Origin: Biomaibacter acetigenes
Lineage (GTDB): Bacteria; Bacillota; Thermosediminibacteria; Thermosediminibacterales; Tepidanaerobacteraceae
Direction: 5' to 3'
NCBI RefSeq assembly: GCF_003691585.1
Contig: NZ_CP033169.1
Span: 1,488,001-1,552,000 of the forward strand
DNA length: 64,000 bases
The notes below the pieces were generated by a model. The model saw only the letters and a program-made list of their open reading frames with translations, was not told where the DNA came from and did not search any database. Positions 1-64,000 of this stretch are shown in pieces (the first letter of the stretch is position 1; each line of letters opens with the position of its first letter). Both the position numbers and the translations under genes were made by a program.

Positions 1-1
1 C

Positions 2-1522
2 AGAGAATACTGGACCATCGATGCCAGCCTGTCGGATGAAAAGACAGGCTCCAGAATAAAGGCCCAGTTGCATTCCAAAAGTGACAAGAAATTCGAAATA
101 AATAATAAGCAAGAGGCTGACCTGATTTTATCTGAATTAAAAAATGAAACTTTTATAGTTTCAGAGGTAAAAAAAAGTGAAAGAAAAAGAAACCCTTCAC
201 CGCCCTTTACTACCAGCAGCATGCAGCAGGAGGCCGCCAGAAAACTGAAATTTACAGCCAAAAAGACCATGATGGTAGCCCAGCAGTTGTATGAAGGCCT
301 TGATATAAAAGGTGAAGGAACTGTTGGCCTTGTGACCTATATTAGGACCGATTCCACCAGGATATCCGACCAGGCTGTGAATGAGGCCAGGGATTATATA
401 AACAAAAATTTCGGCAAAGAATATATTTCAGAAAGACCGCCGGTTCAAAAAAATAAAAAAAATATCCAGGACGCCCATGAAGCCATAAGGCCAACATCGG
501 TTTTCAGGACACCGGAAAGCGTCAAGGACTCTCTCACGAGGGACCAGTACAGGTTGTATAAGCTAATCTGGGAGAGATTTGTAAGCAGTCAGATGGCTCC
601 GGCGGTATATGACACCGTTTCCGTGGATATAAAGGCAGGACAATATATTTTCAAGGCCACGGGTTCGGTCTTGAAATTTCAAGGTTTTATGGCTGTATAT
701 ATAGAAAGCACCGATGAAGAGGCAGAAAAGGAAGAAGGCAGCTTACCGCCTCTTGAGGCGGGCCAGTTGTTAAAACTTATAAAGCTTCTACCTGAACAGC
801 ATTTTACACAACCGCCTCCTAGATATACTGAAGCCATGCTGGTCAAGACTCTGGAAGAAAAAGGTATAGGAAGACCCAGCACCTATGCTCCTATCATTGA
901 TATAATACAAAAGCGCGGTTATGTGGAAAAGGAAAAAGGCAGGTTTAAACCCACAGAACTGGGTGAGATTGTGGTTCAGATCATGCAGGAGTTTTTTAAG
1001 GATATCGTAGATGTGGATTTTACAGCAGAAATGGAAGATCAACTGGATAGAATTGAATCAGGCGAAGAGAAATGGCAAAATGTCATTGAATCTTTTTATG
1101 TCCCTTTTGAAAAGGAGTTAAAAACCGCCGAACAAACTATAGAAAAAGTAAAAATTGAAGATGAGGAAACCGACGAAAAATGTGAATTATGCGGTAGAAA
1201 TATGGTGATAAAGCGGGGCAGATATGGAAAATTTTTAGCCTGTCCGGGATTTCCCGAATGTAAAAATACAAAACCTCTGATCGAAGAAGTCGGAGCCAAA
1301 TGCCCCCTCTGCGGTGGGAATGTGGTAGTCAGAAGGACAAAAAAAGGCAGGATTTTTTATGGATGTGCCAATTACCCCACATGTGAGTTCGTTTCGTGGG
1401 ATAAACCCAGCGGTAAACAATGCCCCAAATGTGGAAGCTACATGGTAATTAAAAATACCAAAAATGGAGAGATTGAGATATGTTCAAACAATGAGTGTAA
1501 GTACAGAGAGTCACATCAATGA
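2..1522 (+). CDS. topA: DNA topoisomerase I, C-terminal part (5' end outside window)
   Basis: Type IA topoisomerase that relaxes negatively supercoiled DNA through a 5'-phosphotyrosine link. About 506 codons are visible and the reading frame is open from base 2, so the N-terminal Toprim region lies upstream of the window. The catalytic tyrosine sits in the motif TYIRTDSTR, and [10 protein letters not shown] follows. The C-terminus carries three four-cysteine zinc ribbons, beginning near [16 protein letters not shown] and CPKCGSYM, as is usual in Firmicute TopA. Its stop overlaps an upstream in-frame ATG of trmFO, so the two are probably cotranscribed. Identification is secure from the motifs. 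Confidence 0.97.
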
Positions 1523-1545
1523 TTTTATTGACCGAAGGTGGAGAA

Positions 1546-2856
1546 ATGCAAAGCGTCAAGGTAATCGGGGGCGGCCTTGCAGGATGTGAAGCCGCCTGGC
1601 AGATAGCTAAAAACGGAATCAAAGTAGATCTGTATGAAATGCGGCCATATAAAAATACTCCGGCTCATCATACGGATAAGCTGGCTGAACTTGTTTGCAG
1701 CAATTCCCTGAGATCTGATGAGATTACCAATGCTGCCGGCTTACTAAAACAAGAGATGCGTCTGCTGGATTCTTTGATAATTAAAGTAGCAGATGAAACT
1801 AAAATACCGGCAGGCGGTGCTCTAGCAGTTGATAGACAGCGGTTTTCATCCACTATTACCCGTATTATTGAAGTACATCCCAATATAGCCGTTCACCGGG
1901 AAGAGATAAAGAATATCCCCGAACCACCTGCGGTAATAGCTACAGGACCGCTGACTTCAGATGAGTTTTCCGAAGCGCTGGGCAATTTTTTGGGCAGCGA
2001 GCACCTCTATTTTTACGATGCGGCAAGTCCTATCATTACAGGGGACTCCATCAACTGGAAAAGGGCCTTTTGGGGATCAAGATACGGCAAAGGTGATGAA
2101 GATTATGTAAATTTACCCCTTACCCAGGAAGAGTATAATAATTTTTACCACGAGCTTATAAATGCAGAAGTTCATCCCCTAAAGGAGTTTGAAAAACCGG
2201 TTTTTTTTGAAGGATGTATGCCGGTGGAGGTAATGGCCGGAAGGGGGCCGAAAACCTTGCTGTTTGGTCCTTTAAAACCCGTTGGAATAATAGACCCGAG
2301 GACGGGTAAAGAGCCTTTTGCAGTTGTACAATTGAGAAGGGAAAATAAAGAAGCAACCATGTTTAATATAGTGGGATTTCAAACCAGTTTGAAATGGGGG
2401 GAGCAAAAAAGGGTTTTTAGCCTGATTCCGGGACTGGAAAATGCGGAATTTATCCGCTATGGTTTTATACACAGGAACACCTTTATTTCAAGCCCCAGGT
2501 TTTTAAAACCAACCCTTGAATATATAAATATGAAAAATTTATTTTTTGCCGGCCAGATTACCGGGGTAGAAGGTTATATTGAGTCGGCGGCTTCCGGAAT
2601 AGTTGCCGGGATAAATATATCCAGGTCTTTAAAAGGCCAGAGCCCATTGGTTTTCCCTGTAGAAACCATCATTGGGGCTCTCTGCCACTATATTACATCT
2701 TCGAATCACGATAATTTTCAGCCCATGAAATCCAATTTTGGCATATTACCACCTTTAAACAAAAAAGTTAGATCAAAAAAAGAAAGAAATAAATTTTTGG
2801 CGGAAAGGTCCCTTTCGGCGATTGATAAGATGTTAACTGAGGCTTGTATTAAATAA
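1546..2856 (+). CDS. trmFO: methylenetetrahydrofolate-tRNA-(uracil-5-)-methyltransferase TrmFO
   Basis: Folate- and FAD-dependent enzyme that makes ribothymidine (m5U54) in the T-loop of tRNA. The N-terminus has the dinucleotide-binding motif [13 protein letters not shown], and [10 protein letters not shown] holds a conserved cysteine. The C-terminal part has the family's [12 protein letters not shown] motif. I place the start at the ATG at 1546 (436 residues) because AAGGTGGAG lies just upstream. An in-frame ATG at 1519 that overlaps the topA stop would add nine residues. The topA-trmFO-xerC-hslVU-codY order is the classic Firmicute arrangement, formerly called gid. Confidence 0.96.
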
Positions 2857-2914
2857 TGAGAGCTTTTCTCAAAAAAAATTAACAATGAATTTAAAAATAA
2901 TTTAGAATTGAATC

Positions 2915-2943
2915 TTGCATAAAATAAAATGTTATGGTAGTAT
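2915..2943 (+). promoter_or_regulatory. candidate sigma-A promoter for the xerC-hslVU-codY operon
   Basis: TTGCAT at 2915-2920 and TAGTAT at 2938-2943 are separated by 17 bases, in an A/T-rich gap between trmFO and xerC. The expected +1 lies about 20 bases before the TTG start of xerC. Spacing is ideal, but the -10 is imperfect, so this is a plausible rather than certain promoter. Confidence 0.45.
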
Positions 2944-2971
2944 ATTAAATGTTATCGAGAGGTTGATAAAA

Positions 2972-3865
2972 TTGGATGAGGCTTTGATTGACAGTTTTTT
3001 AAGCTACTTGAAAGGCGTAAAAAACGAATCTGCCAATACCATTAAATCCTATGCTGAAGACTTAAATCAGTTTCTCGAATATTTAAAACAAAATAAAATA
3101 TCTGAACCAGCCTTTAAAAACGTAAATTATTCTATACTGAGGGGATTTTTAACACATTTGAATGAAAGACAGCTGTCGAAAAGAACCATTGCAAGAAAAG
3201 TTTCTGCTATGAGGACTTTTTTTAAGTATCTTGTAATGGAAGGAATAATCGACGAAAATGCAGCATTGTCATTAAAAGGCATTAAACTGCCAAAAAAGCT
3301 ACCCGTTTTTTTATACCCGGCCGAGATTGAAACCCTCCTTTCAGCCCCCGCTGATGATATTTTGGGAATCAGAGATAAGGCCATTATGGAACTTTTATAT
3401 GCTACTGGCATGAGGGTTGGGGAACTGGTATCTCTGAAACTAAAAGACCTGAACATGGGCACAAATTTTATAATAGTTTTGGGGAAAGGTTCTCGGGAGA
3501 GGGTTGTATTTTTTGGCACAAAAGCTGCCCGGAGTATGGAAGAATACCTAAAAAAAAGCAGGCCCTTTCTGGTAAAAGACACAGCTTGTGATTTTGTATT
3601 CCTGAACAAAAATGGAACCGGCATTACCGATAGAAGTATCAGGAGAATTATAGAAAAGTATGTAAAGATTGCGTCACTGAATCAAAAAATAAGCCCCCAT
3701 GCCTTGAGGCATAGTTTTGCCACACATATGCTAAACAACGGAGCCGATCTAAAAACAGTCCAGGAACTGCTGGGGCATGCCAGCCTTTCCACAACTCAGA
3801 TCTATACTCATGTAACAAAGGAAAGGCTGAAGGAAGTTTATACTAAAGCATTTCCCCACAAATGA
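2972..3865 (+). CDS. xerC: tyrosine recombinase XerC (CodV-like)
   Basis: Site-specific tyrosine recombinase that resolves chromosome dimers at dif. The SAM-like core-binding domain fills the first ~90 residues ([20 protein letters not shown]). The catalytic domain shows the expected residues: Arg in ATGMRVGEL, His-x-x-Arg in [12 protein letters not shown], His in [16 protein letters not shown], and the nucleophilic Tyr in that last motif. I choose the TTG at 2972 (297 residues), preceded by GAGAGG nine bases upstream. An earlier in-frame TTG at 2915 coincides with the candidate promoter and adds residues with no family counterpart. It sits directly before hslV, as codV does in Bacillus. Confidence 0.93.
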
Positions 3866-3879
3866 AGGGAGGAACGATC

Positions 3880-4409
3880 ATGTTTAATGCTACAACCATC
3901 GTTGCCGTTGTGAATAATAATGGAGCGGCCATTGCCGGCGACGGCCAGGTGACTTTCGGCGAGCATACCATAATGAAGCACCACGCCAGGAAAATAAGAA
4001 AATCTATAATGGCAAGGTGCTTGCAGGTTTTGCTGGCTCCGTGGCCGATGCCATAACCTTATTTGAGAAATTTGAAGGTAAACTGGAAGAGTCCCATGGT
4101 AATCTGGTTAAAGCTGCTGTAGACCTGGCAAAAGAATGGCGTACTGACAAGATGCTGAGGAAACTGGAAGCATTGCTGATTGTTGCCGATAAAGAACACA
4201 TACTGGTTATTTCGGGAAATGGAGAAGTAATTGAACCCGATGACAACATAGCGGCTATTGGGTCCGGGGGCCCATATGCACTGGCCGCAGCCCGCGCTTT
4301 AAGCCGGTTTTCCGAACTGCCGGCGGAAAAAATCGTTGAGGAATCCTTGAAGATAGCTTCGGAAATATGCATATACACCAATAATTACATTTCCGTGGAA
4401 ACCCTTTAA
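3880..4409 (+). CDS. hslV: ATP-dependent protease subunit HslV (ClpQ), frameshifted in this sequence
   Basis: Peptidase subunit of the HslUV two-component protease. The first frame gives [11 protein letters not shown] and [20 protein letters not shown], with the N-terminal Thr expected to be exposed by processing. After the arginine/lysine stretch at about 4001 the coding frame moves by one base. It resumes as [20 protein letters not shown] and continues to the TAA at 4409. Adding one base near 4003 restores a standard protein of about 176 residues, so a single missing base is the simplest explanation. Start is the ATG at 3880 with GGGAGG upstream. It is followed 13 bases later by hslU. Confidence 0.9.
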
Positions 4410-4422
4410 AGAGGTGAATTCA

Positions 4423-5826
4423 ATGGAAGATTTGACTCCCAGAAAAATAGTAGAAGAACTGGATAAATATATAGTAGGGCAGGATGAGGCCAAGAAATCC
4501 GTGGCCATAGCTCTCAGAAACCGGCAGAGAAGACAAAAACTTTCCGAGGAAATGCAGGAAGAGGTAATGCCCAAAAACATCCTGATGATAGGCCCCACCG
4601 GTGTAGGAAAGACAGAAATAGCCAGAAGGCTTGCCCGTCTGGTAAACGCTCCTTTTGTGAAAGTAGAAGCCACAAAATTTACTGAAGTGGGTTATGTGGG
4701 GCGGGACGTGGATTCCATGGTACGGGACCTGCTGGAAACATCCATACGGATGGTTAAACAGGAAAAAATGGAAAAAGTCAAAGACAGGGCAAAGGTTATG
4801 GCAGAACAAAAGATAGCTGAAATACTGTGTCCGGATCCTGTAAAGCCGGGTGCCAAGAATCCTTTTGAAGCTATTTTCACGGGCTTTTCCAAAAATGATT
4901 ACCGTGAAAATGAAAGCGATTTTGAAGAAAGAGCCAGGAATATAGAAGAAAGAAGAAAACAAATATTGAGGGAACTAAAAGAAGGAAAGCTGGACAAAGA
5001 AATTATTGAAATAGAGACGGAAGATAATGCGCCTCCTATGCTGGAGGTGTTCTCGGGTTCTGGTATGGAAGAAATGGGAATAAACCTCCAGGATATGTTT
5101 GGAGGACTATTTCCCAAGCGCCGGAGAAAGAGAAAGGTAACAATTGAAAATGCCCGCAAGATACTAATCCAGGAAGAAGCCCAGAAATTGATTGACATGG
5201 ATGAAGTTATTAACGAATCCATAAAAAAGGCCGAGGAAACCGGTATTATCTTCATAGATGAAATAGACAAGATAGCCGGCAAAGAATCGTACGGTCCCGA
5301 CGTATCCAGGGAAGGGGTTCAAAGGGACATCCTTCCTATTGTGGAGGGTTCAACTGTCGTTACTAAATATGGACCCGTTAAAACCGACCATATTCTTTTT
5401 ATCGCTGCGGGAGCTTTTCATGTTTCCAAGCCTTCGGATTTAATTCCCGAGCTTCAGGGAAGGTTCCCCATACGGGTGGAATTAAAAAGCCTGTCAGAAG
5501 AGGATTTAAAGAAGATTTTAATAGAACCCAAAAATTCACTAATTAAACAATATACCGCATTAATCGAAACAGAAGGTATAAAAATCCATTTTTCAGAAGA
5601 TGCTATTGATGAAATAGTAAAAGTGGCAACTTATGTCAACCAGCAGTCGGAGAATATCGGCGCCAGAAGGCTTCATACCATTATGGAAAAATTGCTGGAA
5701 GACATATCTTTCAATGCCCCCGAACTCAAATTTAAAAAAAGTGACATAACCATTGACCGGCAGTTCGTCAATAACAAATTAAAGGATATTGTTAAGGATA
5801 AAGATCTTAGTAAGTATATATTATAA
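4423..5826 (+). CDS. hslU: ATP-dependent protease ATPase subunit HslU (ClpY)
   Basis: AAA+ unfoldase that feeds substrates to HslV. Walker A is [15 protein letters not shown] and Walker B is [12 protein letters not shown]. Between them lies the family's inserted I domain, about residues 105-230, which is charged and poorly conserved. Sensor and arginine motifs follow in [12 protein letters not shown] and the C-terminus [16 protein letters not shown]. The length of 467 residues fits HslU. Start is the ATG at 4423, six bases after AGAGGTG. A GTG at 4414 is in frame but overlaps that site. Partner and neighbour of hslV. Confidence 0.97.
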
Positions 5827-5850
5827 TAAATAAATTAAGGAGGAACCATA

Positions 5851-6636
5851 ATGAGTGAAAGTCTATTAGAAAAAACAAGAAGGATCAACAAATTATTGCA
5901 GAGATCTGCAGGATATCCTGTGGATTTTAACGAGGTATGCAAAACACTGGGTGAAGTCCTTACTGCAAATGCCTATGTTGCAAGCAGAAAAGGCAAGGTG
6001 CTGGGTTACTATTTGATGGAAAATTACGATTGCGATGCTGTTCAGGATGAAGTTCTGGAAGAAAAGATGTTCCCGAAACATTATAATGACAAGCTGTTGG
6101 AGATTCACGAAACCAAATCAAATGTATCCCAGGATACTCTGGAGTGCGTGTTCGATAATGTAACAAAATGTCCCCATCCTGATAAACTTACAACCATAGT
6201 TCCGATAAATGGCGGCGGCGAAAGGCTCGGAACCTTGGTACTGGCCAGGTTTGGCGATAAATTTACGGATGAAGACCTGGTTCTGGCCGAATACAGCGCC
6301 ACCGTGGTGGGGATGGAAATCCTCAGGTCAAAGAGCGAGGAGATAGAAGAGGAAGCCCGTAAGAAAGCCGTGGTACAGTTGGCCATAGGAACTCTGTCTT
6401 TCTCGGAACTGGAAGCGGTGGAACATATTTTTGAAGAACTGGATGGCAATGAAGGCCTGCTGGTGGCCAGCAAGATTGCCGATAGGGTGGGCATAACCAG
6501 ATCGGTTATTGTCAATGCTTTGAGGAAATTTGAAAGCGCCGGCGTAATTGAATCCAGGTCTTTAGGTATGAAGGGAACTTACATCAAAATATTAAATGAT
6601 AAACTTCTTGAAGAATTGAAAAAAGTTAGAGCTTAA
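5851..6636 (+). CDS. codY: GTP- and branched-chain amino acid-sensing global repressor CodY
   Basis: Global regulator of low-GC Gram-positives that senses GTP and branched-chain amino acids. The N-terminal GAF domain covers roughly residues 1-155 ([29 protein letters not shown]). The C-terminal winged helix-turn-helix has the signature [20 protein letters not shown] followed by [19 protein letters not shown]. Length is 261 residues, typical for the family. The ATG has AAGGAGG seven bases upstream. It ends the protease operon, is followed by an intrinsic terminator, and precedes the flagellar operon as in Bacillus. Confidence 0.97.
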
Positions 6637-6645
6637 TACCCGGGG

Positions 6646-6678
6646 AAAAATGCGTGATAAAATTCACGCATTTTTTTT
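6646..6678 (+). terminator. intrinsic terminator after codY
   Basis: TGCGTGA (6651-6657) pairs perfectly with TCACGCA (6664-6670) around a six-base loop. An A-run before and an eight-T run after extend the stem and supply the U-tract. It separates the codY operon from the flagellar operon. Confidence 0.9.
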
Positions 6679-6691
6679 GAATAAAGAAGGA

Positions 6692-6720
6692 TTTTAGCGT
6701 TTTTTGTCTAATAATATATC
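6692..6720 (+). promoter_or_regulatory. weak candidate promoter for the flagellar operon
   Basis: TTTTAG (6692-6697) and TATATC (6715-6720) are spaced by 17 bases and lie just upstream of the riboswitch aptamer, where a promoter must be. The match to the sigma-A consensus is modest. No SigD-type pair (TAAA / CCGATAT) is visible here. Confidence 0.35.
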
Positions 6721-6739
6721 TTGTAAAAAATAACAAAAA

Positions 6740-6866
6740 ATCCCTAAAAAGGCAAACTTCACCGAAAGGGGAGGACGCAAAGCCATAGGGCTAAGGTGCA
6801 CTACGTACTACGCCAGCTAGGCTGCTGAAAGGATAGAATAACTATCTTTTCAAGATAGTTTTTTTT
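6740..6866 (+). ncRNA. cyclic-di-GMP-I (GEMM) riboswitch with terminator platform, upstream of flgB
   Basis: The aptamer core shows the family's landmarks in order: GGCAAAC at 6751, a GAAA tetraloop at 6764 capping a stem, GGACGCAAAGCC at 6773-6784, GGGCTAA, and AGCTAGGCTGCTGA near 6815-6828. An intrinsic terminator follows: AACTATCTT (6840-6848) pairs with AAGATAGTT (6852-6860) and runs into a T-tract to 6866. AAAGGATAG (6828-6836) can instead pair with CTATCTTTT (6842-6850), giving a mutually exclusive antiterminator of nine pairs. Pairing of ATCC (6740-6743) with GGAT (6831-6834) in the bound aptamer would favour termination, so I infer an OFF switch. Clostridioides difficile has a comparable switch before flgB. 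Confidence 0.88.
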
Positions 6867-6922
6867 ATACAGTGTAAAATTAATGTAAAATGCATGATCT
6901 AAAAAAAGGAGAATTAATTTTT

Positions 6923-6979
6923 TTGGCGAATTTAGTTAAATTAGACGAAACCAGCAAAAAAAGGTCGAAAAAGGGGTGA
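6923..6979 (+). CDS. possible 18-residue leader ORF before flgB (uncertain)
   Basis: A TTG at 6923 is preceded by AAAGGAG ten bases upstream and opens a frame of 18 codons with a lysine/arginine-rich end (ETSKKRSKKG). It stops at 6979, ten bases before the flgB start. The last bases of the ORF double as the flgB ribosome binding site, so translation could be coupled. It has no recognisable domain and may be chance. Confidence 0.2.
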   Translation: MANLVKLDETSKKRSKKG

Positions 6980-6988
6980 TGAAAATTG

Positions 6989-7393
6989 ATGGGCCTTTTT
7001 GACAGTATTTCATTAATGGAAAAACTTTTAGATGCAAAATGGCTTAGAAACAGGATTCTTTCAAATAACATCGCCAATGCGGATACACCTGGCTACAAGA
7101 GGTCCGATGTATCTTTTGAAGAAGTGCTTAAAAAGAATATGGAGCAGGAAAATGTGCTGCCATTAACTACCACTCACAAAAACCATATAAGCAACATAAA
7201 AATGGTGAGTGATATCCAACCAAGGATTTTCGTACAAAATGACACTACCCTGAGAAACGACCGGAACAACGTGGATATAGATAAGGAAATGGTTGAACTT
7301 ACTAAAAATACTCTTTCCTACAACATGACAGCAGACCAGCTTCAGAGGGTTTTTCAGCTGCTCAATATGGCTATAAGTGAAGGGAGGAGATAA
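6989..7393 (+). CDS. flgB: flagellar basal-body proximal rod protein FlgB
   Basis: Proximal rod subunit of the flagellar basal body, exported through the flagellar type III system. The N-terminal rod motif WLRNRILSNNIANADTPGYKRSDV is clear and the C-terminus has the amphipathic DIDKEMVELTKNTLSYNMTADQ helix. Length is 134 residues. The ATG at 6989 is nine bases after AAGGGGTGA. An adjacent in-frame TTG at 6986 is less likely. First structural gene after the c-di-GMP riboswitch. Confidence 0.95.
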   Translation: MGLFDSISLMEKLLDAKWLRNRILSNNIANADTPGYKRSDVSFEEVLKKNMEQENVLPLTTTHKNHISNIKMVSDIQPRIFVQNDTTLRNDRNNVDIDKEMVELTKNTLSYNMTADQLQRVFQLLNMAISEGRR

Positions 7394-7395
7394 AA

Positions 7396-7839
7396 GTGGG
7401 TTTTTTTGACTCTATGGATATAAGCGCTTCAGGCCTTACCGCCCAGAGGTTAAGGATGGATGTCATATCGAACAATATAGCCAATGTCAACACCACCAGA
7501 ACCGAAGAGGGGGGACCATACAGGAGGGAAAGGGTTGTTTTCCAGGAAAGGAAAAAAGACTTTTCTTTCGAGAAGATACTTTCAAATTTCTTTAAAAACC
7601 AGTCGGGGCAGGGTGTAAGGGTTGTGGCTGTGGAAAAGGACCCCGCACCGTTCAAACTGGTATATGATCCTTCTCATCCCGATGCCGATGCTTTAGGGTA
7701 TGTAAGAATGCCCAATGTCAATGTGGTGACGGAAATGGTGGATATGATTTCTGCCACCAGGAGCTATGAAGCCAATGTCACTGCCATAAATTCCGCTAAA
7801 AGCATGATAACAAAAGCCCTGGAGATAGGGAGGATATGA
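7396..7839 (+). CDS. flgC: flagellar basal-body rod protein FlgC
   Basis: Proximal rod protein of the basal body. It begins MGFFDSMDISASGLTAQ, has the shared rod/hook motif MDVISNNIANVNTTRT, and ends with the conserved NVVTEMVDMISATRSYEANV helix. Length is 147 residues. The GTG start at 7396 follows GGGAGGAGA and lies three bases after the flgB stop, consistent with translational coupling. Confidence 0.96.
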   Translation: MGFFDSMDISASGLTAQRLRMDVISNNIANVNTTRTEEGGPYRRERVVFQERKKDFSFEKILSNFFKNQSGQGVRVVAVEKDPAPFKLVYDPSHPDADALGYVRMPNVNVVTEMVDMISATRSYEANVTAINSAKSMITKALEIGRI

Positions 7840-7869
7840 TTTCTATAATGCCGGAAGGGAGATGAACTT

Positions 7870-8154
7870 TTGAACATTTCCAGTATCAATGAAGTAATGC
7901 CCAAAGTTTACGAGGGGATTAAAGAACAGGGACAAAAATCGTTTCAGGATATATTAAAAGCAGCCTTCGACTCGGCTAATAAAATGCAAAATGATTATGA
8001 TGAAATATTAAAGAGACAGTTGGTAGATGAAAGCATCAATATTCATGATGTGGTAATAGCCGGAGAAAAGGCGAAGCTTTCACTGGAGCTCACTTTGCAG
8101 ATAAGAAACAAAGCCATCGAAGCCTACCAGGAAATTATGAGGATGCAAGTATAA
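7870..8154 (+). CDS. fliE: flagellar hook-basal body complex protein FliE
   Basis: Junction protein linking the MS ring to the rod. The 94-residue protein has the family's C-terminal helix DVVIAGEKAKLSLELTLQIRNKAIEAYQEIMRMQV. The TTG start is preceded by AAGGGAGATGA. Position between flgC and fliF is the standard order. Confidence 0.94.
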   Translation: MNISSINEVMPKVYEGIKEQGQKSFQDILKAAFDSANKMQNDYDEILKRQLVDESINIHDVVIAGEKAKLSLELTLQIRNKAIEAYQEIMRMQV

Positions 8155-8173
8155 TAGATGAAGGTGGAGTTAG

Positions 8174-9733
8174 ATGGATTTTTTTAAAAAGCTCTGGCAG
8201 CAGGTGAGCGACTTCTGGCTAAGTAGAAATAGGGCACAAAAAATTAAAATTTCTTTAAGTGCTTTTTTCATGATAGGTGCCATTAGTTTCTTGATTTTTC
8301 TTCTCAACCGTCCAACTTACGCTCCGCTTTATGTAAATCTTGACGCTAGAGATGCAGGAGACATCGTAAAAAAGCTTGATGATGCCAAAATAGCATACAA
8401 GCTGGAAGATGGCGGAAGGTCAATTCTGGTGGACCCCAAACAGGTGTATAAAACCAGAATCATGCTAGCCCAGGAAGGACTCCCAAAAGGTGGGGTCATG
8501 GATTTTAGTGATGTCTTTAATAAAACCAAGCTGGGTACCACAGACTGGGAAAGACAATTACAATACAACCAGGCCCTTCAGGGTGAACTTACACGGACCA
8601 TTGAAGAAATGGCAGAGGTTGACTCTGCTAGAATACATATAGTACAACCGGAAAAAAGCCTTTTTATCGAAACAGGATCGAAATCCGAACCTTCTGCTGC
8701 GGTTTTTTTGAAGTTAAAACCGGGGGCTCAGATTACGGAGGAAGAGGTCAAAGGAATTATCAATTTAATATCACATTCAGTTGAAGGAATGAAACCTGAA
8801 AATGTAACAGTGATTGATGATTACGGTAGGATCCTGTCTAATATTCCCCTTTCTCAGGATGATAACGCCAAGGAAGTTGTTAATTCACAACTGACAATTC
8901 AGAACAATTTTCAAAAACAACTGCAGGCCAGCGTTCAATCACTGTTGGAGCAAGTCTTCGGTCCCGGGAATGTAGTGGTCAGGGTAAGTGCGAAGTTAAA
9001 TTTTGACAAAAAAATTGTTGAAAACAAGTTGTTTTCACCTGTCAATAAGGACACCGGCGAAGGAATACTCCGAAGCGTCCAGGACCTGCGGGAGCATTTC
9101 GCAGGAACAGGCAATGTCCCGGGGGGAGTTCCGGGAGTTGATACTAATGTTCCCGGTTATCAGCAGGTAAACGCAGGTAATTCTGAATATCAAAAATCAG
9201 ATGTAACCAGAAATTACGAGATAAATGAATCTCACGAGAATTTAACGGTAGCTCCGGGGGCTGTTGATAAACTGACGGTTTCGGTGGTGGTTAACAGGAC
9301 TCTAAATGACAATGATAAAGATGCCATTTCCCGCCTGGTAGGCAATGCTATTGGGTATGACCCGCAGCGGGATCAAATTTCCGTCGAGGGTATGACATTC
9401 AACAATGACCTGGTCACAGCAATAACAAATGAAATGAATAATCTTAAACAGCAAAGGGCCAATCAAAGGAATCTTATTTTTATTGGTGCTGGTCTACTAA
9501 CTGCTATATTATTCGGTACTTATAGTTTTATAACTGTCCGTAGGAGAAGGAAAAGAGAAGAAGAAAGAATCGCCCGCGAATTGGCCGAAGCACAGGAGGC
9601 TGCGGCTCAACAGGCGGCTTCTCAAACAACCGAAACCACAAGAAACGATGTTTATGCAAGCATAGAAAAACTTGCCCGCCGTAAGCCTGAAGATGTGGCC
9701 AGATTATTAAAGACATGGTTGAATGAGGATTAG
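8174..9733 (+). CDS. fliF: flagellar MS-ring protein FliF
   Basis: Builds the membrane-embedded MS ring on which the C ring and export apparatus assemble. Residues ~25-45 form the first membrane segment (ISLSAFFMIGAISFLIFLL). The periplasmic ring-building domain contains VYKTRIMLAQEGLPKGG and RIHIVQPEKSLF, and the second membrane segment is near residues 438-455 (NLIFIGAGLLTAILFGTYSF). The C-terminal cytoplasmic tail ends RKPEDVARLLKTWLNED, the FliG-binding site. Length is 519 residues. It starts at the ATG after GAAGGTGGAG. Confidence 0.96.
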   Translation: MDFFKKLWQQVSDFWLSRNRAQKIKISLSAFFMIGAISFLIFLLNRPTYAPLYVNLDARDAGDIVKKLDDAKIAYKLEDGGRSILVDPKQVYKTRIMLAQEGLPKGGVMDFSDVFNKTKLGTTDWERQLQYNQALQGELTRTIEEMAEVDSARIHIVQPEKSLFIETGSKSEPSAAVFLKLKPGAQITEEEVKGIINLISHSVEGMKPENVTVIDDYGRILSNIPLSQDDNAKEVVNSQLTIQNNFQKQLQASVQSLLEQVFGPGNVVVRVSAKLNFDKKIVENKLFSPVNKDTGEGILRSVQDLREHFAGTGNVPGGVPGVDTNVPGYQQVNAGNSEYQKSDVTRNYEINESHENLTVAPGAVDKLTVSVVVNRTLNDNDKDAISRLVGNAIGYDPQRDQISVEGMTFNNDLVTAITNEMNNLKQQRANQRNLIFIGAGLLTAILFGTYSFITVRRRRKREEERIARELAEAQEAAAQQAASQTTETTRNDVYASIEKLARRKPEDVARLLKTWLNED

Positions 9734-9744
9734 AGGTGGAAAAA

Positions 9745-10752
9745 GTGCCTTTGACTAAATTTACCGGAAAACAAAAGGCGGCTATCCTGATGGTTTCACT
9801 GGGACCGGAAATAGCTGCAAATATATATAGATTCTTAAAAGAAGAAGAGATTGAACAGTTAACTCTGGAAATAGCCAATCTAAAGAAAATTTCCAACGAA
9901 GATAAAAATGCCATAGCAGAGGAATTTTACCAAATGCTGGTGGCTCAAAACTATATAACTGAAGGTGGGATTGATTACGCCCGAGATATCCTGGAAAAAG
10001 CGTTGGGTACCCAGAAGGCTCTGGAAATAATTAACAGGCTTACATCTTCCCTGCAGGTTAGACCCTTTGATTTTATAAGAAAAGCAGACCCGGTACAGTT
10101 GATGAATTTTCTCCAAAATGAAAACTCCCAGACCATCGCCCTGATAATGACATACTTGAACCCGGAACAGTCAGCTTCCCTTCTATCATCGCTGCCTCCT
10201 GAAAAGCAGGTGGATATTGCACGGCGTGTGGCCACTATGGATAGGACATCCCCGGATGTCATCCTTGAAGTTGAAAAGGTGCTGGAACGACAGCTGGCTT
10301 CCGTGGTGAACGAGGATTATACCAACGTTGGCGGAATCCAGGCTGTGGTAAATATTCTGAACAATGTAGATAGAGGCACTGAAAAGAATATTATAGAAGC
10401 CCTCGAGATGGATAATCCGGACCTTGCTGAAGAAATAAGGCGCCGAATGTTTGTATTTGAAGATATCCTTACTCTGGACAACAGGTCTGTGCAGCGCACT
10501 CTTAGAGAAGTGGATAATCAGGACCTTACAATGGCATTAAAAGGTGCCAGCGAAGAGGTTAAGAAAAAAATCTTCAGCAACATGTCCAAACGCCAGGCTG
10601 AAATGGTCAATGAAGACATGCAGTATATGGGTCCAGTGCGTTTAAGGGACGTGGAAGAAGCCCAGCAGAAGATAGTCAATATTATAAGAAAACTCGAAGA
10701 TGCAGGAGAGATAATCATCTCGCGCGGCGGAGGTGATGAGATAATTGTCTAG
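9745..10752 (+). CDS. fliG: flagellar motor switch protein FliG
   Basis: C-ring rotor protein that touches the stator and sets rotation sense. N-terminal LTKFTGKQKAAILMVSLGPEIAANIYRFL binds FliF. The middle domain has the EHPQ-like element NSQTIALIMTYLNPEQSASLL. The C-terminal domain carries the charged stator-facing helix near MFVFEDILTLDNRSVQRTLREV. I choose the GTG at 9745 (335 residues) because GAGGTGG lies seven bases upstream. A GTG at 9736 overlaps that site. Confidence 0.95.
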   Translation: MPLTKFTGKQKAAILMVSLGPEIAANIYRFLKEEEIEQLTLEIANLKKISNEDKNAIAEEFYQMLVAQNYITEGGIDYARDILEKALGTQKALEIINRLTSSLQVRPFDFIRKADPVQLMNFLQNENSQTIALIMTYLNPEQSASLLSSLPPEKQVDIARRVATMDRTSPDVILEVEKVLERQLASVVNEDYTNVGGIQAVVNILNNVDRGTEKNIIEALEMDNPDLAEEIRRRMFVFEDILTLDNRSVQRTLREVDNQDLTMALKGASEEVKKKIFSNMSKRQAEMVNEDMQYMGPVRLRDVEEAQQKIVNIIRKLEDAGEIIISRGGGDEIIV

Positions 10753-11512
10753 GGTATTGAAATATGTGGATGTAAACAGTCGTTCTCCTTACATGCTGAA
10801 GAGCTTTAAAACCGATATAAATAACAGGGTTGACGAAAACAAGATGGATACGGTAAGAGCAACCCGTAACAGGTTTTATGAGGATGGGATGAAACTACTG
10901 ATGGAAGACGCTATGGCTATGGCACGGGATACCCTGAGCAGGGCTAAAACCGAAGCGGAAAAAATTGTGGCCGATGCCAATGGCAAAAAACAAGAGATTG
11001 AAAAACAAGCCTTTGAAAAAGGTTATAATGATGGTTTTGAAAAGGGAAAGCAGGAGGTTCAGCAGCAATACAGGGTTTTGTGGGAAGAGCGCCTTTCCCA
11101 GTTTAATTTACTTAGAAAACAGTTATTGGACCAAAACAAGATATACCTTGATTATCTGGAAAAGGAAACATTAAAAATTGCACTTTATATAGCTGAAAAA
11201 ATTTTATGCCAAAAAATAGAAGTTGAACCGGAATGCTATTTGAATATAATAAAAAAAGCTCTGGAGAAAGTGGGGGAAGATAGAGTCTTTATAAGGCTTT
11301 CGGAACATGATTATGAAAAAGTTATTTCGCTGGAGGATTTGTCAAATATAAAAAATGGCGTAAGTAAAATTAATTTTGTAAAAGATCCGCTGCTTTCCTC
11401 CGGAGAATGTATTATATACAGCGATTATTTTCAGATGGATGCAGGGATACACACGCAGGTAGAAAATATTCGGTCAAAGTTGAAGGAAATAGGTGTAATC
11501 GAGGATGCATGA
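10745..11512 (+). CDS. fliH: flagellar assembly protein FliH
   Basis: Negative regulator and docking partner of the export ATPase FliI. The 255-residue protein has a long charged coiled-coil middle (residues ~50-125) with the FliH/YscL-type GYNDGFEKGKQEVQQQ segment. It ends in a C-terminal domain like the stator subunit of V/F ATPases (IALYIAEKILCQKIEVEPE). The TTG start at 10745 overlaps the fliG end by eight bases and has a strong GGAGGTGATGAG site inside fliG. Confidence 0.9.
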   Translation: MSRVLKYVDVNSRSPYMLKSFKTDINNRVDENKMDTVRATRNRFYEDGMKLLMEDAMAMARDTLSRAKTEAEKIVADANGKKQEIEKQAFEKGYNDGFEKGKQEVQQQYRVLWEERLSQFNLLRKQLLDQNKIYLDYLEKETLKIALYIAEKILCQKIEVEPECYLNIIKKALEKVGEDRVFIRLSEHDYEKVISLEDLSNIKNGVSKINFVKDPLLSSGECIIYSDYFQMDAGIHTQVENIRSKLKEIGVIEDA

Positions 11513-12830
11513 AAACCTGTTCCAACATGTATATAAAGCCATAGATGAAGTAGAGACTGTAAAGCCCAGAGGCAAAATTGCAAAAATAGTAGGTCTTACT
11601 ATAGAATCACTGGGACCGCCGGCGGAAATAGGCGAGATCTGCACAATTACAGCATCTAAGACCAATAAAAAAATCACCGCAGAGGTAGTTGGATTTCATG
11701 GAAAGACAGTTATTTTGATGCCCCTGGGTGACATGGAAGATGTGGGGCCCGAATGGGAAGTGGAAGCTAGTGGCAAAAAATTGACCGTGCCCGTAGGAAC
11801 AGGGCTTCTTGGCAGAATATTAAACGGTCTGGGAAATCCCATCGACGGCAAGGGGCCGCTGGTATATGACGGCCATTACCCGATATTTAATGCTCCTCCC
11901 AATCCCGTTGAGAGGTCTCTTATAACAAAACCACTGCCCCTGGGAATAAAAGCCATTGATGCCCTTCTGACGTGTGGATGCGGCCAGAGGGTAGGAATCT
12001 TCTCCGGCAGCGGTGTAGGAAAAAGTACTTTATTAGGTATGATTGCCCGGAACACCAGGGCAGATGTCAATGTGATAGGCCTGATAGGCGAGAGGGGCAG
12101 GGAGCTAAATGGCTTTATCCACAAAGATTTGGGTGAAGAGGGATTGAGAAGGTCTGTTATAGTGGTGGCAACATCCGATCAGCCGCCCCTGGTAAGGACT
12201 AGAGCTGCCTTTACCGCCACTGCCATTGCAGAATATTTCAGGGACCAGGGCCTTAATGTTATGCTGATGATGGATTCCCTCACCAGGTTTGCCATGGCTC
12301 AAAGGGAAGTAGGCCTGGCGGCTGGGGAACCTCCGGTGACAAGAGGGTACACACCTTCCGTATTCGCCATATTGCCAAAGCTTCTGGAAAGAGCCGGAAC
12401 ATCCAAAAAGGGTTCAATAACCGGAATTTATACGGTGCTGGTAGATGGCGACGACATGAATGAACCCATCTCCGATGCGGTGAGGGGTATTCTAGACGGT
12501 CATATAGTGCTGTCAAGGACCCTTGCCGACAGGAACCATTATCCCGCTATCGATGTCCTGGCCAGCATAAGCAGGTTGATGAATGATGTTATCACTAAAG
12601 AACATAAAATGCTGGCAGGCAGGGTTAAAAATATCCTCTCGGTATACCGGGAAGCGGAAGACCTTATAAACATAGGGGCCTATGTAAGAGGAAACAATCC
12701 CAGAATAGATGAAGCAATAATGTATATAGATAAAATTCAAGACTTTTTGCAGCAAGAAATTGACGATAAAATAGATTATGAGGAGACACTCAAAAAACTG
12801 GAAGGAATATTTAAAGAGGAAGTGCAGTAA
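11505..12830 (+). CDS. fliI: flagellum-specific ATPase FliI
   Basis: Cytoplasmic ATPase of the flagellar type III export apparatus, related to the F1 beta subunit. Walker A is GSGVGKSTLLGMIARN, Walker B is LNVMLMMDSLTRFAMAQRE, and the region GEPPVTRGYTPSVFAILPKLLERAG is characteristic of the FliI/YscN group. Length is 441 residues. The ATG lies inside the last codons of fliH (eight-base overlap). Confidence 0.97.
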   Translation: MHENLFQHVYKAIDEVETVKPRGKIAKIVGLTIESLGPPAEIGEICTITASKTNKKITAEVVGFHGKTVILMPLGDMEDVGPEWEVEASGKKLTVPVGTGLLGRILNGLGNPIDGKGPLVYDGHYPIFNAPPNPVERSLITKPLPLGIKAIDALLTCGCGQRVGIFSGSGVGKSTLLGMIARNTRADVNVIGLIGERGRELNGFIHKDLGEEGLRRSVIVVATSDQPPLVRTRAAFTATAIAEYFRDQGLNVMLMMDSLTRFAMAQREVGLAAGEPPVTRGYTPSVFAILPKLLERAGTSKKGSITGIYTVLVDGDDMNEPISDAVRGILDGHIVLSRTLADRNHYPAIDVLASISRLMNDVITKEHKMLAGRVKNILSVYREAEDLINIGAYVRGNNPRIDEAIMYIDKIQDFLQQEIDDKIDYEETLKKLEGIFKEEVQ

Positions 12831-13282
12831 TGAAAAAATTCAACTTTAAACTGGAAACTCCTCTTAAAGTAAAAAAAATCACCGAAAAGATACATAAGCA
12901 AAAACTGGCTGAAGCAATTTTAATAAAGTTAAAAGAAGAAGATCGCCTCAATAATTTACTGCAAACTGACTCAAAAATCAAGGGTGAACTTGAAAGTTCG
13001 CTGTCCGATTCAGTGAAAGTTATGGACCTTTCTTTGTTTAATACATATATCGATGATTTAAACTCCAGCATAAAATCCCAAAAAATTGTCGTGGACAACG
13101 CGGTAGCGGTTTATAACCACAGCAGGGTGTCTTTTATTGAAATAAAGAAGGAAAGACAGGTTTTTGAAAAAATTAAGGAAAAAAGATTCAGGGATTATTT
13201 AAAACAAGTAAATTTGGAAGAACAGAAAAACAGCGATGAGTCCGCGGCCACCAGGCACATCTTTCGAGAGGAGAGAACTTGA
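12830..13282 (+). CDS. fliJ: flagellar export protein FliJ
   Basis: Small coiled-coil protein of the export ATPase complex, comparable to the gamma subunit of rotary ATPases. The 150 residues are highly charged and helical, beginning FNFKLETPLKVKKITEKIHKQKLAEA. Sequence similarity in this family is low, so the call leans on length, composition and position directly after fliI (TAATG overlap). Confidence 0.82.
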   Translation: MKKFNFKLETPLKVKKITEKIHKQKLAEAILIKLKEEDRLNNLLQTDSKIKGELESSLSDSVKVMDLSLFNTYIDDLNSSIKSQKIVVDNAVAVYNHSRVSFIEIKKERQVFEKIKEKRFRDYLKQVNLEEQKNSDESAATRHIFREERT

Positions 13283-13851
13283 TGGATTTTCTCAACAATA
13301 AGAACTTTATAATAGCATTGTCGGTGTTTATTGTTGTGGTGATTTTTGTCCTGGGGCTTATTTTGTATTTTAACCATGCGGATTTAAACAAAACCAATCC
13401 TTCTGTTAAAAAAGTTCTTGCAATTATACCAGGTTTTAATAACAGGTTAAAACAGGCGGAACAGATGAATGAGGTGCAGAGGCAGCAAAAACTCATTGAA
13501 GAAGAAAAAAATAAGCTTAAAGCGGAATGGGACAATATTGAAAAGAAAAAACAGGAGTTAAAGGTCAAGGAACAGGAGCTAAATAATCGTGAGCAGGAAT
13601 TAAAATTAAAAGAATCCGAGCTTTTGGCTACCCGGGCGAAGTTAGAAACAAATTTAAAGAACATAAAGGATATATCCCAATATTACGAGTTGATGGATCC
13701 GGGCAATGCGGCTAAGATTTTTGCCACCATGGATGATGAGCTTATCATCCAGATATTCCAGAATATGAAAAAAGAATCGGTATCACAAATTTTATCTGCC
13801 CTGGACCCCAAAAAAGCAGCGTCCATCACTAAAAAGATGAGTGGAATATAG
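13282..13851 (+). CDS. MotE/YlxF-like flagellar protein with MgtE N-terminal-type domain
   Basis: The 189-residue protein has one N-terminal membrane segment (FIIALSVFIVVVIFVLGLILYF, about residues 9-30). A long charged coiled coil follows (~60-125). The compact C-terminal helical domain, ISQYYELMDPGNAAKIFATMDDELIIQIFQNM and DPKKAASITKKM, resembles the MgtE intracellular N domain. The same architecture occurs in YlxF of Bacillus and MotE of other bacteria, between fliJ and fliK. A chaperone or stabiliser role for motor proteins is suggested for MotE; here it is inferred from position. Confidence 0.75.
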   Translation: MDFLNNKNFIIALSVFIVVVIFVLGLILYFNHADLNKTNPSVKKVLAIIPGFNNRLKQAEQMNEVQRQQKLIEEEKNKLKAEWDNIEKKKQELKVKEQELNNREQELKLKESELLATRAKLETNLKNIKDISQYYELMDPGNAAKIFATMDDELIIQIFQNMKKESVSQILSALDPKKAASITKKMSGI

Positions 13852-13882
13852 GCTAAAAAAATCAGTGAAAGGAGGTGAGAAC

Positions 13883-15172
13883 ATGGATATAACGGGATTG
13901 GCTGCGGTTTTAAATAATGGTCCCAATAAAACTTCCGCCGGCAAAAAAGATGTTTTAAAAGCGGCCGCTAATTTTGAAACTATTTTGCAGGAATTTGAAA
14001 AAGAATCTGCAAAAGATTTAAAAGAGATAGGACAAAATCTCAATGTTGTTTTATTGCAGCTTCTGGCTTTGATAAATATGGGCCAATTGCCGGATGAAAA
14101 AGCTAATGGGGCTGTAAGCGATGACGTTAATAATTTGCAAAATCAACTTTTAGTACAGAATACTGTACGCCTGCTTGATAATGGTGAAATAAACAGTCTA
14201 TGGAAAGATTTGGTGACCCGTTTTTTTTCGGAAGGCAGGCTTAACGAAAAAATAGCGGCAAAATTTTTCGAGGCATTGAAGTCCTGCAGCCCGGAAATGG
14301 CAAAAGTAGATATTAATTCATTTCTGGAGCAACTAAAAAAACTGTTAAATCAAAAAGCTGATAGTATCAAAGCAGCGAATGAAAACGAAAGTTCTATTGT
14401 ACAGAAAAAATCCGTTGAAGTGGAACAAACCGGGGGCTATAACCTTGCGCCGATGAAAAAAAGTGAAAAGTTCCAGATAGACATCGAAGCCAGTGCGGCA
14501 AAACGGGATAATAATACAAAAGAGATGGATATGAAAAAAGAACAAAACCAAATAAAAGAGTGGGTTTCCAAAACAGGAAAAAGTTACTCTGAAGTAATTC
14601 CGGTACAAAAATCGTTTAAAAACACTTCAGACATCGATTTTCCCGTTTTAGAAAGATACTCAAACGAAGTATTGCCTGAAAGTAAATCCACAGGTCTTAA
14701 TGAAAAAGTGCATTTGTCTCAGGAAACCAGACCATTTGCTATTAAAACATTGGAACAGATAGTGGATAAGATTCAACTGGCTCTGAAAGGCGGAAGAAGT
14801 GAATTAAGCCTCAAGTTAAAGCCCGAACATCTGGGGAATGTCATGGTCAAGATTTTTTCGGATGGAAATAAACTTAGAGCGGAACTTTTCATAGAAAATG
14901 CCTATATACATGAAGCCATGCAGTATCATGTCCAGGAACTGAAGAACCAGATACAGCAGCATGGTTATAATCTAACAGAAGTCAATATTTATCAGACATC
15001 CGACTGGCAGGCCGGGAACTTTAATGGCAGGGAATTTGAGAGAAACTATGAATTTCACCATTCCAGAAAAACAAGATATAACTTAAAAGATGAAGAACAG
15101 GTCAGGGAAATAACTTCACTGAAATATTTTAATGGCCTGGAGAATACAGTCAGTGTCAATTATGTCGTATAA
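13883..15172 (+). CDS. fliK: flagellar hook-length control protein FliK
   Basis: Secreted ruler that fixes hook length and triggers the export-specificity switch at FlhB. The N-terminal two thirds are poorly conserved and rich in Lys, Glu, Asn and Ser. The C-terminal domain (about residues 300-385) has the Flg_hook signature SELSLKLKPEHLGNVMVKI and ELKNQIQQHGYNLTEVNIYQ. I choose the ATG at 13883 (429 residues) with a near-perfect AAAGGAGGTGAG. An ATG at 13841 overlaps the previous gene and lacks such a site. Confidence 0.9.
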   Translation: MDITGLAAVLNNGPNKTSAGKKDVLKAAANFETILQEFEKESAKDLKEIGQNLNVVLLQLLALINMGQLPDEKANGAVSDDVNNLQNQLLVQNTVRLLDNGEINSLWKDLVTRFFSEGRLNEKIAAKFFEALKSCSPEMAKVDINSFLEQLKKLLNQKADSIKAANENESSIVQKKSVEVEQTGGYNLAPMKKSEKFQIDIEASAAKRDNNTKEMDMKKEQNQIKEWVSKTGKSYSEVIPVQKSFKNTSDIDFPVLERYSNEVLPESKSTGLNEKVHLSQETRPFAIKTLEQIVDKIQLALKGGRSELSLKLKPEHLGNVMVKIFSDGNKLRAELFIENAYIHEAMQYHVQELKNQIQQHGYNLTEVNIYQTSDWQAGNFNGREFERNYEFHHSRKTRYNLKDEEQVREITSLKYFNGLENTVSVNYVV

Positions 15173-15183
15173 GGAGGGATATC

Positions 15184-15579
15184 ATGTCATCCGTAAATAC
15201 TTATTATAACATTAATGGAACATCCAATACCGAAAAGCATAAACCTGGTAATGCCAATTTAGGAAAGGATGATTTCTTAAAGCTTCTCGTGACGGAACTT
15301 AGAAATCAGAATCCGCTAGAACCCCTGGATAGCAAGGAATATATCGCCCAGCTAGCCCAGTTCAGTTCTCTGGAACAGATGCAAAATTTAAATCTACAGC
15401 TGGCCGGTCTTTCAGCGGTAAACGTGATTGGCAAAACGGCAAAGGCTTTTGATGAAGAAGAGGAAAAGGAAATTGCAGGGCAAATAACAGGTGTTGCTTT
15501 CGACAAAGGGAAAATAAGTTTAATGATTGGAGAAGAGGGAATCAAAGTTCCCATGGAAAAAGTATTTGAGATAAGATAA
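15184..15579 (+). CDS. flgD: flagellar hook-capping protein FlgD (short form)
   Basis: Scaffold that caps the growing hook and is not kept in the finished flagellum. The conserved N-terminal core LGKDDFLKLLVTELRNQNPLEPLDSKEYIAQLAQFSSLEQMQNL is unmistakable. With 131 residues it has only the core and a short C-terminal beta region, without the Ig/tudor-like domains of longer FlgD proteins, which is common in Firmicutes. AAGGAGGG precedes the ATG. Confidence 0.95.
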   Translation: MSSVNTYYNINGTSNTEKHKPGNANLGKDDFLKLLVTELRNQNPLEPLDSKEYIAQLAQFSSLEQMQNLNLQLAGLSAVNVIGKTAKAFDEEEEKEIAGQITGVAFDKGKISLMIGEEGIKVPMEKVFEIR

Positions 15580-15596
15580 GACAAGGGGGGATATGA

Positions 15597-15983
15597 TTGC
15601 CGGATTACATAAAAATTCCGCCTCAAATTAACAGCGGGATAAGAACCGGAGAACCTAAGGCAACAGGGGAGCAGGGCGGGAGCAAAGCTGAAACTTTTCA
15701 GAAGATATTACAGCAAAAAATCGATCAAAGGGATCTAAGGATATCCAATCACGCTCAAATGCGAATGAATATGAGAAATATCCATCTTAACCCGGAGCAA
15801 ATGGTAAAACTCAATAACGCTGTAGACAGGGCAGCCCAAAAGGGCGTGAGGGAATCCCTTATCTTAATGAATGACCTGGCTTTTGTGGTGAGCATCAAGA
15901 ACAGAACCGTTATAACGGCTGTGGATGGCCCCAGCATAAAGGAAAATGTATTTACAAATATAGACGGTGCCGTAATTGTATGA
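15597..15983 (+). CDS. flagellar operon protein, TIGR02530-like
   Basis: A 128-residue protein with a disordered, polar first 40 residues. A conserved core follows: QRDLRISNHAQMRMNMRNIHLNPEQMVKLNNAVDRAAQKGVRESLILMNDLAFVVSI and a final TAVDG segment. This matches the family of uncharacterised proteins found between flgD and flgE in Firmicute operons (TIGR02530). The TTG start follows AAGGGGGG by six bases. Function is unknown; it may assist hook assembly. Confidence 0.8.
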   Translation: MPDYIKIPPQINSGIRTGEPKATGEQGGSKAETFQKILQQKIDQRDLRISNHAQMRMNMRNIHLNPEQMVKLNNAVDRAAQKGVRESLILMNDLAFVVSIKNRTVITAVDGPSIKENVFTNIDGAVIV

Positions 15984-16005
15984 GCTGGACCGCAAGGAGG
16001 CTCAA

Positions 16006-16029
16006 AGCTCCGGAATGACTGAAGGAGCT
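16006..16029 (+). other. small stem-loop in the flgD-region/flgE intergenic gap
   Basis: AGCTCC (16006-16011) pairs with GGAGCT (16024-16029) around a 12-base loop, just upstream of the flgE ribosome binding site. There is no T-run, so it is not a terminator. It might tune flgE translation or be chance. Confidence 0.3.
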
Positions 16030-16059
16030 GGCACCTAAAAAATAAAGGAGGAATTTATT

Positions 16060-17310
16060 ATGATGCGGTCAATGTTTTCCGGTGTGACAGGATTGAGAAA
16101 CCACCAGATAAAGATGGATGTCATTGGAAACAATATAGCCAATGTCAATACCGTCGGATTTAAAAAAAGCAGGGTTACCTTTCAGGATGCGCTCAGCCAG
16201 ACCATGAGGGGAGCGGCATCTCCCCAGGGAAACCGGGGTGGGACCAATCCCATGCAGGTAGGACTGGGCATGACCATAGCCACCATCGACACCATACATG
16301 CCCCCTCGAGCCTGGAATCTACAGGCAATATGACCGATATGGCCATCGAAGGTGATGGATTCTTCATAGTGAGCAACGGCATGGATAGGTTTTATACCAG
16401 GGCAGGAAACTTCAGCTTTGATGAAGAGGGCAATCTGGTCAACACAGCCAATGGATTGAAAGTGCTTGGCTGGCAGGATACAAAATCATATACGATTCCT
16501 GCGGATAAATCTCCCCAGAATATAAACCAGATTGTTATTAAAAAAGGCATGATGATGGAAGCAAGGGCCACGGATGCCGTGAGTTTTGCAAAAAACCTGG
16601 ATGCAGGAGCTACGAATGGTGATAGTTATAAATTGCCATTTAAAGTATATGATTCATTGGGCAGAGCTCATATTTTAAATATAACTTTTACAAATACTAA
16701 CCCGAATGAATGGGGATATGTTATTACTAAAGATCCAAATGATAGTTTAATAACAAACTTGACTGGTGATAATGGAACTTTGAAATTTGATATAAATGGG
16801 AAATATGATCCAGCTGCAACGGGCTCTTTATCCCAAGTGCAGATAACAATAACTGGAGCCAACACGATTACATTTACACCTGATTTTAATGAAGTAACCC
16901 AGTATGCCAAAGAAACTACAGTAGACCTTTCTTCCCAAAATGGTTATGCCGCAGGGACTTTGCTGGGTATATCAACAGATACTAATGGCGTTATTTCCGG
17001 GGTGTTTGACAATGGGCAGAGCAGGGAACTGGCCCAGGTAGCCCTGGCCAACTTTGACAATCCCGGAGGCCTAATAAAAGCCGGCGAGAATCTTTACCGC
17101 TATTCAAATAACTCCGGCGAGCCTCAAATAGGCATGTCCGGCACCGGCGGCAGGGGCACCATATCGCCGGGTGCTCTGGAAATGTCCAACGTGGACCTTT
17201 CCGAAGAATTTACGCAGATGATCATCACCCAGCGGGGGTTCCAGGCCAATTCCAGGATAATAACGGCATCGGATGAGATGTTACAGGAGCTGGTAAACCT
17301 GAAGAGATAA
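16060..17310 (+). CDS. flgE: flagellar hook protein FlgE
   Basis: Subunit of the flagellar hook. The N-terminus MRSMFSGVTGLRNHQIKMDVIGNNIANVNTVGFKKSR and C-terminus SNVDLSEEFTQMIITQRGFQANSRIITASDEMLQELVNL form the conserved D0/D1 domains. Residues ~165-290 are the surface-exposed variable region. It is noticeably more A/T-rich than the two ends. Length is 416 residues. The ATG at 16060 follows AAAGGAGG by seven bases, and a second ATG follows immediately. Confidence 0.96.
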   Translation: MMRSMFSGVTGLRNHQIKMDVIGNNIANVNTVGFKKSRVTFQDALSQTMRGAASPQGNRGGTNPMQVGLGMTIATIDTIHAPSSLESTGNMTDMAIEGDGFFIVSNGMDRFYTRAGNFSFDEEGNLVNTANGLKVLGWQDTKSYTIPADKSPQNINQIVIKKGMMMEARATDAVSFAKNLDAGATNGDSYKLPFKVYDSLGRAHILNITFTNTNPNEWGYVITKDPNDSLITNLTGDNGTLKFDINGKYDPAATGSLSQVQITITGANTITFTPDFNEVTQYAKETTVDLSSQNGYAAGTLLGISTDTNGVISGVFDNGQSRELAQVALANFDNPGGLIKAGENLYRYSNNSGEPQIGMSGTGGRGTISPGALEMSNVDLSEEFTQMIITQRGFQANSRIITASDEMLQELVNLKR

Positions 17311-17344
17311 ATTTTTATGGCGACTTAAGGTTTTGATAAAATAT

Positions 17345-17374
17345 CCCGGGTCCGGTGTAAAAACCGGACCCGGG
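17345..17374 (+). other. very stable intercistronic hairpin between flgE and flbD
   Basis: CCCGGGTCCGGT (17345-17356) pairs perfectly with ACCGGACCCGGG (17363-17374) around the loop GTAAAA, giving 12 pairs, 10 of them G-C. The following bases are GAAAAGAGGTG, the flbD ribosome binding site, with no U-tract. It is therefore not a normal terminator. A 3'-end stabiliser of the flgE message or a processing site is more likely. Confidence 0.8.
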
Positions 17375-17391
17375 GAAAAGAGGTGTCGCTT

Positions 17392-17586
17392 ATGATAGAG
17401 CTAACAAAACTTAACGGCAGAAGTTTTATTCTGAACGCTGAGTTGATACAGACAGTAGAAGCTACTCCCGACACCGTGATAACCCTTACCAACGATACAA
17501 AATTGGTGGTGAAGGAAACAAAAGAGGAAGTTGCACAAAAAGTAATCGAGTATAAAAGAAAGATTTATGGAACTAAAAATCTATAG
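17392..17586 (+). CDS. flbD: flagellar FlbD family protein (SwrD-like)
   Basis: A 64-residue protein beginning MIELTKLNGRSFILNAELIQTVEATPDTVITLTND, the signature of the FlbD/YlzI family found between flgE and motA or fliL in Firmicutes. Bacillus SwrD in this family raises motor power. The ATG at 17392 follows AAAGAGGTG. It sits just after the stable hairpin and just before motA/motB, which fits a motor-related role. Confidence 0.88.
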   Translation: MIELTKLNGRSFILNAELIQTVEATPDTVITLTNDTKLVVKETKEEVAQKVIEYKRKIYGTKNL

Positions 17587-17634
17587 AAAGCGAAGAAGTT
17601 AATTTGATTAATATTTTGAAGGGAAGTGTAGCTG

Positions 17635-18453
17635 ATGGACCTGGCTACGGTGATAGGTATTGTCAGCGGTATAGTAATATTTTTGTGGGCTATTTATATG
17701 GGAGGGTCATTAAGCGCTTTTATAAATGTTCCGTCGGCCCTTATCGTTTTTGGTGGCGTTCTGGCTGCTATACTGGTAAATTATCCTCTTGCAAAATTAA
17801 TTGATGTGATGAAGATCTTAAAAATAGTATTTACAGAAAAACAGGTAGAAGCCGGAGATATCATAAAAAACATAGTAAGCCTGGCTGAAACCGCCAGGAG
17901 AGAGGGGCTGCTCGCACTGGAGGATGCCGCTTACCAATTGAAGGACGAATTCTTACAAAAGGGAATACTGCTCATTGTTGATGGCACTGACCCGGAACTG
18001 GTAAGAAACATTCTTGAAACGGAACTGGCTTTTTTGGAGGAAAGGCATAAAGAAGGTCAGAGCATATTTGAAACCATGGGAACGTTAGCCCCTGCCTTCG
18101 GCCTTATTGGTACAATCATAGGCCTTATCAATATGCTAAAACAACTGGACAATCCCAGCGCCGTGGGGCCCGGTATGGCTGTTGCCTTAATTACCACGTT
18201 TTACGGAGCCATTTTTGCAAATCTGCTATTTATACCTATAGCCGGCAAACTTAAAGTTAGAAGTAGAGAAGAAATACTCTTGAAAGAAGTCATGATAGAG
18301 GGTATGTTATCCATCCAGGCCGGAGAAAACCCAAGGATAATCGAAGAGAAATTGAATGCATTTTTATCGCCCAAAAAGCGGAATAATTTACGTGGGTCTA
18401 AATCCGTGGAGAGCGGTGGTGAAGACCTTGCCTGGCAGCAGACGACGAGGTAA
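17635..18453 (+). CDS. motA: flagellar stator protein MotA
   Basis: Membrane stator subunit that, with MotB, conducts ions to drive rotation. Four membrane segments are expected. The first lies at residues ~1-25, the second at ~30-50 (SALIVFGGVLAAILVNYPL), and the last pair around ETMGTLAPAFGLIGTIIGLINML and GPGMAVALITTFYGAIFANLLF. The cytoplasmic loop between them touches FliG. Length is 272 residues. The end overlaps motB, so the two subunits are probably translationally coupled. Confidence 0.96.
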   Translation: MDLATVIGIVSGIVIFLWAIYMGGSLSAFINVPSALIVFGGVLAAILVNYPLAKLIDVMKILKIVFTEKQVEAGDIIKNIVSLAETARREGLLALEDAAYQLKDEFLQKGILLIVDGTDPELVRNILETELAFLEERHKEGQSIFETMGTLAPAFGLIGTIIGLINMLKQLDNPSAVGPGMAVALITTFYGAIFANLLFIPIAGKLKVRSREEILLKEVMIEGMLSIQAGENPRIIEEKLNAFLSPKKRNNLRGSKSVESGGEDLAWQQTTR

Positions 18454-19168
18454 CGGTAATGAACAGGCACCCGGTTCTCCCCTCTGGATGACTACATACG
18501 GAGATATGATAACACAAATTTTAATATTTTTTGTATTACTTTTCTCATTGTCAAGTGTTGATGCAAAAAAATTCGACATGTTTATGACTTCTCTTCAGGG
18601 TTCCCTGGGAATTATACAGGGAGGGCAGACACTGGAGAAGGGAGAGTTTATTGAATCGGGGGAAGTGGGGCAGTTTCTGGTTTCAGCCGAAGAACAGAGG
18701 CAGTTTCAAAGGCTCGAGCAGAATGTGAAGGACATAGTGAAACAGAATAATTTAAATGGGGTTCAGGTCAATTTGGATGAAAGGGGTCTTGTAATCAGGT
18801 TTGTGGAAGGAGTTCTTTTTGATTCGGGGAAGGCAGATATCAAAGAGCAGGCCAAAGCCGTACTAAACAAAATTGTCCCTGTTTTAAAGCAAAGCCACCG
18901 GCAGATAAGAGTTGAAGGCCACACTGATAATGTTCCCATACATACGCAGGAATTCCCTTCAAACTGGGAATTATCCACTGCCAGAGCGGTCAATGTGGTA
19001 AGGTATTTTATAGATAAGCATAATTTTTCTCCATACTCGATGTCTGCAGCCGGATATGGTGAATACAGACCTATAGCGCCCAATGACTCAGATAAGCACC
19101 GGGCTTTAAACAGGAGGGTGGATATTGTCATTTTAAAATCAGTTTCCGAGAATGAGGAGCCTAAGTAA
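18419..19168 (+). CDS. motB: flagellar stator protein MotB
   Basis: Peptidoglycan-anchored stator subunit. The single membrane segment YGDMITQILIFFVLLFSLSSV contains the ion-binding Asp. The OmpA-like domain includes VEGHTDNVPIHT, NWELSTARAVNVVRYF and NRRVDIVI. I place the start at the GTG at 18419 (249 residues), after GGAGAG. This gives a basic cytoplasmic N-tail as is usual, and an in-frame GTG at 18416 is equivalent. It overlaps the end of motA by about 35 bases. Confidence 0.93.
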   Translation: MKTLPGSRRRGNGNEQAPGSPLWMTTYGDMITQILIFFVLLFSLSSVDAKKFDMFMTSLQGSLGIIQGGQTLEKGEFIESGEVGQFLVSAEEQRQFQRLEQNVKDIVKQNNLNGVQVNLDERGLVIRFVEGVLFDSGKADIKEQAKAVLNKIVPVLKQSHRQIRVEGHTDNVPIHTQEFPSNWELSTARAVNVVRYFIDKHNFSPYSMSAAGYGEYRPIAPNDSDKHRALNRRVDIVILKSVSENEEPK

Positions 19169-19180
19169 GGGGGAAAAGTA

Positions 19181-19636
19181 ATGGCTACGGTTCAAACCAA
19201 TCAGAGCAATAAGATAAATCTTCGAAGCATAATACTCATCATAATGGTGCTGTTTATATTGATGTTGATGACTACAGGAATAGCCTATTTTGTAGTGAGA
19301 AATTTTGCGGGGGGCAATACCGTCCATGTGGAATCAAATAAACAGGCCGTCACATATTCTGCAGGGGATTTTTTGACCAATCTTTCAGATAAAGGTTATA
19401 TTAAGGTTTCCCTTGTCTATGTATTGGAAAATAAGGATATTGTGAAAGAACTCCAATCTAAAGATTATGAAATAAGGGACAGAATATTTGCCATATTAAG
19501 GTCAAAAAATTTTGAGCAAGTAAAAGACAGCCGCGGCATGGAAGAGCTTAGAAAACAGATTAAAGAGTCTATCAATACCATATTATCCGGCGGTAAAATT
19601 GTAGATGTGTATTTCACAAGTATTATCGTAAACTGA
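19181..19636 (+). CDS. fliL: flagellar basal body-associated protein FliL
   Basis: Single-pass membrane protein that rings the stator and supports motor output. One membrane segment at about residues 17-40 (SIILIIMVLFILMLMTTGIAYFVV) is followed by an extracytoplasmic domain with SDKGYIKVSLVYVLENKD and the C-terminal IKESINTILSGGKIVDVYFTSIIVN. Length is 151 residues. It sits between motB and fliM. Confidence 0.93.
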   Translation: MATVQTNQSNKINLRSIILIIMVLFILMLMTTGIAYFVVRNFAGGNTVHVESNKQAVTYSAGDFLTNLSDKGYIKVSLVYVLENKDIVKELQSKDYEIRDRIFAILRSKNFEQVKDSRGMEELRKQIKESINTILSGGKIVDVYFTSIIVN

Positions 19637-19652
19637 GAGAGGAGGGAAAATC

Positions 19653-20648
19653 TTGTCTGAGATTCTCTCACAAAATGAAATAGATGCTCTCCTCTCGGCC
19701 CTCTCCAAGGGTGAAATCAGAGCCGAGGAAATAAAAAATAAAGAGACCGACAATAAAATAAAGGTATATGATTTCAAAAGACCAAACAAATTTTCTAAAG
19801 AGCAGCTTCATACATTGAGCATTATTCACGAGAACTTTGCAAGGTTGTTGACCACGTATCTTTCCGCCCAGTTAAGGACGCTGGTCCAGGTAAACGTCTA
19901 TTATGTGGAACAGATGACATACACCGAGTTTATTTCGTCTATTCCCAATCCATCATTGATTTCTGTAGTGGATTTCTCACCATTGAAAGGTGCAGCCATC
20001 ATAGAAATCAATCCATCGGTGGCCTTTGCTATAATTGACAGACTGCTGGGAGGTACCGGAGAGTTTAGGGAAAAATTGAGGGAACCTACAGAAATAGAAA
20101 ATGGCATTATTGAAAAGATTTTCTTCAAGATGACATCAATTCTGCATGAAGCATGGAAAGACATTACCGAAATAAATGCGTCGATGGAAAAGTTAGAAAC
20201 TAATTCCCAGTTTATACAACTGGTATCTCCAAACGAGGCAGTTGCGCTGATTACCTTCAATGTTAAGATCGGTAAAAGCGAGGGTATGATTAATATCTGT
20301 ATACCTCATATTGTTATAGAACCAATAATATCAAAGCTATCCACCAGGATATGGCTTTCCAACGCTAAAAAAGAAGTCTCAGAAAAAACTGTACATTTTT
20401 TAAGAAATAAAATAAGCAGAATGAAAGTGGAAGTAAAAGCAGTCATAGGAAGTGCGCAAATTACTGTGAACGATTTTATTAACTTGAAGTTGGGCGATGT
20501 CATACCACTGGATAAAAACATCAGGAGCGAAACGGATATTTTTATCCATAACAATTTAAAATTCAAGGGCATTGTTGGTATTCATCACAACAAAATGGCT
20601 GTGAAAATAACAAGATCAGTGGCGGAGGAGGAAAAACATAATGGATGA
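19653..20648 (+). CDS. fliM: flagellar motor switch protein FliM
   Basis: C-ring switch protein that binds phosphorylated CheY. The N-terminal LSQNEIDALLSAL is the CheY-P docking peptide. The CheC-like middle domain begins near DFKRPNKFSKEQLHTLSIIHENFARLL, and the C-terminal SpoA domain ends NLKFKGIVGIHHNKMAVKI. Length is 331 residues. The TTG at 19653 follows GAGGAGGG. The end overlaps fliY by eight bases. Confidence 0.96.
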   Translation: MSEILSQNEIDALLSALSKGEIRAEEIKNKETDNKIKVYDFKRPNKFSKEQLHTLSIIHENFARLLTTYLSAQLRTLVQVNVYYVEQMTYTEFISSIPNPSLISVVDFSPLKGAAIIEINPSVAFAIIDRLLGGTGEFREKLREPTEIENGIIEKIFFKMTSILHEAWKDITEINASMEKLETNSQFIQLVSPNEAVALITFNVKIGKSEGMINICIPHIVIEPIISKLSTRIWLSNAKKEVSEKTVHFLRNKISRMKVEVKAVIGSAQITVNDFINLKLGDVIPLDKNIRSETDIFIHNNLKFKGIVGIHHNKMAVKITRSVAEEEKHNG

Positions 20649-21738
20649 GAATATATTGTCTGATGATGAAATAAGAGAACTTATAAGAAGCGAAGATTTG
20701 CTAGAAAATGTGCTTACGAAAGAAGAAAAAGATGCCCTTGGAGAAATAGGCAATATTTCGATAGGCACTTCAGCGACTACTTTGTATTCTTTGCTCCGAA
20801 ACAAGGTGGTAATAACAACTCCTTATGTAAGCATTACAAAAATGAATGAGTTAAAAAAAATGTATCCCGTTCCTTTTATAGCTATAGAAGTATCTTACAC
20901 TAAAGGTCTCAATGGAAGCAATATTATGATAATAGAAGAAAATGACGCAAAAATAATTGCAGATCTGATGATGGGAGGGGATGGAAAAAATGTCGGAGTT
21001 GAGCTGGATGACATAAGATTGAGTGCTGTGGGAGAGGCAATGAATCAGATGATGGGATCTGCTTCCACATCGTTATCTACTATGTTAAAAAAAGATATAA
21101 ACATTTCCCCACCAAAACTTAGCAGAATAAATTTTGCCACCGATTCCCTGGAAGGTTACTTCAAGGGAAATGAAGCCATAGTTGTTATTTCGTTTAATAT
21201 ACAAGTAGGCGACCTTCTGGATAGCAAAATCTTTCAGCTTATGCCTATACCTTTTGCTAAAACGCTCGTAAAATATCTTTATAATCTATCCTTAAACGGT
21301 GGGGATGGTTTGGAACAGGCACCCGAAATTGAGGATAAGATGGCTTCGGAGAATATGCAAAATAAAACAATACCCCCCCGTGAAATAGAAGACAAAAATA
21401 TACCTGAAAGGAGGAAAAATGTAACCGTGAGCCCGGTCCAATTTGAAAAATTTCAAGAAGAACCAGTCCCTCCCTCAAATGCCAGTCTCGATTTGATTAT
21501 GGATGTTCCACTGGAAGTGACTGTTGAATTGGGTAGAACGGTTAAAACCATAAAAGAAATATTAGACTTTAGCCCCGGATCTATTGTAGAATTAGATAAG
21601 ATGGCCGGTGAACCTGTGGATATTCTGGTCAATGGAAAATTTGTAGCCAAGGGCGAAGTTGTGGTAATAGATGAGAACTTTGGCGTTAGAATAACCGAAA
21701 TTATAAATTCAATGGAAAGAGTAAATAGCTTACAGTAA
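20641..21738 (+). CDS. fliY: flagellar switch/CheY-P phosphatase FliY
   Basis: Two-part C-ring protein of Firmicutes. The N-terminal domain resembles CheC and holds two phosphatase motifs with the Glu-x-x-Asn pattern: GEIGNISIGTSATTL and GEAMNQMMGSASTSL. The C-terminal ~80 residues form the FliN/SpoA switch domain (MDVPLEVTVELGRTVKTIKEILDFSPGSIVELDK). A poorly conserved linker of about 60 residues joins them. Length is 365 residues. It likely dephosphorylates CheY-P at the switch. Confidence 0.95.
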   Translation: MDENILSDDEIRELIRSEDLLENVLTKEEKDALGEIGNISIGTSATTLYSLLRNKVVITTPYVSITKMNELKKMYPVPFIAIEVSYTKGLNGSNIMIIEENDAKIIADLMMGGDGKNVGVELDDIRLSAVGEAMNQMMGSASTSLSTMLKKDINISPPKLSRINFATDSLEGYFKGNEAIVVISFNIQVGDLLDSKIFQLMPIPFAKTLVKYLYNLSLNGGDGLEQAPEIEDKMASENMQNKTIPPREIEDKNIPERRKNVTVSPVQFEKFQEEPVPPSNASLDLIMDVPLEVTVELGRTVKTIKEILDFSPGSIVELDKMAGEPVDILVNGKFVAKGEVVVIDENFGVRITEIINSMERVNSLQ

Positions 21739-21755
21739 TTGGGAGGATGATTTCA

Positions 21756-22115
21756 ATGGGAGGAATTTTAATAGTAGATGATGCAGCTTTTATGAGGATG
21801 ATGATCAAGGATATTTTAACTAAAAATGGTTTTAAGGTGTGCGGCGAAGCCGAGAATGGAGCTGTTGCTGTTGACGTATACAGTGATTTAAAACCGGACC
21901 TGGTGGTCATGGATATAACAATGCCGGAAATGGATGGCATTGAAGCGGTAAAAAAAATAAAGGCAAAGGATTCCTCTGCAAAAATTATAATGTGTTCAGC
22001 CATGGGCCAGCAGGCCATGGTTATTGATGCTATTCAGGCAGGTGCAAGGGACTTTATTGTAAAACCCTTTCAACCTGAAAGAGTAGTGGAAGCCGTGAAG
22101 AAAGCCCTTGGATAG
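21756..22115 (+). CDS. cheY: chemotaxis response regulator CheY
   Basis: Single-domain receiver that carries the signal from CheA to the switch. The acidic pair is in ILIVDDAAFMR, the phosphorylated Asp is in LVVMDITMPEMDG, and the conserved Ser/Thr and Lys are in IIMCSAMGQ and DFIVKPFQPERV. Length is 119 residues from the ATG at 21756, nine bases after GGGAGG. An ATG at 21747 is in frame but lies too close to that site. Placed after fliY as in Bacillus. Confidence 0.96.
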   Translation: MGGILIVDDAAFMRMMIKDILTKNGFKVCGEAENGAVAVDVYSDLKPDLVVMDITMPEMDGIEAVKKIKAKDSSAKIIMCSAMGQQAMVIDAIQAGARDFIVKPFQPERVVEAVKKALG

Positions 22116-22127
22116 AAGGGAATGTCT

Positions 22128-22673
22128 ATGAATAGATTATTCGATTCAAAATGGCAGGGATTTTTTATAGTTTTTATTTTGGTTATGGTAATTTTAGGTA
22201 ACGCTTACGCTGCTCCACCTGATGTAAACAATTTAAAAACGTATAATTTTGATACCCCGAAAAATCAGGATGCTCAAAATTATTCTCCGGCAAAAAGCGT
22301 GGTTACTTTTTTTATATATTTTCTACTATTTTTAGTTATATCTTTGCTGGCATTTTTAACTACAAGGTGGATAGCAAGATTCCAGATAAACGCCCAGCCT
22401 AAAAGCAAATATATGGAAGTTATTGATGTACTGCCTCTGGGAAGCAATAAGGGCATATATATCGTAAAAACACCCCAGGGTCTGATGATGGTGGGGGTAT
22501 CGGAAAAGAACTTTTTTATGATTTCAAAATTGAATTCCGACGAGACCGAATTGATTAATGAGGTTGAATCCAATACGAGTCTTATGAACAAAAATTTTTC
22601 CACTCAGTTAGAATATTTTTTGAGGCATTTAAAAAGAGAGCCGGGAAAAAAACATAATGGTGATCATTCATGA
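22128..22673 (+). CDS. fliO: flagellar biosynthesis protein FliO (FliZ)
   Basis: Assembly factor for the FliP ring of the export gate. A signal-like hydrophobic segment (residues ~9-28) ends in YAAPP. A second membrane segment (VVTFFIYFLLFLVISLLAFLTT) is followed by the FliO-type domain YMEVIDVLPLGSNKGIYIVKTPQGLMMVGVSEKNF. Length is 181 residues from the ATG at 22128. An ATG at 22122 lies too close to GAAGGG. FliO is weakly conserved, but the domain and position support it. Confidence 0.88.
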   Translation: MNRLFDSKWQGFFIVFILVMVILGNAYAAPPDVNNLKTYNFDTPKNQDAQNYSPAKSVVTFFIYFLLFLVISLLAFLTTRWIARFQINAQPKSKYMEVIDVLPLGSNKGIYIVKTPQGLMMVGVSEKNFFMISKLNSDETELINEVESNTSLMNKNFSTQLEYFLRHLKREPGKKHNGDHS

Positions 22674-23437
22674 ATAAAAATGAGAAATTAATATTCAAAA
22701 CAATACTACTGACTGTTTTTTTTCTAAGCTTCGGCAAAGGGTTGCTTGCAGCGCCGGAAATTCCTATTCCATCGTTCCAATTTATTCAACCGGCAAAAAG
22801 TCCTGCGGAAACAGCGGTAACTTTGCAAATAATACTGCTTTTAACCGTATTGTCACTGGCACCCTCATTATTGATTATGATGACATCTTTTACCCGTATC
22901 ATTGTTGTTCTTTCTTTTGTCAGAAATGGCCTGGGAACACAACAGGTACCGCCAAATCAGGTATTGATAGGTCTGGCTCTTTTCATGACTGTATTCGTTA
23001 TGGCTCCGGTCTGGAGTAATATAAATACTGAAGCTTTACAGCCATATATGAACCATCAGATCGGCACCGAAGAGGCTTTAAAAAGAGCCCAAATTCCTTT
23101 GAGAAATTTTATGTTCAAACAAACCCGGGAAAAAGACCTGGCGCTGTTTACGCATTACGCAAAACTGCAAAAGGATATAAAAACACTGGATGATATTCCT
23201 ACATATGTTTTAATTCCGGCCTTTATAATAAGTGAGCTCAAGACAGCTTTCCAGATGGGATTTGTGGTTTTCATTCCTTTTCTGGTAATAGATATGATTG
23301 TTTCAAGCACATTGATGTCTATGGGCATGCTGATGCTACCGCCCGTTATGATTTCCCTTCCCTTTAAAATACTTCTGTTTGTCATGGTGGATGGGTGGAA
23401 TATTGTGGTGAATTCACTTTTGGCAGGGTTCCACTAG
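22670..23437 (+). CDS. fliP: flagellar export gate protein FliP
   Basis: Core subunit of the type III export gate. A cleavable-type signal sequence ends near GLLAAPEIP. The conserved stretches LSLAPSLLIMMTSFTRIIVVLSFVRNGLGTQQVPPNQVLIGLALFMTVFVMAP and LIPAFIISELKTAFQMGFVVFIPFLVIDMIVSS are diagnostic. Length is 255 residues. The start overlaps the fliO end by four bases. Confidence 0.97.
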   Translation: MNKNEKLIFKTILLTVFFLSFGKGLLAAPEIPIPSFQFIQPAKSPAETAVTLQIILLLTVLSLAPSLLIMMTSFTRIIVVLSFVRNGLGTQQVPPNQVLIGLALFMTVFVMAPVWSNINTEALQPYMNHQIGTEEALKRAQIPLRNFMFKQTREKDLALFTHYAKLQKDIKTLDDIPTYVLIPAFIISELKTAFQMGFVVFIPFLVIDMIVSSTLMSMGMLMLPPVMISLPFKILLFVMVDGWNIVVNSLLAGFH

Positions 23438-23454
23438 TGGAAAGGTGATGTAAA

Positions 23455-23724
23455 TTGGCACAGGAAACTATTATCCATTTAGGGCAGCAAGCATTAACGG
23501 TAGTTTTGCTTGTTTCAGCTCCCATGCTAAGTCTTGGTATGCTGGTAGGTATTATAATTAGTATATTGCAGGCAACTACCCAGATACAGGAGCAGACCAT
23601 GACCTTTGTCCCCAAAATCGTGGCGGTCATAGCTGCCATTTTGATATTTGGGCCATGGATGCTGACAGTAATCACCCAGTTTACTCAAAATCTTTTCAGC
23701 GAACTGCCCAATTTTATTTATTGA
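23455..23724 (+). CDS. fliQ: flagellar export gate protein FliQ
   Basis: Small gate subunit with two membrane helices. The 89 residues include LVSAPMLSLGMLVGIIISILQATTQIQEQTMTFVPKI and a second hydrophobic span (AVIAAILIFGPWML), as in all FliQ proteins. The TTG start follows AAAGGTGATG. It lies between fliP and fliR. Confidence 0.96.
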   Translation: MAQETIIHLGQQALTVVLLVSAPMLSLGMLVGIIISILQATTQIQEQTMTFVPKIVAVIAAILIFGPWMLTVITQFTQNLFSELPNFIY

Positions 23725-23743
23725 TTTACTTCCGGTGAATGGT

Positions 23744-24520
23744 ATGAATGCTTTATATGATAAAGACATAATCAAATTTTTTTTAGTTATGTTCAGATGT
23801 TCTGGATTTATAATGTTAACTCCGGTATTCGGAAGGCGGGAATTTCCAGTACAGGCCAAAGTTGGTCTGGCTGGTTTACTTTCACTGATTATTTATCCTT
23901 TTGTGCCGGATGTGGCATTAAATCTCAATTTATGGAATCTGGCAGTAATTATCATAAGGGAAACATTTGTTGGACTTTCTATTGGATACATAACTTTACT
24001 GATGTTTTCTTCACTTTATGTGACGGGTGAAATAATAGATATGCAAATGGGTTTTGGCATAGTCAATGTCATAGACCCTCAAAGCAATGCACAGGTGCCC
24101 ATAATAGGAAATTTTTATTACATATTGACCATTCTGGTATTTTTAACGGTTAATGGCCATCATGTTTTAATATCAGCCCTGGTAAAAAGCTTTGAAATAG
24201 TGCCCATATCCGGAGCAACATTTGGATTGGATTTTCTGAGCATAATTATATCGAGTTTCCGGGAAATGTTCCTAATCGGATTTAAGGTAAGTTTGCCCGT
24301 GGTTTCCATAATATTTATTACCGATCTTGCGCTGGGGATTATAGCCAGAACAGTTCCGCAGATGAATGTTTTTATTGTTGGCCTGCCTATCAAGATCCTG
24401 GTAGGCATCGTGGGAATGGTTATTGTTTTACCGGCGTATCTGGTGGTATTGGATGTAGTATTCAGCGGCACATATGATAATATACTGACTTTGTTACAGG
24501 GAATGTTGAAAGTACCATGA
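23744..24520 (+). CDS. fliR: flagellar export gate protein FliR
   Basis: Gate subunit with about six membrane segments. Motifs include MFRCSGFIMLTPVFGRREFPVQAKVGLAGLLSLIIYPF, IIRETFVGLSIGYITLL and the C-terminal RTVPQMNVFIVGLPIKILVGI. Length is 258 residues from the ATG at 23744; a GTG at 23735 is an alternative start. Its stop overlaps the flhB ATG (ATGA). Confidence 0.95.
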   Translation: MNALYDKDIIKFFLVMFRCSGFIMLTPVFGRREFPVQAKVGLAGLLSLIIYPFVPDVALNLNLWNLAVIIIRETFVGLSIGYITLLMFSSLYVTGEIIDMQMGFGIVNVIDPQSNAQVPIIGNFYYILTILVFLTVNGHHVLISALVKSFEIVPISGATFGLDFLSIIISSFREMFLIGFKVSLPVVSIIFITDLALGIIARTVPQMNVFIVGLPIKILVGIVGMVIVLPAYLVVLDVVFSGTYDNILTLLQGMLKVP

Positions 24521-25593
24521 ACTTACAACTATTTGCCCAGGAGAAGACCGAGAAGGCAACACCTAGAAAAAGGCAAAAGGCCCGGGAACGGGGCCAGGTA
24601 TTTTCCAGCAGGGAACTTGTTTCATCAGTGGTGCTGTTGACAGGTTTTGTGATTTTGAACCTTTTGGGGAAAAATTTATTGGAAAATATAACAAGCTATT
24701 TAAAATCAACATGGTTAAATCTCTTAAATAAAGAAGATTTATTTACCGTCACGGGGCTCCAGAAAACCTTTATCGAAGCGGTGGTTTTCATAGCAAAAAT
24801 AACGGCTCCACTGGCGTTGAGCATTTTATTCATGGGGGTGCTCGTTAACTTTCTTCAGGTTGGTACGGTGCTAAGTTTTGAACCCATTATGCCAAAGCTT
24901 GAACGCATTAATCCCCTGGAAGGCATAAAGAGGATTTTTTCTAAGAGAAGCCTGTTGGAGCTTGTCAAATCGGTAGTCAAGATCCTGGTTGTCGGATATC
25001 TGGTTTACAGAAGTATTTTTCAAATCAAAGATTTATTTCCCTTAATGCTGGATATGGATGTATATTCATCTTTTAAAATCCTGGCGGGGATCTCCTTTAA
25101 TATTGGTATAAAAGCGGGTATCATTTTATTTATCCTATCCATATTTGACTATATTTACCAGTGGTATGAATATGAAACCGGGCTTATGATGTCAAAGGAA
25201 GACATCAAGGAAGAATTCAAGGAAGTGGAGGGTAATCCTCAGATAAAATCACGGATAAAGCAAATACAGAGGCAAATGGCCCGCAGCAGGATGATGAGCG
25301 ATGTAAAAAAGGCTGATGTGGTGATTACCAACCCCACTCACCTGGCAGTGGCCCTGGCCTATGATGCCAGCAAGAATCTTGCACCGGTGGTTCTGGCAAA
25401 GGGCAGTGACAGGATCGCGGAAAAAATTAAACAAATTGCGATTATGGAGGATATTCCCATTGTAGAAAACAAGCCGCTGGCACAAATTTTGTATAAGTCG
25501 GTAGAAATTGGGGATATGATTCCGGAAAATCTATACCATGCAGTGGCGGAAATCCTGGCCTTTGTTTACAGTTTGAAGGAAAGGAGGAATTAG
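24517..25593 (+). CDS. flhB: flagellar export switch protein FlhB
   Basis: Membrane protein that switches the exporter from hook to filament substrates. The N-terminus EKTEKATPRKRQKARERGQVFSS is characteristic, four membrane segments follow, and the cytoplasmic domain contains the autocleavage site Asn-Pro-Thr-His in VVITNPTHLAVAL near residue 270. Length is 358 residues. Together with FliK it times the end of hook growth. Confidence 0.97.
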   Translation: MNLQLFAQEKTEKATPRKRQKARERGQVFSSRELVSSVVLLTGFVILNLLGKNLLENITSYLKSTWLNLLNKEDLFTVTGLQKTFIEAVVFIAKITAPLALSILFMGVLVNFLQVGTVLSFEPIMPKLERINPLEGIKRIFSKRSLLELVKSVVKILVVGYLVYRSIFQIKDLFPLMLDMDVYSSFKILAGISFNIGIKAGIILFILSIFDYIYQWYEYETGLMMSKEDIKEEFKEVEGNPQIKSRIKQIQRQMARSRMMSDVKKADVVITNPTHLAVALAYDASKNLAPVVLAKGSDRIAEKIKQIAIMEDIPIVENKPLAQILYKSVEIGDMIPENLYHAVAEILAFVYSLKERRN

Positions 25594-25595
25594 AG

Positions 25596-27626
25596 TTGAA
25601 GTTTGGCGATGTTGCTGTTGCTTTGATGGCCATAATGGTAGTTGTAATGATGATAATACCGTTGCCGTCATCCATTCTTGATTTGCTGCTGTCATTCAAT
25701 ATAACCTTTTCTCTGGTAATTCTTTTGATTTCTATGAATATGGAAAAACCCCTGGATTTCTCTATTTTTCCTTCAATGCTTTTGCTCACCACATTATTGA
25801 GATTATCCCTCAACATTTCCTCCACCAGGCTGATATTGTTAAACGGATATGCGGGAAAGGTTATCGAGTCCTTTGGTAATTTTGTCGTAAAGGGAAATGT
25901 GCTGGTAGGGTTTATTATATTCCTTATTATCATTATAATGCAGTTCATAGTCATCACTAGAGGCGCCGAAAGAGTTGCGGAAGTAGCAGCCAGATTCACC
26001 CTGGATGCCATGCCCGGTAAACAGATGAGTATTGATGCAGACCTGAACTCGGGTTTAATAAACGAGAGCGAAGCACGCCGGAGAAGGACAGAGATACAGA
26101 GAGAGGCCGATTTTTACGGGGCCATGGATGGTGCCAGTAAATTTGTGAAAGGTGATGCCATAGCGGGGATAATTATAACAGTCATAAACATAGTTGGGGG
26201 CCTGATAACCGGAGTATTGTTTCAGCACTGGGATATTATGACTTCAATAAACCGTTATACGCTTCTTACAGTCGGGGATGGCCTTGTAAGTCAGATTCCT
26301 GCCCTCCTGGTTTCCACAGCCACCGGTATAGTGGTAACCAAAGCTGCAAGTGCCGGAAATCTCGGCGAAGATTTGATAAAACAGCTCATCTCATATCCCA
26401 AACTGTTATTGCTGGCCTCGGGAGTATTAGCATTTTTTGCAATTATACCTGGCCTTCCTCATATACCGTTTATTACTCTGGCGGGAGCACTCGGATATAT
26501 AGGTTTGTCCGTCCAGAGAATTTCAGAACGCGAAAAACTGAAAAAAGACAAACATCAGAAAGAAAAAGAACTGGAAGAAATGAGAAAACCCGAAAACATC
26601 TTTTCACTTCTCCAGGTAGACCCCATAGAAGTGGAGTTTGGATATAATATCATTCCCCTGGCCGATGTGAATCAGGGTGGTGACTTGCTCGATAGGGTGG
26701 TTATGATTCGGCGGCAATGTGCACTGGACCTGGGAATGGTTGTTCCCATGGTTAGACTTCGGGACAATATCCAGCTAAAACCCAATGAATATGTGATTAA
26801 GATCAAGGGTGTTGAAGCAGCCCGCGGAGAAATAAAAACTGATCATTTTATGGTAATGAACCCCACGGGAGGCATGCCTGAAATCGAAGGTATACCCGCA
26901 AAAGAACCGGCTTTTGGCCTGCCAGCCAAGTGGATTACCGGCGAAAATAAAGAAAAAGCTGAGATGCAGGGCTATACGGTAGTGGATGCTTCTTCGGTTC
27001 TGGCCACCCACCTCACGGAAGTGATTAAATCCTATGCCCATGAGCTTATTGGCAGGCAGGAAGTTAAAAATATGCTGGACAACCTGAAGGAACAATATCC
27101 CTCCCTTCTGGAAGAACTGGTTCCCAAGGTTCTCTCTCTGGGGGAAATTCAAAAAGTTCTTTCCAACCTATTAAAAGAAAATATCCCCATCAGGGATATG
27201 GTTACCATTCTGGAAGCTTTGGGGGATTACGCAGGTCTTACTAAAGACACCGACATGCTCACGGAATATGTGAGACAGAGGTTAAAAAGGGTAATAACCC
27301 ACCGGTTCACCAACGGTCAAAAAGTTCAGGTTATCACTCTTGATGGGCATCTGGAAAATCAAATTATGAATGCTATCCGTCAAAATGACCAGGGGACGTA
27401 TATCGCCCTGGAGCCGTCATATATACAGAAAATCAGGACAGCGCTTTCAAAATTGGTGAACGAGCTGGGGCTAAAAGGCGTATCACCAGTAGTGCTGACA
27501 AGCCCTATGGTGAGGATGTACTTTCGCAAAATAGTAGAAGATTACGCTTCATATCTTCCGGTGATTTCTTATAATGAGCTGGAACCCGGCGTGGAAGTTC
27601 AATCAGTAGGGACGGTGATGATTTGA
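25596..27626 (+). CDS. flhA: flagellar export protein FlhA
   Basis: Largest export-gate component, whose cytoplasmic domain docks chaperone-substrate complexes. About eight membrane segments occupy the first ~300 residues. The FHIPEP signature is present: ARFTLDAMPGKQMSIDADLNSGLI and ARRRRTEIQREADFYGAMDGASKFVKGDAIAG. The cytoplasmic part has EVEFGYNIIPLADVNQGGDLLDRVVMIRRQ. Length is 676 residues. The TTG at 25596 follows AAGGAGG. Confidence 0.97.
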   Translation: MKFGDVAVALMAIMVVVMMIIPLPSSILDLLLSFNITFSLVILLISMNMEKPLDFSIFPSMLLLTTLLRLSLNISSTRLILLNGYAGKVIESFGNFVVKGNVLVGFIIFLIIIIMQFIVITRGAERVAEVAARFTLDAMPGKQMSIDADLNSGLINESEARRRRTEIQREADFYGAMDGASKFVKGDAIAGIIITVINIVGGLITGVLFQHWDIMTSINRYTLLTVGDGLVSQIPALLVSTATGIVVTKAASAGNLGEDLIKQLISYPKLLLLASGVLAFFAIIPGLPHIPFITLAGALGYIGLSVQRISEREKLKKDKHQKEKELEEMRKPENIFSLLQVDPIEVEFGYNIIPLADVNQGGDLLDRVVMIRRQCALDLGMVVPMVRLRDNIQLKPNEYVIKIKGVEAARGEIKTDHFMVMNPTGGMPEIEGIPAKEPAFGLPAKWITGENKEKAEMQGYTVVDASSVLATHLTEVIKSYAHELIGRQEVKNMLDNLKEQYPSLLEELVPKVLSLGEIQKVLSNLLKENIPIRDMVTILEALGDYAGLTKDTDMLTEYVRQRLKRVITHRFTNGQKVQVITLDGHLENQIMNAIRQNDQGTYIALEPSYIQKIRTALSKLVNELGLKGVSPVVLTSPMVRMYFRKIVEDYASYLPVISYNELEPGVEVQSVGTVMI

Positions 27627-28776
27627 TGAAGATAAAAACATACGTAGCCAACAATATGCAGGAAGCTCTATATAAGATAAAAAGCGATCTGGGAAAGGAT
27701 GCTATAATATTACAGACAAAACATATTAGAAAGGGAGGAATCCTTGGCTTTTTTTCAAGATCCATGGTAGAGGTCGTGGCTGCTAATGACCTCGCAGTGA
27801 CTCAAACCCCATCGAAAAAGGCTTATACGAATACTCGAATACATGAAACAGTGCCCCCTATAAAACCAACCGGTTCTATAGAGTTCCAAGACATAAAAAT
27901 GACCTTGGCGAAGTTAAAGACATGATTAAAAATTTATACTCTAACCATTTACAAAAAAGTCTTGTTTCAGAATGGGGTTTTTCACCGGTATTTGAGATGT
28001 TTTACAAAAAGATGATGGCCATGGAAATAAATGAAGAACTCATAAACAGTATCTTCAGTAAGGTTTCACAAGCTCTCAAACCTGAAGAACTGAAGGATGA
28101 AAATGTGCTTTTCACCACAATCAAGAATGAATTAATATCTCAGATTGGAAAAATTGAACCCATTCATCTTTCCGAAGACAAGAATGTTATTGTAGCTTTT
28201 ATAGGACCCACAGGAGTTGGGAAAACCACAACCATTGCAAAATTGGCTGCAAAATTTACCCTATATCATGAGAAAAAAGTGGCCATGATTACTGCCGATA
28301 CTTTCAGGGTTGGTGCTATAGAACAGCTAAAGACTTATGGAGAACTTCTGGAGATCCCGGTGGAAGTGATTTACGGAAACGACGATATAAAAACAGCTTT
28401 GAACAGGGTAAAGGGATATGATCTGGTTTTGATAGATACCATGGGTTCAAGCCCAAATAATAAAATGCAGATCAAAAAGGTCAAGAGTTTACTGGATGCA
28501 GTAAATCCCACCGATATATACATGGTAATAAGCGCCACCACCAAAAGCCGTGATATAGGCGATATTTTGAACAATTATAAAGAATTAAATTTCAACAAAT
28601 TGATTATTACAAAACTTGACGAAACCAGAACTTACGGTACTATAATGAACGCCGTTAAAATGACAGATAGTAATTTATCATATTTTACTGTGGGACAAAA
28701 TGTTCCGGATGATATAGAAATAGCTTCGGCTGAAAAATTGGCAGGTATGATTCTGGGGGAGAACACATATGTATGA
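27626..28776 (+). CDS. flhF: flagellar SRP-like GTPase FlhF, frameshifted in this sequence
   Basis: SRP-family GTPase that sets flagellar placement and number. The N-terminal part (KIKTYVANNMQEALYKIKSDLGKDAIILQTKHI) is followed by a one-base shift at an A5 run (27895-27899). The frame then resumes as NDLGEVKDMIKNLYSNH and the GTPase domain: [42 protein letters not shown] and TKLDETRTYG. A sixth A would give one protein of about 383 residues. As read, the first frame ends at 27925 and a second ORF begins at 27922. Missing base or slippage site are both possible. Confidence 0.88.
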
Positions 28777-29641
28777 GCAGGCTTCGAAGCTAAAAAAAAT
28801 TATGGATGAGAAACACCATCGCGAAGCACCCCAGGGAACTCTAAAAGTTTATTGTGTTACCAGCGGTAAAGGGGGAGTGGGTAAAACAAACCTATCGATC
28901 AATTTATCCTTAGTATTACAGGAATTGGGTAAAAGAGTCCTGCTGGTAGATGCCGACCTGGGCCTGGCCAATGTAGATGTAATTGCCGGGCTTTACCCAA
29001 AATACAATATTTCTCATATACTGAGTCGCGAGAAAACCATAAATGAGATCATACTGGAAGGCCCCATGGGGATAAAAATATTGCCGGGAGCTTCGGGCCT
29101 TTATGAAATGGCCAATTTATCGATAATGGAATTAAATTTTTTGATAAAAGCGTTTAATAGTATTTCTCAGGATTTTGATATTGTTGTTATCGACACCGGT
29201 GCCGGTATATCAAAACATGTATTGAGTTTTGTTCGATCATCGGACGAAGTCATTATCGTGACCACTCCGGAACCAAGCGCTATTACCGATGCCTATGCTG
29301 TAATAAAATTAATTTATAAGTATTCTCAAAAAATACATGTCATTATAAATAGGGTTGATAATTTCAGAGATGCTGAGTTTACCGTTCAAAAAATATCGAA
29401 TGCTTCTCGTAAATTTTTACATACCGATATCGATTATCTTGGATATGTGCTGGAAGACAGGAGCGTTTTCAAATCGAATATGGAACAAATCCCTTTTTAT
29501 ACTAGATTTCCTGAGAGCCTGGCTTCCAAATGTATTGCAAATCTCGGGAGGAAACTTCTATACGGGGAACAAAAACCGGTTCAATATAACTACACCTTTG
29601 AGAGTTGGGTAAAAAAACTCATGGCTTTTCTAAGAAACTAA
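28769..29641 (+). CDS. flhG: flagellar number/placement ATPase FlhG (YlxH, MinD-like)
   Basis: MinD-family ATPase that partners FlhF. It has the deviant Walker A SGKGGVGKTNLSINLS, a switch region LLVDADLGLANVDV and IVVIDTGAGISKHVL. Residues 3-10 (EQASKLKK) resemble the DQAxxLR activation helix known to stimulate FlhF GTPase. Length is 290 residues. The start overlaps the flhF end by eight bases. Confidence 0.94.
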   Translation: MYEQASKLKKIMDEKHHREAPQGTLKVYCVTSGKGGVGKTNLSINLSLVLQELGKRVLLVDADLGLANVDVIAGLYPKYNISHILSREKTINEIILEGPMGIKILPGASGLYEMANLSIMELNFLIKAFNSISQDFDIVVIDTGAGISKHVLSFVRSSDEVIIVTTPEPSAITDAYAVIKLIYKYSQKIHVIINRVDNFRDAEFTVQKISNASRKFLHTDIDYLGYVLEDRSVFKSNMEQIPFYTRFPESLASKCIANLGRKLLYGEQKPVQYNYTFESWVKKLMAFLRN

Positions 29642-29658
29642 ACAGGGGTGCTAAACAG

Positions 29659-30303
29659 GTGGATTATACAACATTTCAAGTGGGTATGAAAGTAAATATC
29701 GAAATAGAAAGAGGAGATGGAAACTTTTTTTTCCCTTCCAAAGTAGAAGATATAGAATTGGGGAATCTGGTTTTAGATATACCCATGAAGGGAAATCAAC
29801 TCTTCCATATAGGTTTGAATGAATCTGTCAACATACATTTTTTCAAAGGGGATTCCTTTTATTATTTCATCGGGAAAGTAGTAGGGAAAAAATATACCCC
29901 TATTCCCGTATTGCACGTAAAACCTGCCAGCCCACCTATAAAAAATCAAAGAAGGGATTTTTTTAGAATAAAAGTAACTTTAAAAGTCAAGATAAGCCTT
30001 CTTGATACAGGTGAATGGGCAAATGGTTATATCAAAGATATAAGCGGCAGTGGCGCCCTGATTACTACGAATCGGGAGTTAAAGAAGGGAGATTTGATTA
30101 ATTTAGAGATTACTCTTGTGTCAAAAATACTTGAAGTAAAAAGCAGAGCTGTTAGAGTCTGGAAAGAGGAGCGGTCCCAATGCTCCAACATGTATTATGT
30201 GGCCGTTCAATTTGTAGATATTGACGAGGTTAAACAGGATGAAATAATTAAATTTGTTCTTGCAGAACAAAGAAAACTGATCAAAAAGGGTTATAAAGTA
30301 TAA
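29659..30303 (+). CDS. PilZ-domain cyclic-di-GMP receptor, YcgR-like
   Basis: A 214-residue protein with an N-terminal YcgR-type beta domain (residues ~1-95). The C-terminal PilZ domain carries both ligand motifs: the arginine motif in NQRRDFFRIKV and the Asp-x-Ser-x-x-Gly motif in IKDISGSGALI. YcgR/YpfA/DgrA proteins of this kind brake the flagellar motor when c-di-GMP is high. I place the start at the GTG at 29659, after AGGGGTG; an upstream in-frame start would overlap flhG. In Bacillus this position holds cheB. Confidence 0.9.
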   Translation: MDYTTFQVGMKVNIEIERGDGNFFFPSKVEDIELGNLVLDIPMKGNQLFHIGLNESVNIHFFKGDSFYYFIGKVVGKKYTPIPVLHVKPASPPIKNQRRDFFRIKVTLKVKISLLDTGEWANGYIKDISGSGALITTNRELKKGDLINLEITLVSKILEVKSRAVRVWKEERSQCSNMYYVAVQFVDIDEVKQDEIIKFVLAEQRKLIKKGYKV

Positions 30304-30364
30304 TTTATATAAATGTTACAATTGGTAGAATCAGTTAAATAGGATTAGAAAATGAGGTGGGAAC

Positions 30365-32353
30365 ATGAACAATCAATACCTTGACATTTTTCTGGAGGAA
30401 TCAAAGGAACATATTCAAAATCTCAATAGCAACTTACTGGAACTTGAGAGTAATCCCGGGCAAGATATCATAGACGAAATTTTCCGTTCAGCTCATACTC
30501 TCAAGGGAATGTCAGGGACCATGGGGTTTAACAGGATTTCAGAAATAACCCATGAGATGGAGAGTTTGCTTCAGGATATTAAAGATGGAACAATATCCGT
30601 ATCTCCCGAAGTAATCGATACCCTGCTGGAGTCAGTTGACTTTTTAGAAAAACTAATAGGAGATATTACGGAAAATGGGGAAGAAAGGGATAGAGACACA
30701 AAGGTTATTCTGGAAAAGCTGAGGCGAAAACCAGGCAATGCCACACCACTTAAAGAATCGGAAAAAGAGAATAAAAAACCTGAAGAGAATCATATTTTCA
30801 ATGAATTTGAAGAACGGCTGATGAAGGAAGCTATAGCAAAAGGTTTATTGGTATGGGAAGTTTTGATAAAGCTGGATGCCAACTGTCTCCTAAAATCGGC
30901 CCGGGCCTTTTTGGTCTTTAAAACACTGGAAAGTTTCGGAGATATCATTAAAACCAAGCCCATTGTTCAAGATATAGAAGATGAAAAGTTCGATGACGAA
31001 TTTACCGTGTATATAATATCTACGCACCAAAAACAGGACCTGGAAAAGGCCCTGGGTTCGATATCAGAATTAAAGTCCATTCTGATAAAAGAAGTGGAGC
31101 AAAGTTCTCTTGAAAAAGATCCGGGTAATTCTGAAGAATCTCCAAAGGAGACTGTTGCTTGTACCCTTGATGAGCAAAGTGTGAGGCACGCCAGTCATGT
31201 AAAAAAGACAAGTAAAACTTTGAGAGTGGATATTGATCGGCTGGACAACTTAATGAATCTTGTGAGCGAACTTATTATTATAAAGACCAGATTGGATGGC
31301 ATGGATGAAAAAACCGAGGGGCAGAAAAGAAGGGAAGCCGTGGAATATCTGGAGCGGATTACATCAAGTCTCCACGATGCCGTCATGAAAGTCAGAATGG
31401 TCCCCATTGAAAATGTTTTTAATCGTTTTCCGCGTGTGGTTCGGGATTTGGCCCGGGAGCTGTCAAAGAATATTACTTTGATTATAGAAGGAGCTGAAAC
31501 CGAACTTGACAGGACTGTAATCGATGAAATCGGTGATCCTTTGATTCATTTGATACGTAATTCGGCGGATCACGGCATAGAAATACCTGAAGAAAGGTTT
31601 AGGAAAGGCAAACCTGCTCAGGGAACCATAAAACTTAAAGCCTATCATGACGGTAATAATGTTGTGATAGAAATATCCGATGACGGAAGAGGAATTAATT
31701 TAAACAACGTATTAAAAACCGCCATTGACAAGGGTTTAGTCGATAGGGAGCGGGCAAAAAACCTCAAGGAATCCGAAATAATATCCTTTTTATTTGAACC
31801 GGGATTCAGCACAAAGGACATGGTAACGGATATTTCGGGCAGGGGAGTAGGTCTTGACGTAGTAAAGACCAAAATAGAGTCCCTGGGTGGTGGTATTGAA
31901 ATAAATACAGTGCCCGACCAGGGTACTACTTTCTTAATAAGATTGCCGCTGACACTGGCCATTATCCAGGCTTTGATGGTTATGGTGGGTGAAGAAAAAT
32001 ACGCCATTCCGTTGAGTGCAATAAAGGAAACTGTAATAGTTGCATCAAAAGACATAAAAAAAGTCCAGAAAAACGAAGTTACTCTTCTGAGGGGGAATGT
32101 AATTCCCATATTGCGATTAGGAGAAATGCTGGATGTTGAAAGCAACGGCAGCTCTGAAGAAGATTTGACAGTGGTAATAGTAAAAAAGGGGGAGAGGGAT
32201 ATTGGGCTTGTGGTGGACAGCTTGATAGGCCAGCAGGAGATAGTAATCAAATCTCTCGGCAATTTTTTGAAAAATATAAAGTTCATCGCCGGAGCAACCA
32301 TTCTTGGTGATGGAAAAGTGGCTCTAATACTGGATGTCAACACTATGTTTTAG
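30365..32353 (+). CDS. cheA: chemotaxis histidine kinase CheA
   Basis: Central kinase of chemotaxis. Domains in order are the P1 HPt domain with the phosphorylated His44 in RSAHTLKGMSGTMGF, and a P2 CheY-binding region (~150-245). P3 dimerisation follows near RVDIDRLDNLMNLVSELIIIKTRL. The P4 ATP-binding domain has HLIRNSADHGIE, ISDDGRGIN and SGRGVGLDVVKTKI. The P5 CheW-like domain runs from ~525. Length is 662 residues, usual for the family. The start follows GAGGTGGG. Confidence 0.97.
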   Translation: MNNQYLDIFLEESKEHIQNLNSNLLELESNPGQDIIDEIFRSAHTLKGMSGTMGFNRISEITHEMESLLQDIKDGTISVSPEVIDTLLESVDFLEKLIGDITENGEERDRDTKVILEKLRRKPGNATPLKESEKENKKPEENHIFNEFEERLMKEAIAKGLLVWEVLIKLDANCLLKSARAFLVFKTLESFGDIIKTKPIVQDIEDEKFDDEFTVYIISTHQKQDLEKALGSISELKSILIKEVEQSSLEKDPGNSEESPKETVACTLDEQSVRHASHVKKTSKTLRVDIDRLDNLMNLVSELIIIKTRLDGMDEKTEGQKRREAVEYLERITSSLHDAVMKVRMVPIENVFNRFPRVVRDLARELSKNITLIIEGAETELDRTVIDEIGDPLIHLIRNSADHGIEIPEERFRKGKPAQGTIKLKAYHDGNNVVIEISDDGRGINLNNVLKTAIDKGLVDRERAKNLKESEIISFLFEPGFSTKDMVTDISGRGVGLDVVKTKIESLGGGIEINTVPDQGTTFLIRLPLTLAIIQALMVMVGEEKYAIPLSAIKETVIVASKDIKKVQKNEVTLLRGNVIPILRLGEMLDVESNGSSEEDLTVVIVKKGERDIGLVVDSLIGQQEIVIKSLGNFLKNIKFIAGATILGDGKVALILDVNTMF

Positions 32354-32367
32354 AGGAGGGTTTTATA

Positions 32368-32823
32368 ATGGTAGAAAAAATCCGTCAATTTGTAGAATTT
32401 AAACTGGGTGAAGAGGAATATGGGGTGGATATTCTCCAGGTAAAAACCATTGAGAGAATGATGCCCGTAACAAGGGTCCCTAAAGCCCCTTCTTTTGTGG
32501 AAGGCGTCATAAACCTGAGAGGGGAAATAGTGCCTGTAATCGACCTAAAAAAGAGGTTTGACCTGCCACCGGGTCAGATTACGGATAATACCAGAATTAT
32601 TATCGTGACTCTGGAAGATATAACTGTAGGTATGATAGTAGATTCCGCCACGGAAGTGATTCAGCTTCCGCAGGAGGCCATTGAACCGGCTCCTACCATT
32701 ACAAACGGCATAGACAGTAATTTTTTAGATGGAGTGGGCAAGTTAGATGGAAAACTATTAATTTTGTTAAATCTATCTAAAGTATTAAAACCGCAGGAAA
32801 TTACCCAATTATCCGAGATGTGA
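32368..32823 (+). CDS. cheW: chemotaxis coupling protein CheW
   Basis: Adaptor that links receptors to CheA. The 151-residue protein is one CheW domain: FVEFKLGEEEYGVDILQVKTIERM and PSFVEGVINLRGEIVPVIDLKKRF. It ends with KLLILLNLSKVL. The ATG follows GAGGAGGG, 14 bases after cheA. Confidence 0.97.
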   Translation: MVEKIRQFVEFKLGEEEYGVDILQVKTIERMMPVTRVPKAPSFVEGVINLRGEIVPVIDLKKRFDLPPGQITDNTRIIIVTLEDITVGMIVDSATEVIQLPQEAIEPAPTITNGIDSNFLDGVGKLDGKLLILLNLSKVLKPQEITQLSEM

Positions 32824-32835
32824 AGGTGAAAATAT

Positions 32836-33471
32836 ATGTTTTCCGATATGGAATTGGATGCTCTCAAGGAGATAGGCAATATCGGAGCAGGCAATGCCGC
32901 TACGGCCCTTTCCTTGCTTTTATCAAATAAGATTAACATGAATGTGCCTAGAGTGGCAATAATTTCCTTTGATGATGTTTCAAATTCCGTTGGCGGGCCA
33001 GAAAACCTGGTAGCGGGTATATTTATGAGAATAACCGGCGATATTAGCGGAAACATCCTTATAATAATTCCCAAACCGAATGCTTATAACCTGGTAAATT
33101 ATTTGCTAAAGCATCAGCCCGGGGAAGCGGGATTTTCAGCCATGGAGGAATCAGCACTTGTTGAAGTGGGAAATATTATTGCAAGTTCGTACATAGTTGC
33201 ATTATCGGATTTTACCAAATTATCCATGAAGATATCGGTGCCTGGCTTTGCCTATGACATGGCCGGAGCCATTTTCAGTTTTCCGCTTAGTTTATATGGC
33301 TATATGGGGGATACCGCTTTTTTGATTGAAACGGAGTTTACGGAAGGTATTGATGATATTAATTTTCATTTTTTCCTGATACCGGATGATGAATCTTTGA
33401 AGGTACTTCTAAAAGCTATTGGAGTGAGTTCGTTTGGTTGGAACGGTCAGAGTAGGAATGGCGGAATATAA
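32836..33471 (+). CDS. cheC: CheY-P phosphatase CheC
   Basis: Adaptation phosphatase of Firmicute-type chemotaxis. Both active-site helices are present: DALKEIGNIGAGNAATALS near the start and SALVEVGNIIASSYIVALS in the middle, each with Glu-x-x-Asn. Length is 211 residues, and the end overlaps cheD by 38 bases. CheC binds CheD, forming the feedback loop described in Bacillus. Confidence 0.95.
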   Translation: MFSDMELDALKEIGNIGAGNAATALSLLLSNKINMNVPRVAIISFDDVSNSVGGPENLVAGIFMRITGDISGNILIIIPKPNAYNLVNYLLKHQPGEAGFSAMEESALVEVGNIIASSYIVALSDFTKLSMKISVPGFAYDMAGAIFSFPLSLYGYMGDTAFLIETEFTEGIDDINFHFFLIPDDESLKVLLKAIGVSSFGWNGQSRNGGI

Positions 33472-33922
33472 AGTGGCAAAATCACCAGCTATACTGGTCT
33501 CTTTAGGCCTGGGGTCATGCGTGGGCGTTGCCCTTTATGAGCCAACAAAAAAAATAGGCGGCCTTGCCCATGTTATGCTGCCTGACAGCAGTCTTAGCGG
33601 TAAAAAGGATTTCAATCCCGGAAAATTTGCCGATACCGCCATAGATATGATGATACAAGACATGGTAAAGATTGGAGTAGACCCCAAAAGGTTAACAGGT
33701 AAAATTGCCGGTGGAGCTCAAATGTTCCAGATTAAATCCGACAGCAGCATTATGCAGATAGGAAGGCGAAATGTGGAGGCTGTAAAGTCAAAGCTTGCCC
33801 TGCTAAACATCAAAATATTATCGGAAGATGTAGAGGGAAATTACGGAAGAACAATTGAGTTTAATTGTGAAACCGGTGAACTTACCATCAGGACTATAGG
33901 GCATGGCATTAAAAAAATATGA
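33434..33922 (+). CDS. cheD: chemoreceptor glutamine deamidase CheD
   Basis: Deamidates receptor glutamines and is controlled by CheC. The catalytic Cys lies in LGSCVGVALYEP and the His in GGLAHVMLPDS. Later motifs are KIAGGAQMF, IGRRNVEAVKSKL and GRTIEFN. Length is 162 residues. The TTG start follows GGAGTGAG by five bases and lies inside cheC, suggesting coupled translation of the two partners. Confidence 0.94.
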   Translation: MVGTVRVGMAEYKVAKSPAILVSLGLGSCVGVALYEPTKKIGGLAHVMLPDSSLSGKKDFNPGKFADTAIDMMIQDMVKIGVDPKRLTGKIAGGAQMFQIKSDSSIMQIGRRNVEAVKSKLALLNIKILSEDVEGNYGRTIEFNCETGELTIRTIGHGIKKI

Positions 33923-33938
33923 TACCCGGGGTGGTAAG

Positions 33939-34676
33939 ATGGAAGCTCTCAGGGCGGATAGATTATGGGCGGATTATAATGACACTAAGGACAAGAAAAT
34001 CAAGGAACAGCTTGTAGAAAGTTATATTCCGCTGATAAAGCACATAGTAAATCGGATGGCCATTAGTCTACCTTCCTATATTGATAGTGAAGATTTGATA
34101 AGTTATGGTATTTTTGGTTTATTACAGGCTATTGAACGTTATGACGCTTCCAAAGGCGTGAAATTTGAAACATACGCTTACGCACGAATAAAAGGATCCA
34201 TAATTGACGAATTGAGGAAACTGGATTGGATTCCACAAAATATTAGAAAAAAAGCCAAACTCCTGCAAAAGGCATATGCTGAATTGGAACAAAGCCTGGG
34301 TCGTACGGTAAAGGATGAGGACATATGTAATTATCTGAATTTGTCCAATGATGAGCTGCAGAATTTGTATAATGAAATTGCCTTTACCACTGTACTTTCT
34401 TTTGATGATTTACTTTTTACTGAAGATTACATGAGGGAGTCAGTCAGGCCTGATATAATGGCTGAAAAAAAGGAGGTAAAAAGGTTACTGGGACAGGCTA
34501 TAAACCGTTTGCCTTATCAGGAAAAACTGGTTATTACACTATATTATTATGAGGGCTTAACCTTAAAGGAAATATCCAAGGTTTTAGAACTGTCCCAGGG
34601 GAGGATTTCCCAGCTTCATACAAAGGCAATTTTAAGATTGAGGGGTAGTTTGAGTAGAAAGCGGGCTATTTTTTAA
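33939..34676 (+). CDS. sigD: RNA polymerase sigma factor SigD/FliA
   Basis: Alternative sigma-28 for late flagellar, motility and chemotaxis genes. Region 2 is IDSEDLISYGIFGLLQAIERYDASKGVKFETYAYARIKGSIIDELRKLDWIP. Region 3 covers SLGRTVKDEDICNYLNLS. Region 4 is LPYQEKLVITLYYYEGLTLKEISKVLELSQGRISQLHTKAILRLR. I choose the ATG at 33939 (245 residues), which aligns with the usual SigD N-terminus. Longer in-frame starts overlap cheD. Its place late in the operon couples its synthesis to basal-body transcription. Confidence 0.95.
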   Translation: MEALRADRLWADYNDTKDKKIKEQLVESYIPLIKHIVNRMAISLPSYIDSEDLISYGIFGLLQAIERYDASKGVKFETYAYARIKGSIIDELRKLDWIPQNIRKKAKLLQKAYAELEQSLGRTVKDEDICNYLNLSNDELQNLYNEIAFTTVLSFDDLLFTEDYMRESVRPDIMAEKKEVKRLLGQAINRLPYQEKLVITLYYYEGLTLKEISKVLELSQGRISQLHTKAILRLRGSLSRKRAIF

Positions 34677-34698
34677 AAAAGAAAGCCGGTGTTAATTC

Positions 34699-36213
34699 AT
34701 GGAAAACCAAAATGAAAAGAAAGTAGAAAGAATGGTAGAATGGGCTATAGAAAAAGCAAGCCATAATAAACCTCAAGATGATGACATGAAGAACGATAAA
34801 AAAAAGAGCCACGAGACAGAAGAGGAAGTCTGCGAAGACGCCAGGTTTGAAGTGGAAATTTCAAAAGACCAGATGTATGCGACCATATATATAGTTCCGC
34901 CAAAAGGTGGAAAAATGGTTTCTTATGACAATATTATAAGTGAACTTGAAAAAATAGGAATAACTGAAGGCATAAATTATGAGAAAATAAGGGAAGTACT
35001 AGAAAAGGGCATTTTTTTTACAAAGGTGAAGATTGCCGAGGGTAAAGTTCCTGTTGATGGTCAAAACGCTCAAATAAAATACTACTTTGACATTCACAAG
35101 GAATTAAAACCCGCACTTACCGATGACGGGAAGGCCGATTTTTATAATCTGAATCTTGTGACCAACGTAAAAACAGGTGACCTACTGGCAGAGATCATAC
35201 CACCCACCAAAGGTTTTCCAGGAAAGACCGTAACCGGTAAAACGATACCCGCCAGGGATGGTAAAGAAATCCAGTTTCGAACAGGGAAAAATGTGACTGT
35301 CTCTGAAGATGGGCGTAAATTGTTTTCAAACATTGATGGCCAACCGGTATTGTCTGATGGAAAAATCAGTGTGCTCCAGGTGCTGGAAATCAGAGGTGAT
35401 GTGGGACCGGCCACGGGAAATATAGATTTTTTGGGTAGTATTGTTGTAAAGGGTAATGTAAAGAGCGGTTTTAAAATAAAAGTTGAAGGCGATGCCGAGA
35501 TAGATGGGACTGTTGAAGCTGCAGAAATAGTTGCTGGAGGAAATATTGTCATAAAAAGAGGGACCCAGGGAGGTGGAAAGGGGTACCTGAGAGCAGGGGT
35601 CGATGTAACAGCCCGGTACATTGAAAATTCCACGGTGGAAGCAGGTCGGGACATCGTGGTCTATGAAGCGGTGATGCACAGCAACCTTGCAGCCGGTAAA
35701 AAAATAAAAATCGATGGTAAAAAGGGGTTGCTGGTGGGTGGAAACTGCAGGGCAGGAGAGGAACTTGTCGCAAAAACCATTGGTTCCCCCATGTGTACAT
35801 ATACCGAAATTGAAGTGGGAACAAACCCTGAGCAGAAAAAGAAGCTAATGGAAATAAACCAGAAATTGCAGACTATTCAGAATGACATAAATAAAGCCAG
35901 GCAAGCCATCGATTTATTGGAAAAATTGAAAGATAGAAATGCCTTGACTCCTGATAAGACAATTTTACTCGAAAAATTAAAACACACCCATGAAATTTTA
36001 AATGATCAAAAAATTGACCTTATCGGTGAAAAGGAAAAGCTTGAAATGATGATAACCAGTCAGGTAAGAGCAAGAGTATCGGCTTCCAATGCCGCAATGC
36101 CGGGGGTTAATATTGTGATAGGCAATGCAAGCCTCAAAATAAAAGATAAAATCGACCATGTCACCTTCTATAACCATGAAGGCCAGGTTAAATTTGGCAC
36201 ATATGAAGGATAG
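34699..36213 (+). CDS. DUF342 / FapA family polymer-forming protein
   Basis: A 504-residue protein. After a charged N-tail (residues 1-50) comes the DUF342 region with PVDGQNAQIKYYF, ETPT-like LLAEIIPPTKGFPGKTVTGKTI and a repeated glycine-rich beta-helix (EIRGDVGPATGNIDFLGSIVVKGNV, GDAEIDGTVEAAEIVAGGNIVIKRG). A C-terminal coiled coil (~390-455) follows. Members include FapA of Vibrio. The family often sits next to sigD in Clostridia, but its role there is not settled; a link to motility or cell-surface regulation is inferred from the operon. Confidence 0.85.
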   Translation: MENQNEKKVERMVEWAIEKASHNKPQDDDMKNDKKKSHETEEEVCEDARFEVEISKDQMYATIYIVPPKGGKMVSYDNIISELEKIGITEGINYEKIREVLEKGIFFTKVKIAEGKVPVDGQNAQIKYYFDIHKELKPALTDDGKADFYNLNLVTNVKTGDLLAEIIPPTKGFPGKTVTGKTIPARDGKEIQFRTGKNVTVSEDGRKLFSNIDGQPVLSDGKISVLQVLEIRGDVGPATGNIDFLGSIVVKGNVKSGFKIKVEGDAEIDGTVEAAEIVAGGNIVIKRGTQGGGKGYLRAGVDVTARYIENSTVEAGRDIVVYEAVMHSNLAAGKKIKIDGKKGLLVGGNCRAGEELVAKTIGSPMCTYTEIEVGTNPEQKKKLMEINQKLQTIQNDINKARQAIDLLEKLKDRNALTPDKTILLEKLKHTHEILNDQKIDLIGEKEKLEMMITSQVRARVSASNAAMPGVNIVIGNASLKIKDKIDHVTFYNHEGQVKFGTYEG

Positions 36214-36222
36214 GTGATATTT

Positions 36223-36516
36223 ATGTCAATGAGGCCTATAGACCTTCAGGTTATCATGCCGAAAACTGCGGAGGCCACAAAAGTTCAACAGGTCATAAAA
36301 GACAGCAATGAAGCACATCAAAGTTTGCTTTCAGCACAATTTAAAGAGCAATTGAAGTCTGCAAGAGAGAAGGTATATGAAAGAGCAAAACCTGAGGAAA
36401 TAAAAGTCGAAGGCGATAAGGATAATAATAAAAAGGAAAAAGGTAAAAATAAACAGGGCAATAATAAGAAAAAAGGCGCTCCGAAAAATTCAAACCATAT
36501 TGATGTAAGAATATGA
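36223..36516 (+). CDS. small lysine-rich protein at the end of the flagellar operon
   Basis: A 97-residue protein. The first 55 residues are moderately conserved-looking (RPIDLQVIMPKTAEATKVQQ), and a low-complexity tail is very rich in Lys, Asn and Gly (GKNKQGNNKKKG). No known domain is recognised. The ATG at 36223 follows AGGATAGGTGAT; a GTG at 36214 is in frame. It lies nine bases after the DUF342 gene and before the operon terminator. The basic tail suggests nucleic-acid or membrane contact, which is only inference. Confidence 0.7.
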   Translation: MSMRPIDLQVIMPKTAEATKVQQVIKDSNEAHQSLLSAQFKEQLKSAREKVYERAKPEEIKVEGDKDNNKKEKGKNKQGNNKKKGAPKNSNHIDVRI

Positions 36517-36547
36517 AATCGGTTCTTAATAGAACTGATTTTTTTTT
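36516..36547 (+). terminator. intrinsic terminator closing the flagellar/chemotaxis operon
   Basis: AAATCGGTTC (36516-36525... overlapping the last gene's stop) pairs with GAACTGATTT (36532-36541) around TTAATA, ten pairs with one G-T wobble. It runs directly into nine T residues. It marks the end of a roughly 30-kb unit that starts at the riboswitch. Confidence 0.92.
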
Positions 36548-36567
36548 GAGTTGTAGAGGTTGATGAC

Positions 36568-36596
36568 TTGACATTTATTATTAAATGAAGTATATT
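36568..36596 (+). promoter_or_regulatory. sigma-A promoter for the iscR operon
   Basis: TTGACA (36568-36573), a 17-base spacer, then TATATT (36591-36596). It lies about 47 bases upstream of the iscR start. Just downstream, AATACC (36605-36610) and GGAATT (36624-36629) form an imperfect inverted repeat that could be an operator for the Rrf2 protein itself. Confidence 0.85.
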
Positions 36597-36642
36597 ATTA
36601 ACAGAATACCAACTAAAACGATAGGAATTAAGGTGAAATTCA

Positions 36643-37095
36643 GTGAAACTATCAACTAAAGGAAGATATGGTTTAAAAGCTATGTTTGATCTGGCTCAAA
36701 ATTACGGGAGCGGACCCATTCCTCTCAAGAGCGTGGCCGAAAGGCAGGATATTTCGGAACATTATCTGGAGCAGCTCATTTCAAGCTTGAGGAAAGCAGG
36801 TCTTGTTCAAAGCGTCCGGGGTGCTCAGGGCGGATATACTCTGACAAAAAAACCTGCTGAAATAACTGTTGGAGATGTGCTGAGAGTTCTCGAGGGACCA
36901 CTGGGCCTTGTGGATTGTGTGTTGGAACAGGATGCAGTAAAATGCTCCCGGGCCGATGACTGTATAACCCGCATCGTATGGGAGAAAATAAGGGACAGCA
37001 TGATTAAAACCATGGATTCCATTACACTCCAGGATATGTGCGAAGAGGCCGAAAAAAGAAAAACCGGATGCAGGAATTACATGTATTATATATAA
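36643..37095 (+). CDS. iscR: Rrf2-family regulator, IscR-like
   Basis: Transcription factor that probably senses Fe-S status and controls its own operon. The N-terminal winged helix begins MKLSTKGRYGLKAMFDLA and contains SVAERQDISEHYLEQLISSLRKAGLVQSVRGAQGGY. Three cysteines lie in the ligand region: VDCVLEQDAVKCSRADDCITR. Length is 150 residues with a GTG start. CymR, a related Rrf2 repressor, lacks the three cysteines, so an IscR-type assignment is preferred. It heads iscS-iscU-mnmA. Confidence 0.9.
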   Translation: MKLSTKGRYGLKAMFDLAQNYGSGPIPLKSVAERQDISEHYLEQLISSLRKAGLVQSVRGAQGGYTLTKKPAEITVGDVLRVLEGPLGLVDCVLEQDAVKCSRADDCITRIVWEKIRDSMIKTMDSITLQDMCEEAEKRKTGCRNYMYYI

Positions 37096-37120
37096 CATTC
37101 AAAAAAGGAGTTGACCACTT

Positions 37121-38311
37121 ATGAAAAGAATATATATGGACCATGCCGGCACCACCCCTATGAGGAAAGAAGTTCTCGAAGCGATGCTGCCTTATTTAAC
37201 TGACAGATTCGGAAATGCATCTTCCATATATTCCTACGGAAGGGAAGCCAAGACTGCCCTTGAAGACAGCAGGGAAAAAGTGGCCGGTTTGATTGGGGCA
37301 GATGCCAGGGAAGTATTTTTCACCGCAGGAGGCTCGGAGTCGGACAACTGGGCTTTGAGAGGTATTGCTGCCGCCAATGGCGACAAAGGAAATCATATTA
37401 TTACATCATCCATTGAGCATCATGCGGTTTTGCACACTTGCCAGGACCTGGAGAAACAGGGTTATAAAGTGACATATTTGCCTGTTGACAAATTTGGCCT
37501 CGTAGACCCAGAACATGTTAACAATGCCATCACCGATGAAACCATCCTCGTTTCCATAATGCATGCCAACAATGAGATCGGCACCATTGAACCCATTGCT
37601 GAAATAAGCAAGGTCATAAAGCAAAAACGAAAGAATATATATTTTCATACCGATGCGGTTCAGACAGTGGGTAAAATCCCGGTGAATGTGAATGATTTAG
37701 GCGTAGACCTGCTCAGTATATCTTCTCATAAGATTTACGGCCCAAAGGGTGTCGGAGCATTATATATAAGAAAGGGCACTAAAATAAAACCTTTTATAAC
37801 CGGCGGAGCCCAGGAAAGTCAGCGAAGAGCCGGAACCGAAAATGTACCCGGCATAGTAGGATTTGGCAAGGCTGCGGAGCTTATAGGCAAGGAACTGGAA
37901 AAAGAGCATGAAAGGCTTTCAAAGTTAAGAGATAAATTGATTCACGGAATAATGGAAAAAATTCCTCATGTGCGTCTGAACGGTCACCCCACCCGGCGCC
38001 TGCCGCATAATGTAAATGTATGTTTTGAATTTATCGAGGGCGAATCCCTTCTTTTAAACCTTGACATGAAAGGTATATGCGCTTCCAGCGGCTCTGCATG
38101 CACATCGGGTTCTCTTGAGCCTTCCCATGTGTTGCTTGCCATAGGCCTTCCCCATAAAATTGCCCATGGTTCGCTCAGATTGACTCTGGGGCGGGATAAC
38201 ACAGAAGAGGATGTCAACTATATACTGGAAATTTTACCTGATATAGTAAGTAAATTGCGGGAAATGTCACCTCTTTTTGCTGAGAGAAAGGAGTTACCCA
38301 AAAATGTATAA
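37121..38311 (+). CDS. iscS: cysteine desulfurase IscS/NifS
   Basis: PLP enzyme that takes sulfur from cysteine for Fe-S clusters and tRNA thiolation. The PLP lysine is in [17 protein letters not shown]. The substrate-binding motif is SIEHHAVL. The catalytic Cys lies on the loop [19 protein letters not shown]. Length is 396 residues. AAAGGAG precedes the ATG, 25 bases after iscR. Confidence 0.96.
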
Positions 38312-38675
38312 TGAGAAGGTTATGGACCATTTTTCCAATCCCCGTAATGTCGGGGAAATACCCGACGCTGACGGTGTTGGCCAGGTAGGCAACCCGGTTT
38401 GCGGAGATATCATGAAAATATTTATTAAAGTAAATAATAACGTAATAGAAGAAATTAAATTCAAAACCTTTGGCTGTGGTGCAGCCATAGCCACAAGCAG
38501 CATGGTCACCGAAATGGTGAAAGGTAAAACTCTGGATGAAGCTCTGAAAATAACCAATAAAGCTGTAGCGGAAGCTCTGGGAGGGCTGCCTCCGGTAAAA
38601 ATGCATTGCTCTAACCTGGCGGCTGATGCCCTTCATGCTGCCATCGAGGATTTTCGTAAAAAGCAAAACAAGTAG
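38304..38675 (+). CDS. iscU: Fe-S cluster scaffold IscU/NifU-like
   Basis: Scaffold on which [2Fe-2S]/[4Fe-4S] clusters are assembled. It has the three cluster cysteines in [22 protein letters not shown] and [11 protein letters not shown]. Length is 123 residues from the ATG at 38304, which is preceded by AAAGGAG; the start overlaps the end of iscS. A longer TTG start would lie deeper in iscS. Paired with the desulfurase as donor and acceptor. Confidence 0.95.
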
Positions 38676-38683
38676 GGATAGAA

Positions 38684-39778
38684 GTGAATAAAAACAAAGT
38701 AGTAGTGGCCATGAGTGGCGGGGTGGATAGTTCCGTCTGTGCCTATCTATTGAAAAAACAGGGATATGAAGTTATTGGCATGACCATGCAAATATGGCAG
38801 AATGCTCCCGAGGAAACAAGACTGAAAGAAGGTGGCTGTTGTTCCATTGGAGCAGTCTATGATGCCCGCCGGGTGGCCGATAAAATAGGCATACCATACT
38901 ATGTAATAAATCTTAAAGATTTTTTTAATGAAAAAGTAATAAAAAATTTTATCAATGAATATGTGGAGGGCCGCACCCCAAACCCCTGTATTGTGTGCAA
39001 CCGCCATTTAAAATTTGATGCTTTGCTAAAAAAGGCCCTGGAAATTGATGCCTTCTATTTAGCTACGGGCCATTACAGCAAGATTGAATATGATACTTCT
39101 ACGGGGAGATATATATTAAAGAAATCGGTGGACCCTACAAAGGACCAATCATATGCGCTTTATAATCTGACTCAATTTCAACTGGAACACACTCTTTTAC
39201 CTCTGGGTTATTATACAAAACAGGAAATACGCAAAATAGCCGAAGAAGCCGGCCTTTCCGTAGCACAAAAACCTGACAGTCAGGAAATATGTTTTGTGGA
39301 TACAAATTACAAGGAATTTTTAAAACAAAAAGTGCCTGAAAAAATAATACCTGGACCATTTATGGATAAAAACGGAAATATATTGGGTGAGCATAACGGA
39401 ATACCCTTTTATACAATAGGGCAGAGACGGGGTCTAGGTATTTCGGCGGGTAAACCGCTTTATGTCGTGGATATAGATGTAGAACGCAATGCCGTAATAC
39501 TGGGCGGTGAAAAAGACCTTTTTGTAAAGGAATTTGTAGCTCACAACATGAACTGGATAGCGATTGATGAGTTAAAAGCCCTAAAACAAGTAAATGCAAA
39601 AATCAGGTATAATTTTAATGAAAGACCGGCAAAAATTATACCGGCAGGGCAGGACCAGGTAAAAGTAATTTTTGACCAACCCCAAAAAGCTGTCACTCCG
39701 GGGCAAGCGGTGGTGTTTTACGAAAATGATACGGTGGTGGGTGGTGGAATAATCAAAAAAAGAACTGATTTGAACTGA
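38684..39778 (+). CDS. mnmA: tRNA-specific 2-thiouridylase MnmA
   Basis: Puts the sulfur on U34 of tRNAs for Lys, Glu and Gln, using sulfur from IscS. The PP-loop is VVVAMSGGVDSSVCAYLL. The catalytic cysteines lie in TPNPCIVCNRHLKF and KPDSQEICFVD. Length is 364 residues with a GTG start. Clustering with iscS gives both sulfur donor and acceptor. An intrinsic terminator begins at its stop codon. Confidence 0.97.
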   Translation: MNKNKVVVAMSGGVDSSVCAYLLKKQGYEVIGMTMQIWQNAPEETRLKEGGCCSIGAVYDARRVADKIGIPYYVINLKDFFNEKVIKNFINEYVEGRTPNPCIVCNRHLKFDALLKKALEIDAFYLATGHYSKIEYDTSTGRYILKKSVDPTKDQSYALYNLTQFQLEHTLLPLGYYTKQEIRKIAEEAGLSVAQKPDSQEICFVDTNYKEFLKQKVPEKIIPGPFMDKNGNILGEHNGIPFYTIGQRRGLGISAGKPLYVVDIDVERNAVILGGEKDLFVKEFVAHNMNWIAIDELKALKQVNAKIRYNFNERPAKIIPAGQDQVKVIFDQPQKAVTPGQAVVFYENDTVVGGGIIKKRTDLN

Positions 39779-39803
39779 TACGCCGAAGGCGTATTTTTTT
39801 TTT
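39778..39803 (+). terminator. intrinsic terminator after mnmA
   Basis: TACGCC (39779-39784) pairs with GGCGTA (39788-39793) around GAA, followed by ten T residues. It ends the isc-mnmA operon. Confidence 0.92.
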
Positions 39804-39828
39804 ACTTTTTGGTTAAAATATATATAAA
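39801..39828 (+). promoter_or_regulatory. weak candidate promoter before the zinc-ribbon gene
   Basis: TTTACT (39801-39806) and TATAAA (39823-39828) are spaced by 16 bases, in the only gap between the mnmA terminator and the next gene. The -35 overlaps the terminator T-run, so this is a weak call. Confidence 0.35.
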
Positions 39829-39850
39829 GTCTGTGTAGAGGTGAAAAAAG

Positions 39851-40039
39851 TTGATTGTCTGCCCTTTGTGCGGGGGAAATTCTATAGGAAAGGTAGGAAA
39901 TAGCCAATTTTATTGCTGGGACTGTTTTGTGGAATTCACTTTGCAAAAGAACAAAGTTACAGTATACGAAGTAGGGGATGATGGAAGTTTATTGCCCTAT
40001 AATCGCGAACAAAGTCAAATAATTGCTGGAGGTAGTTAA
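39851..40039 (+). CDS. small zinc-ribbon protein
   Basis: A 62-residue protein with two Cys-x-x-Cys knuckles, IVCPLCGGN and YCWDCFVEF, about 17 residues apart. This is a single zinc ribbon followed by a short polar tail. The TTG start follows GAGGTG by eight bases. Its stop overlaps the next start (TAATG). Function is unknown; such proteins often bind nucleic acids or other proteins. Confidence 0.75.
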   Translation: MIVCPLCGGNSIGKVGNSQFYCWDCFVEFTLQKNKVTVYEVGDDGSLLPYNREQSQIIAGGS

Positions 40040-40218
40040 TGATGTCCAAAGGCTTTTTGAACGGATTATTTATGGGAGCCATTACGGGAACTCTGATTGG
40101 AGTTTTCCTGAACCCCCAGTTAAAGCCTCAACATCGCAAAAAGATAAACCATATATCTCATGAACTGAAAAAACAGACCCAGGGAATCATCAATGGAATC
40201 AGGGAAAATAGAGAATAA
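40039..40218 (+). CDS. YtxH-like small membrane protein
   Basis: A 59-residue ORF starting ATGATG at 40039, with GGAGG ten bases upstream in the preceding gene. A glycine-zipper membrane helix (GLFMGAITGTLIGVFLNP, residues ~9-26) is followed by a basic amphipathic tail (KKINHISHELKKQ). This resembles YtxH/gas-vesicle-like stress proteins of Firmicutes. It sits between the zinc-ribbon gene and an AI-2E-type permease and overlaps the latter's start by 26 bases. Confidence 0.7.
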   Translation: MMSKGFLNGLFMGAITGTLIGVFLNPQLKPQHRKKINHISHELKKQTQGIINGIRENRE

Positions 40219-41278
40219 AAGAATAGAGGTGAAAGATATCTCTAAACTCTTTTCCAACCGGATTTTATTTTACCGGCTTTTTTTGTTTAGTTTGTTCATA
40301 ATCATTTTAATTTTGTTATTCAGTCAAAGAAAAAAGATTGAAGCTATTTTATTGCCTTTTGCTATAGGCCTGCTTATTTCATATATACTGGATCCTGTGG
40401 TGGTGTTTTTATCGACAAAAGGCATAAAAAGATCGATTGCTGTGGCACTCATATATTTTATTCTGATAGGATCAATAATTATTGCTCTTGTTTATATTAT
40501 ACCTGTTATTTTGATGGAGTTAAACAACCTTATTAATACCATCCCCTTTTATACTCGGGAAATCCAGGACATTGTAAAAGATTTTAAGATGAAATATAAA
40601 GCCACATTGCCGGCTGGTGTTCAGGAAGTTATCGATAGAAATATAGCCCAGATAGAAAAAATATTGCTTTCTATATTGCAGAACATAGCAAACATCATTA
40701 TGGGATGGGTTTCAAGTCTGTTTAGCATAATTCTTGGTCCTGTGGTAGGTTTTTATTTACTTAAAGACCTGGATAAAATCAAAATAAATATGGTGCATTT
40801 CTTGCCATATAATCAAAAGCAACAGGTAATAAGTTTTCTTGAAAAGATAGATACTACTCTGGGAAGATATATCAGGAGCCAACTTATAGTAAGCTTTATC
40901 ATAGGTATACTTACTACACTTGCTTTGTACATTCTAAGAATTGATTTTGCGCTATTAATCGGCCTTCTAGCCGGAATAACAAATATTATCCCTTACTTTG
41001 GACCTTTTATAGGCGCATTACCTGCCGTAATTATAACAATGCTCAGATATCCCCATAAAATTGTTTGGCTCATCATCGCTATTATCATAATACATGAACT
41101 TGAAAGTGGTGTTATTTCACCGCATATCGTAGGAGAAAACGTGGGTCTGCATCCTCTAACGGTTATTTTTTCGCTGCTGGTAGGCGGGACGTTTTTCGGT
41201 TTATGGGGAATGATTCTCGCTGTGCCGGTGGCAGCACTAGTAAAAATCATGCTGGTTTCAAGACTAAAAAAATCGTAA
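40193..41278 (+). CDS. AI-2E family (PerM/YhhT-like) membrane transporter
   Basis: A 361-residue membrane protein with about eight hydrophobic segments. The family signature is in the C-terminal half: RSQLIVSFIIGILTTLALYILRIDFALLIGLLAGITNIIPYFGPFIGALPAVI and ISPHIVGENVGLHPLTVIFSLLVGGTFFGLWGMILAVPVAALVKI. Substrates of this family are diverse and only partly known. The ATG at 40193 overlaps the YtxH-like gene. A second member lies at 46.1-47.2 kb. Confidence 0.87.
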   Translation: MESGKIENKRIEVKDISKLFSNRILFYRLFLFSLFIIILILLFSQRKKIEAILLPFAIGLLISYILDPVVVFLSTKGIKRSIAVALIYFILIGSIIIALVYIIPVILMELNNLINTIPFYTREIQDIVKDFKMKYKATLPAGVQEVIDRNIAQIEKILLSILQNIANIIMGWVSSLFSIILGPVVGFYLLKDLDKIKINMVHFLPYNQKQQVISFLEKIDTTLGRYIRSQLIVSFIIGILTTLALYILRIDFALLIGLLAGITNIIPYFGPFIGALPAVIITMLRYPHKIVWLIIAIIIIHELESGVISPHIVGENVGLHPLTVIFSLLVGGTFFGLWGMILAVPVAALVKIMLVSRLKKS

Positions 41279-41306
41279 AATAATTAAAAGTAAATACCAA
41301 ATAATA

Positions 41307-41335
41307 TTGCGCAAGCTTACTTTTTATGGTATACT
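41307..41335 (+). promoter_or_regulatory. sigma-A promoter for rpsB-tsf
   Basis: TTGCGC (41307-41312), a 17-base spacer, TATACT (41330-41335). A structured leader follows, about 100 bases before rpsB. Confidence 0.8.
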
Positions 41336-41352
41336 AACAAACGGTAAATTCA

Positions 41353-41410
41353 CACGCCGCTGGATTTCAAAGAGGGTGCCGAAGGGTCTTTTTGAAAAAT
41401 GAAACGGCGG
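41353..41410 (+). promoter_or_regulatory. structured rpsB 5' leader, candidate S2 autoregulatory element
   Basis: CGCCG (41355-41359) can pair with CGGCG (41405-41409). Inside this, TTTCAAAGA (41365-41373) pairs with TCTTTTTGAAA (41387-41397, two bulged bases). The result is a nested long hairpin ending just before the AAGGAGGTG of rpsB. Ribosomal protein S2 regulates its own operon in several bacteria through leader structure. I infer the same here; no consensus match could be tested. Confidence 0.5.
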
Positions 41411-41436
41411 AGGTTAAAACCAAGGAGGTGAAAAAG

Positions 41437-42141
41437 ATGTCCATAGTTTCGATGAAACAGCTTCTAGAAGCGGGTGTTCACTTCGGGCATCAGACCAGAA
41501 GATGGAATCCCAAGATGAAGGAATATATTTTTACAGAAAGAAATGGGATTTACATCATTGACCTTCAAAAGACCGTCAAAAAAATTGAAGAAGCCTATGA
41601 ATTCGTGAAAAATGTGGCTTCAGAGGGCGGTTACATTCTTTTCGTGGGGACGAAAAAACAGGCTCAGGAATCCATACAGGAAGAGGCCCAGAGATGCGGC
41701 ATGTTTTATGTCAATCAGAGATGGCTTGGAGGTATGCTTACAAATTTTAAGACCATCCGTAAGCGCATTGACAGACTTCATGAACTGGAAAAGATGGAGG
41801 AAGAAGGCCTTTTCGAAGTTCTACCCAAAAAAGAAGTACTCAATTTAAGGCATGAAAAAGAACGCCTTGAAAAGTACCTGGGTGGAATTAAAAACATGAC
41901 AGAGCTTCCTAATGCGCTGTTTATAGTGGACCCCAGGAAAGAGAAGAATGCAATTCTGGAAGCCAGGAAACTCCAGATTCCTATAGTCGCCATCGTAGAT
42001 ACCAACTGTGATCCCGATGAGGTGGATTATGTTATACCTGGCAACGATGACGCTATCAGGGCTGTAAAATTGCTGACGGAAAAAATGGCCGATGCCGTCC
42101 TGGAAGGTAAACAAGGCGAACAACTGGCAGTAGAAGAGTAA
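41437..42141 (+). CDS. rpsB: 30S ribosomal protein S2
   Basis: Essential small-subunit protein. It begins [46 protein letters not shown], with later [20 protein letters not shown] and [25 protein letters not shown]. Length is 234 residues. The ATG at 41437 follows AAGGAGGTG. A longer in-frame start at 41392 would run through the leader hairpin and is rejected. Confidence 0.98.
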
Positions 42142-42147
42142 TATTTT

Positions 42148-42177
42148 AAGGTAAGGGGGGCTTTATACCCTTACCTT
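42148..42177 (+). other. rpsB-tsf intercistronic hairpin
   Basis: AAGGTAAGGG (42148-42157) pairs perfectly with CCCTTACCTT (42168-42177) around a ten-base loop. Only a short T stretch follows. A partial terminator or stability element that sets the S2 : EF-Ts ratio is plausible. Confidence 0.7.
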
Positions 42178-42210
42178 TAATAATGTTGAGAAAAAAGGAG
42201 GTTAAGTGCC

Positions 42211-42828
42211 ATGGTCACTCCGGAACAAGTAAAAGAATTGCGGGAAAGAACCGGTGCGGGAGTTATGGACTGTAAAAAAGCGCTTACTGAATCCAATGGA
42301 GATATGGAAAAGGCGATAATTATTCTCAGGGAAAAAGGCCTTGCCAAGGCTGCAAAGAAAGCCGGCCGCGTGGCTGCAGAGGGGATTATAGATTCTTACA
42401 TACATGGCAATGGCAGAATTGGAGTTTTAGTTGAAGTAAACTGCGAGACTGACTTTGTTGCCCGCAATGATGAATTCAAAGGTCTTGTTAAAGATATAGC
42501 TATGCAAATTGCCGCAGCAAATCCCAAGTACATATCCAGGGAGGATGTCCCCCAGGATATCATTCAAAAGGAAAGGGAAATATTAAAAACCCAGGCTATT
42601 AATGAGGGAAAACCGGAGCATATAGCGGAAAAGATAGTAGATGGAAGAATAGAAAAGTTTTTTGAAGAAAATTGTTTGATGGACCAACCTTTTATAAAGG
42701 ACCCCGACAAGAAAATTTCACAATTAATCATGGAGAAAATAGCCATAATTGGTGAAAATATTACCGTAAGCCGGTTCACGCGGTATGAAAGAGGAGAAGC
42801 CGTTCGCGAGGGTCAAACGCAGGAATAA
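42211..42828 (+). CDS. tsf: elongation factor Ts
   Basis: Guanine-nucleotide exchange factor for EF-Tu. It has the UBA-like start [49 protein letters not shown] and the core [20 protein letters not shown]. Length is 205 residues, the short form usual in Firmicutes and thermophiles with a single-core dimerisation region. AAGGAGG precedes the ATG. A terminator follows. Confidence 0.97.
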
Positions 42829-42840
42829 TTTTGAAAAAAT

Positions 42841-43638
<798 letters not shown>

Positions 43639-43643
43639 TTATT

Positions 43644-44201
43644 TTGGATAAAAAAATTTTTAATGAGGTCGAAGAGAAAATGAAAAAGGCCCTGGGAAAT
43701 TTAAAGGCGGATTTTGCCGCCATCAGGGCTGGAAGAGCATCAAGCGCTCTTCTGGACAAGGTCTTTGTAGACTACTACGGCACACCCACTCCTGTCAACC
43801 AGGTAGCTTCAGTCAGCATCCCCGAACCCAAAATGATACTCATCCAGCCCTGGGATATGAAAATGTTAGGAGCCATCGAAAAAGCCATACTGAAATCAGA
43901 CCTACGGTTGACTCCCAACAATGACGGAAAGGTAATAAGGTTAATATTGCCCGAATTGACATCGGAAAGGCGTCAGGAACTTGTAAAAATGGCAAGGAAA
44001 AAAGCTGAGGATGCAAAAGTCGTTATTCGGAATATCAGGCGGGAATACAATGAAACCCTGAAAAAGATGGAAAAAAATCATGAAATATCCGAGGATGATC
44101 AAAAACGTTCTCAGGAAGAAATCCAGAAATTGACCGACAAATATATAGAAGAAATCGAAAAGATGTTTGAACATAAAGAAAAAGATATAATGGAGGTATA
44201 A
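43644..44201 (+). CDS. frr: ribosome recycling factor
   Basis: Splits post-termination ribosomes with EF-G. Motifs are [52 protein letters not shown] and [36 protein letters not shown] choose the TTG at 43644 (185 residues, family norm), nine bases after AAGGGGGG. The TTG at 43635 would touch that site. Confidence 0.96.
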
Positions 44202-44205
44202 CACT

Positions 44206-44415
44206 ATTGTCAAGCAAAAAGATTTACTGGGGATTCCATTAAAAAAGGTTCTAGATGTTTTAAAAGATCAGGGAATAGTTATTGAAAAGATTCGGTATAC
44301 AAGACCTCCTAAAGGTGGCCAGAATTATTCCAGGGAAATGGTTGTCAGAATAGATAATAATAAAGAAGGCAGTGTAACACTCGTTGTGGCTCTGTTCCCT
44401 GAATTAAGAATGTAA
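44206..44415 (+). CDS. small conserved-looking protein between frr and uppS, unusual start
   Basis: An open frame of 69 codons reads QKDLLGIPLKKVLDVLKDQGIVIEKIRYTRPPKG, then a beta-rich end SREMVVRIDNNKEGSVTLVVALFPELRM. The first half loosely resembles a PASTA repeat, which is a weak guess. No ATG, GTG or TTG is in frame at the right place. GGAGG (44192-44196) points to ATT at 44206, a rare start. Alternatively, a base was lost just after the TTG at 44207. It lies at the edge of the error-prone stretch. Confidence 0.55.
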   Translation: MVKQKDLLGIPLKKVLDVLKDQGIVIEKIRYTRPPKGGQNYSREMVVRIDNNKEGSVTLVVALFPELRM

Positions 44416-44476
44416 GTTAAAAAGTTTATAGTTTTGAGGCGGGCTACAATAATGTATCCTGGTTATAAATTTAAAC

Positions 44477-44506
44477 CATAAAACCCCCTTTTAAGGGGGT
44501 TTTATG
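44477..44506 (+). terminator. strong hairpin upstream of uppS, terminator-like
   Basis: CATAAAACCCCC (44477-44488) pairs perfectly with GGGGGTTTTATG (44495-44506) around TTTTAA. The T-run inside the 3' arm follows five G-C pairs, as in an intrinsic terminator working in either direction. It would separate the frr group from uppS. Confidence 0.75.
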
Positions 44507-44527
44507 ATAAATTGTTAGGAGGAAACG

Positions 44528-45280
44528 ATGAAGGCTGCCGAAATAAATATTGATAAATTAGACAAAAGCAAAATGCCAAAACATATTGCTATAATTATGG
44601 ACGGTAATGGACGATGGGCAAAAAAAAGGGTCTTCCAAGAATTGCCGGACATTGGGCTGGAGCAGAAGTGCTTCGGGATATTGTAAAATTTTGCGCTGAA
44701 ATAGAAATAAAAGTTTTGAGTGTTTTCGCATTTTCCTCCGAGAACTGGAAAAGGCCTTATGAAGAAGTAAATTCAATTTTAAACCTGCTGCTATACTATT
44801 TAAAAAAAGAGGTAAACAACCTACATAAAAATAATATTATAATAAATGTAACCGGTGAGTGGCAGAAACTTCCCGGTAATATAGCCGATGAAATAAATAG
44901 AGGCATCGAGCTTACAAAGAATAATACGGGTTTGATTTTGAATATTGTTCTAAATTATGGCTCCCGTAAAGAAATAGTTAAAGCTTGTAGGTATTTGTGT
45001 AATGAAGTTAAAAATGGTAAAATTAACATAGAGGAAATTGACGAAAAGATTTTTGAACAATTTTTATTCCACCAGGAATTTACCGGACCCCGATCTTTTT
45101 AATCAGACCCAGCGGGGAATTAAGAATAAGTAACTTTTTACTCTGGCAGATGCCTATACAGAGTTGTGGTTTACGGATAAATACTGGCCTGATTTTAAGC
45201 GGGAAGATTTACTCAATGCCATATTGGATTATCAGAAAAGAGAGCGGAGATTCGGAGGTTTAAAAAAACAAAGCAGGTGA
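44528..45280 (+). CDS. uppS: undecaprenyl diphosphate synthase UppS, several frameshifts
   Basis: Makes the C55 lipid carrier for cell-wall synthesis. The frame reads [18 protein letters not shown], then shifts at the A8/G3 run near 44620-44630. It continues as [22 protein letters not shown] and [11 protein letters not shown], shifts near 45070, at the T5 run 45096-45100 and near 45153. The end gives [15 protein letters not shown] and [14 protein letters not shown]. Two deletions and two insertions balance exactly, giving about 250 residues, the family length. All catalytic motifs survive in an essential gene, so base errors are much more likely than gene death. Confidence 0.88.
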
Positions 45281-45284
45281 ATAT

Positions 45285-46096
45285 ATGCTTCAGAGAATAA
45301 TAAGTGCAGTGGTCGGCATCATACTACTGGGTTATATAATAAATGTCGGGGGCTGGTTGTTTTTTTTAACCATATCTCTTTTAAATATATTCGCTATCTA
45401 TGAGCTGCACAATGCCTTTAAAAAAATTAATATAAACATCACCTTCGGCCAATTGTCCGTATTTACTATAATGCTTCTTTTTTCGGCACAATACATATTA
45501 AAGCTGAATTTTATGATTATTCCATTGTCTCTCTGTTTTTGTTAATATATTTATATTTTTATACAGTATAATCAATAATACACAGAATCATATACAGACA
45601 TAGTATTTTAGCATATTTTCCTATGTTTATACCTCCACACTTTTTATGTATTTTATTTTAATGAGAAACCTGTTTAATGGAATATATTATATCTGGTGGG
45701 TTTTTATAACTACCTGGGCTTGTGATACAGGAGCTTTTTTACAGGTATTCTTTTCGGTAAAAACAGGTTGGTACCCAACATAAGTCCTCATAAAACTATT
45801 GAGGGTAGTGTGGGAGGAATATTATCCAGTATAGCCGCCAGTATTATTTACACAAGGCTACTCTTACCTGGAATAATTTTTTTGGACTCATGATGGTGGG
45901 ATTTTTAATCGGTGTTTTTTCTCAGGTGGGGGATTCTTTACTGCCTCATTAATAAAACGGTACTGTAATATTAAGGATTTTTCAAAATAATTCCGGGGCA
46001 TGGGGAATTCTTGACAGGTTTGACAGCGCTCTATTTTCCTTTCCTGTAGCTTACTATTACATAATACTTTTTATACAAAAGGGTGGTCTCCTGTGA
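45285..46096 (+). CDS. cdsA: phosphatidate cytidylyltransferase CdsA, several frameshifts
   Basis: Makes CDP-diacylglycerol for phospholipid synthesis. The first frame reads MLQRIISAVVGIILLGYI to 45545. Other frames carry YTSTLFMYFILMRNLFNG, WACDTGAF, GKNRLVPNISPHKTIEGSVGG and the family signature [28 protein letters not shown]. Each is separated by one-base changes, for instance short A, G or T runs near 45735, 45987 and 46003. At least five shifts are needed. The final TGA at 46096 overlaps the next start. Membrane-rich and A/T-rich. Conservation across frames argues for sequence errors. Confidence 0.82.
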
Positions 46097-47158
46097 TAAG
46101 AAGCAGTAACAAACCATTATTATTGTTTTTAGTAACTGTAGTGGTAATAACAATTTTCATTGCCATAGCCTTAAAATTTCTACTGCCATTTATTATTGGT
46201 ATATTTATAGCTTTTTTAATTGAGCCCGTAGTAAGTTTAATTGAAAAAAGTCGGGGCTGGATAGAGGGTTAATAGTAGGGGTCGTTCTGACTGCTATGTT
46301 TTGCCTTTTTGGTTATATTTTTACATTGATAATAACACGCCTTACCTTTGAGTTGAGTAAGCTGATACATACTCTTCCGAACTATTACAATTATTACAAT
46401 ATGGTTTTCAATAAAATCTCGGCATATCTCTTATATTTTTCCACCAAAATTCCCGAGGAGATTCTTGAATATATCAAGAACAATCTAAACCAGATATTAT
46501 CCACTATGACAGGCTTTTTATCAAATATTTATAGTTTTTTAATGGATAAAATTACCATGGTTCCAAACCTTTTTGTTAATATTTTTGTGTTTTTAATTTT
46601 TGTTTTTCTCTTCAGTTACTTCTTTTCAAAGGATAAAGCAAGATCATGAAATTTTTGATGAATATTTTGCCCGATACTCTACAGGAAAAAATAAAAAAGG
46701 TCCAGATTGAACTTTTTCTTTCTTTTATTAATATGATAAAAGCCCAGGTTATTCTTGTCACGATATCCACAACCATTACAATTCTGGGTTTTTACATCCT
46801 CAAGGTAGATTACGCGCTTACATTGGGTCTAATATGCGGCCTACTTGATATATTACCACTTTTTGGCCCGAGCCTCGTTTTTATACCATGGATTATATTT
46901 TCGGTAATTATGGGGAATATAAGTTTTGCCATGGGTTTATTGATACTTTATGTTATAATAATAGGAAGCAGGCAGATTTTCCAGGCCAAGATAATTGGTC
47001 AAAACCTTGGAATCGATCCATTATTGACATTAGTATCTATATATCTGGGCATAGAGATTTTTGGATTCATGGGATTATTTATCGGACCGCTGGTGGTGGT
47101 TATCATGAGGGCTTTGATACATTCGGGGATTATTCCTCCATTATGCGGAACTAAATAG
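46093..47158 (+). CDS. YtvI-like AI-2E family membrane protein, two frameshifts
   Basis: Multi-pass membrane protein of the AI-2E superfamily. The GTG at 46093 has AAAGGGTGG upstream. Shifts fall at the A6 run 46244-46249 and near 46645; with both repaired it is about 355 residues. The C-terminal signature KVDYALTLGLICGLLDILPLFGPSLVFIPW and RQIFQAKIIGQNLGIDPLLTLVSIYLGIEIFGFMGLFIGPLVVVIMRAL is closer to the sporulation membrane protein YtvI than to the other copy at 40.2 kb. dxr often lies at this position in related genomes. Confidence 0.75.
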
Positions 47159-47182
47159 CAACATATTTGGAAGGTGAAGCAT

Positions 47183-48184
47183 TTGTATACCATAATAGCA
47201 TCTGTTATAGTTTTTGGAATGCTGATTTTTTTTCATGAGTTTGGTCATTTTATCTTAGCAAAACTATCTGACATAAAAGTAAGGGAATTTAGTCTGGGGT
47301 TTGGACCGCAGTTATTTAAATGAAGCCCGGCGAAACGGAGTATTCTATAAGGGTGCTTCCCCTTGGAGGCTTCGTAAAAATGGAGGGAGAAGACACTAAA
47401 ACCGCTGACCCCAGGGCTTTTAACAACAAACCCATAATAAGCCGTCTGGGAGTGATTTTTGCAGGTCCTGCCATGAATTTTTTACTGGCTGTATTACTCA
47501 TTGCTATAATAAGCTTCTTTGCCGGTATTGCCACAACAAAGATTTCGGTCATACCTGGCGAACCTGCTGACAAAGCCGGCCTGAAAAATGGAGATGTAGT
47601 TTATTCCATAGATGGTCAAAAAGTAAGAACATGGGATGAAGTGGTGAACCTAATAAGTCAAAAGCCCGGTCAAAATGTTAGCATTGTGGTGTTAAGAGAC
47701 GGCAAAGCTATGGATTTTAACTTAAAAACAGAAATAGAACATGGTACGCAACGTGGAATCATCGGAATAAAGTCGAATGTGGTAAAATATTCTGCGACCG
47801 AGAGCATAAAGTCAGGAGTTCAGAGGACTTTCTGGATTTCCAAAATGATCCTGGTGGGGCTTTTACAAATAATTAGGGGAAAAACCAGACCCGATGTGGT
47901 AGGCCCCATAGGTATAGTGCACATGGTAGGTGAAGCCGCCAGAGTAGGTATATTCAATTATTATACCTTTCAGCCATTATAAGCATTAACCTTGGTCTGT
48001 TCAATTTATTACCAATACCTGCATTGGATGGGAGCAGGATATTTTTCCTCATAGTGGAATTTTAAGGGGAAAGCCCTTAGAACCGGAAAAAGAAGGATTT
48101 ATTCATTTTATAGGATTTACTCTGCTGATGATTCTCATGATAATAATCGCTTATAAGGATATTATGCGTTTTATCTTTTTTTAA
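47183..48184 (+). CDS. rseP: site-2 protease RseP (RasP), several frameshifts
   Basis: Intramembrane zinc metalloprotease that cleaves anti-sigma factors and remnant signal peptides. The His-Glu-x-x-His motif is in IFFHEFGHF. The first frame stops at 47322 and a one-base shift leads to RVLPLGGFVKMEGED and a PDZ domain (IPGEPADKAGLKNGDVVYSIDGQKV). Further shifts near 47960 and 48060 lead to NLGLFNLLPIPALDGSRIFF, which holds the third zinc ligand. Three missing bases give about 334 residues. The TTG at 47183 follows GGAAGGTGA. All active-site motifs are intact. Confidence 0.87.
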
Positions 48185-48197
48185 ATGGGGGAAACTT

Positions 48198-49274
48198 ATG
48201 CGAGACTTTTTTACTACTCCTTCCAGGAGAAAGACAAAAAAAGTTATATTGCGAGATGTGGCTGTGGGCGGCGATGCGCCCGTATCGGTCCAGTCCATGA
48301 CAAATACTAAGACTTATGATGTAAAGTCTACGGTAAATCAAATCCTGCATCTGGAAGAAGCAGGATGTGAAATCATAAGGGTCGCAGTACCGGATATGGA
48401 TAGTGCATTAGCCATCTCAGAAATAAAAAAACAAATTCATATTCCGCTGGTAGCGGATGTACACTTTGATTACAGGCTGGCTATTGAATCCATGAAACAG
48501 GGAGCTGATGGCCTGAGGATAAATCCCGGCAATATTGGTTCAAAAGACAGGATAAAGAAGATTGTAGATGTCGCCCTGGAAAGAAAAATACCCATAAGGA
48601 TTGGCGTAAATTCGGGTTCTCTTGAAAAAGATTTGCTTTCTAAGTATGGAAAGCCCGTGCCCGAAGCTTTAGTTGAAAGTGCCCTGCGCCATGTGGAAAT
48701 TCTTGAAGACATGAATTTTTCCGATATAGTTATTTCATTAAAATCATCCGATGTCTTGACAACGGTAAATTCTTATAAGTTACTGGCTGAAAAGGTGGAT
48801 TATCCTTTTCATCTTGGGATAACCGAGGCGGGGTCTATATTTTCCGGGACAATTAAATCATCCGTAGGACTTGGGATATTGCTTTATCTGGGAATAGGAG
48901 ATACAATAAGGGTTTCTCTGACTGGAGACCCCGTGGACGAAGTCAAAGTAGGGTATGAAATTCTCAAAAGCTTAAAATTAAAAAATAACGGAATCGACCT
49001 TATTTCGTGTCCCACCTGCGGTCGGTGCGAAATCAACCTCATTAATATCGCACGCGAAGTTGAAGAAAGATTAAAAAATATAAGAAAGCCTTTAAAGGTT
49101 GCGGTAATGGGCTGTGCCGTCAACGGGCCCGGGGAGGCCAGAGAAGCGGATATTGGTATAGCCGGTGGCAAAAAAAAAGTGGCGCTTTTTAAAAAGGGCG
49201 AGATTATTAAATCTGTACCCGAGGAAAGGGCAGTTGTAGAATTAATGGAGGAAATACGCAAACTGATCAATTAA
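48198..49274 (+). CDS. ispG: 4-hydroxy-3-methylbut-2-enyl diphosphate synthase IspG
   Basis: Penultimate enzyme of the MEP isoprenoid pathway, with a [4Fe-4S] cluster. Motifs are VAVGGDAPVSVQSMTNTKTYD, PLVADVHFDYRLAIE and GLRINPGNIGSKDRI. The cluster cysteines are in SCPTCGRCEINL and MGCAVNGPGEAREADIGIAGG. Length is 358 residues. It follows rseP closely and belongs to the same lipid-carrier gene group. The reading frame is clean from here on. Confidence 0.97.
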   Translation: MRDFFTTPSRRKTKKVILRDVAVGGDAPVSVQSMTNTKTYDVKSTVNQILHLEEAGCEIIRVAVPDMDSALAISEIKKQIHIPLVADVHFDYRLAIESMKQGADGLRINPGNIGSKDRIKKIVDVALERKIPIRIGVNSGSLEKDLLSKYGKPVPEALVESALRHVEILEDMNFSDIVISLKSSDVLTTVNSYKLLAEKVDYPFHLGITEAGSIFSGTIKSSVGLGILLYLGIGDTIRVSLTGDPVDEVKVGYEILKSLKLKNNGIDLISCPTCGRCEINLINIAREVEERLKNIRKPLKVAVMGCAVNGPGEAREADIGIAGGKKKVALFKKGEIIKSVPEERAVVELMEEIRKLIN

Positions 49275-49282
49275 TGTTCAAT

Positions 49283-49311
49283 TTGACAAAGCGAAATAAT
49301 TCTGGTAAAAT
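49283..49311 (+). promoter_or_regulatory. sigma-A promoter for proS
   Basis: TTGACA (49283-49288), 17 bases, TAAAAT (49306-49311). It sits right after ispG and before the T-box leader. Confidence 0.85.
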
Positions 49312-49324
49312 ATGCGTAAATTCT

Positions 49325-49540
49325 TGATATACCAATGGATTATGATGGAGAATAGTAAAAAGCATTTTTGATGTAAAGAGAGCAGTTCTCATGGGCTGAA
49401 AAGGCTGCCATCAAAGGCTTTTGAACCCGGCTCCAGAATCTGCAGAAATGCCGGTGGTGCCGTTATACATTAAGAGGATTTCACCAAGTAGGGTGGTACC
49501 GCGATAAACCTTCGCCCCTTCAATGCGAGGGTTTTTTAAT
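49325..49540 (+). ncRNA. T-box leader for prolyl-tRNA synthetase
   Basis: The T-box sequence AAGTAGGGTGGTACCGCG (49486-49503) is diagnostic. It is followed by the terminator AAACCTTCGC (49506-49515) pairing with GCGAGGGTTT (49525-49534) and a T-run. Upstream lies a long stem I region with GAGAGCAGTTCTC. The segment GAACCCGGC near 49422-49430 offers CCC or CCG as a proline specifier codon, consistent with the proS gene downstream. Uncharged tRNA-Pro should favour antitermination. Confidence 0.93.
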
Positions 49541-49572
49541 ATTAATATTATTATTTTGAAAGGAGCAATGTT

Positions 49573-51009
49573 ATGGAAAATGAATATGTAAAAGAGATTA
49601 CATCAAAGTCTCAAGATTTCTCCCAGTGGTATGTGGATGTAATATTGAAAGCGGAACTTGCCGACTATTCTCCGGTAAGAGGTTGTATGGTTATAAGACC
49701 TTATGGTTATGCTGTATGGGAAAATATGCAAAAGCTTCTGGACGCGCGGTTTAAATCAACGGGCCACAAAAACGCGTATTTCCCTCTATTTATTCCCGAA
49801 TCGCTCCTTAAAAAAGAAGCCGAGCATGTGGAAGGGTTTGCGCCTGAGGTAGCATGGGTCACCCATGGGGGCCAGGAAGAACTGGCCGAGCGCATTGCCG
49901 TAAGGCCTACATCTGAGACCATAATTTGCAGCATGTATTCAAAATGGATTAAATCCTGGAGGGATCTGCCTGTCCTCATTAATCAGTGGTGTAATGTGGT
50001 GCGCTGGGAAAAAAGCACCAGGCCTTTTTTAAGGACTGCTGAATTTCTGTGGCAGGAAGGCCATACTGCACACAGGACCGAAGAAGATGCGGAAGAGGAA
50101 ACTCTTAAAATGTTGGAAATATACAGGGATTTTGTGGAAACTGATCTGGCTCTGCCTGTTATAAAAGGAAGAAAATCCGAGAATGAAAAATTTGCCGGGG
50201 CTTTAAGAACATATACTATCGAAGCTATGATGAGTGACGGAAAGGCTTTGCAGGCAGGTACATCTCACAATTTGGGCCAGCATTTTTCAAAGGTGTTTGA
50301 CATAACATTTCTGGACCAGGATGGTCAGTTGAAAAATGTATGGCAGACATCCTGGGGAGTTTCTACCCGTTTGATTGGCGCCATCATTATGACCCATGGG
50401 GATGACAGGGGCCTTAAGCTTCCGCCAAAGATCGCTCCTGTACAGGTAATCATTGTACCAATATCAAGCCAGAAGAAAGATATGGTATTGAACAAAGCCG
50501 CTGAGATTTTTGCACGGTTGAAGCAGGATTTCAGACTGGAAATGGATGACAGAGATGAATATACACCGGGCTGGAAATTTAACGAATGGGAAATGAAAGG
50601 GGTCCCCGTGCGCCTTGAGGTGGGTCCCAAGGATATAGAGAAACACCAGGTCATTCTGGTAAGAAGGGACACAGGGGAAAAAATAAGTGTTGATGAGTCG
50701 GAAATAAATTCTAAATTAAAATCCCTGCTTGACGAAATTCAGGTCAACATGTTCCGACAGGCAAAACGGTTCATGGATGAAAATACCAGAGAAATAGAGG
50801 ACTTTGAAGAGTTTAAGAAGGTAATAGAGGAAAAAAGAGGCTTTATCAAAACTCACTGGTGTGAAAATGGGGACTGTGAAAAGTTTATTAAAGAACAGAC
50901 CGGGGCGACCCTGCGGTGTATACCCTTTGAACAGGATGCTGGTCCCGGCAGATGCATAGTTTGCGGCAAAGAGGCAAATAAAGTTGTTTATTTTGCGAAA
51001 TCCTATTAG
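49573..51009 (+). CDS. proS: prolyl-tRNA synthetase, archaeal/eukaryotic type
   Basis: Class II synthetase that charges tRNA-Pro. Motif 2 is in CNVVRWEKSTRPFLRTAEFLWQEGHTAH and motif 3 in SWGVSTRLIGAIIMTHGDDRGLKLPP. At 478 residues it lacks the ~180-residue inserted editing domain of the usual bacterial enzyme. Instead it has the C-terminal zinc-type domain (THWCENGDCEKF, RCIVCGKEA) and ends in Tyr, features of the archaeal/eukaryotic form also seen in some Clostridia. Expression is under the T-box leader. Confidence 0.96.
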   Translation: MENEYVKEITSKSQDFSQWYVDVILKAELADYSPVRGCMVIRPYGYAVWENMQKLLDARFKSTGHKNAYFPLFIPESLLKKEAEHVEGFAPEVAWVTHGGQEELAERIAVRPTSETIICSMYSKWIKSWRDLPVLINQWCNVVRWEKSTRPFLRTAEFLWQEGHTAHRTEEDAEEETLKMLEIYRDFVETDLALPVIKGRKSENEKFAGALRTYTIEAMMSDGKALQAGTSHNLGQHFSKVFDITFLDQDGQLKNVWQTSWGVSTRLIGAIIMTHGDDRGLKLPPKIAPVQVIIVPISSQKKDMVLNKAAEIFARLKQDFRLEMDDRDEYTPGWKFNEWEMKGVPVRLEVGPKDIEKHQVILVRRDTGEKISVDESEINSKLKSLLDEIQVNMFRQAKRFMDENTREIEDFEEFKKVIEEKRGFIKTHWCENGDCEKFIKEQTGATLRCIPFEQDAGPGRCIVCGKEANKVVYFAKSY

Positions 51010-51024
51010 AATGGGGTTGGATTT

Positions 51025-51669
51025 ATGTCGGTGGCCGCCATTATCCCGGCTTATAATGAGGGTAAAACTATCGGTAATGTATTAAAAGTTTTAATGGCAA
51101 TGAAAGACCTTGATGAAGTGATTGTGGTCAATGACGGATCCGGCGATAATACTGCAACGGTTGCAAGAAACTACAATGCCAGGGTTGTCGACCTTCCCAA
51201 GAACAGTGGAAAGAGCATCGCGGTACTTACAGGTGTGAAAAACACCCAGGCTGAAATTATACTGATGCTGGATGCCGATCTGGTTGGTTTAAAAGAATTA
51301 CATGTTCGGGAACTGCTACAACCGGTTTATTCCGGGGAAGCGGCCATGACCATCGGCATATTTAAAAATGGCAGGGGAGCTACTGACCTGGCGCAAAGGA
51401 TAGCTCCCTTCCTTTCCGGCCAGAGGGCTTTAAAAAGGGATGTTTTTGATAAGCTTGAAAAATATTCAGTGAAGGATTATGGACTTGAAATAGCTCTTAC
51501 TTTAATGGCTGAGAGGGAAAATATAAGGGTCCGGGAAGTGGAGTTGAGAAATTTAACCCATGTGATGAAAGAAGAAAAAAGGGGCCTTTTGGCAGGGTTC
51601 CTGTCACGTATAAAAATGTACTGGGATATTATATATTGTGTTATAAAATTCAGGCTTGAGGTGTTCTAA
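51025..51669 (+). CDS. GT2 family glycosyltransferase
   Basis: A 214-residue GT-A fold enzyme. The nucleotide-sugar region is VAAIIPAYNEGKTIGNVLKVL with VIVVNDGSGDNT, and the metal-binding Asp-x-Asp is in LMLDADLVGL. A weakly hydrophobic C-terminus (MYWDIIYCVIKFRLEVF) may touch the membrane. Donor and acceptor cannot be read from the sequence. Lies between proS and an mgtC-like gene, whose start is two bases past its stop. Confidence 0.82.
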   Translation: MSVAAIIPAYNEGKTIGNVLKVLMAMKDLDEVIVVNDGSGDNTATVARNYNARVVDLPKNSGKSIAVLTGVKNTQAEIILMLDADLVGLKELHVRELLQPVYSGEAAMTIGIFKNGRGATDLAQRIAPFLSGQRALKRDVFDKLEKYSVKDYGLEIALTLMAERENIRVREVELRNLTHVMKEEKRGLLAGFLSRIKMYWDIIYCVIKFRLEVF

Positions 51670-51670
51670 A

Positions 51671-52339
51671 ATGTCCTTGGGTCAAGTGGAATTGGCTGCA
51701 AGGCTCCTCCTTTCCATTATTTTCGGAGGAATTATAGGAATAGAAAGGGAAAGTGTCAACAGACCGGCAGGTTTCAGGACCCATATACTGGTGTGTGTGG
51801 GGTCTACTTTAACCATGCTGGTTTCCCTGTATATTTTTGAACAATTTAATTCCCGCACCTCTGTAGACCCTGCCCGCATAGCAGCCCAGGTTATAAGCGG
51901 TATAGGCTTTTTGGGTGCCGGTACCATCATCAGGGAGGGCGCTACGGTAAGAGGCTTGACTACAGCAGCTAGCTTGTGGACCGTGGCGGCTATAGGACTC
52001 GCTATAGGCAGTGGGTTTTATCTGGCGGCAGTCCTTGCCACCGTATTGACTTTTATAACATTGATTTCCTTTTCAAGGATAGAAAACTATATTATTCAAA
52101 CGAGGTATTTACAGCGTATTTCCATTATTATTGATGATAAACCGGGCCAAATTGGCAAAATAGGGTCCATACTTGGAGAAATCAATGTCAACATTAGAAA
52201 TATAAAGATGGTGAGTATGGATAATGATAAGTTGCTTGTTACGCTTATGGTTAGAGTGCCGTCCGGTTTAAAAGTAAATGATATAGTTTCAAGGCTACTG
52301 CAAATTGATGGAATATATGATATAGAAAATGAACCTTGA
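51671..52339 (+). CDS. MgtC/SapB family membrane protein with C-terminal ACT-like domain
   Basis: A 222-residue protein. The MgtC core has four to five membrane helices with GGIIGIERESVNRPAGFRTHILVCVGSTLTMLVS and IGFLGAGTIIREGATVRGLTTAASLWTVAAIGLAIGSG. Residues ~145-222 (RISIIIDDKPGQIGKIGSILGEINVNIRNIKM) form an ACT-type regulatory domain. MgtC proteins are linked to magnesium homeostasis and ATP-synthase control, but the ligand here is unknown. The ATG at 51671 follows GAGGTG by seven bases. Confidence 0.88.
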   Translation: MSLGQVELAARLLLSIIFGGIIGIERESVNRPAGFRTHILVCVGSTLTMLVSLYIFEQFNSRTSVDPARIAAQVISGIGFLGAGTIIREGATVRGLTTAASLWTVAAIGLAIGSGFYLAAVLATVLTFITLISFSRIENYIIQTRYLQRISIIIDDKPGQIGKIGSILGEINVNIRNIKMVSMDNDKLLVTLMVRVPSGLKVNDIVSRLLQIDGIYDIENEP

Positions 52340-52357
52340 TCTTGATGAGGGACCGAT

Positions 52358-55300
52358 ATGATAAATCTTAAACAAATACTGGAGAAGGAAGATTTGATTG
52401 ATTTTGACAAAAGTGAGCTTCAAGCCATATCGAAGGTTTCGGTGAAAAAAGTATTGGTAGATCTTGAAAAACGTAAATTAGAAATTTATTTTAAGTCAGA
52501 AAATGAAATAGCCGGATATTTATATGATAAAATAAAAAGCCGTCTATATCAAAAAATACCCGGGTGTAAACATATAAATGTAATTAGCGATGACAGCATA
52601 CATAATAACGTTGATGCAGAGGAAATAATAAAAAACAACTGGCAAAGCATTTTAGAGCATGTTTTTTCCCATGCACCTTCCGCACGCATCTGGCTTTTGA
52701 ATGCTTCCATGGATATACAAAAAAATCACCTTGTTATCTATGTTGACAAAAGCGGCATGGAATTTCTGGAAAGAAAAAAATGTAACTTAATCATTGAAAA
52801 ATTTTTAAGATCGAAAGATATACAGGTAAAGGTAACTTTTGTACAAAAAACTGACGAGGAAGAGGAATATGACATTTATGAAGAGGATAGAGAAATAGTC
52901 GAAACCCTGCTGAGTCAGAATATTAACAGCAGTTCCGAGAAATCCAACCATGAAAGTGACTCCGGAATTTTGCTCGGCAAAACAATATCAGGGGAACCGG
53001 TTCCTATCAGGGATGCTTTCATGGAAACTCAGGATATTACGGTACAGGGGGAAATATTCGGAGTCGAGAAGCGGGAGCTAAAAAATAAGACCATCATGGT
53101 TACATTTGCACTGACGGATTATACGGGGTCCTTACCAGTTAAGATTTTTTTGTCAGGTGAAAAGAAAGTCATTGAGGACAAAATCAAGGAAGGACTCTGG
53201 GTAAAGGTAAGGGGGAAAATAGAAAGTAACAAGTATTCTCAGGAATATGAACTGATGCCTTATGATATAAATGAGGCTCAGAAGCCTGTAAGACAGGATC
53301 CGTCTCCGGAAAAGCGGGTAGAACTGCATTTGCATACTCGTTACAGTGCCATGGATGCGATATGTTCTCCAAAACAGGTCATTAAACTGGTAAAAAGTTG
53401 GGGCCATAAGGCAGTGGCTTTTACCGACCATGGTGTAATCCAGTCTTATCCGGAAATTTATGAATTTGCCCATGGATCAGGTATTAAACCTATATACGGC
53501 GTTGAAGCCTATGTCTTCGATGACGAGTTCCCGGTAATGGTAAATCCACCGGACAGTGAGTTGCAGGATGTCACTTTCGTGGTTGCAGACATTGAAACCA
53601 CCGGGCTTTCTTTGGAGAACGATGAAATTATAGAAGTAGGCGCTGTTAAATTAAAAAATGGCAGTATCATCGATAGATTTGCATCCTTTGTTAAACCTTC
53701 AAAGGCGCTTCCTGCAAATATTATCAATCTCACGGGCATAACCAACGAAATGGTAAGTTCTGCACCGCCTTTAAAAGAGGTTTTATCCGGTTTTATCAAT
53801 TTCCTGGGTGATGGTATTTTTGTGGCCCATAATGCTCGGTTTGACTCAGGTTTCATCAGAAGAGACTGCGAAAAGCTAGGGCTCCCTTTTGACAATAAAG
53901 TTCTCGATACACTGCCTCTCTGTCAGATTATATACACAGACTTAAAAAACCATCGTCTGGACACGGTGGCGAAAAAATTGGATATAAAAATGGGAAATCA
54001 TCACCGGGCTGTAGACGATGCCAATACCGCTGCTTTAATACTTAAGGAAGCGCTGGCCCATCTTGAAAAGACAGGGATTAAAAATCTTTCGCACATAAAC
54101 CATATCTACCATTCCAGTAATGGCGCTGTTCATTTAAACTCTTACCATGCCACTATTCTTGTAAAAAACATGGTGGGCTTGAGAAATCTTACGAGCTTGT
54201 ATCCAGGTCCCATCTGGATTATTTTTACAGGCATCCCAGAATACCGAAATCCTTATTGAAATCCTTCAGAGAAGGGCTTATTCTGGGGACAGGGTGTCAG
54301 GCAGGGGAACTTTACCAGAGTTTACTGCACTTTTCCAGCCCGGAATATATAAAAAGAATTGTTGAGTTTTATGATTTTCTTGAAATCCAGCCCCTGCAAA
54401 ACAATGCTTTTTTGGTACAAAACGGGATGGTCAGCGGCAAGGAAGCGCTTGAAAAATTAAACCTTCAAATTTATAAACTGGGGAAAAAGTTTAACAAACC
54501 GGTGGCACTTACCGGGGATGTACATTTTTTGAATCCGGAGGATGAAATATACAGAAAGGTCCTGCTAAAATCCCAGGGCTATGAAGATGCCGATAAAGAT
54601 TCTTGTCTTTATCTTAAAACAACAGAGGATATGCTGAAGGAATGCGAGTATCTGGGCAAAGAAGCCGCTTTTGAGGTAGTAGTGGCAAATACTAATAAAA
54701 TAGCCGATGAAATTGAAGATGACATTAAACCAGTACCGGACGAATTATACCCTCCTAAAATCGAGGGAGCCGAACAGGAAATAATTAATATGACTTATAA
54801 ACGGGCTAAAGAACTGTACGGAGACAACCTTCCCGATATAGTGCAAAAGCGGATCGAAAGGGAACTTAATTCCATTGTAAATCACGGTTATTCCGTAATA
54901 TATTTGATTGCACATAAACTTGTAAAAAAATCCATGGAAGACGGCTATCTGGTGGGGTCCAGGGGATCGGTAGGCTCATCGCTGGTAGCCACCATGTGCG
55001 GAATAACCGAGGTCAATCCGCTACCGCCCCATTATTTATGCCCGGAATGTAAAAATGCTATTTTCATACAGGAAAATGAGGGAATAGTGGGCCCAGATCT
55101 CCCTGATAAATCATGTCCTGTGTGTGGTAAGCCCATGAAAAAAGAGGGGTTCAACATACCTTTTGAGGTGTTCATGGGATTCGAAGGAGATAAAGTTCCG
55201 GATATAGATCTTAATTTTTCGGGAGAATACCAGGCCAAAGCCCATAAATTCACCGAAGAATTGTTTGGAAGGCACCACGTTTTCAGGGCAGGAACAATAT

Positions 55301-56622
55301 CCACCATAGCGGAAAAAACAGCCTTCGGTTTTGTGAAATCTTATCTGGAAGAAAAGAGAATAAATGCTCCGGCATGTGAAATAAAACGGCTGGCTTCAGG
55401 CATTACTGGTGTCAAGAGGACCACAGGCCAGCATCCCGGGGGGTTGATGGTAGTTCCGCGGGATATGGAGATATATGATTTCTCCCCGGTTCAATACCCT
55501 GCTGATGACAAGGAATCCGGGGTCATTACAACCCATTTTGATTATCACTCTATCAGCAGCAGGCTGTTAAAACTTGACCTGCTTGGTCATGACGATCCAA
55601 CCGTAATAAAGATGCTGGAAGAGGAAACTGGTATTGACGCCAGGAAGATACCCCTTGATGACAGGGACACAATGGAAATATTTTCATCATTAAAATCCCT
55701 CAAGCTGGAGCCCGAATCCGTGGGCACCACCGTGGGCACCATTGGAGTTCCAGAGTTCGGGACCAGGTTTGTAAGGCAGATGCTGGAGGATACAAGGCCT
55801 TCCACCTTCGCTGAGTTGGTAAGGATTAGCGGCCTTTCCCACGGTACCGATGTGTGGCTCAACAATGCCCAGGACTTGATAAAAAGCAAAACTGCAACGC
55901 TCAAGGATGTTATAGCGACTCGAGACGACATCATGATTTATCTTTTAAATCAGGGTATCGAGCCTAAGATAGCTTTTACTATTATGGAAAATGTGCGAAA
56001 GGGCAAGGGGTTAAAAACAGAGTTTGAAGAGATTCTGGCAAAGAATAAAAATATAGCCCCATGGTTTGTGGAATCATGCAAAAGGATAAAATATCTCTTT
56101 CCAAAAGCCCATGCTGTGGCTTATGTTATCATGGCTTTCAGAATCGCTTACTTTAAAGTGCATTATCCCGAAGCCTTTTATGCCACATATTTTACGGTGA
56201 GAGCCGATGATTTTGATGCTGAGCTTATACTGCAGGGGCCCAAAAAGATAAGAGAAACCATTTCAGAAATTGAAAAAAAGGAGAAAGATGCGAGCGCCAA
56301 GGAAAAAAATCTGCTCACCATTCTCGAAGTGGCAAATGAGATGTACATGAGGGGAATCCAGTTCGTACCAATTGACCTATATAAATCCGATGTAAAAAGG
56401 TTTAAAATAACAGACAACGGTATCCTGCCGCCTTTAACAGCTTTACAGGGTTTAGGGCTTACGGCAGCCCAGAGCATAGCAGAGGAGCGGGCAAAGGGCA
56501 GGTTTACTTCCATTGAGGACCTTCGTCAAAGAGCCAGGATAACCAAAAACGTAATCCAGATTTTAAAACAGAACGGTATTATCTCCAATCTTCAGGAAAC
56601 CAACCAGTTATGCCTTTTTTAA
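52358..56622 (+). CDS. polC: DNA polymerase III alpha subunit, Gram-positive type PolC, one frameshift
   Basis: Main replicative polymerase of Firmicutes with built-in proofreading. Domains in order are an N-terminal region, an OB-fold (DITVQGEIFGVEKRELKNKTIMVTFAL), the PHP half (VELHLHTRYSAMDAICSPKQ, AFTDHGVIQ) and the DnaQ-type 3'-5' exonuclease (VVADIETTGLSLENDEIIEVG; HNARFDSGF). The second PHP half, palm (GSRGSVGSSLVATMCG; PDIDLNFSGEYQAKAH), fingers and a zinc motif follow. A one-base deletion near 54189 breaks the frame; restoring a T (LYELVSRSHLDYFYRHPRIPKS) gives about 1421 residues, the normal size. Only the break is odd. Confidence 0.95.
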
Positions 56623-56636
56623 AATGCCTTTTTTAA
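56610..56636 (+). repeat. 13-base direct repeat at the polC 3' end
   Basis: ATGCCTTTTTTAA occurs at 56610-56622, covering the polC stop, and again at 56624-56636. It looks like a small tandem duplication. No function is apparent. Confidence 0.7.
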
Positions 56637-56638
56637 TG

Positions 56639-56667
56639 TTGCATTACAGGTTTTACTATGCTATAAT
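56639..56667 (+). promoter_or_regulatory. sigma-A promoter for the rimP-nusA operon
   Basis: TTGCAT (56639-56644), 17 bases, TATAAT (56662-56667). It is the only promoter-like site in the polC-rimP gap and leaves a leader of about 90 bases. Confidence 0.8.
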
Positions 56668-56694
56668 TTATAAAGCAATAGTAGGACATCGTAT

Positions 56695-56716
56695 AGAGTG
56701 GGTTTTTTCCCACTCT
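56695..56716 (+). other. hairpin in the rimP-nusA operon leader
   Basis: AGAGTGGG (56695-56702) pairs perfectly with CCCACTCT (56709-56716) around a T6 loop, followed by TTTAATATTATAAAAT. The U-tract is short, so it might act as a weak attenuator. NusA autoregulates its operon in other bacteria; relevance here is only a guess. Confidence 0.5.
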
Positions 56717-56763
56717 TTAATATTATAAAATATCCCTGAATCCCAGATAAAGGTGGTGATAAT

Positions 56764-57218
56764 ATGATAAATGAAAGAGTCATGAAAAACCTGGAGAAAA
56801 TAGGCCGGGATGCGGTAGAAAAAAGGAATTTTGAACTGGTGGATGTAGAGTTTGTAAAAGAAGCCGGTCACTGGTATCTTCGATATTACATTGATAAAGA
56901 GGGCGGAATCACCATAGACGATTGCCAGTTGGTGAGTGAAGATATAAGCAGGCAACTGGATATTACTGATCCCATACCTTACAGCTATATTCTCGAAGTA
57001 TCTTCACCGGGTATAGAAAGGCCGCTTAAAAACGATAGGGATTTTTCAAAAGCAGTAGGTTCTATGGTGGAAATTAAGACTTATGAACCTTTTGAAAATA
57101 AAAGATATTCAGCGGTATTTTAAAAGATTTTTCGGAAGGAATCGTAACAGTTGAAGATAAAAAGGTTTTTAAAATACCAAAGGACAGCATATCATCGGCT
57201 AAAATGAAATTTGAATAG
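56764..57218 (+). CDS. rimP: ribosome maturation factor RimP, one frameshift
   Basis: Assists 30S assembly. The core VDVEFVKEAGHWYLRYYIDKEGGITIDDCQLVSEDISRQLD and LEVSSPGIERPLKNDRDF is clear. The frame stops at 57123, but a one-base shift at the T4 run just before it yields LKDFSEGIVTVEDKKVFKIPKDSISSAKMKFE to a TAG at 57218. With one added T it is about 151 residues, the family norm. The ATG follows AAAGGTGGTGA. Confidence 0.9.
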
Positions 57219-57233
57219 AGCGGGGAGTGAATA

Positions 57234-58279
57234 ATGAATATAGAATTTATTGAAGCTATAGAGCAGCTGGAAAAGGAAAAGGGAATTTCAAAGGAACTCT
57301 TGCTTGAAGCCCTGGAAGCATCACTTATTTCAGCTTACAAAAAGAATTACGGATCAGCACAAAATGTAGCTGTAAATATTGACAGGGATACCGGAGAAGT
57401 TAAAGTTTTTTCCAAAAAAACGGTCACCAATGATGTAAAAGATCCTCTTCTTGAGATAGATATAGAGGAAGCTTCTACCTTGTATCCAACAGCCAAAATC
57501 GGAGATGTAATATCCGTAGAGGTTACGCCGAGGAAATTTGGAAGGATAGCAGCCCAGACCGCCAAACAGGTCGTGATGCAGAGGATTAGGGAAGCTGAAC
57601 GGAATATTATTTATGAAGAATTTTCCGGCAGGGAGACCGATATAGTTACGGGTGTGGTCCAGAGGTTTGACAAGAAAAATATAATAATAGATCTGGGTAA
57701 AATAGAAGTGGTGCTGCCTCCCAATGAGCAAATCCCAACAGAAAACTATAACCAGGGGGACAGAATCAAGGTTTATATTCTTGAGGTCAAAAAGACCACC
57801 AAGGGTCCTCAGATTACAGTTTCCAGATCTCATCCCGGCCTTGTTAAACGGCTTTTTGAACTGGAAGTGCCGGAAATTTTTGAGGGGGTCGTGGAGATTA
57901 AAGGCATAGCCAGGGAAGCGGGTTCGCGCACCAAAATAGCGGTCTACTCCAAAAATGAGAATGTGGACCCTGTAGGTTCATGCGTGGGCCCTAAAGGAAC
58001 GAGGGTGCAAGCCGTAGTTGAAGAGCTAAAGGGTGAAAAAATAGATATAATAAAATGGGATAAGAATATTTCTACCTTTATTTCCAATTCATTGAGTCCG
58101 GCCAGGGTTTTAGAGGTGGCTATCGAGGAGAACAATAAAATCGCCCGCGTTACAGTGGCTGAAAACCAACTGTCCCTTGCAATAGGAAAGGAAGGCCAGA
58201 ATGCCAGGCTGGCGGCTAAACTTACTGGCTGGAAAATAGATATAAAAGTGAGAATACAAGAGGGGATGAAAGTGCCTAA
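57234..58279 (+). CDS. nusA: transcription termination/antitermination factor NusA
   Basis: RNA-polymerase-binding factor. The N-terminal domain (FIEAIEQLEKEKGISKELLLEALEASLISAYKKNYG) is followed by S1 and two KH domains (DPVGSCVGPKGTRVQAVVEELKGEKIDIIKW; NQLSLAIGKEGQNARLAAKLTGWKIDIK). In the given sequence the frame continues straight into YlxR (to 58535). Adding one A at the A4 run 58244-58247 instead gives the usual ending IDIKSENTRGDESA and a TAA at 58279, for about 348 residues. I prefer two separate genes. Confidence 0.9.
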
Positions 58280-58535
58280 AAAAATTCCTCAGCGCATGTG
58301 TCTGGGATGCAGACAAATGAAACCCAAAAAAGAGTTGACGAGAATAGTAAGGACTGTCGATGGAAAAATAGAAGTGGACCCTACAGGCAAAAAGTCCGGT
58401 AGGGGAGCTTATGTTTGCAAAGACCCCAAATGTCTCGAAATAGCTCTTAAAGAAGAACGGTTATCAAAAGCGCTGGATACTAGTGTTTCAAAGGAAACCA
58501 TCAATCGGCTCAAGGAGGACTTAAGCAAGATATGA
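58266..58535 (+). CDS. ylxR: YlxR family RNA-binding protein
   Basis: Small DUF448 protein always encoded between nusA and ylxQ in Firmicutes. The 89 residues include KKIPQRMCLGCRQMKPKKELTRIVRTVDGKIEVDPTGKKSGRGAYVCKDPKCLEIALK, with the conserved GRGAY element. The start could be the ATG at 58266 or the GTG at 58272, just after AGAGGGG. As printed, the sequence is fused in frame to nusA, probably through a missing base. The stop overlaps ylxQ. Confidence 0.87.
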   Translation: MKVPKKIPQRMCLGCRQMKPKKELTRIVRTVDGKIEVDPTGKKSGRGAYVCKDPKCLEIALKEERLSKALDTSVSKETINRLKEDLSKI

Positions 58536-58876
58536 AACCTTCCGATGTTCTCTCCCTTTTGGGTATTTCCCAGAAGTCAAGAAAGCTTGTATCCGGTCAG
58601 GATAGTGTCGAAAGGGCAATTATTTCTAAACGGGTTTTTTTAATAATTGTATCCGAGGACTCCTCGGATAATACAAAAAAAAGATTCTCAAACATGGCAA
58701 ACAGTAGGAACATACCAGTGGTTGTTTGGGGAAATGCGCGTGATTTGGGAAAATCTATAGGGAAAGAAGAACGAAAGGTTTTAGGCTTAACTGACAGAGG
58801 TTTGGCATATGAGATATACAGACGTTTAAAATCTTTAACGGGGGTGGGGGATATTGAACAAACTGAGAGTATATGA
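58532..58876 (+). CDS. ylxQ: L7Ae-family ribosomal-type protein YlxQ
   Basis: A 114-residue protein of the L7Ae/L30e fold that recognises kink-turn RNA. Motifs are [22 protein letters not shown] and a hydrophobic core [18 protein letters not shown]. The usual nusA-ylxR-ylxQ-infB order is kept. ATGA overlap with ylxR. The end overlaps infB by 23 bases. Confidence 0.88.
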
Positions 58877-60851
58877 ACTGGCCAAACAATTAGGCGTTTC
58901 TAGCAAAAAATTGATATCAATTTTAGAAGATCTTGGCATTATCGTAAAAAACCATATGAGCACTATAGAAGACGATACAGCCCAACTGATAGTGGACATA
59001 ATCAATGAAGAAAACGGCAAGGGAAAGTCAAAAGCAAATAAAACGGAAGGTGTATCGGGTACAGAAAAACCCAATAAAAAGGATGAGGAAATTCCTGCGC
59101 CAAAGAAAAAAGTTATTACTATTCCTGACAAGATAAGTGTTAAGGAACTTGGAAAGACCATCAATATAGAACCGGTGCAAATAATAAAAAAACTTATGGA
59201 TTTCGGCTTAATGGTAAATATTAACGCCGAGATAGATTTTGAATCGGCTAAAAAATTAATTGAAGAATTCGGATTTGAAGCAGAACAGGAAAAAAAGCAA
59301 TATATAGACGAACAGCCTGAAGAAGATGAGGACACCGGAGACAAGAAACCAAGGCCTCCTGTGGTAACAGTCATGGGTCATGTCGACCATGGTAAAACCT
59401 CTCTTCTTGATGCCATAAGGCAGACAAATGTAACTGCCCACGAAGCAGGGGGTATTACCCAGCATATCGGTGCGTCCCAGGTTGAAGTCAACGGAAAAAG
59501 CATCGTATTTTTAGACACTCCCGGGCACGAAGCCTTTACGGCCATGAGGGCACGGGGGGCGAAAGTGACGGATATAGCCATTCTGGTGGTTGCCGCCGAT
59601 GACGGTGTCATGCCCCAGACGGTGGAAGCTATAAACCATGCAAAAGCAGCAGGCGTACCTATAATAGTAGCAGTAAACAAGATAGATAAACCTGATGCTA
59701 ATCCTGAAAGAGTAAAACAGCAACTGGCGGAATATAACCTTATTCCGGAAGAATGGGGTGGAGATACTATATTCGTAAATGTGTCGGCCAAGACCAAAAC
59801 CGGAATTGACCAACTTCTGGAAATGATATTACTGGTGGCCGAAATGGCGGAACTAAAGGCCAATTATACTTCCAGGGCTAAAGGCGTCATCATTGAGGCA
59901 AAGTTAGACAAGGGCCGCGGACCGGTAGCCACGGTTCTGGTTCAAAAGGGTACATTAAAGGTGGGTAACGGTGTGGTGGCAGGCACTGCCTATGGAAAGA
60001 TAAGAGCTTTATTCGATTCCCGCGGCAAAAAGATAAAATCGGCCGGGCCATCCATACCCGTAGAAGTCCTGGGATTATCGGAGGTACCCAATGCGGGTGA
60101 TATCTTAAGAGCGGTGGCAAATGAAAAAGAGGCAAAAGCAATTGCTGAAAGCAAAAAGATGGTTCAAAAAGAAACAGAATTTGCCACACCGCAGAAAATA
60201 TCGTTGAATCAATTGTTTGAAAAGATGCAAAAGGGCGAAGTAAAGGAGTTAAATATAATATTAAAAGCGGATGTCCAGGGTTCTATAGAAGCCTTAAAGC
60301 AGGCGCTGGAGAAGTGCTCCACCAATGAAGTGCAGGTTAAAATAATACACGGTGGTGTCGGTGCAATAAATGAAAGCGACGTAATGCTGGCGGCGGCATC
60401 CAACGCGATTATTATAGGTTTTAATGTGAGGCCGGATTCCAATGCGAAAAAAATCGCGGAAAAAGAACACATCGATATAAGAACTTACAGGATTATCTAT
60501 GATGTGATAGATGACATACAGTCAGCCATGAAAGGTATGCTTGAACCAGAGTTTGAAGAAGTTGTCCTCGGAAGGGCAGAAGTGAGGGCACTGTTCAAGG
60601 TCCCCACCATAGGTGTGGTGGCTGGATGTTTTGTCACAGAAGGTAAAATCACCAGAAACGCAAGCATAAGGGTGCTTCGCCAGGGAGTTGTAGTCCACGA
60701 AGGTAAAATAGCTTCCCTTAAACGTTTCAAAGACGATGTCAGGGAAGTGGTAAGCGGTTATGAATGCGGTATAGGCCTGGAAAAATTTAATGATATCAAG
60801 GAACAGGATGTGCTGGAAGCTTTTATTATGAAAGCAGTAGAAAGACAATAG
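58854..60851 (+). CDS. infB: translation initiation factor IF-2
   Basis: GTPase that places initiator tRNA. The N-terminal IF2_N domain [25 protein letters not shown] and a second copy ([25 protein letters not shown]) precede the G domain: [31 protein letters not shown] and NKIDKPDAN. Domains II-IV follow. Length is 665 residues, a compact form with a short linker. The TTG at 58854 follows GGGGGTGGGGG. Confidence 0.97.
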
Positions 60852-60873
60852 GTATTTTGGGGAGGCTTAGAAA

Positions 60874-61245
60874 GTGGAATTTTCTCGCAGTGAACGGGTG
60901 GCTGAAGAGATAAAAAAAGCTGCCAGTCAGATAATCAATAATGAGATTAAAGATCCACGGGTTTCCGGATTGATTTCAGTGACCAAAGTCGAAATGACAA
61001 AAGATCTGCGTCATGCTAAAATTTTTCTCAGCATTTACGGTGAAGAATCCGAAAAACAAAAAGTCTTTGAGGGTCTAAAAAATGCTGAAGGTTTTATCAG
61101 GAAAGAGCTGGCCCATAGGGTAAGGATGAAGTTTATCCCCGAAATTTCTTTTAAAATAGATGAGTCTATTGAATACGGTATCCATATATATAAATTACTG
61201 GAAGAAGTTCAAAAGCAAGAAGACAATGGAAATGAGGACCGATAA
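60874..61245 (+). CDS. rbfA: ribosome-binding factor A
   Basis: Cold-shock and 16S maturation factor with a KH-like fold. Motifs are RSERVAEEIKKAASQIINNEIKDPRVSGLISVTKVEMTKDLRHAKIFLSIYG and RKELAHRVRMKFIPEISFKIDESIEYG. Length is 123 residues. The GTG start follows GGGGAGG. Confidence 0.96.
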   Translation: MEFSRSERVAEEIKKAASQIINNEIKDPRVSGLISVTKVEMTKDLRHAKIFLSIYGEESEKQKVFEGLKNAEGFIRKELAHRVRMKFIPEISFKIDESIEYGIHIYKLLEEVQKQEDNGNEDR

Positions 61246-61247
61246 AA

Positions 61248-62219
61248 ATGGATTTTTCAGCACTGGAGAACATCCTGACAGATTATGATTCTTTTGTTGT
61301 AACTTCCCATATCATACCCGATGGGGACAGTATCGGTTCAGTTCTTGCCATGACACTGGCACTTCGAAGGGCTGGCAAAAACGCAACTGCCGTGGTTCGG
61401 GACGAAGTGCCCCGCAAGTACAGTTTTTTACCAGGTGCAGGGGATATAAAAAGATATTTCAAAGGAAAATGTGATGTGATCATATCTCTTGACTGCGGTG
61501 ATGAGGAAAGATTGGGGTTTGACAGTAAATTAAAAACTTACGCGGGAGTGGTTGTAAATATTGACCACCATAAAAGCAATTCACTTTTTGGAGATATCAA
61601 TATTATAGAAAGCCAGGCTTCCTCTGTGGGAGAGATAATATACCATGTAATAAAGAATATGACAAATATTGATTTGGATATTGCTCAATGCCTGTATACC
61701 TCAATTATAACAGATACCGGTTCTATCCGGTATTCCAACTCCACGCCGTCCTGTCTCAGAATTCTTGCGGAGTTGATTGAAGCGGGAGTCAAACCCGATT
61801 TTATGAGCCGGCAGATATTCGAAAAAAGAAGCATAGAGTCAGTAAATTTAATTAAACTATCCCTTGGTACTCTGGAATTATTCGACAATGGCAGGATCGC
61901 CACTATTTCTATAACAAAGGAAATTATGGAGAAATCAGGGGCAAGGGAAGAAGACACCGATGGAATAATCAATTATGCCAGAGAAATAGAAGGTGTCGAG
62001 GTTGCTGTTTTGTTTAAAGAAAAAGAGGAGCAGTCGGTAAAGGTTGGTTTTAGATCCAACGAATGGGTGGATGTCAGTAAAATAGCCGAGGAATTTGGTG
62101 GGGGCGGTCATCTGAGGGCATCGGGATGCACTTTAGAGGTACCTCTTGATGAAGCCCGGGACCGGGTTTTAAACTCCGTAAAAAAATATTTAGCGGGGGA
62201 AAGAGCTTGGATGGAATAA
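61248..62219 (+). CDS. nrnA: bifunctional oligoribonuclease/PAP phosphatase NrnA
   Basis: DHH-family phosphoesterase that degrades nanoRNA and 3'-phosphoadenosine 5'-phosphate. The catalytic motifs are TSHIIPDGDSIGS, SLDCGDEERLG and NIDHHKSN. The C-terminal DHHA1 domain has the GGGGHLRASGC motif. Length is 323 residues. Two bases after rbfA; overlaps truB. Linear pGpG, the product of c-di-GMP breakdown, is a typical substrate of such enzymes. Confidence 0.94.
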   Translation: MDFSALENILTDYDSFVVTSHIIPDGDSIGSVLAMTLALRRAGKNATAVVRDEVPRKYSFLPGAGDIKRYFKGKCDVIISLDCGDEERLGFDSKLKTYAGVVVNIDHHKSNSLFGDINIIESQASSVGEIIYHVIKNMTNIDLDIAQCLYTSIITDTGSIRYSNSTPSCLRILAELIEAGVKPDFMSRQIFEKRSIESVNLIKLSLGTLELFDNGRIATISITKEIMEKSGAREEDTDGIINYAREIEGVEVAVLFKEKEEQSVKVGFRSNEWVDVSKIAEEFGGGGHLRASGCTLEVPLDEARDRVLNSVKKYLAGERAWME

Positions 62220-63088
62220 TAAATGTCTTAAAGCCGCCAGGTATGACTTCCCATGATGTGGTAGCTTATTTACGAAGACTTTTTCAAATTAAGAAAATCG
62301 GCCACGGGGGGACTCTGGATCCGGCAGCGGCAGGGGTGCTTCCTTTATTTATTGGCAGAGCTACTAAAGCCATTGAATTTTTTAGCGAGACCGATAAGGA
62401 ATATGTGGCTGAAATGGTACTGGGAATTACCACCGATACCGGAGACTCCGAAGGAAATATTCTGAGCACACGGCAAGTAAATGTTGATATTGACAGGATA
62501 AATCATGTTTTCACGAAATTCGTGGGCAAAATAGAACAGATACCCCCGATGTATTCTGCTGTACATTATCATGGTAAAAAGCTGTATGAACTGGCCCGGC
62601 ATGGTATGACGGTTGAAAGAAAACCCAGGACCGTGGAAATCAAATCTCTCGAGCTTATTTATTTTAAAGACAATATTGTAACTTTTAGGACTACCTGTTC
62701 GAAAGGGACATATATAAGGACTTTATGTGAAGATATTGGCCAACATTTAGAGTGCGGAGCGTTTCTTTCATGTCTCGTCAGGACTAGAGCGGGATTGTTT
62801 TATATAGATAAATCTTATACCATAGAAGAAATTCAGCAAAATGTGTCCAATAATGCTATGGATAAAATGATAATTCCCATTGACGAAGGCATGGCTCACC
62901 TGCCCGCCATTGAGCTCCCGGCGATGGAAAAGAATAATTTTTCCAGGGGCAGAGTCTTATATTATGATTTTGACCATGAGTTAAATGGTTTTATAAGAGT
63001 ATATTCCGGCGGAATATTTATCGGAATAGCAAAGGTTGAGATACAAAATCAGAAAAGCTGTATACGCCTTGTAAAAACTTTTTTTTAG
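62207..63088 (+). CDS. truB: tRNA pseudouridine-55 synthase TruB
   Basis: Makes pseudouridine at position 55 of tRNA. The catalytic Asp is in KIGHGGTLDPAAAGVLPLFIGRATK. Other motifs are NVLKPPGMTSHDVV, PPMYSAVHYHGKKLYELAR, VTFRTTCSKGTYIRTLCEDIG and SCLVRTRAGLF. The usual GHTGTLDP is GHGGTLDP here. Length is 293 residues. The TTG start at 62207 follows GCGGGGGA. Confidence 0.96.
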   Translation: MDGIINVLKPPGMTSHDVVAYLRRLFQIKKIGHGGTLDPAAAGVLPLFIGRATKAIEFFSETDKEYVAEMVLGITTDTGDSEGNILSTRQVNVDIDRINHVFTKFVGKIEQIPPMYSAVHYHGKKLYELARHGMTVERKPRTVEIKSLELIYFKDNIVTFRTTCSKGTYIRTLCEDIGQHLECGAFLSCLVRTRAGLFYIDKSYTIEEIQQNVSNNAMDKMIIPIDEGMAHLPAIELPAMEKNNFSRGRVLYYDFDHELNGFIRVYSGGIFIGIAKVEIQNQKSCIRLVKTFF

Positions 63089-63101
63089 GATAGGGGAAAA
63101 T

Positions 63102-64000
63102 ATGAAAATATACCGAGAACTGCTGACTATTAATTTATCCGGCCCCACGGCTTGCGGTTTGGGGAATTTTGACGGCGTACATCTGGGCCATCAAAGATTG
63201 ATAAAGGAACTATTAAAACAGGCAAGGATAAAAAGTCTGGAGTCCACCATACTGACCTTTGAACCACACCCTTCGAAGATTTTAAATCCTGATAAAGCTG
63301 ATCCCCTTATAATGACTCTTAAACAAAAAGAAAATGTCATTAAATCATTTGGCATCAATAATCTCATTCTTACCCCATTTACACGGGATTTTTCAAAGAT
63401 CGACTATAAAGATTTCATATACGATATCCTGATAAAAAAATGTCAGGCTAAAACGATTGTCGTAGGGTTCGACTATAGATTTGGAAACGGGGGTGCAGGC
63501 ACCGCACATATTTTGAAGGAGATTTGCGCTAAAGAAGGAATCGAGACCATAATCATACCTCCCGTTACTTATGAGGGAAAAATCGTAAGCAGCACCCTCA
63601 TAAGGTCTTTAATCAAGGAGGGCGATGTAAAAAAGGCCGGGGAATTTATGGCAAGGCCTTTTAGCATAGATGGCATTGTAGTATATGGTGATGCATTGGG
63701 AAGAAAACTGGGATTCCCCACGGCAAATATGTCTTATTCGCCGGATATAATACTGCCGGCAAAAGGAGTGTATGCTGTGAGGGTTGTATGGCAGGGCAGT
63801 ATATTAAAAGGTGTCGCAAATATAGGCACAAAACCAACTTTTAATAAAAATCAAACCACATTAGAGGTGCATATTTTTAATTTTAATAAACAGATATATG
63901 GAGAAACACTGGAAGTCATATTTGTGGAAAAAATACGCGATGAAATAAAATTTGACAGTGTTTCGGAGTTAATAAATCAGGTGAGGAAAGACTTCGCCAG
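63102..64000 (+). CDS. ribF: bifunctional riboflavin kinase/FAD synthetase, 3' end outside window
   Basis: Makes FMN and FAD. The adenylyltransferase half has GLGNFDGVHLGHQRLI and the motif VVGFDYRFGNGGAG, and ISSTLIRSLI-like VSSTLIRSLIKEGDV. The riboflavin-kinase half has GDALGRKLGFPTANMS and KGVYAVRVVW. About 299 codons are visible with no stop, so roughly the last ten residues are cut off. The ATG follows AGGGGA. Last gene seen in the rimP-nusA operon. Confidence 0.95.
   Translation, partial: MKIYRELLTINLSGPTACGLGNFDGVHLGHQRLIKELLKQARIKSLESTILTFEPHPSKILNPDKADPLIMTLKQKENVIKSFGINNLILTPFTRDFSKIDYKDFIYDILIKKCQAKTIVVGFDYRFGNGGAGTAHILKEICAKEGIETIIIPPVTYEGKIVSSTLIRSLIKEGDVKKAGEFMARPFSIDGIVVYGDALGRKLGFPTANMSYSPDIILPAKGVYAVRVVWQGSILKGVANIGTKPTFNKNQTTLEVHIFNFNKQIYGETLEVIFVEKIRDEIKFDSVSELINQVRKDFA

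Follow-up and report, generated by a model that had tools for sequence, protein, structure and literature searches.

The leader of flgB in Clostridioides difficile contains a class I c-di-GMP riboswitch, Cd1 (Cdi1_3), which functions as an OFF switch both in vitro and in vivo and yields a terminated RNA of ~160 nt (PMC3649979, PMC6366702). This leader is transcribed from a SigmaA promoter and the 338 nt separating the terminator from flgB contain an invertible element, the 'flagellar switch' (PMC5386303). The class I aptamer Bc2 of B. thuringiensis is conversely an ON switch (PMC6366702) and, with such an example known from Bacillus, membership in the family cannot by itself indicate polarity. 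SigmaH promoters of C. difficile consist of AGGAWWW positioned about 11-12 bases before a GAAT box, for example AAAGGAAATTGTAGGTAGTTTATCGAATTG (CD3458) (PMC7438776, Table 3).

The flgB leader described here lies in the window, a 64-kb stretch of DNA to which all positions refer, and shares with Cd1 the aptamer family, the first gene, control by termination, the geometry of an OFF switch and the approximate size of the terminated RNA, expected to be ~150 nt here. It differs in a SigmaH-like rather than SigmaA candidate promoter upstream and in a distance from terminator to flgB of ~120 nt, occupied by a second SigmaH-like site in place of the invertible element. It is well supported that this is the same kind of switch as in C. 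difficile, placed before the corresponding gene of a separate lineage and with different promoter candidates, and thus ordinary in kind. The logic of the C. difficile flgB riboswitch is thereby extended to a clostridial-type order that is clearly distinct, with OFF wiring that can be read. Sequence and computation establish the aptamer, both mutually exclusive hairpins with their conservation, and the order of the genes. We infer the ligand, polarity and start sites of what is in all probability a c-di-GMP-I riboswitch that serves the flgB flagellar/chemotaxis operon as a transcriptional OFF switch located in its leader.

Aptamer identity and gene context

A covariance-model search with the c-di-GMP-I family, as proposed in the first-pass annotation, returned a significant, full-length match (RF01051 in Rfam, model positions 1-87) at 6741-6829 on the forward strand, scoring 77.5 bits (E 1.7e-13) against a curated cut-off of 35 bits. 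The c-di-GMP-I (GEMM-I) class named in that annotation is therefore confirmed, the ligand itself being deduced from the class. No pair is broken in the model alignment and the expected letters are present at all three ligand-contact positions, G6751, A6779 and C6825. These are likely ligand contacts, equivalent by alignment to G20, A47 and C92 in Vc2 numbering (PMC4744006). An aptamer that has degenerated, or that is specific for another cyclic dinucleotide, would be in keeping with the decayed orthologue found in one relative (G013) and with the existence of variant families such as RF03167, one of which is represented in this genome. However, RF01051 is the best-fitting family for the flgB-leader aptamer, the model pairs are all intact and a G occupies the position that aligns with Vc2 G20, making such a change of function highly improbable.

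The leader is preceded by codY (5851-6636, forward strand; NF003170, 411 bits; TIGR02787, 393 bits), from which it is separated by a terminator-like hairpin at 6643-6679 on the forward strand (-17.7 kcal/mol, z -5.3). The downstream gene had been called flgB and this is borne out, as the product of the forward-strand frame 6989-7393 matches TIGR01396 with 120.7 bits against a cut-off of 59. flgB is the first gene of a long flagellar and chemotaxis run that includes flgC, fliF, flgE, fliY, flhA, cheA, cheW/C/D and fliA/sigD (33903-34676) and extends to about 34.7 kb, with FlgC, FliF, FlhA and FliA identified among the products. A PilZ/YcgR flagellar brake gene is located inside the operon (29605-30300, forward strand). 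Since PilZ/YcgR proteins are a family of c-di-GMP receptors, c-di-GMP may act on transcription and on the motor alike. The genome encodes 8 GGDEF domains and contains 11 class I and 3 class II c-di-GMP riboswitches, a gene content which makes it very likely that this organism makes and uses c-di-GMP as a signal. Elsewhere in the window, a T-box leader is detected at 49333-49522 on the forward strand (101 bits).

Exclusive hairpins and the predicted polarity

The 3' end of the aptamer can enter two alternative structures, all on the forward strand. The outer P1 is formed by AUCC (6740-6743) and GGAU (6831-6834) and comprises only 4 pairs. Its 3' strand is contained within the 5' arm of an antiterminator, UGAAAGGAUAG (6826-6836), which forms 11 pairs with CUAUCUUUUCA (6842-6852) across the loop AAUAA. 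This 3' arm is in turn common to the 5' arm of an intrinsic terminator (6840-6868), in which AACUAUCUU (6840-6848) and AAGAUAGUU (6852-6860) form a 9-pair stem, with only two G-C pairs, that is closed by the loop UUC and followed by a U-run. P1 alone conflicts with the antiterminator, P2 and P3 being compatible with it. Two exclusive nine-pair hairpins with a shared arm had been proposed previously; the exclusivity, the shared arm and the length of the terminator stem stand, the antiterminator being longer than proposed. The strings quoted in that proposal are all present where it placed them and its suggestion that P1 takes the antiterminator arm agrees with the overlap described above. When two hairpins, each with 8 pairs or more, that have one arm in common and precede a T-run were searched for, none of 3000 dinucleotide shuffles contained such an arrangement and no other place in the window did so on either strand.

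Constrained folding with the same aptamer core gave -33.8 kcal/mol for the antiterminator state and -30.8 kcal/mol for P1 plus terminator, a gap of ~3 kcal/mol that does not exceed the uncertainty of such models. The antiterminator being thus the preferred state of the RNA in the absence of ligand, the default should be ON, with ligand required to shift the equilibrium to OFF. In folds of the growing chain, P1 forms first and the antiterminator follows after 6848-6852 has emerged.

The geometry is that of an OFF switch, with the antiterminator using the 3' strand of P1 and the terminator excluding the antiterminator. In the proposed mechanism, RNA polymerase would start near 6720 and, with ligand absent, the P1 3' strand would enter the 11-pair antiterminator, allowing transcription to continue into flgB. 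With c-di-GMP bound, the aptamer would keep P1, joined to the junction by the ligand, and so free the shared arm, 6842-6848 of which would then pair with 6852-6860 and stop transcription at the U-run by about 6868. The claim that high c-di-GMP ends transcription before flgB is thus consistent with the geometry and with the experimentally determined OFF behaviour of the C. difficile flgB counterpart, polarity here being predicted. Readthrough favoured by c-di-GMP would have a precedent in class I switches that are ON, such as Bc2 (PMC6366702), but at this locus it is the antiterminator and not the terminator that takes the P1 strand, an arrangement kept in three relatives (G001, G004 and G018). 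An ON switch is therefore the least probable of the readings considered here, with hardly any likelihood left to it.

Retention and decay of the riboswitch among relatives

Thirty flgB loci were compared, comprising the window and 29 relatives, and RF01051 is found immediately upstream of flgB in 10 of them. Intact leaders that keep the OFF logic number four, that of the window and those of G001, G004 and G018; in an automatic search, a clean terminator with alternative pairing was detected only in these and in G014. The same automatic search detected no convincing antiterminator in the distant flgB leaders L033, L036 and L038 or in many paralogues. Across five leaders, 91% of the cells in the alignment of aptamer, P1 and terminator are paired, compared with 34-50% when the sequences are slid, and 9 pairs are changed on both sides. 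P2 and P3 are retained and covary in this whole-structure test and the 7-pair core of the terminator is paired in all five leaders. The antiterminator considered alone shows one two-sided change in the five sequences, a covariation that does not exceed that of shuffles (210 of 500), and the evidence for this element is consequently its complementarity and not strong covariation.

Two leaders illustrate how the pairing is maintained. In G018, three segments differ jointly, namely the P1 strand, the shared arm and the terminator arm, having changed from AAGGATAG/CTATCTT/AAGATAG to AGGGATAG/CTATCCC/GGGATAG, every pair of the 7-pair core being kept and P1 being extended to 6 pairs (UAUCCC/GGGAUA). 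In G014, unrelated sequence does the same job, as AGGCUGCC in the aptamer can pair with GGCAGCCU in the terminator, taking the 3' end of the aptamer.

The riboswitch is patchy, having decayed, been deleted or being absent in most of the order, so that among close relatives it is kept, decayed or deleted before the same gene. The G013 aptamer scores 33 bits, below the cut-off, with a broken P2 core and an antiterminator containing four bad pairs next to an intact terminator. By eye, what is left in G002 is the aptamer's 5' flank alone and in G023 the terminator alone, which resembles that of G022. This decay and these remnants suggest that the switch was probably lost several separate times.

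SigmaH-like sites on either side of the terminator

The SigmaH consensus is RNAGGAWWW-N11..12-RNNGAATWW. The motif class is clearly real in this genome, which contains 109 exact matches with the N11 spacer compared with 1 for the reversed control, including one directly before spo0A and others before genes that by eye are HPF-like, DivIC-like and Spo0F-like. A sigH gene is present (TIGR02859, 373 bits). The candidates described below have the same box arrangement as the C. difficile SigmaH promoters, a likeness by motif only. SigmaH-like sites with at most 1 mismatch lie within 400 bases of flgB at 24 of the 30 loci, whereas shuffles gave an expectation of 2.3 and a maximum of 6 in 100.

The best promoter candidate upstream of the aptamer is the SigmaH-like element GAAGGATTT-N11-GTCTAATAA at 6686-6714 on the forward strand, with 1 mismatch to RNAGGAWWW-N11-RNNGAATWW, from which a start site would be expected at about 6720. 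The element is also present in G001 and G004 and in relatives that are devoid of the riboswitch, with 1 mismatch in L023-L025, L027 and L029 and 2 mismatches in L026 and L030. In two of the relatives without the riboswitch, L024 and L027, GAAGGATTT-N11-GTCTAAT occurs twice upstream of flgB, the copies being 101-111 nt apart. A SigmaA promoter for the leader was also considered and rejected, as no forward-strand sequence preceding the aptamer reached 9 of 12 matches.

A second candidate, AAAGGAGAA-N11-GGCGAATTT at 6905-6933 on the forward strand, is situated downstream of the terminator and upstream of flgB. It too has 1 mismatch, and as the window contains 6 such sites against 3.2 by chance, a lone site of this quality means little; the evidence is its conservation. 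Identity between the window and G001/G004 is 90-93% across the site and 55% across the preceding spacer (6869-6899), the equivalent sites in G001, G004 and G018 match the consensus with 0 mismatches and near-consensus counterparts occur in relatives without the riboswitch. The conserved element (6902-6931) could instead mark where translation of a short leader peptide of 18 codons begins, with its ribosome-binding site and a TTG start codon at 6923, since AAAGGAG is found at a normal distance before the TTG and the start of the frame is alike in G001 and G004. However, relatives differ in both the length and the sequence of the frame and L018 and L020 have lost the TTG, whereas the N11 spacer between AGGAWWW and the second box is preserved; a conserved peptide was therefore rejected and this reading of the element is improbable.

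A conserved site between terminator and flgB indicates that gating of the operon may be incomplete. The first-pass annotation had described the flagellar operon as gated, of which the presence of the riboswitch before flgB stands and the completeness of the gate becomes doubtful: if the 6905-6933 candidate is active, part of flgB transcription may escape the c-di-GMP gate. Tentatively, and with confidence that falls somewhat short of even, we suggest that two SigmaH-type promoters flank the c-di-GMP terminator, one gated and one ungated, such that entry into stationary phase could override the brake. An ungated promoter would also explain the repeated decay of the riboswitch in the order without silencing of flgB. 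The literature searched contained nothing on point that combines a SigmaH promoter, a c-di-GMP riboswitch and a flagellar operon.

A strong downstream promoter would leave the gate with little influence on flgB. A real aptamer could then be trimming only one of two inputs, or be in the course of being lost, with the flgB operon transcribed mainly from 6905-6933. The conservation of the site and the abundance of the exact motif in the genome, with one copy directly before spo0A, speak for this, as do the decayed aptamer of G013 and the remnants in G002 and G023. Against it, the site in this genome deviates from the consensus within AAAGGAGAA, 1-mismatch sites are not rare by chance and the riboswitch pairing is fully kept here. 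Predominant transcription from the downstream site is thus unlikely, if deserving of attention. The two candidate promoters flanking the riboswitch are what most merits a test, and the promoter-like site past the terminator serves as a warning that a riboswitch before an operon does not prove that the operon is transcribed exclusively by way of it. A further conserved element, GTCGAAAA at 6964-6971 on the forward strand, lies just before the flgB ribosome-binding site and is found in 10 of 22 flgB upstream regions from order- and class-level genomes (mononucleotide-shuffle mean 0.08); its sequence suggests a likeness to a Spo0A box.

In a separate region of the genome, the Spo0A model matches piecewise in two reading frames (G000:C1:1728780-1729550, minus strand), the frame appearing to shift and then return, which reflects an error of assembly or else a disrupted spo0A. 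Several other c-di-GMP aptamers were noted. An aptamer at G000:C1:127611-127695 (L005, forward strand) fits the variant family RF03167 (c-di-GMP-I-GGC) and precedes an HD-GYP-like gene. Two class I aptamers, both weak and identical in their 5' flanks, occur at 322447-322536 and 325589-325677 of the same contig (L127, forward strand); no terminator was found downstream of either and, by eye, one of them at least, the second, continues into a sigma-factor-like ORF. Ahead of a gene for a SipW-like signal peptidase, one c-di-GMP-I aptamer and one c-di-GMP-II aptamer are arranged in tandem (L122, G000:C1:3227397-3227683, minus strand), and the 117 nt that separate them contain a possible ORF of 35 codons; such a two-class tandem is unusual to our knowledge. 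A class II aptamer, preceded by an exact SigmaH-like site, lies before the gene for a PilB-like ATPase of type IV pili (L163, G000:C1:1761672-1761755, minus strand). In C. difficile, the c-di-GMP-II riboswitch Cdi2_4 is likewise located before type IV pilus genes and belongs to an aptamer class other than that of the flgB leader. By this analogy, C. difficile and the present organism may have in common an opposed OFF/ON control of flagella and pili.
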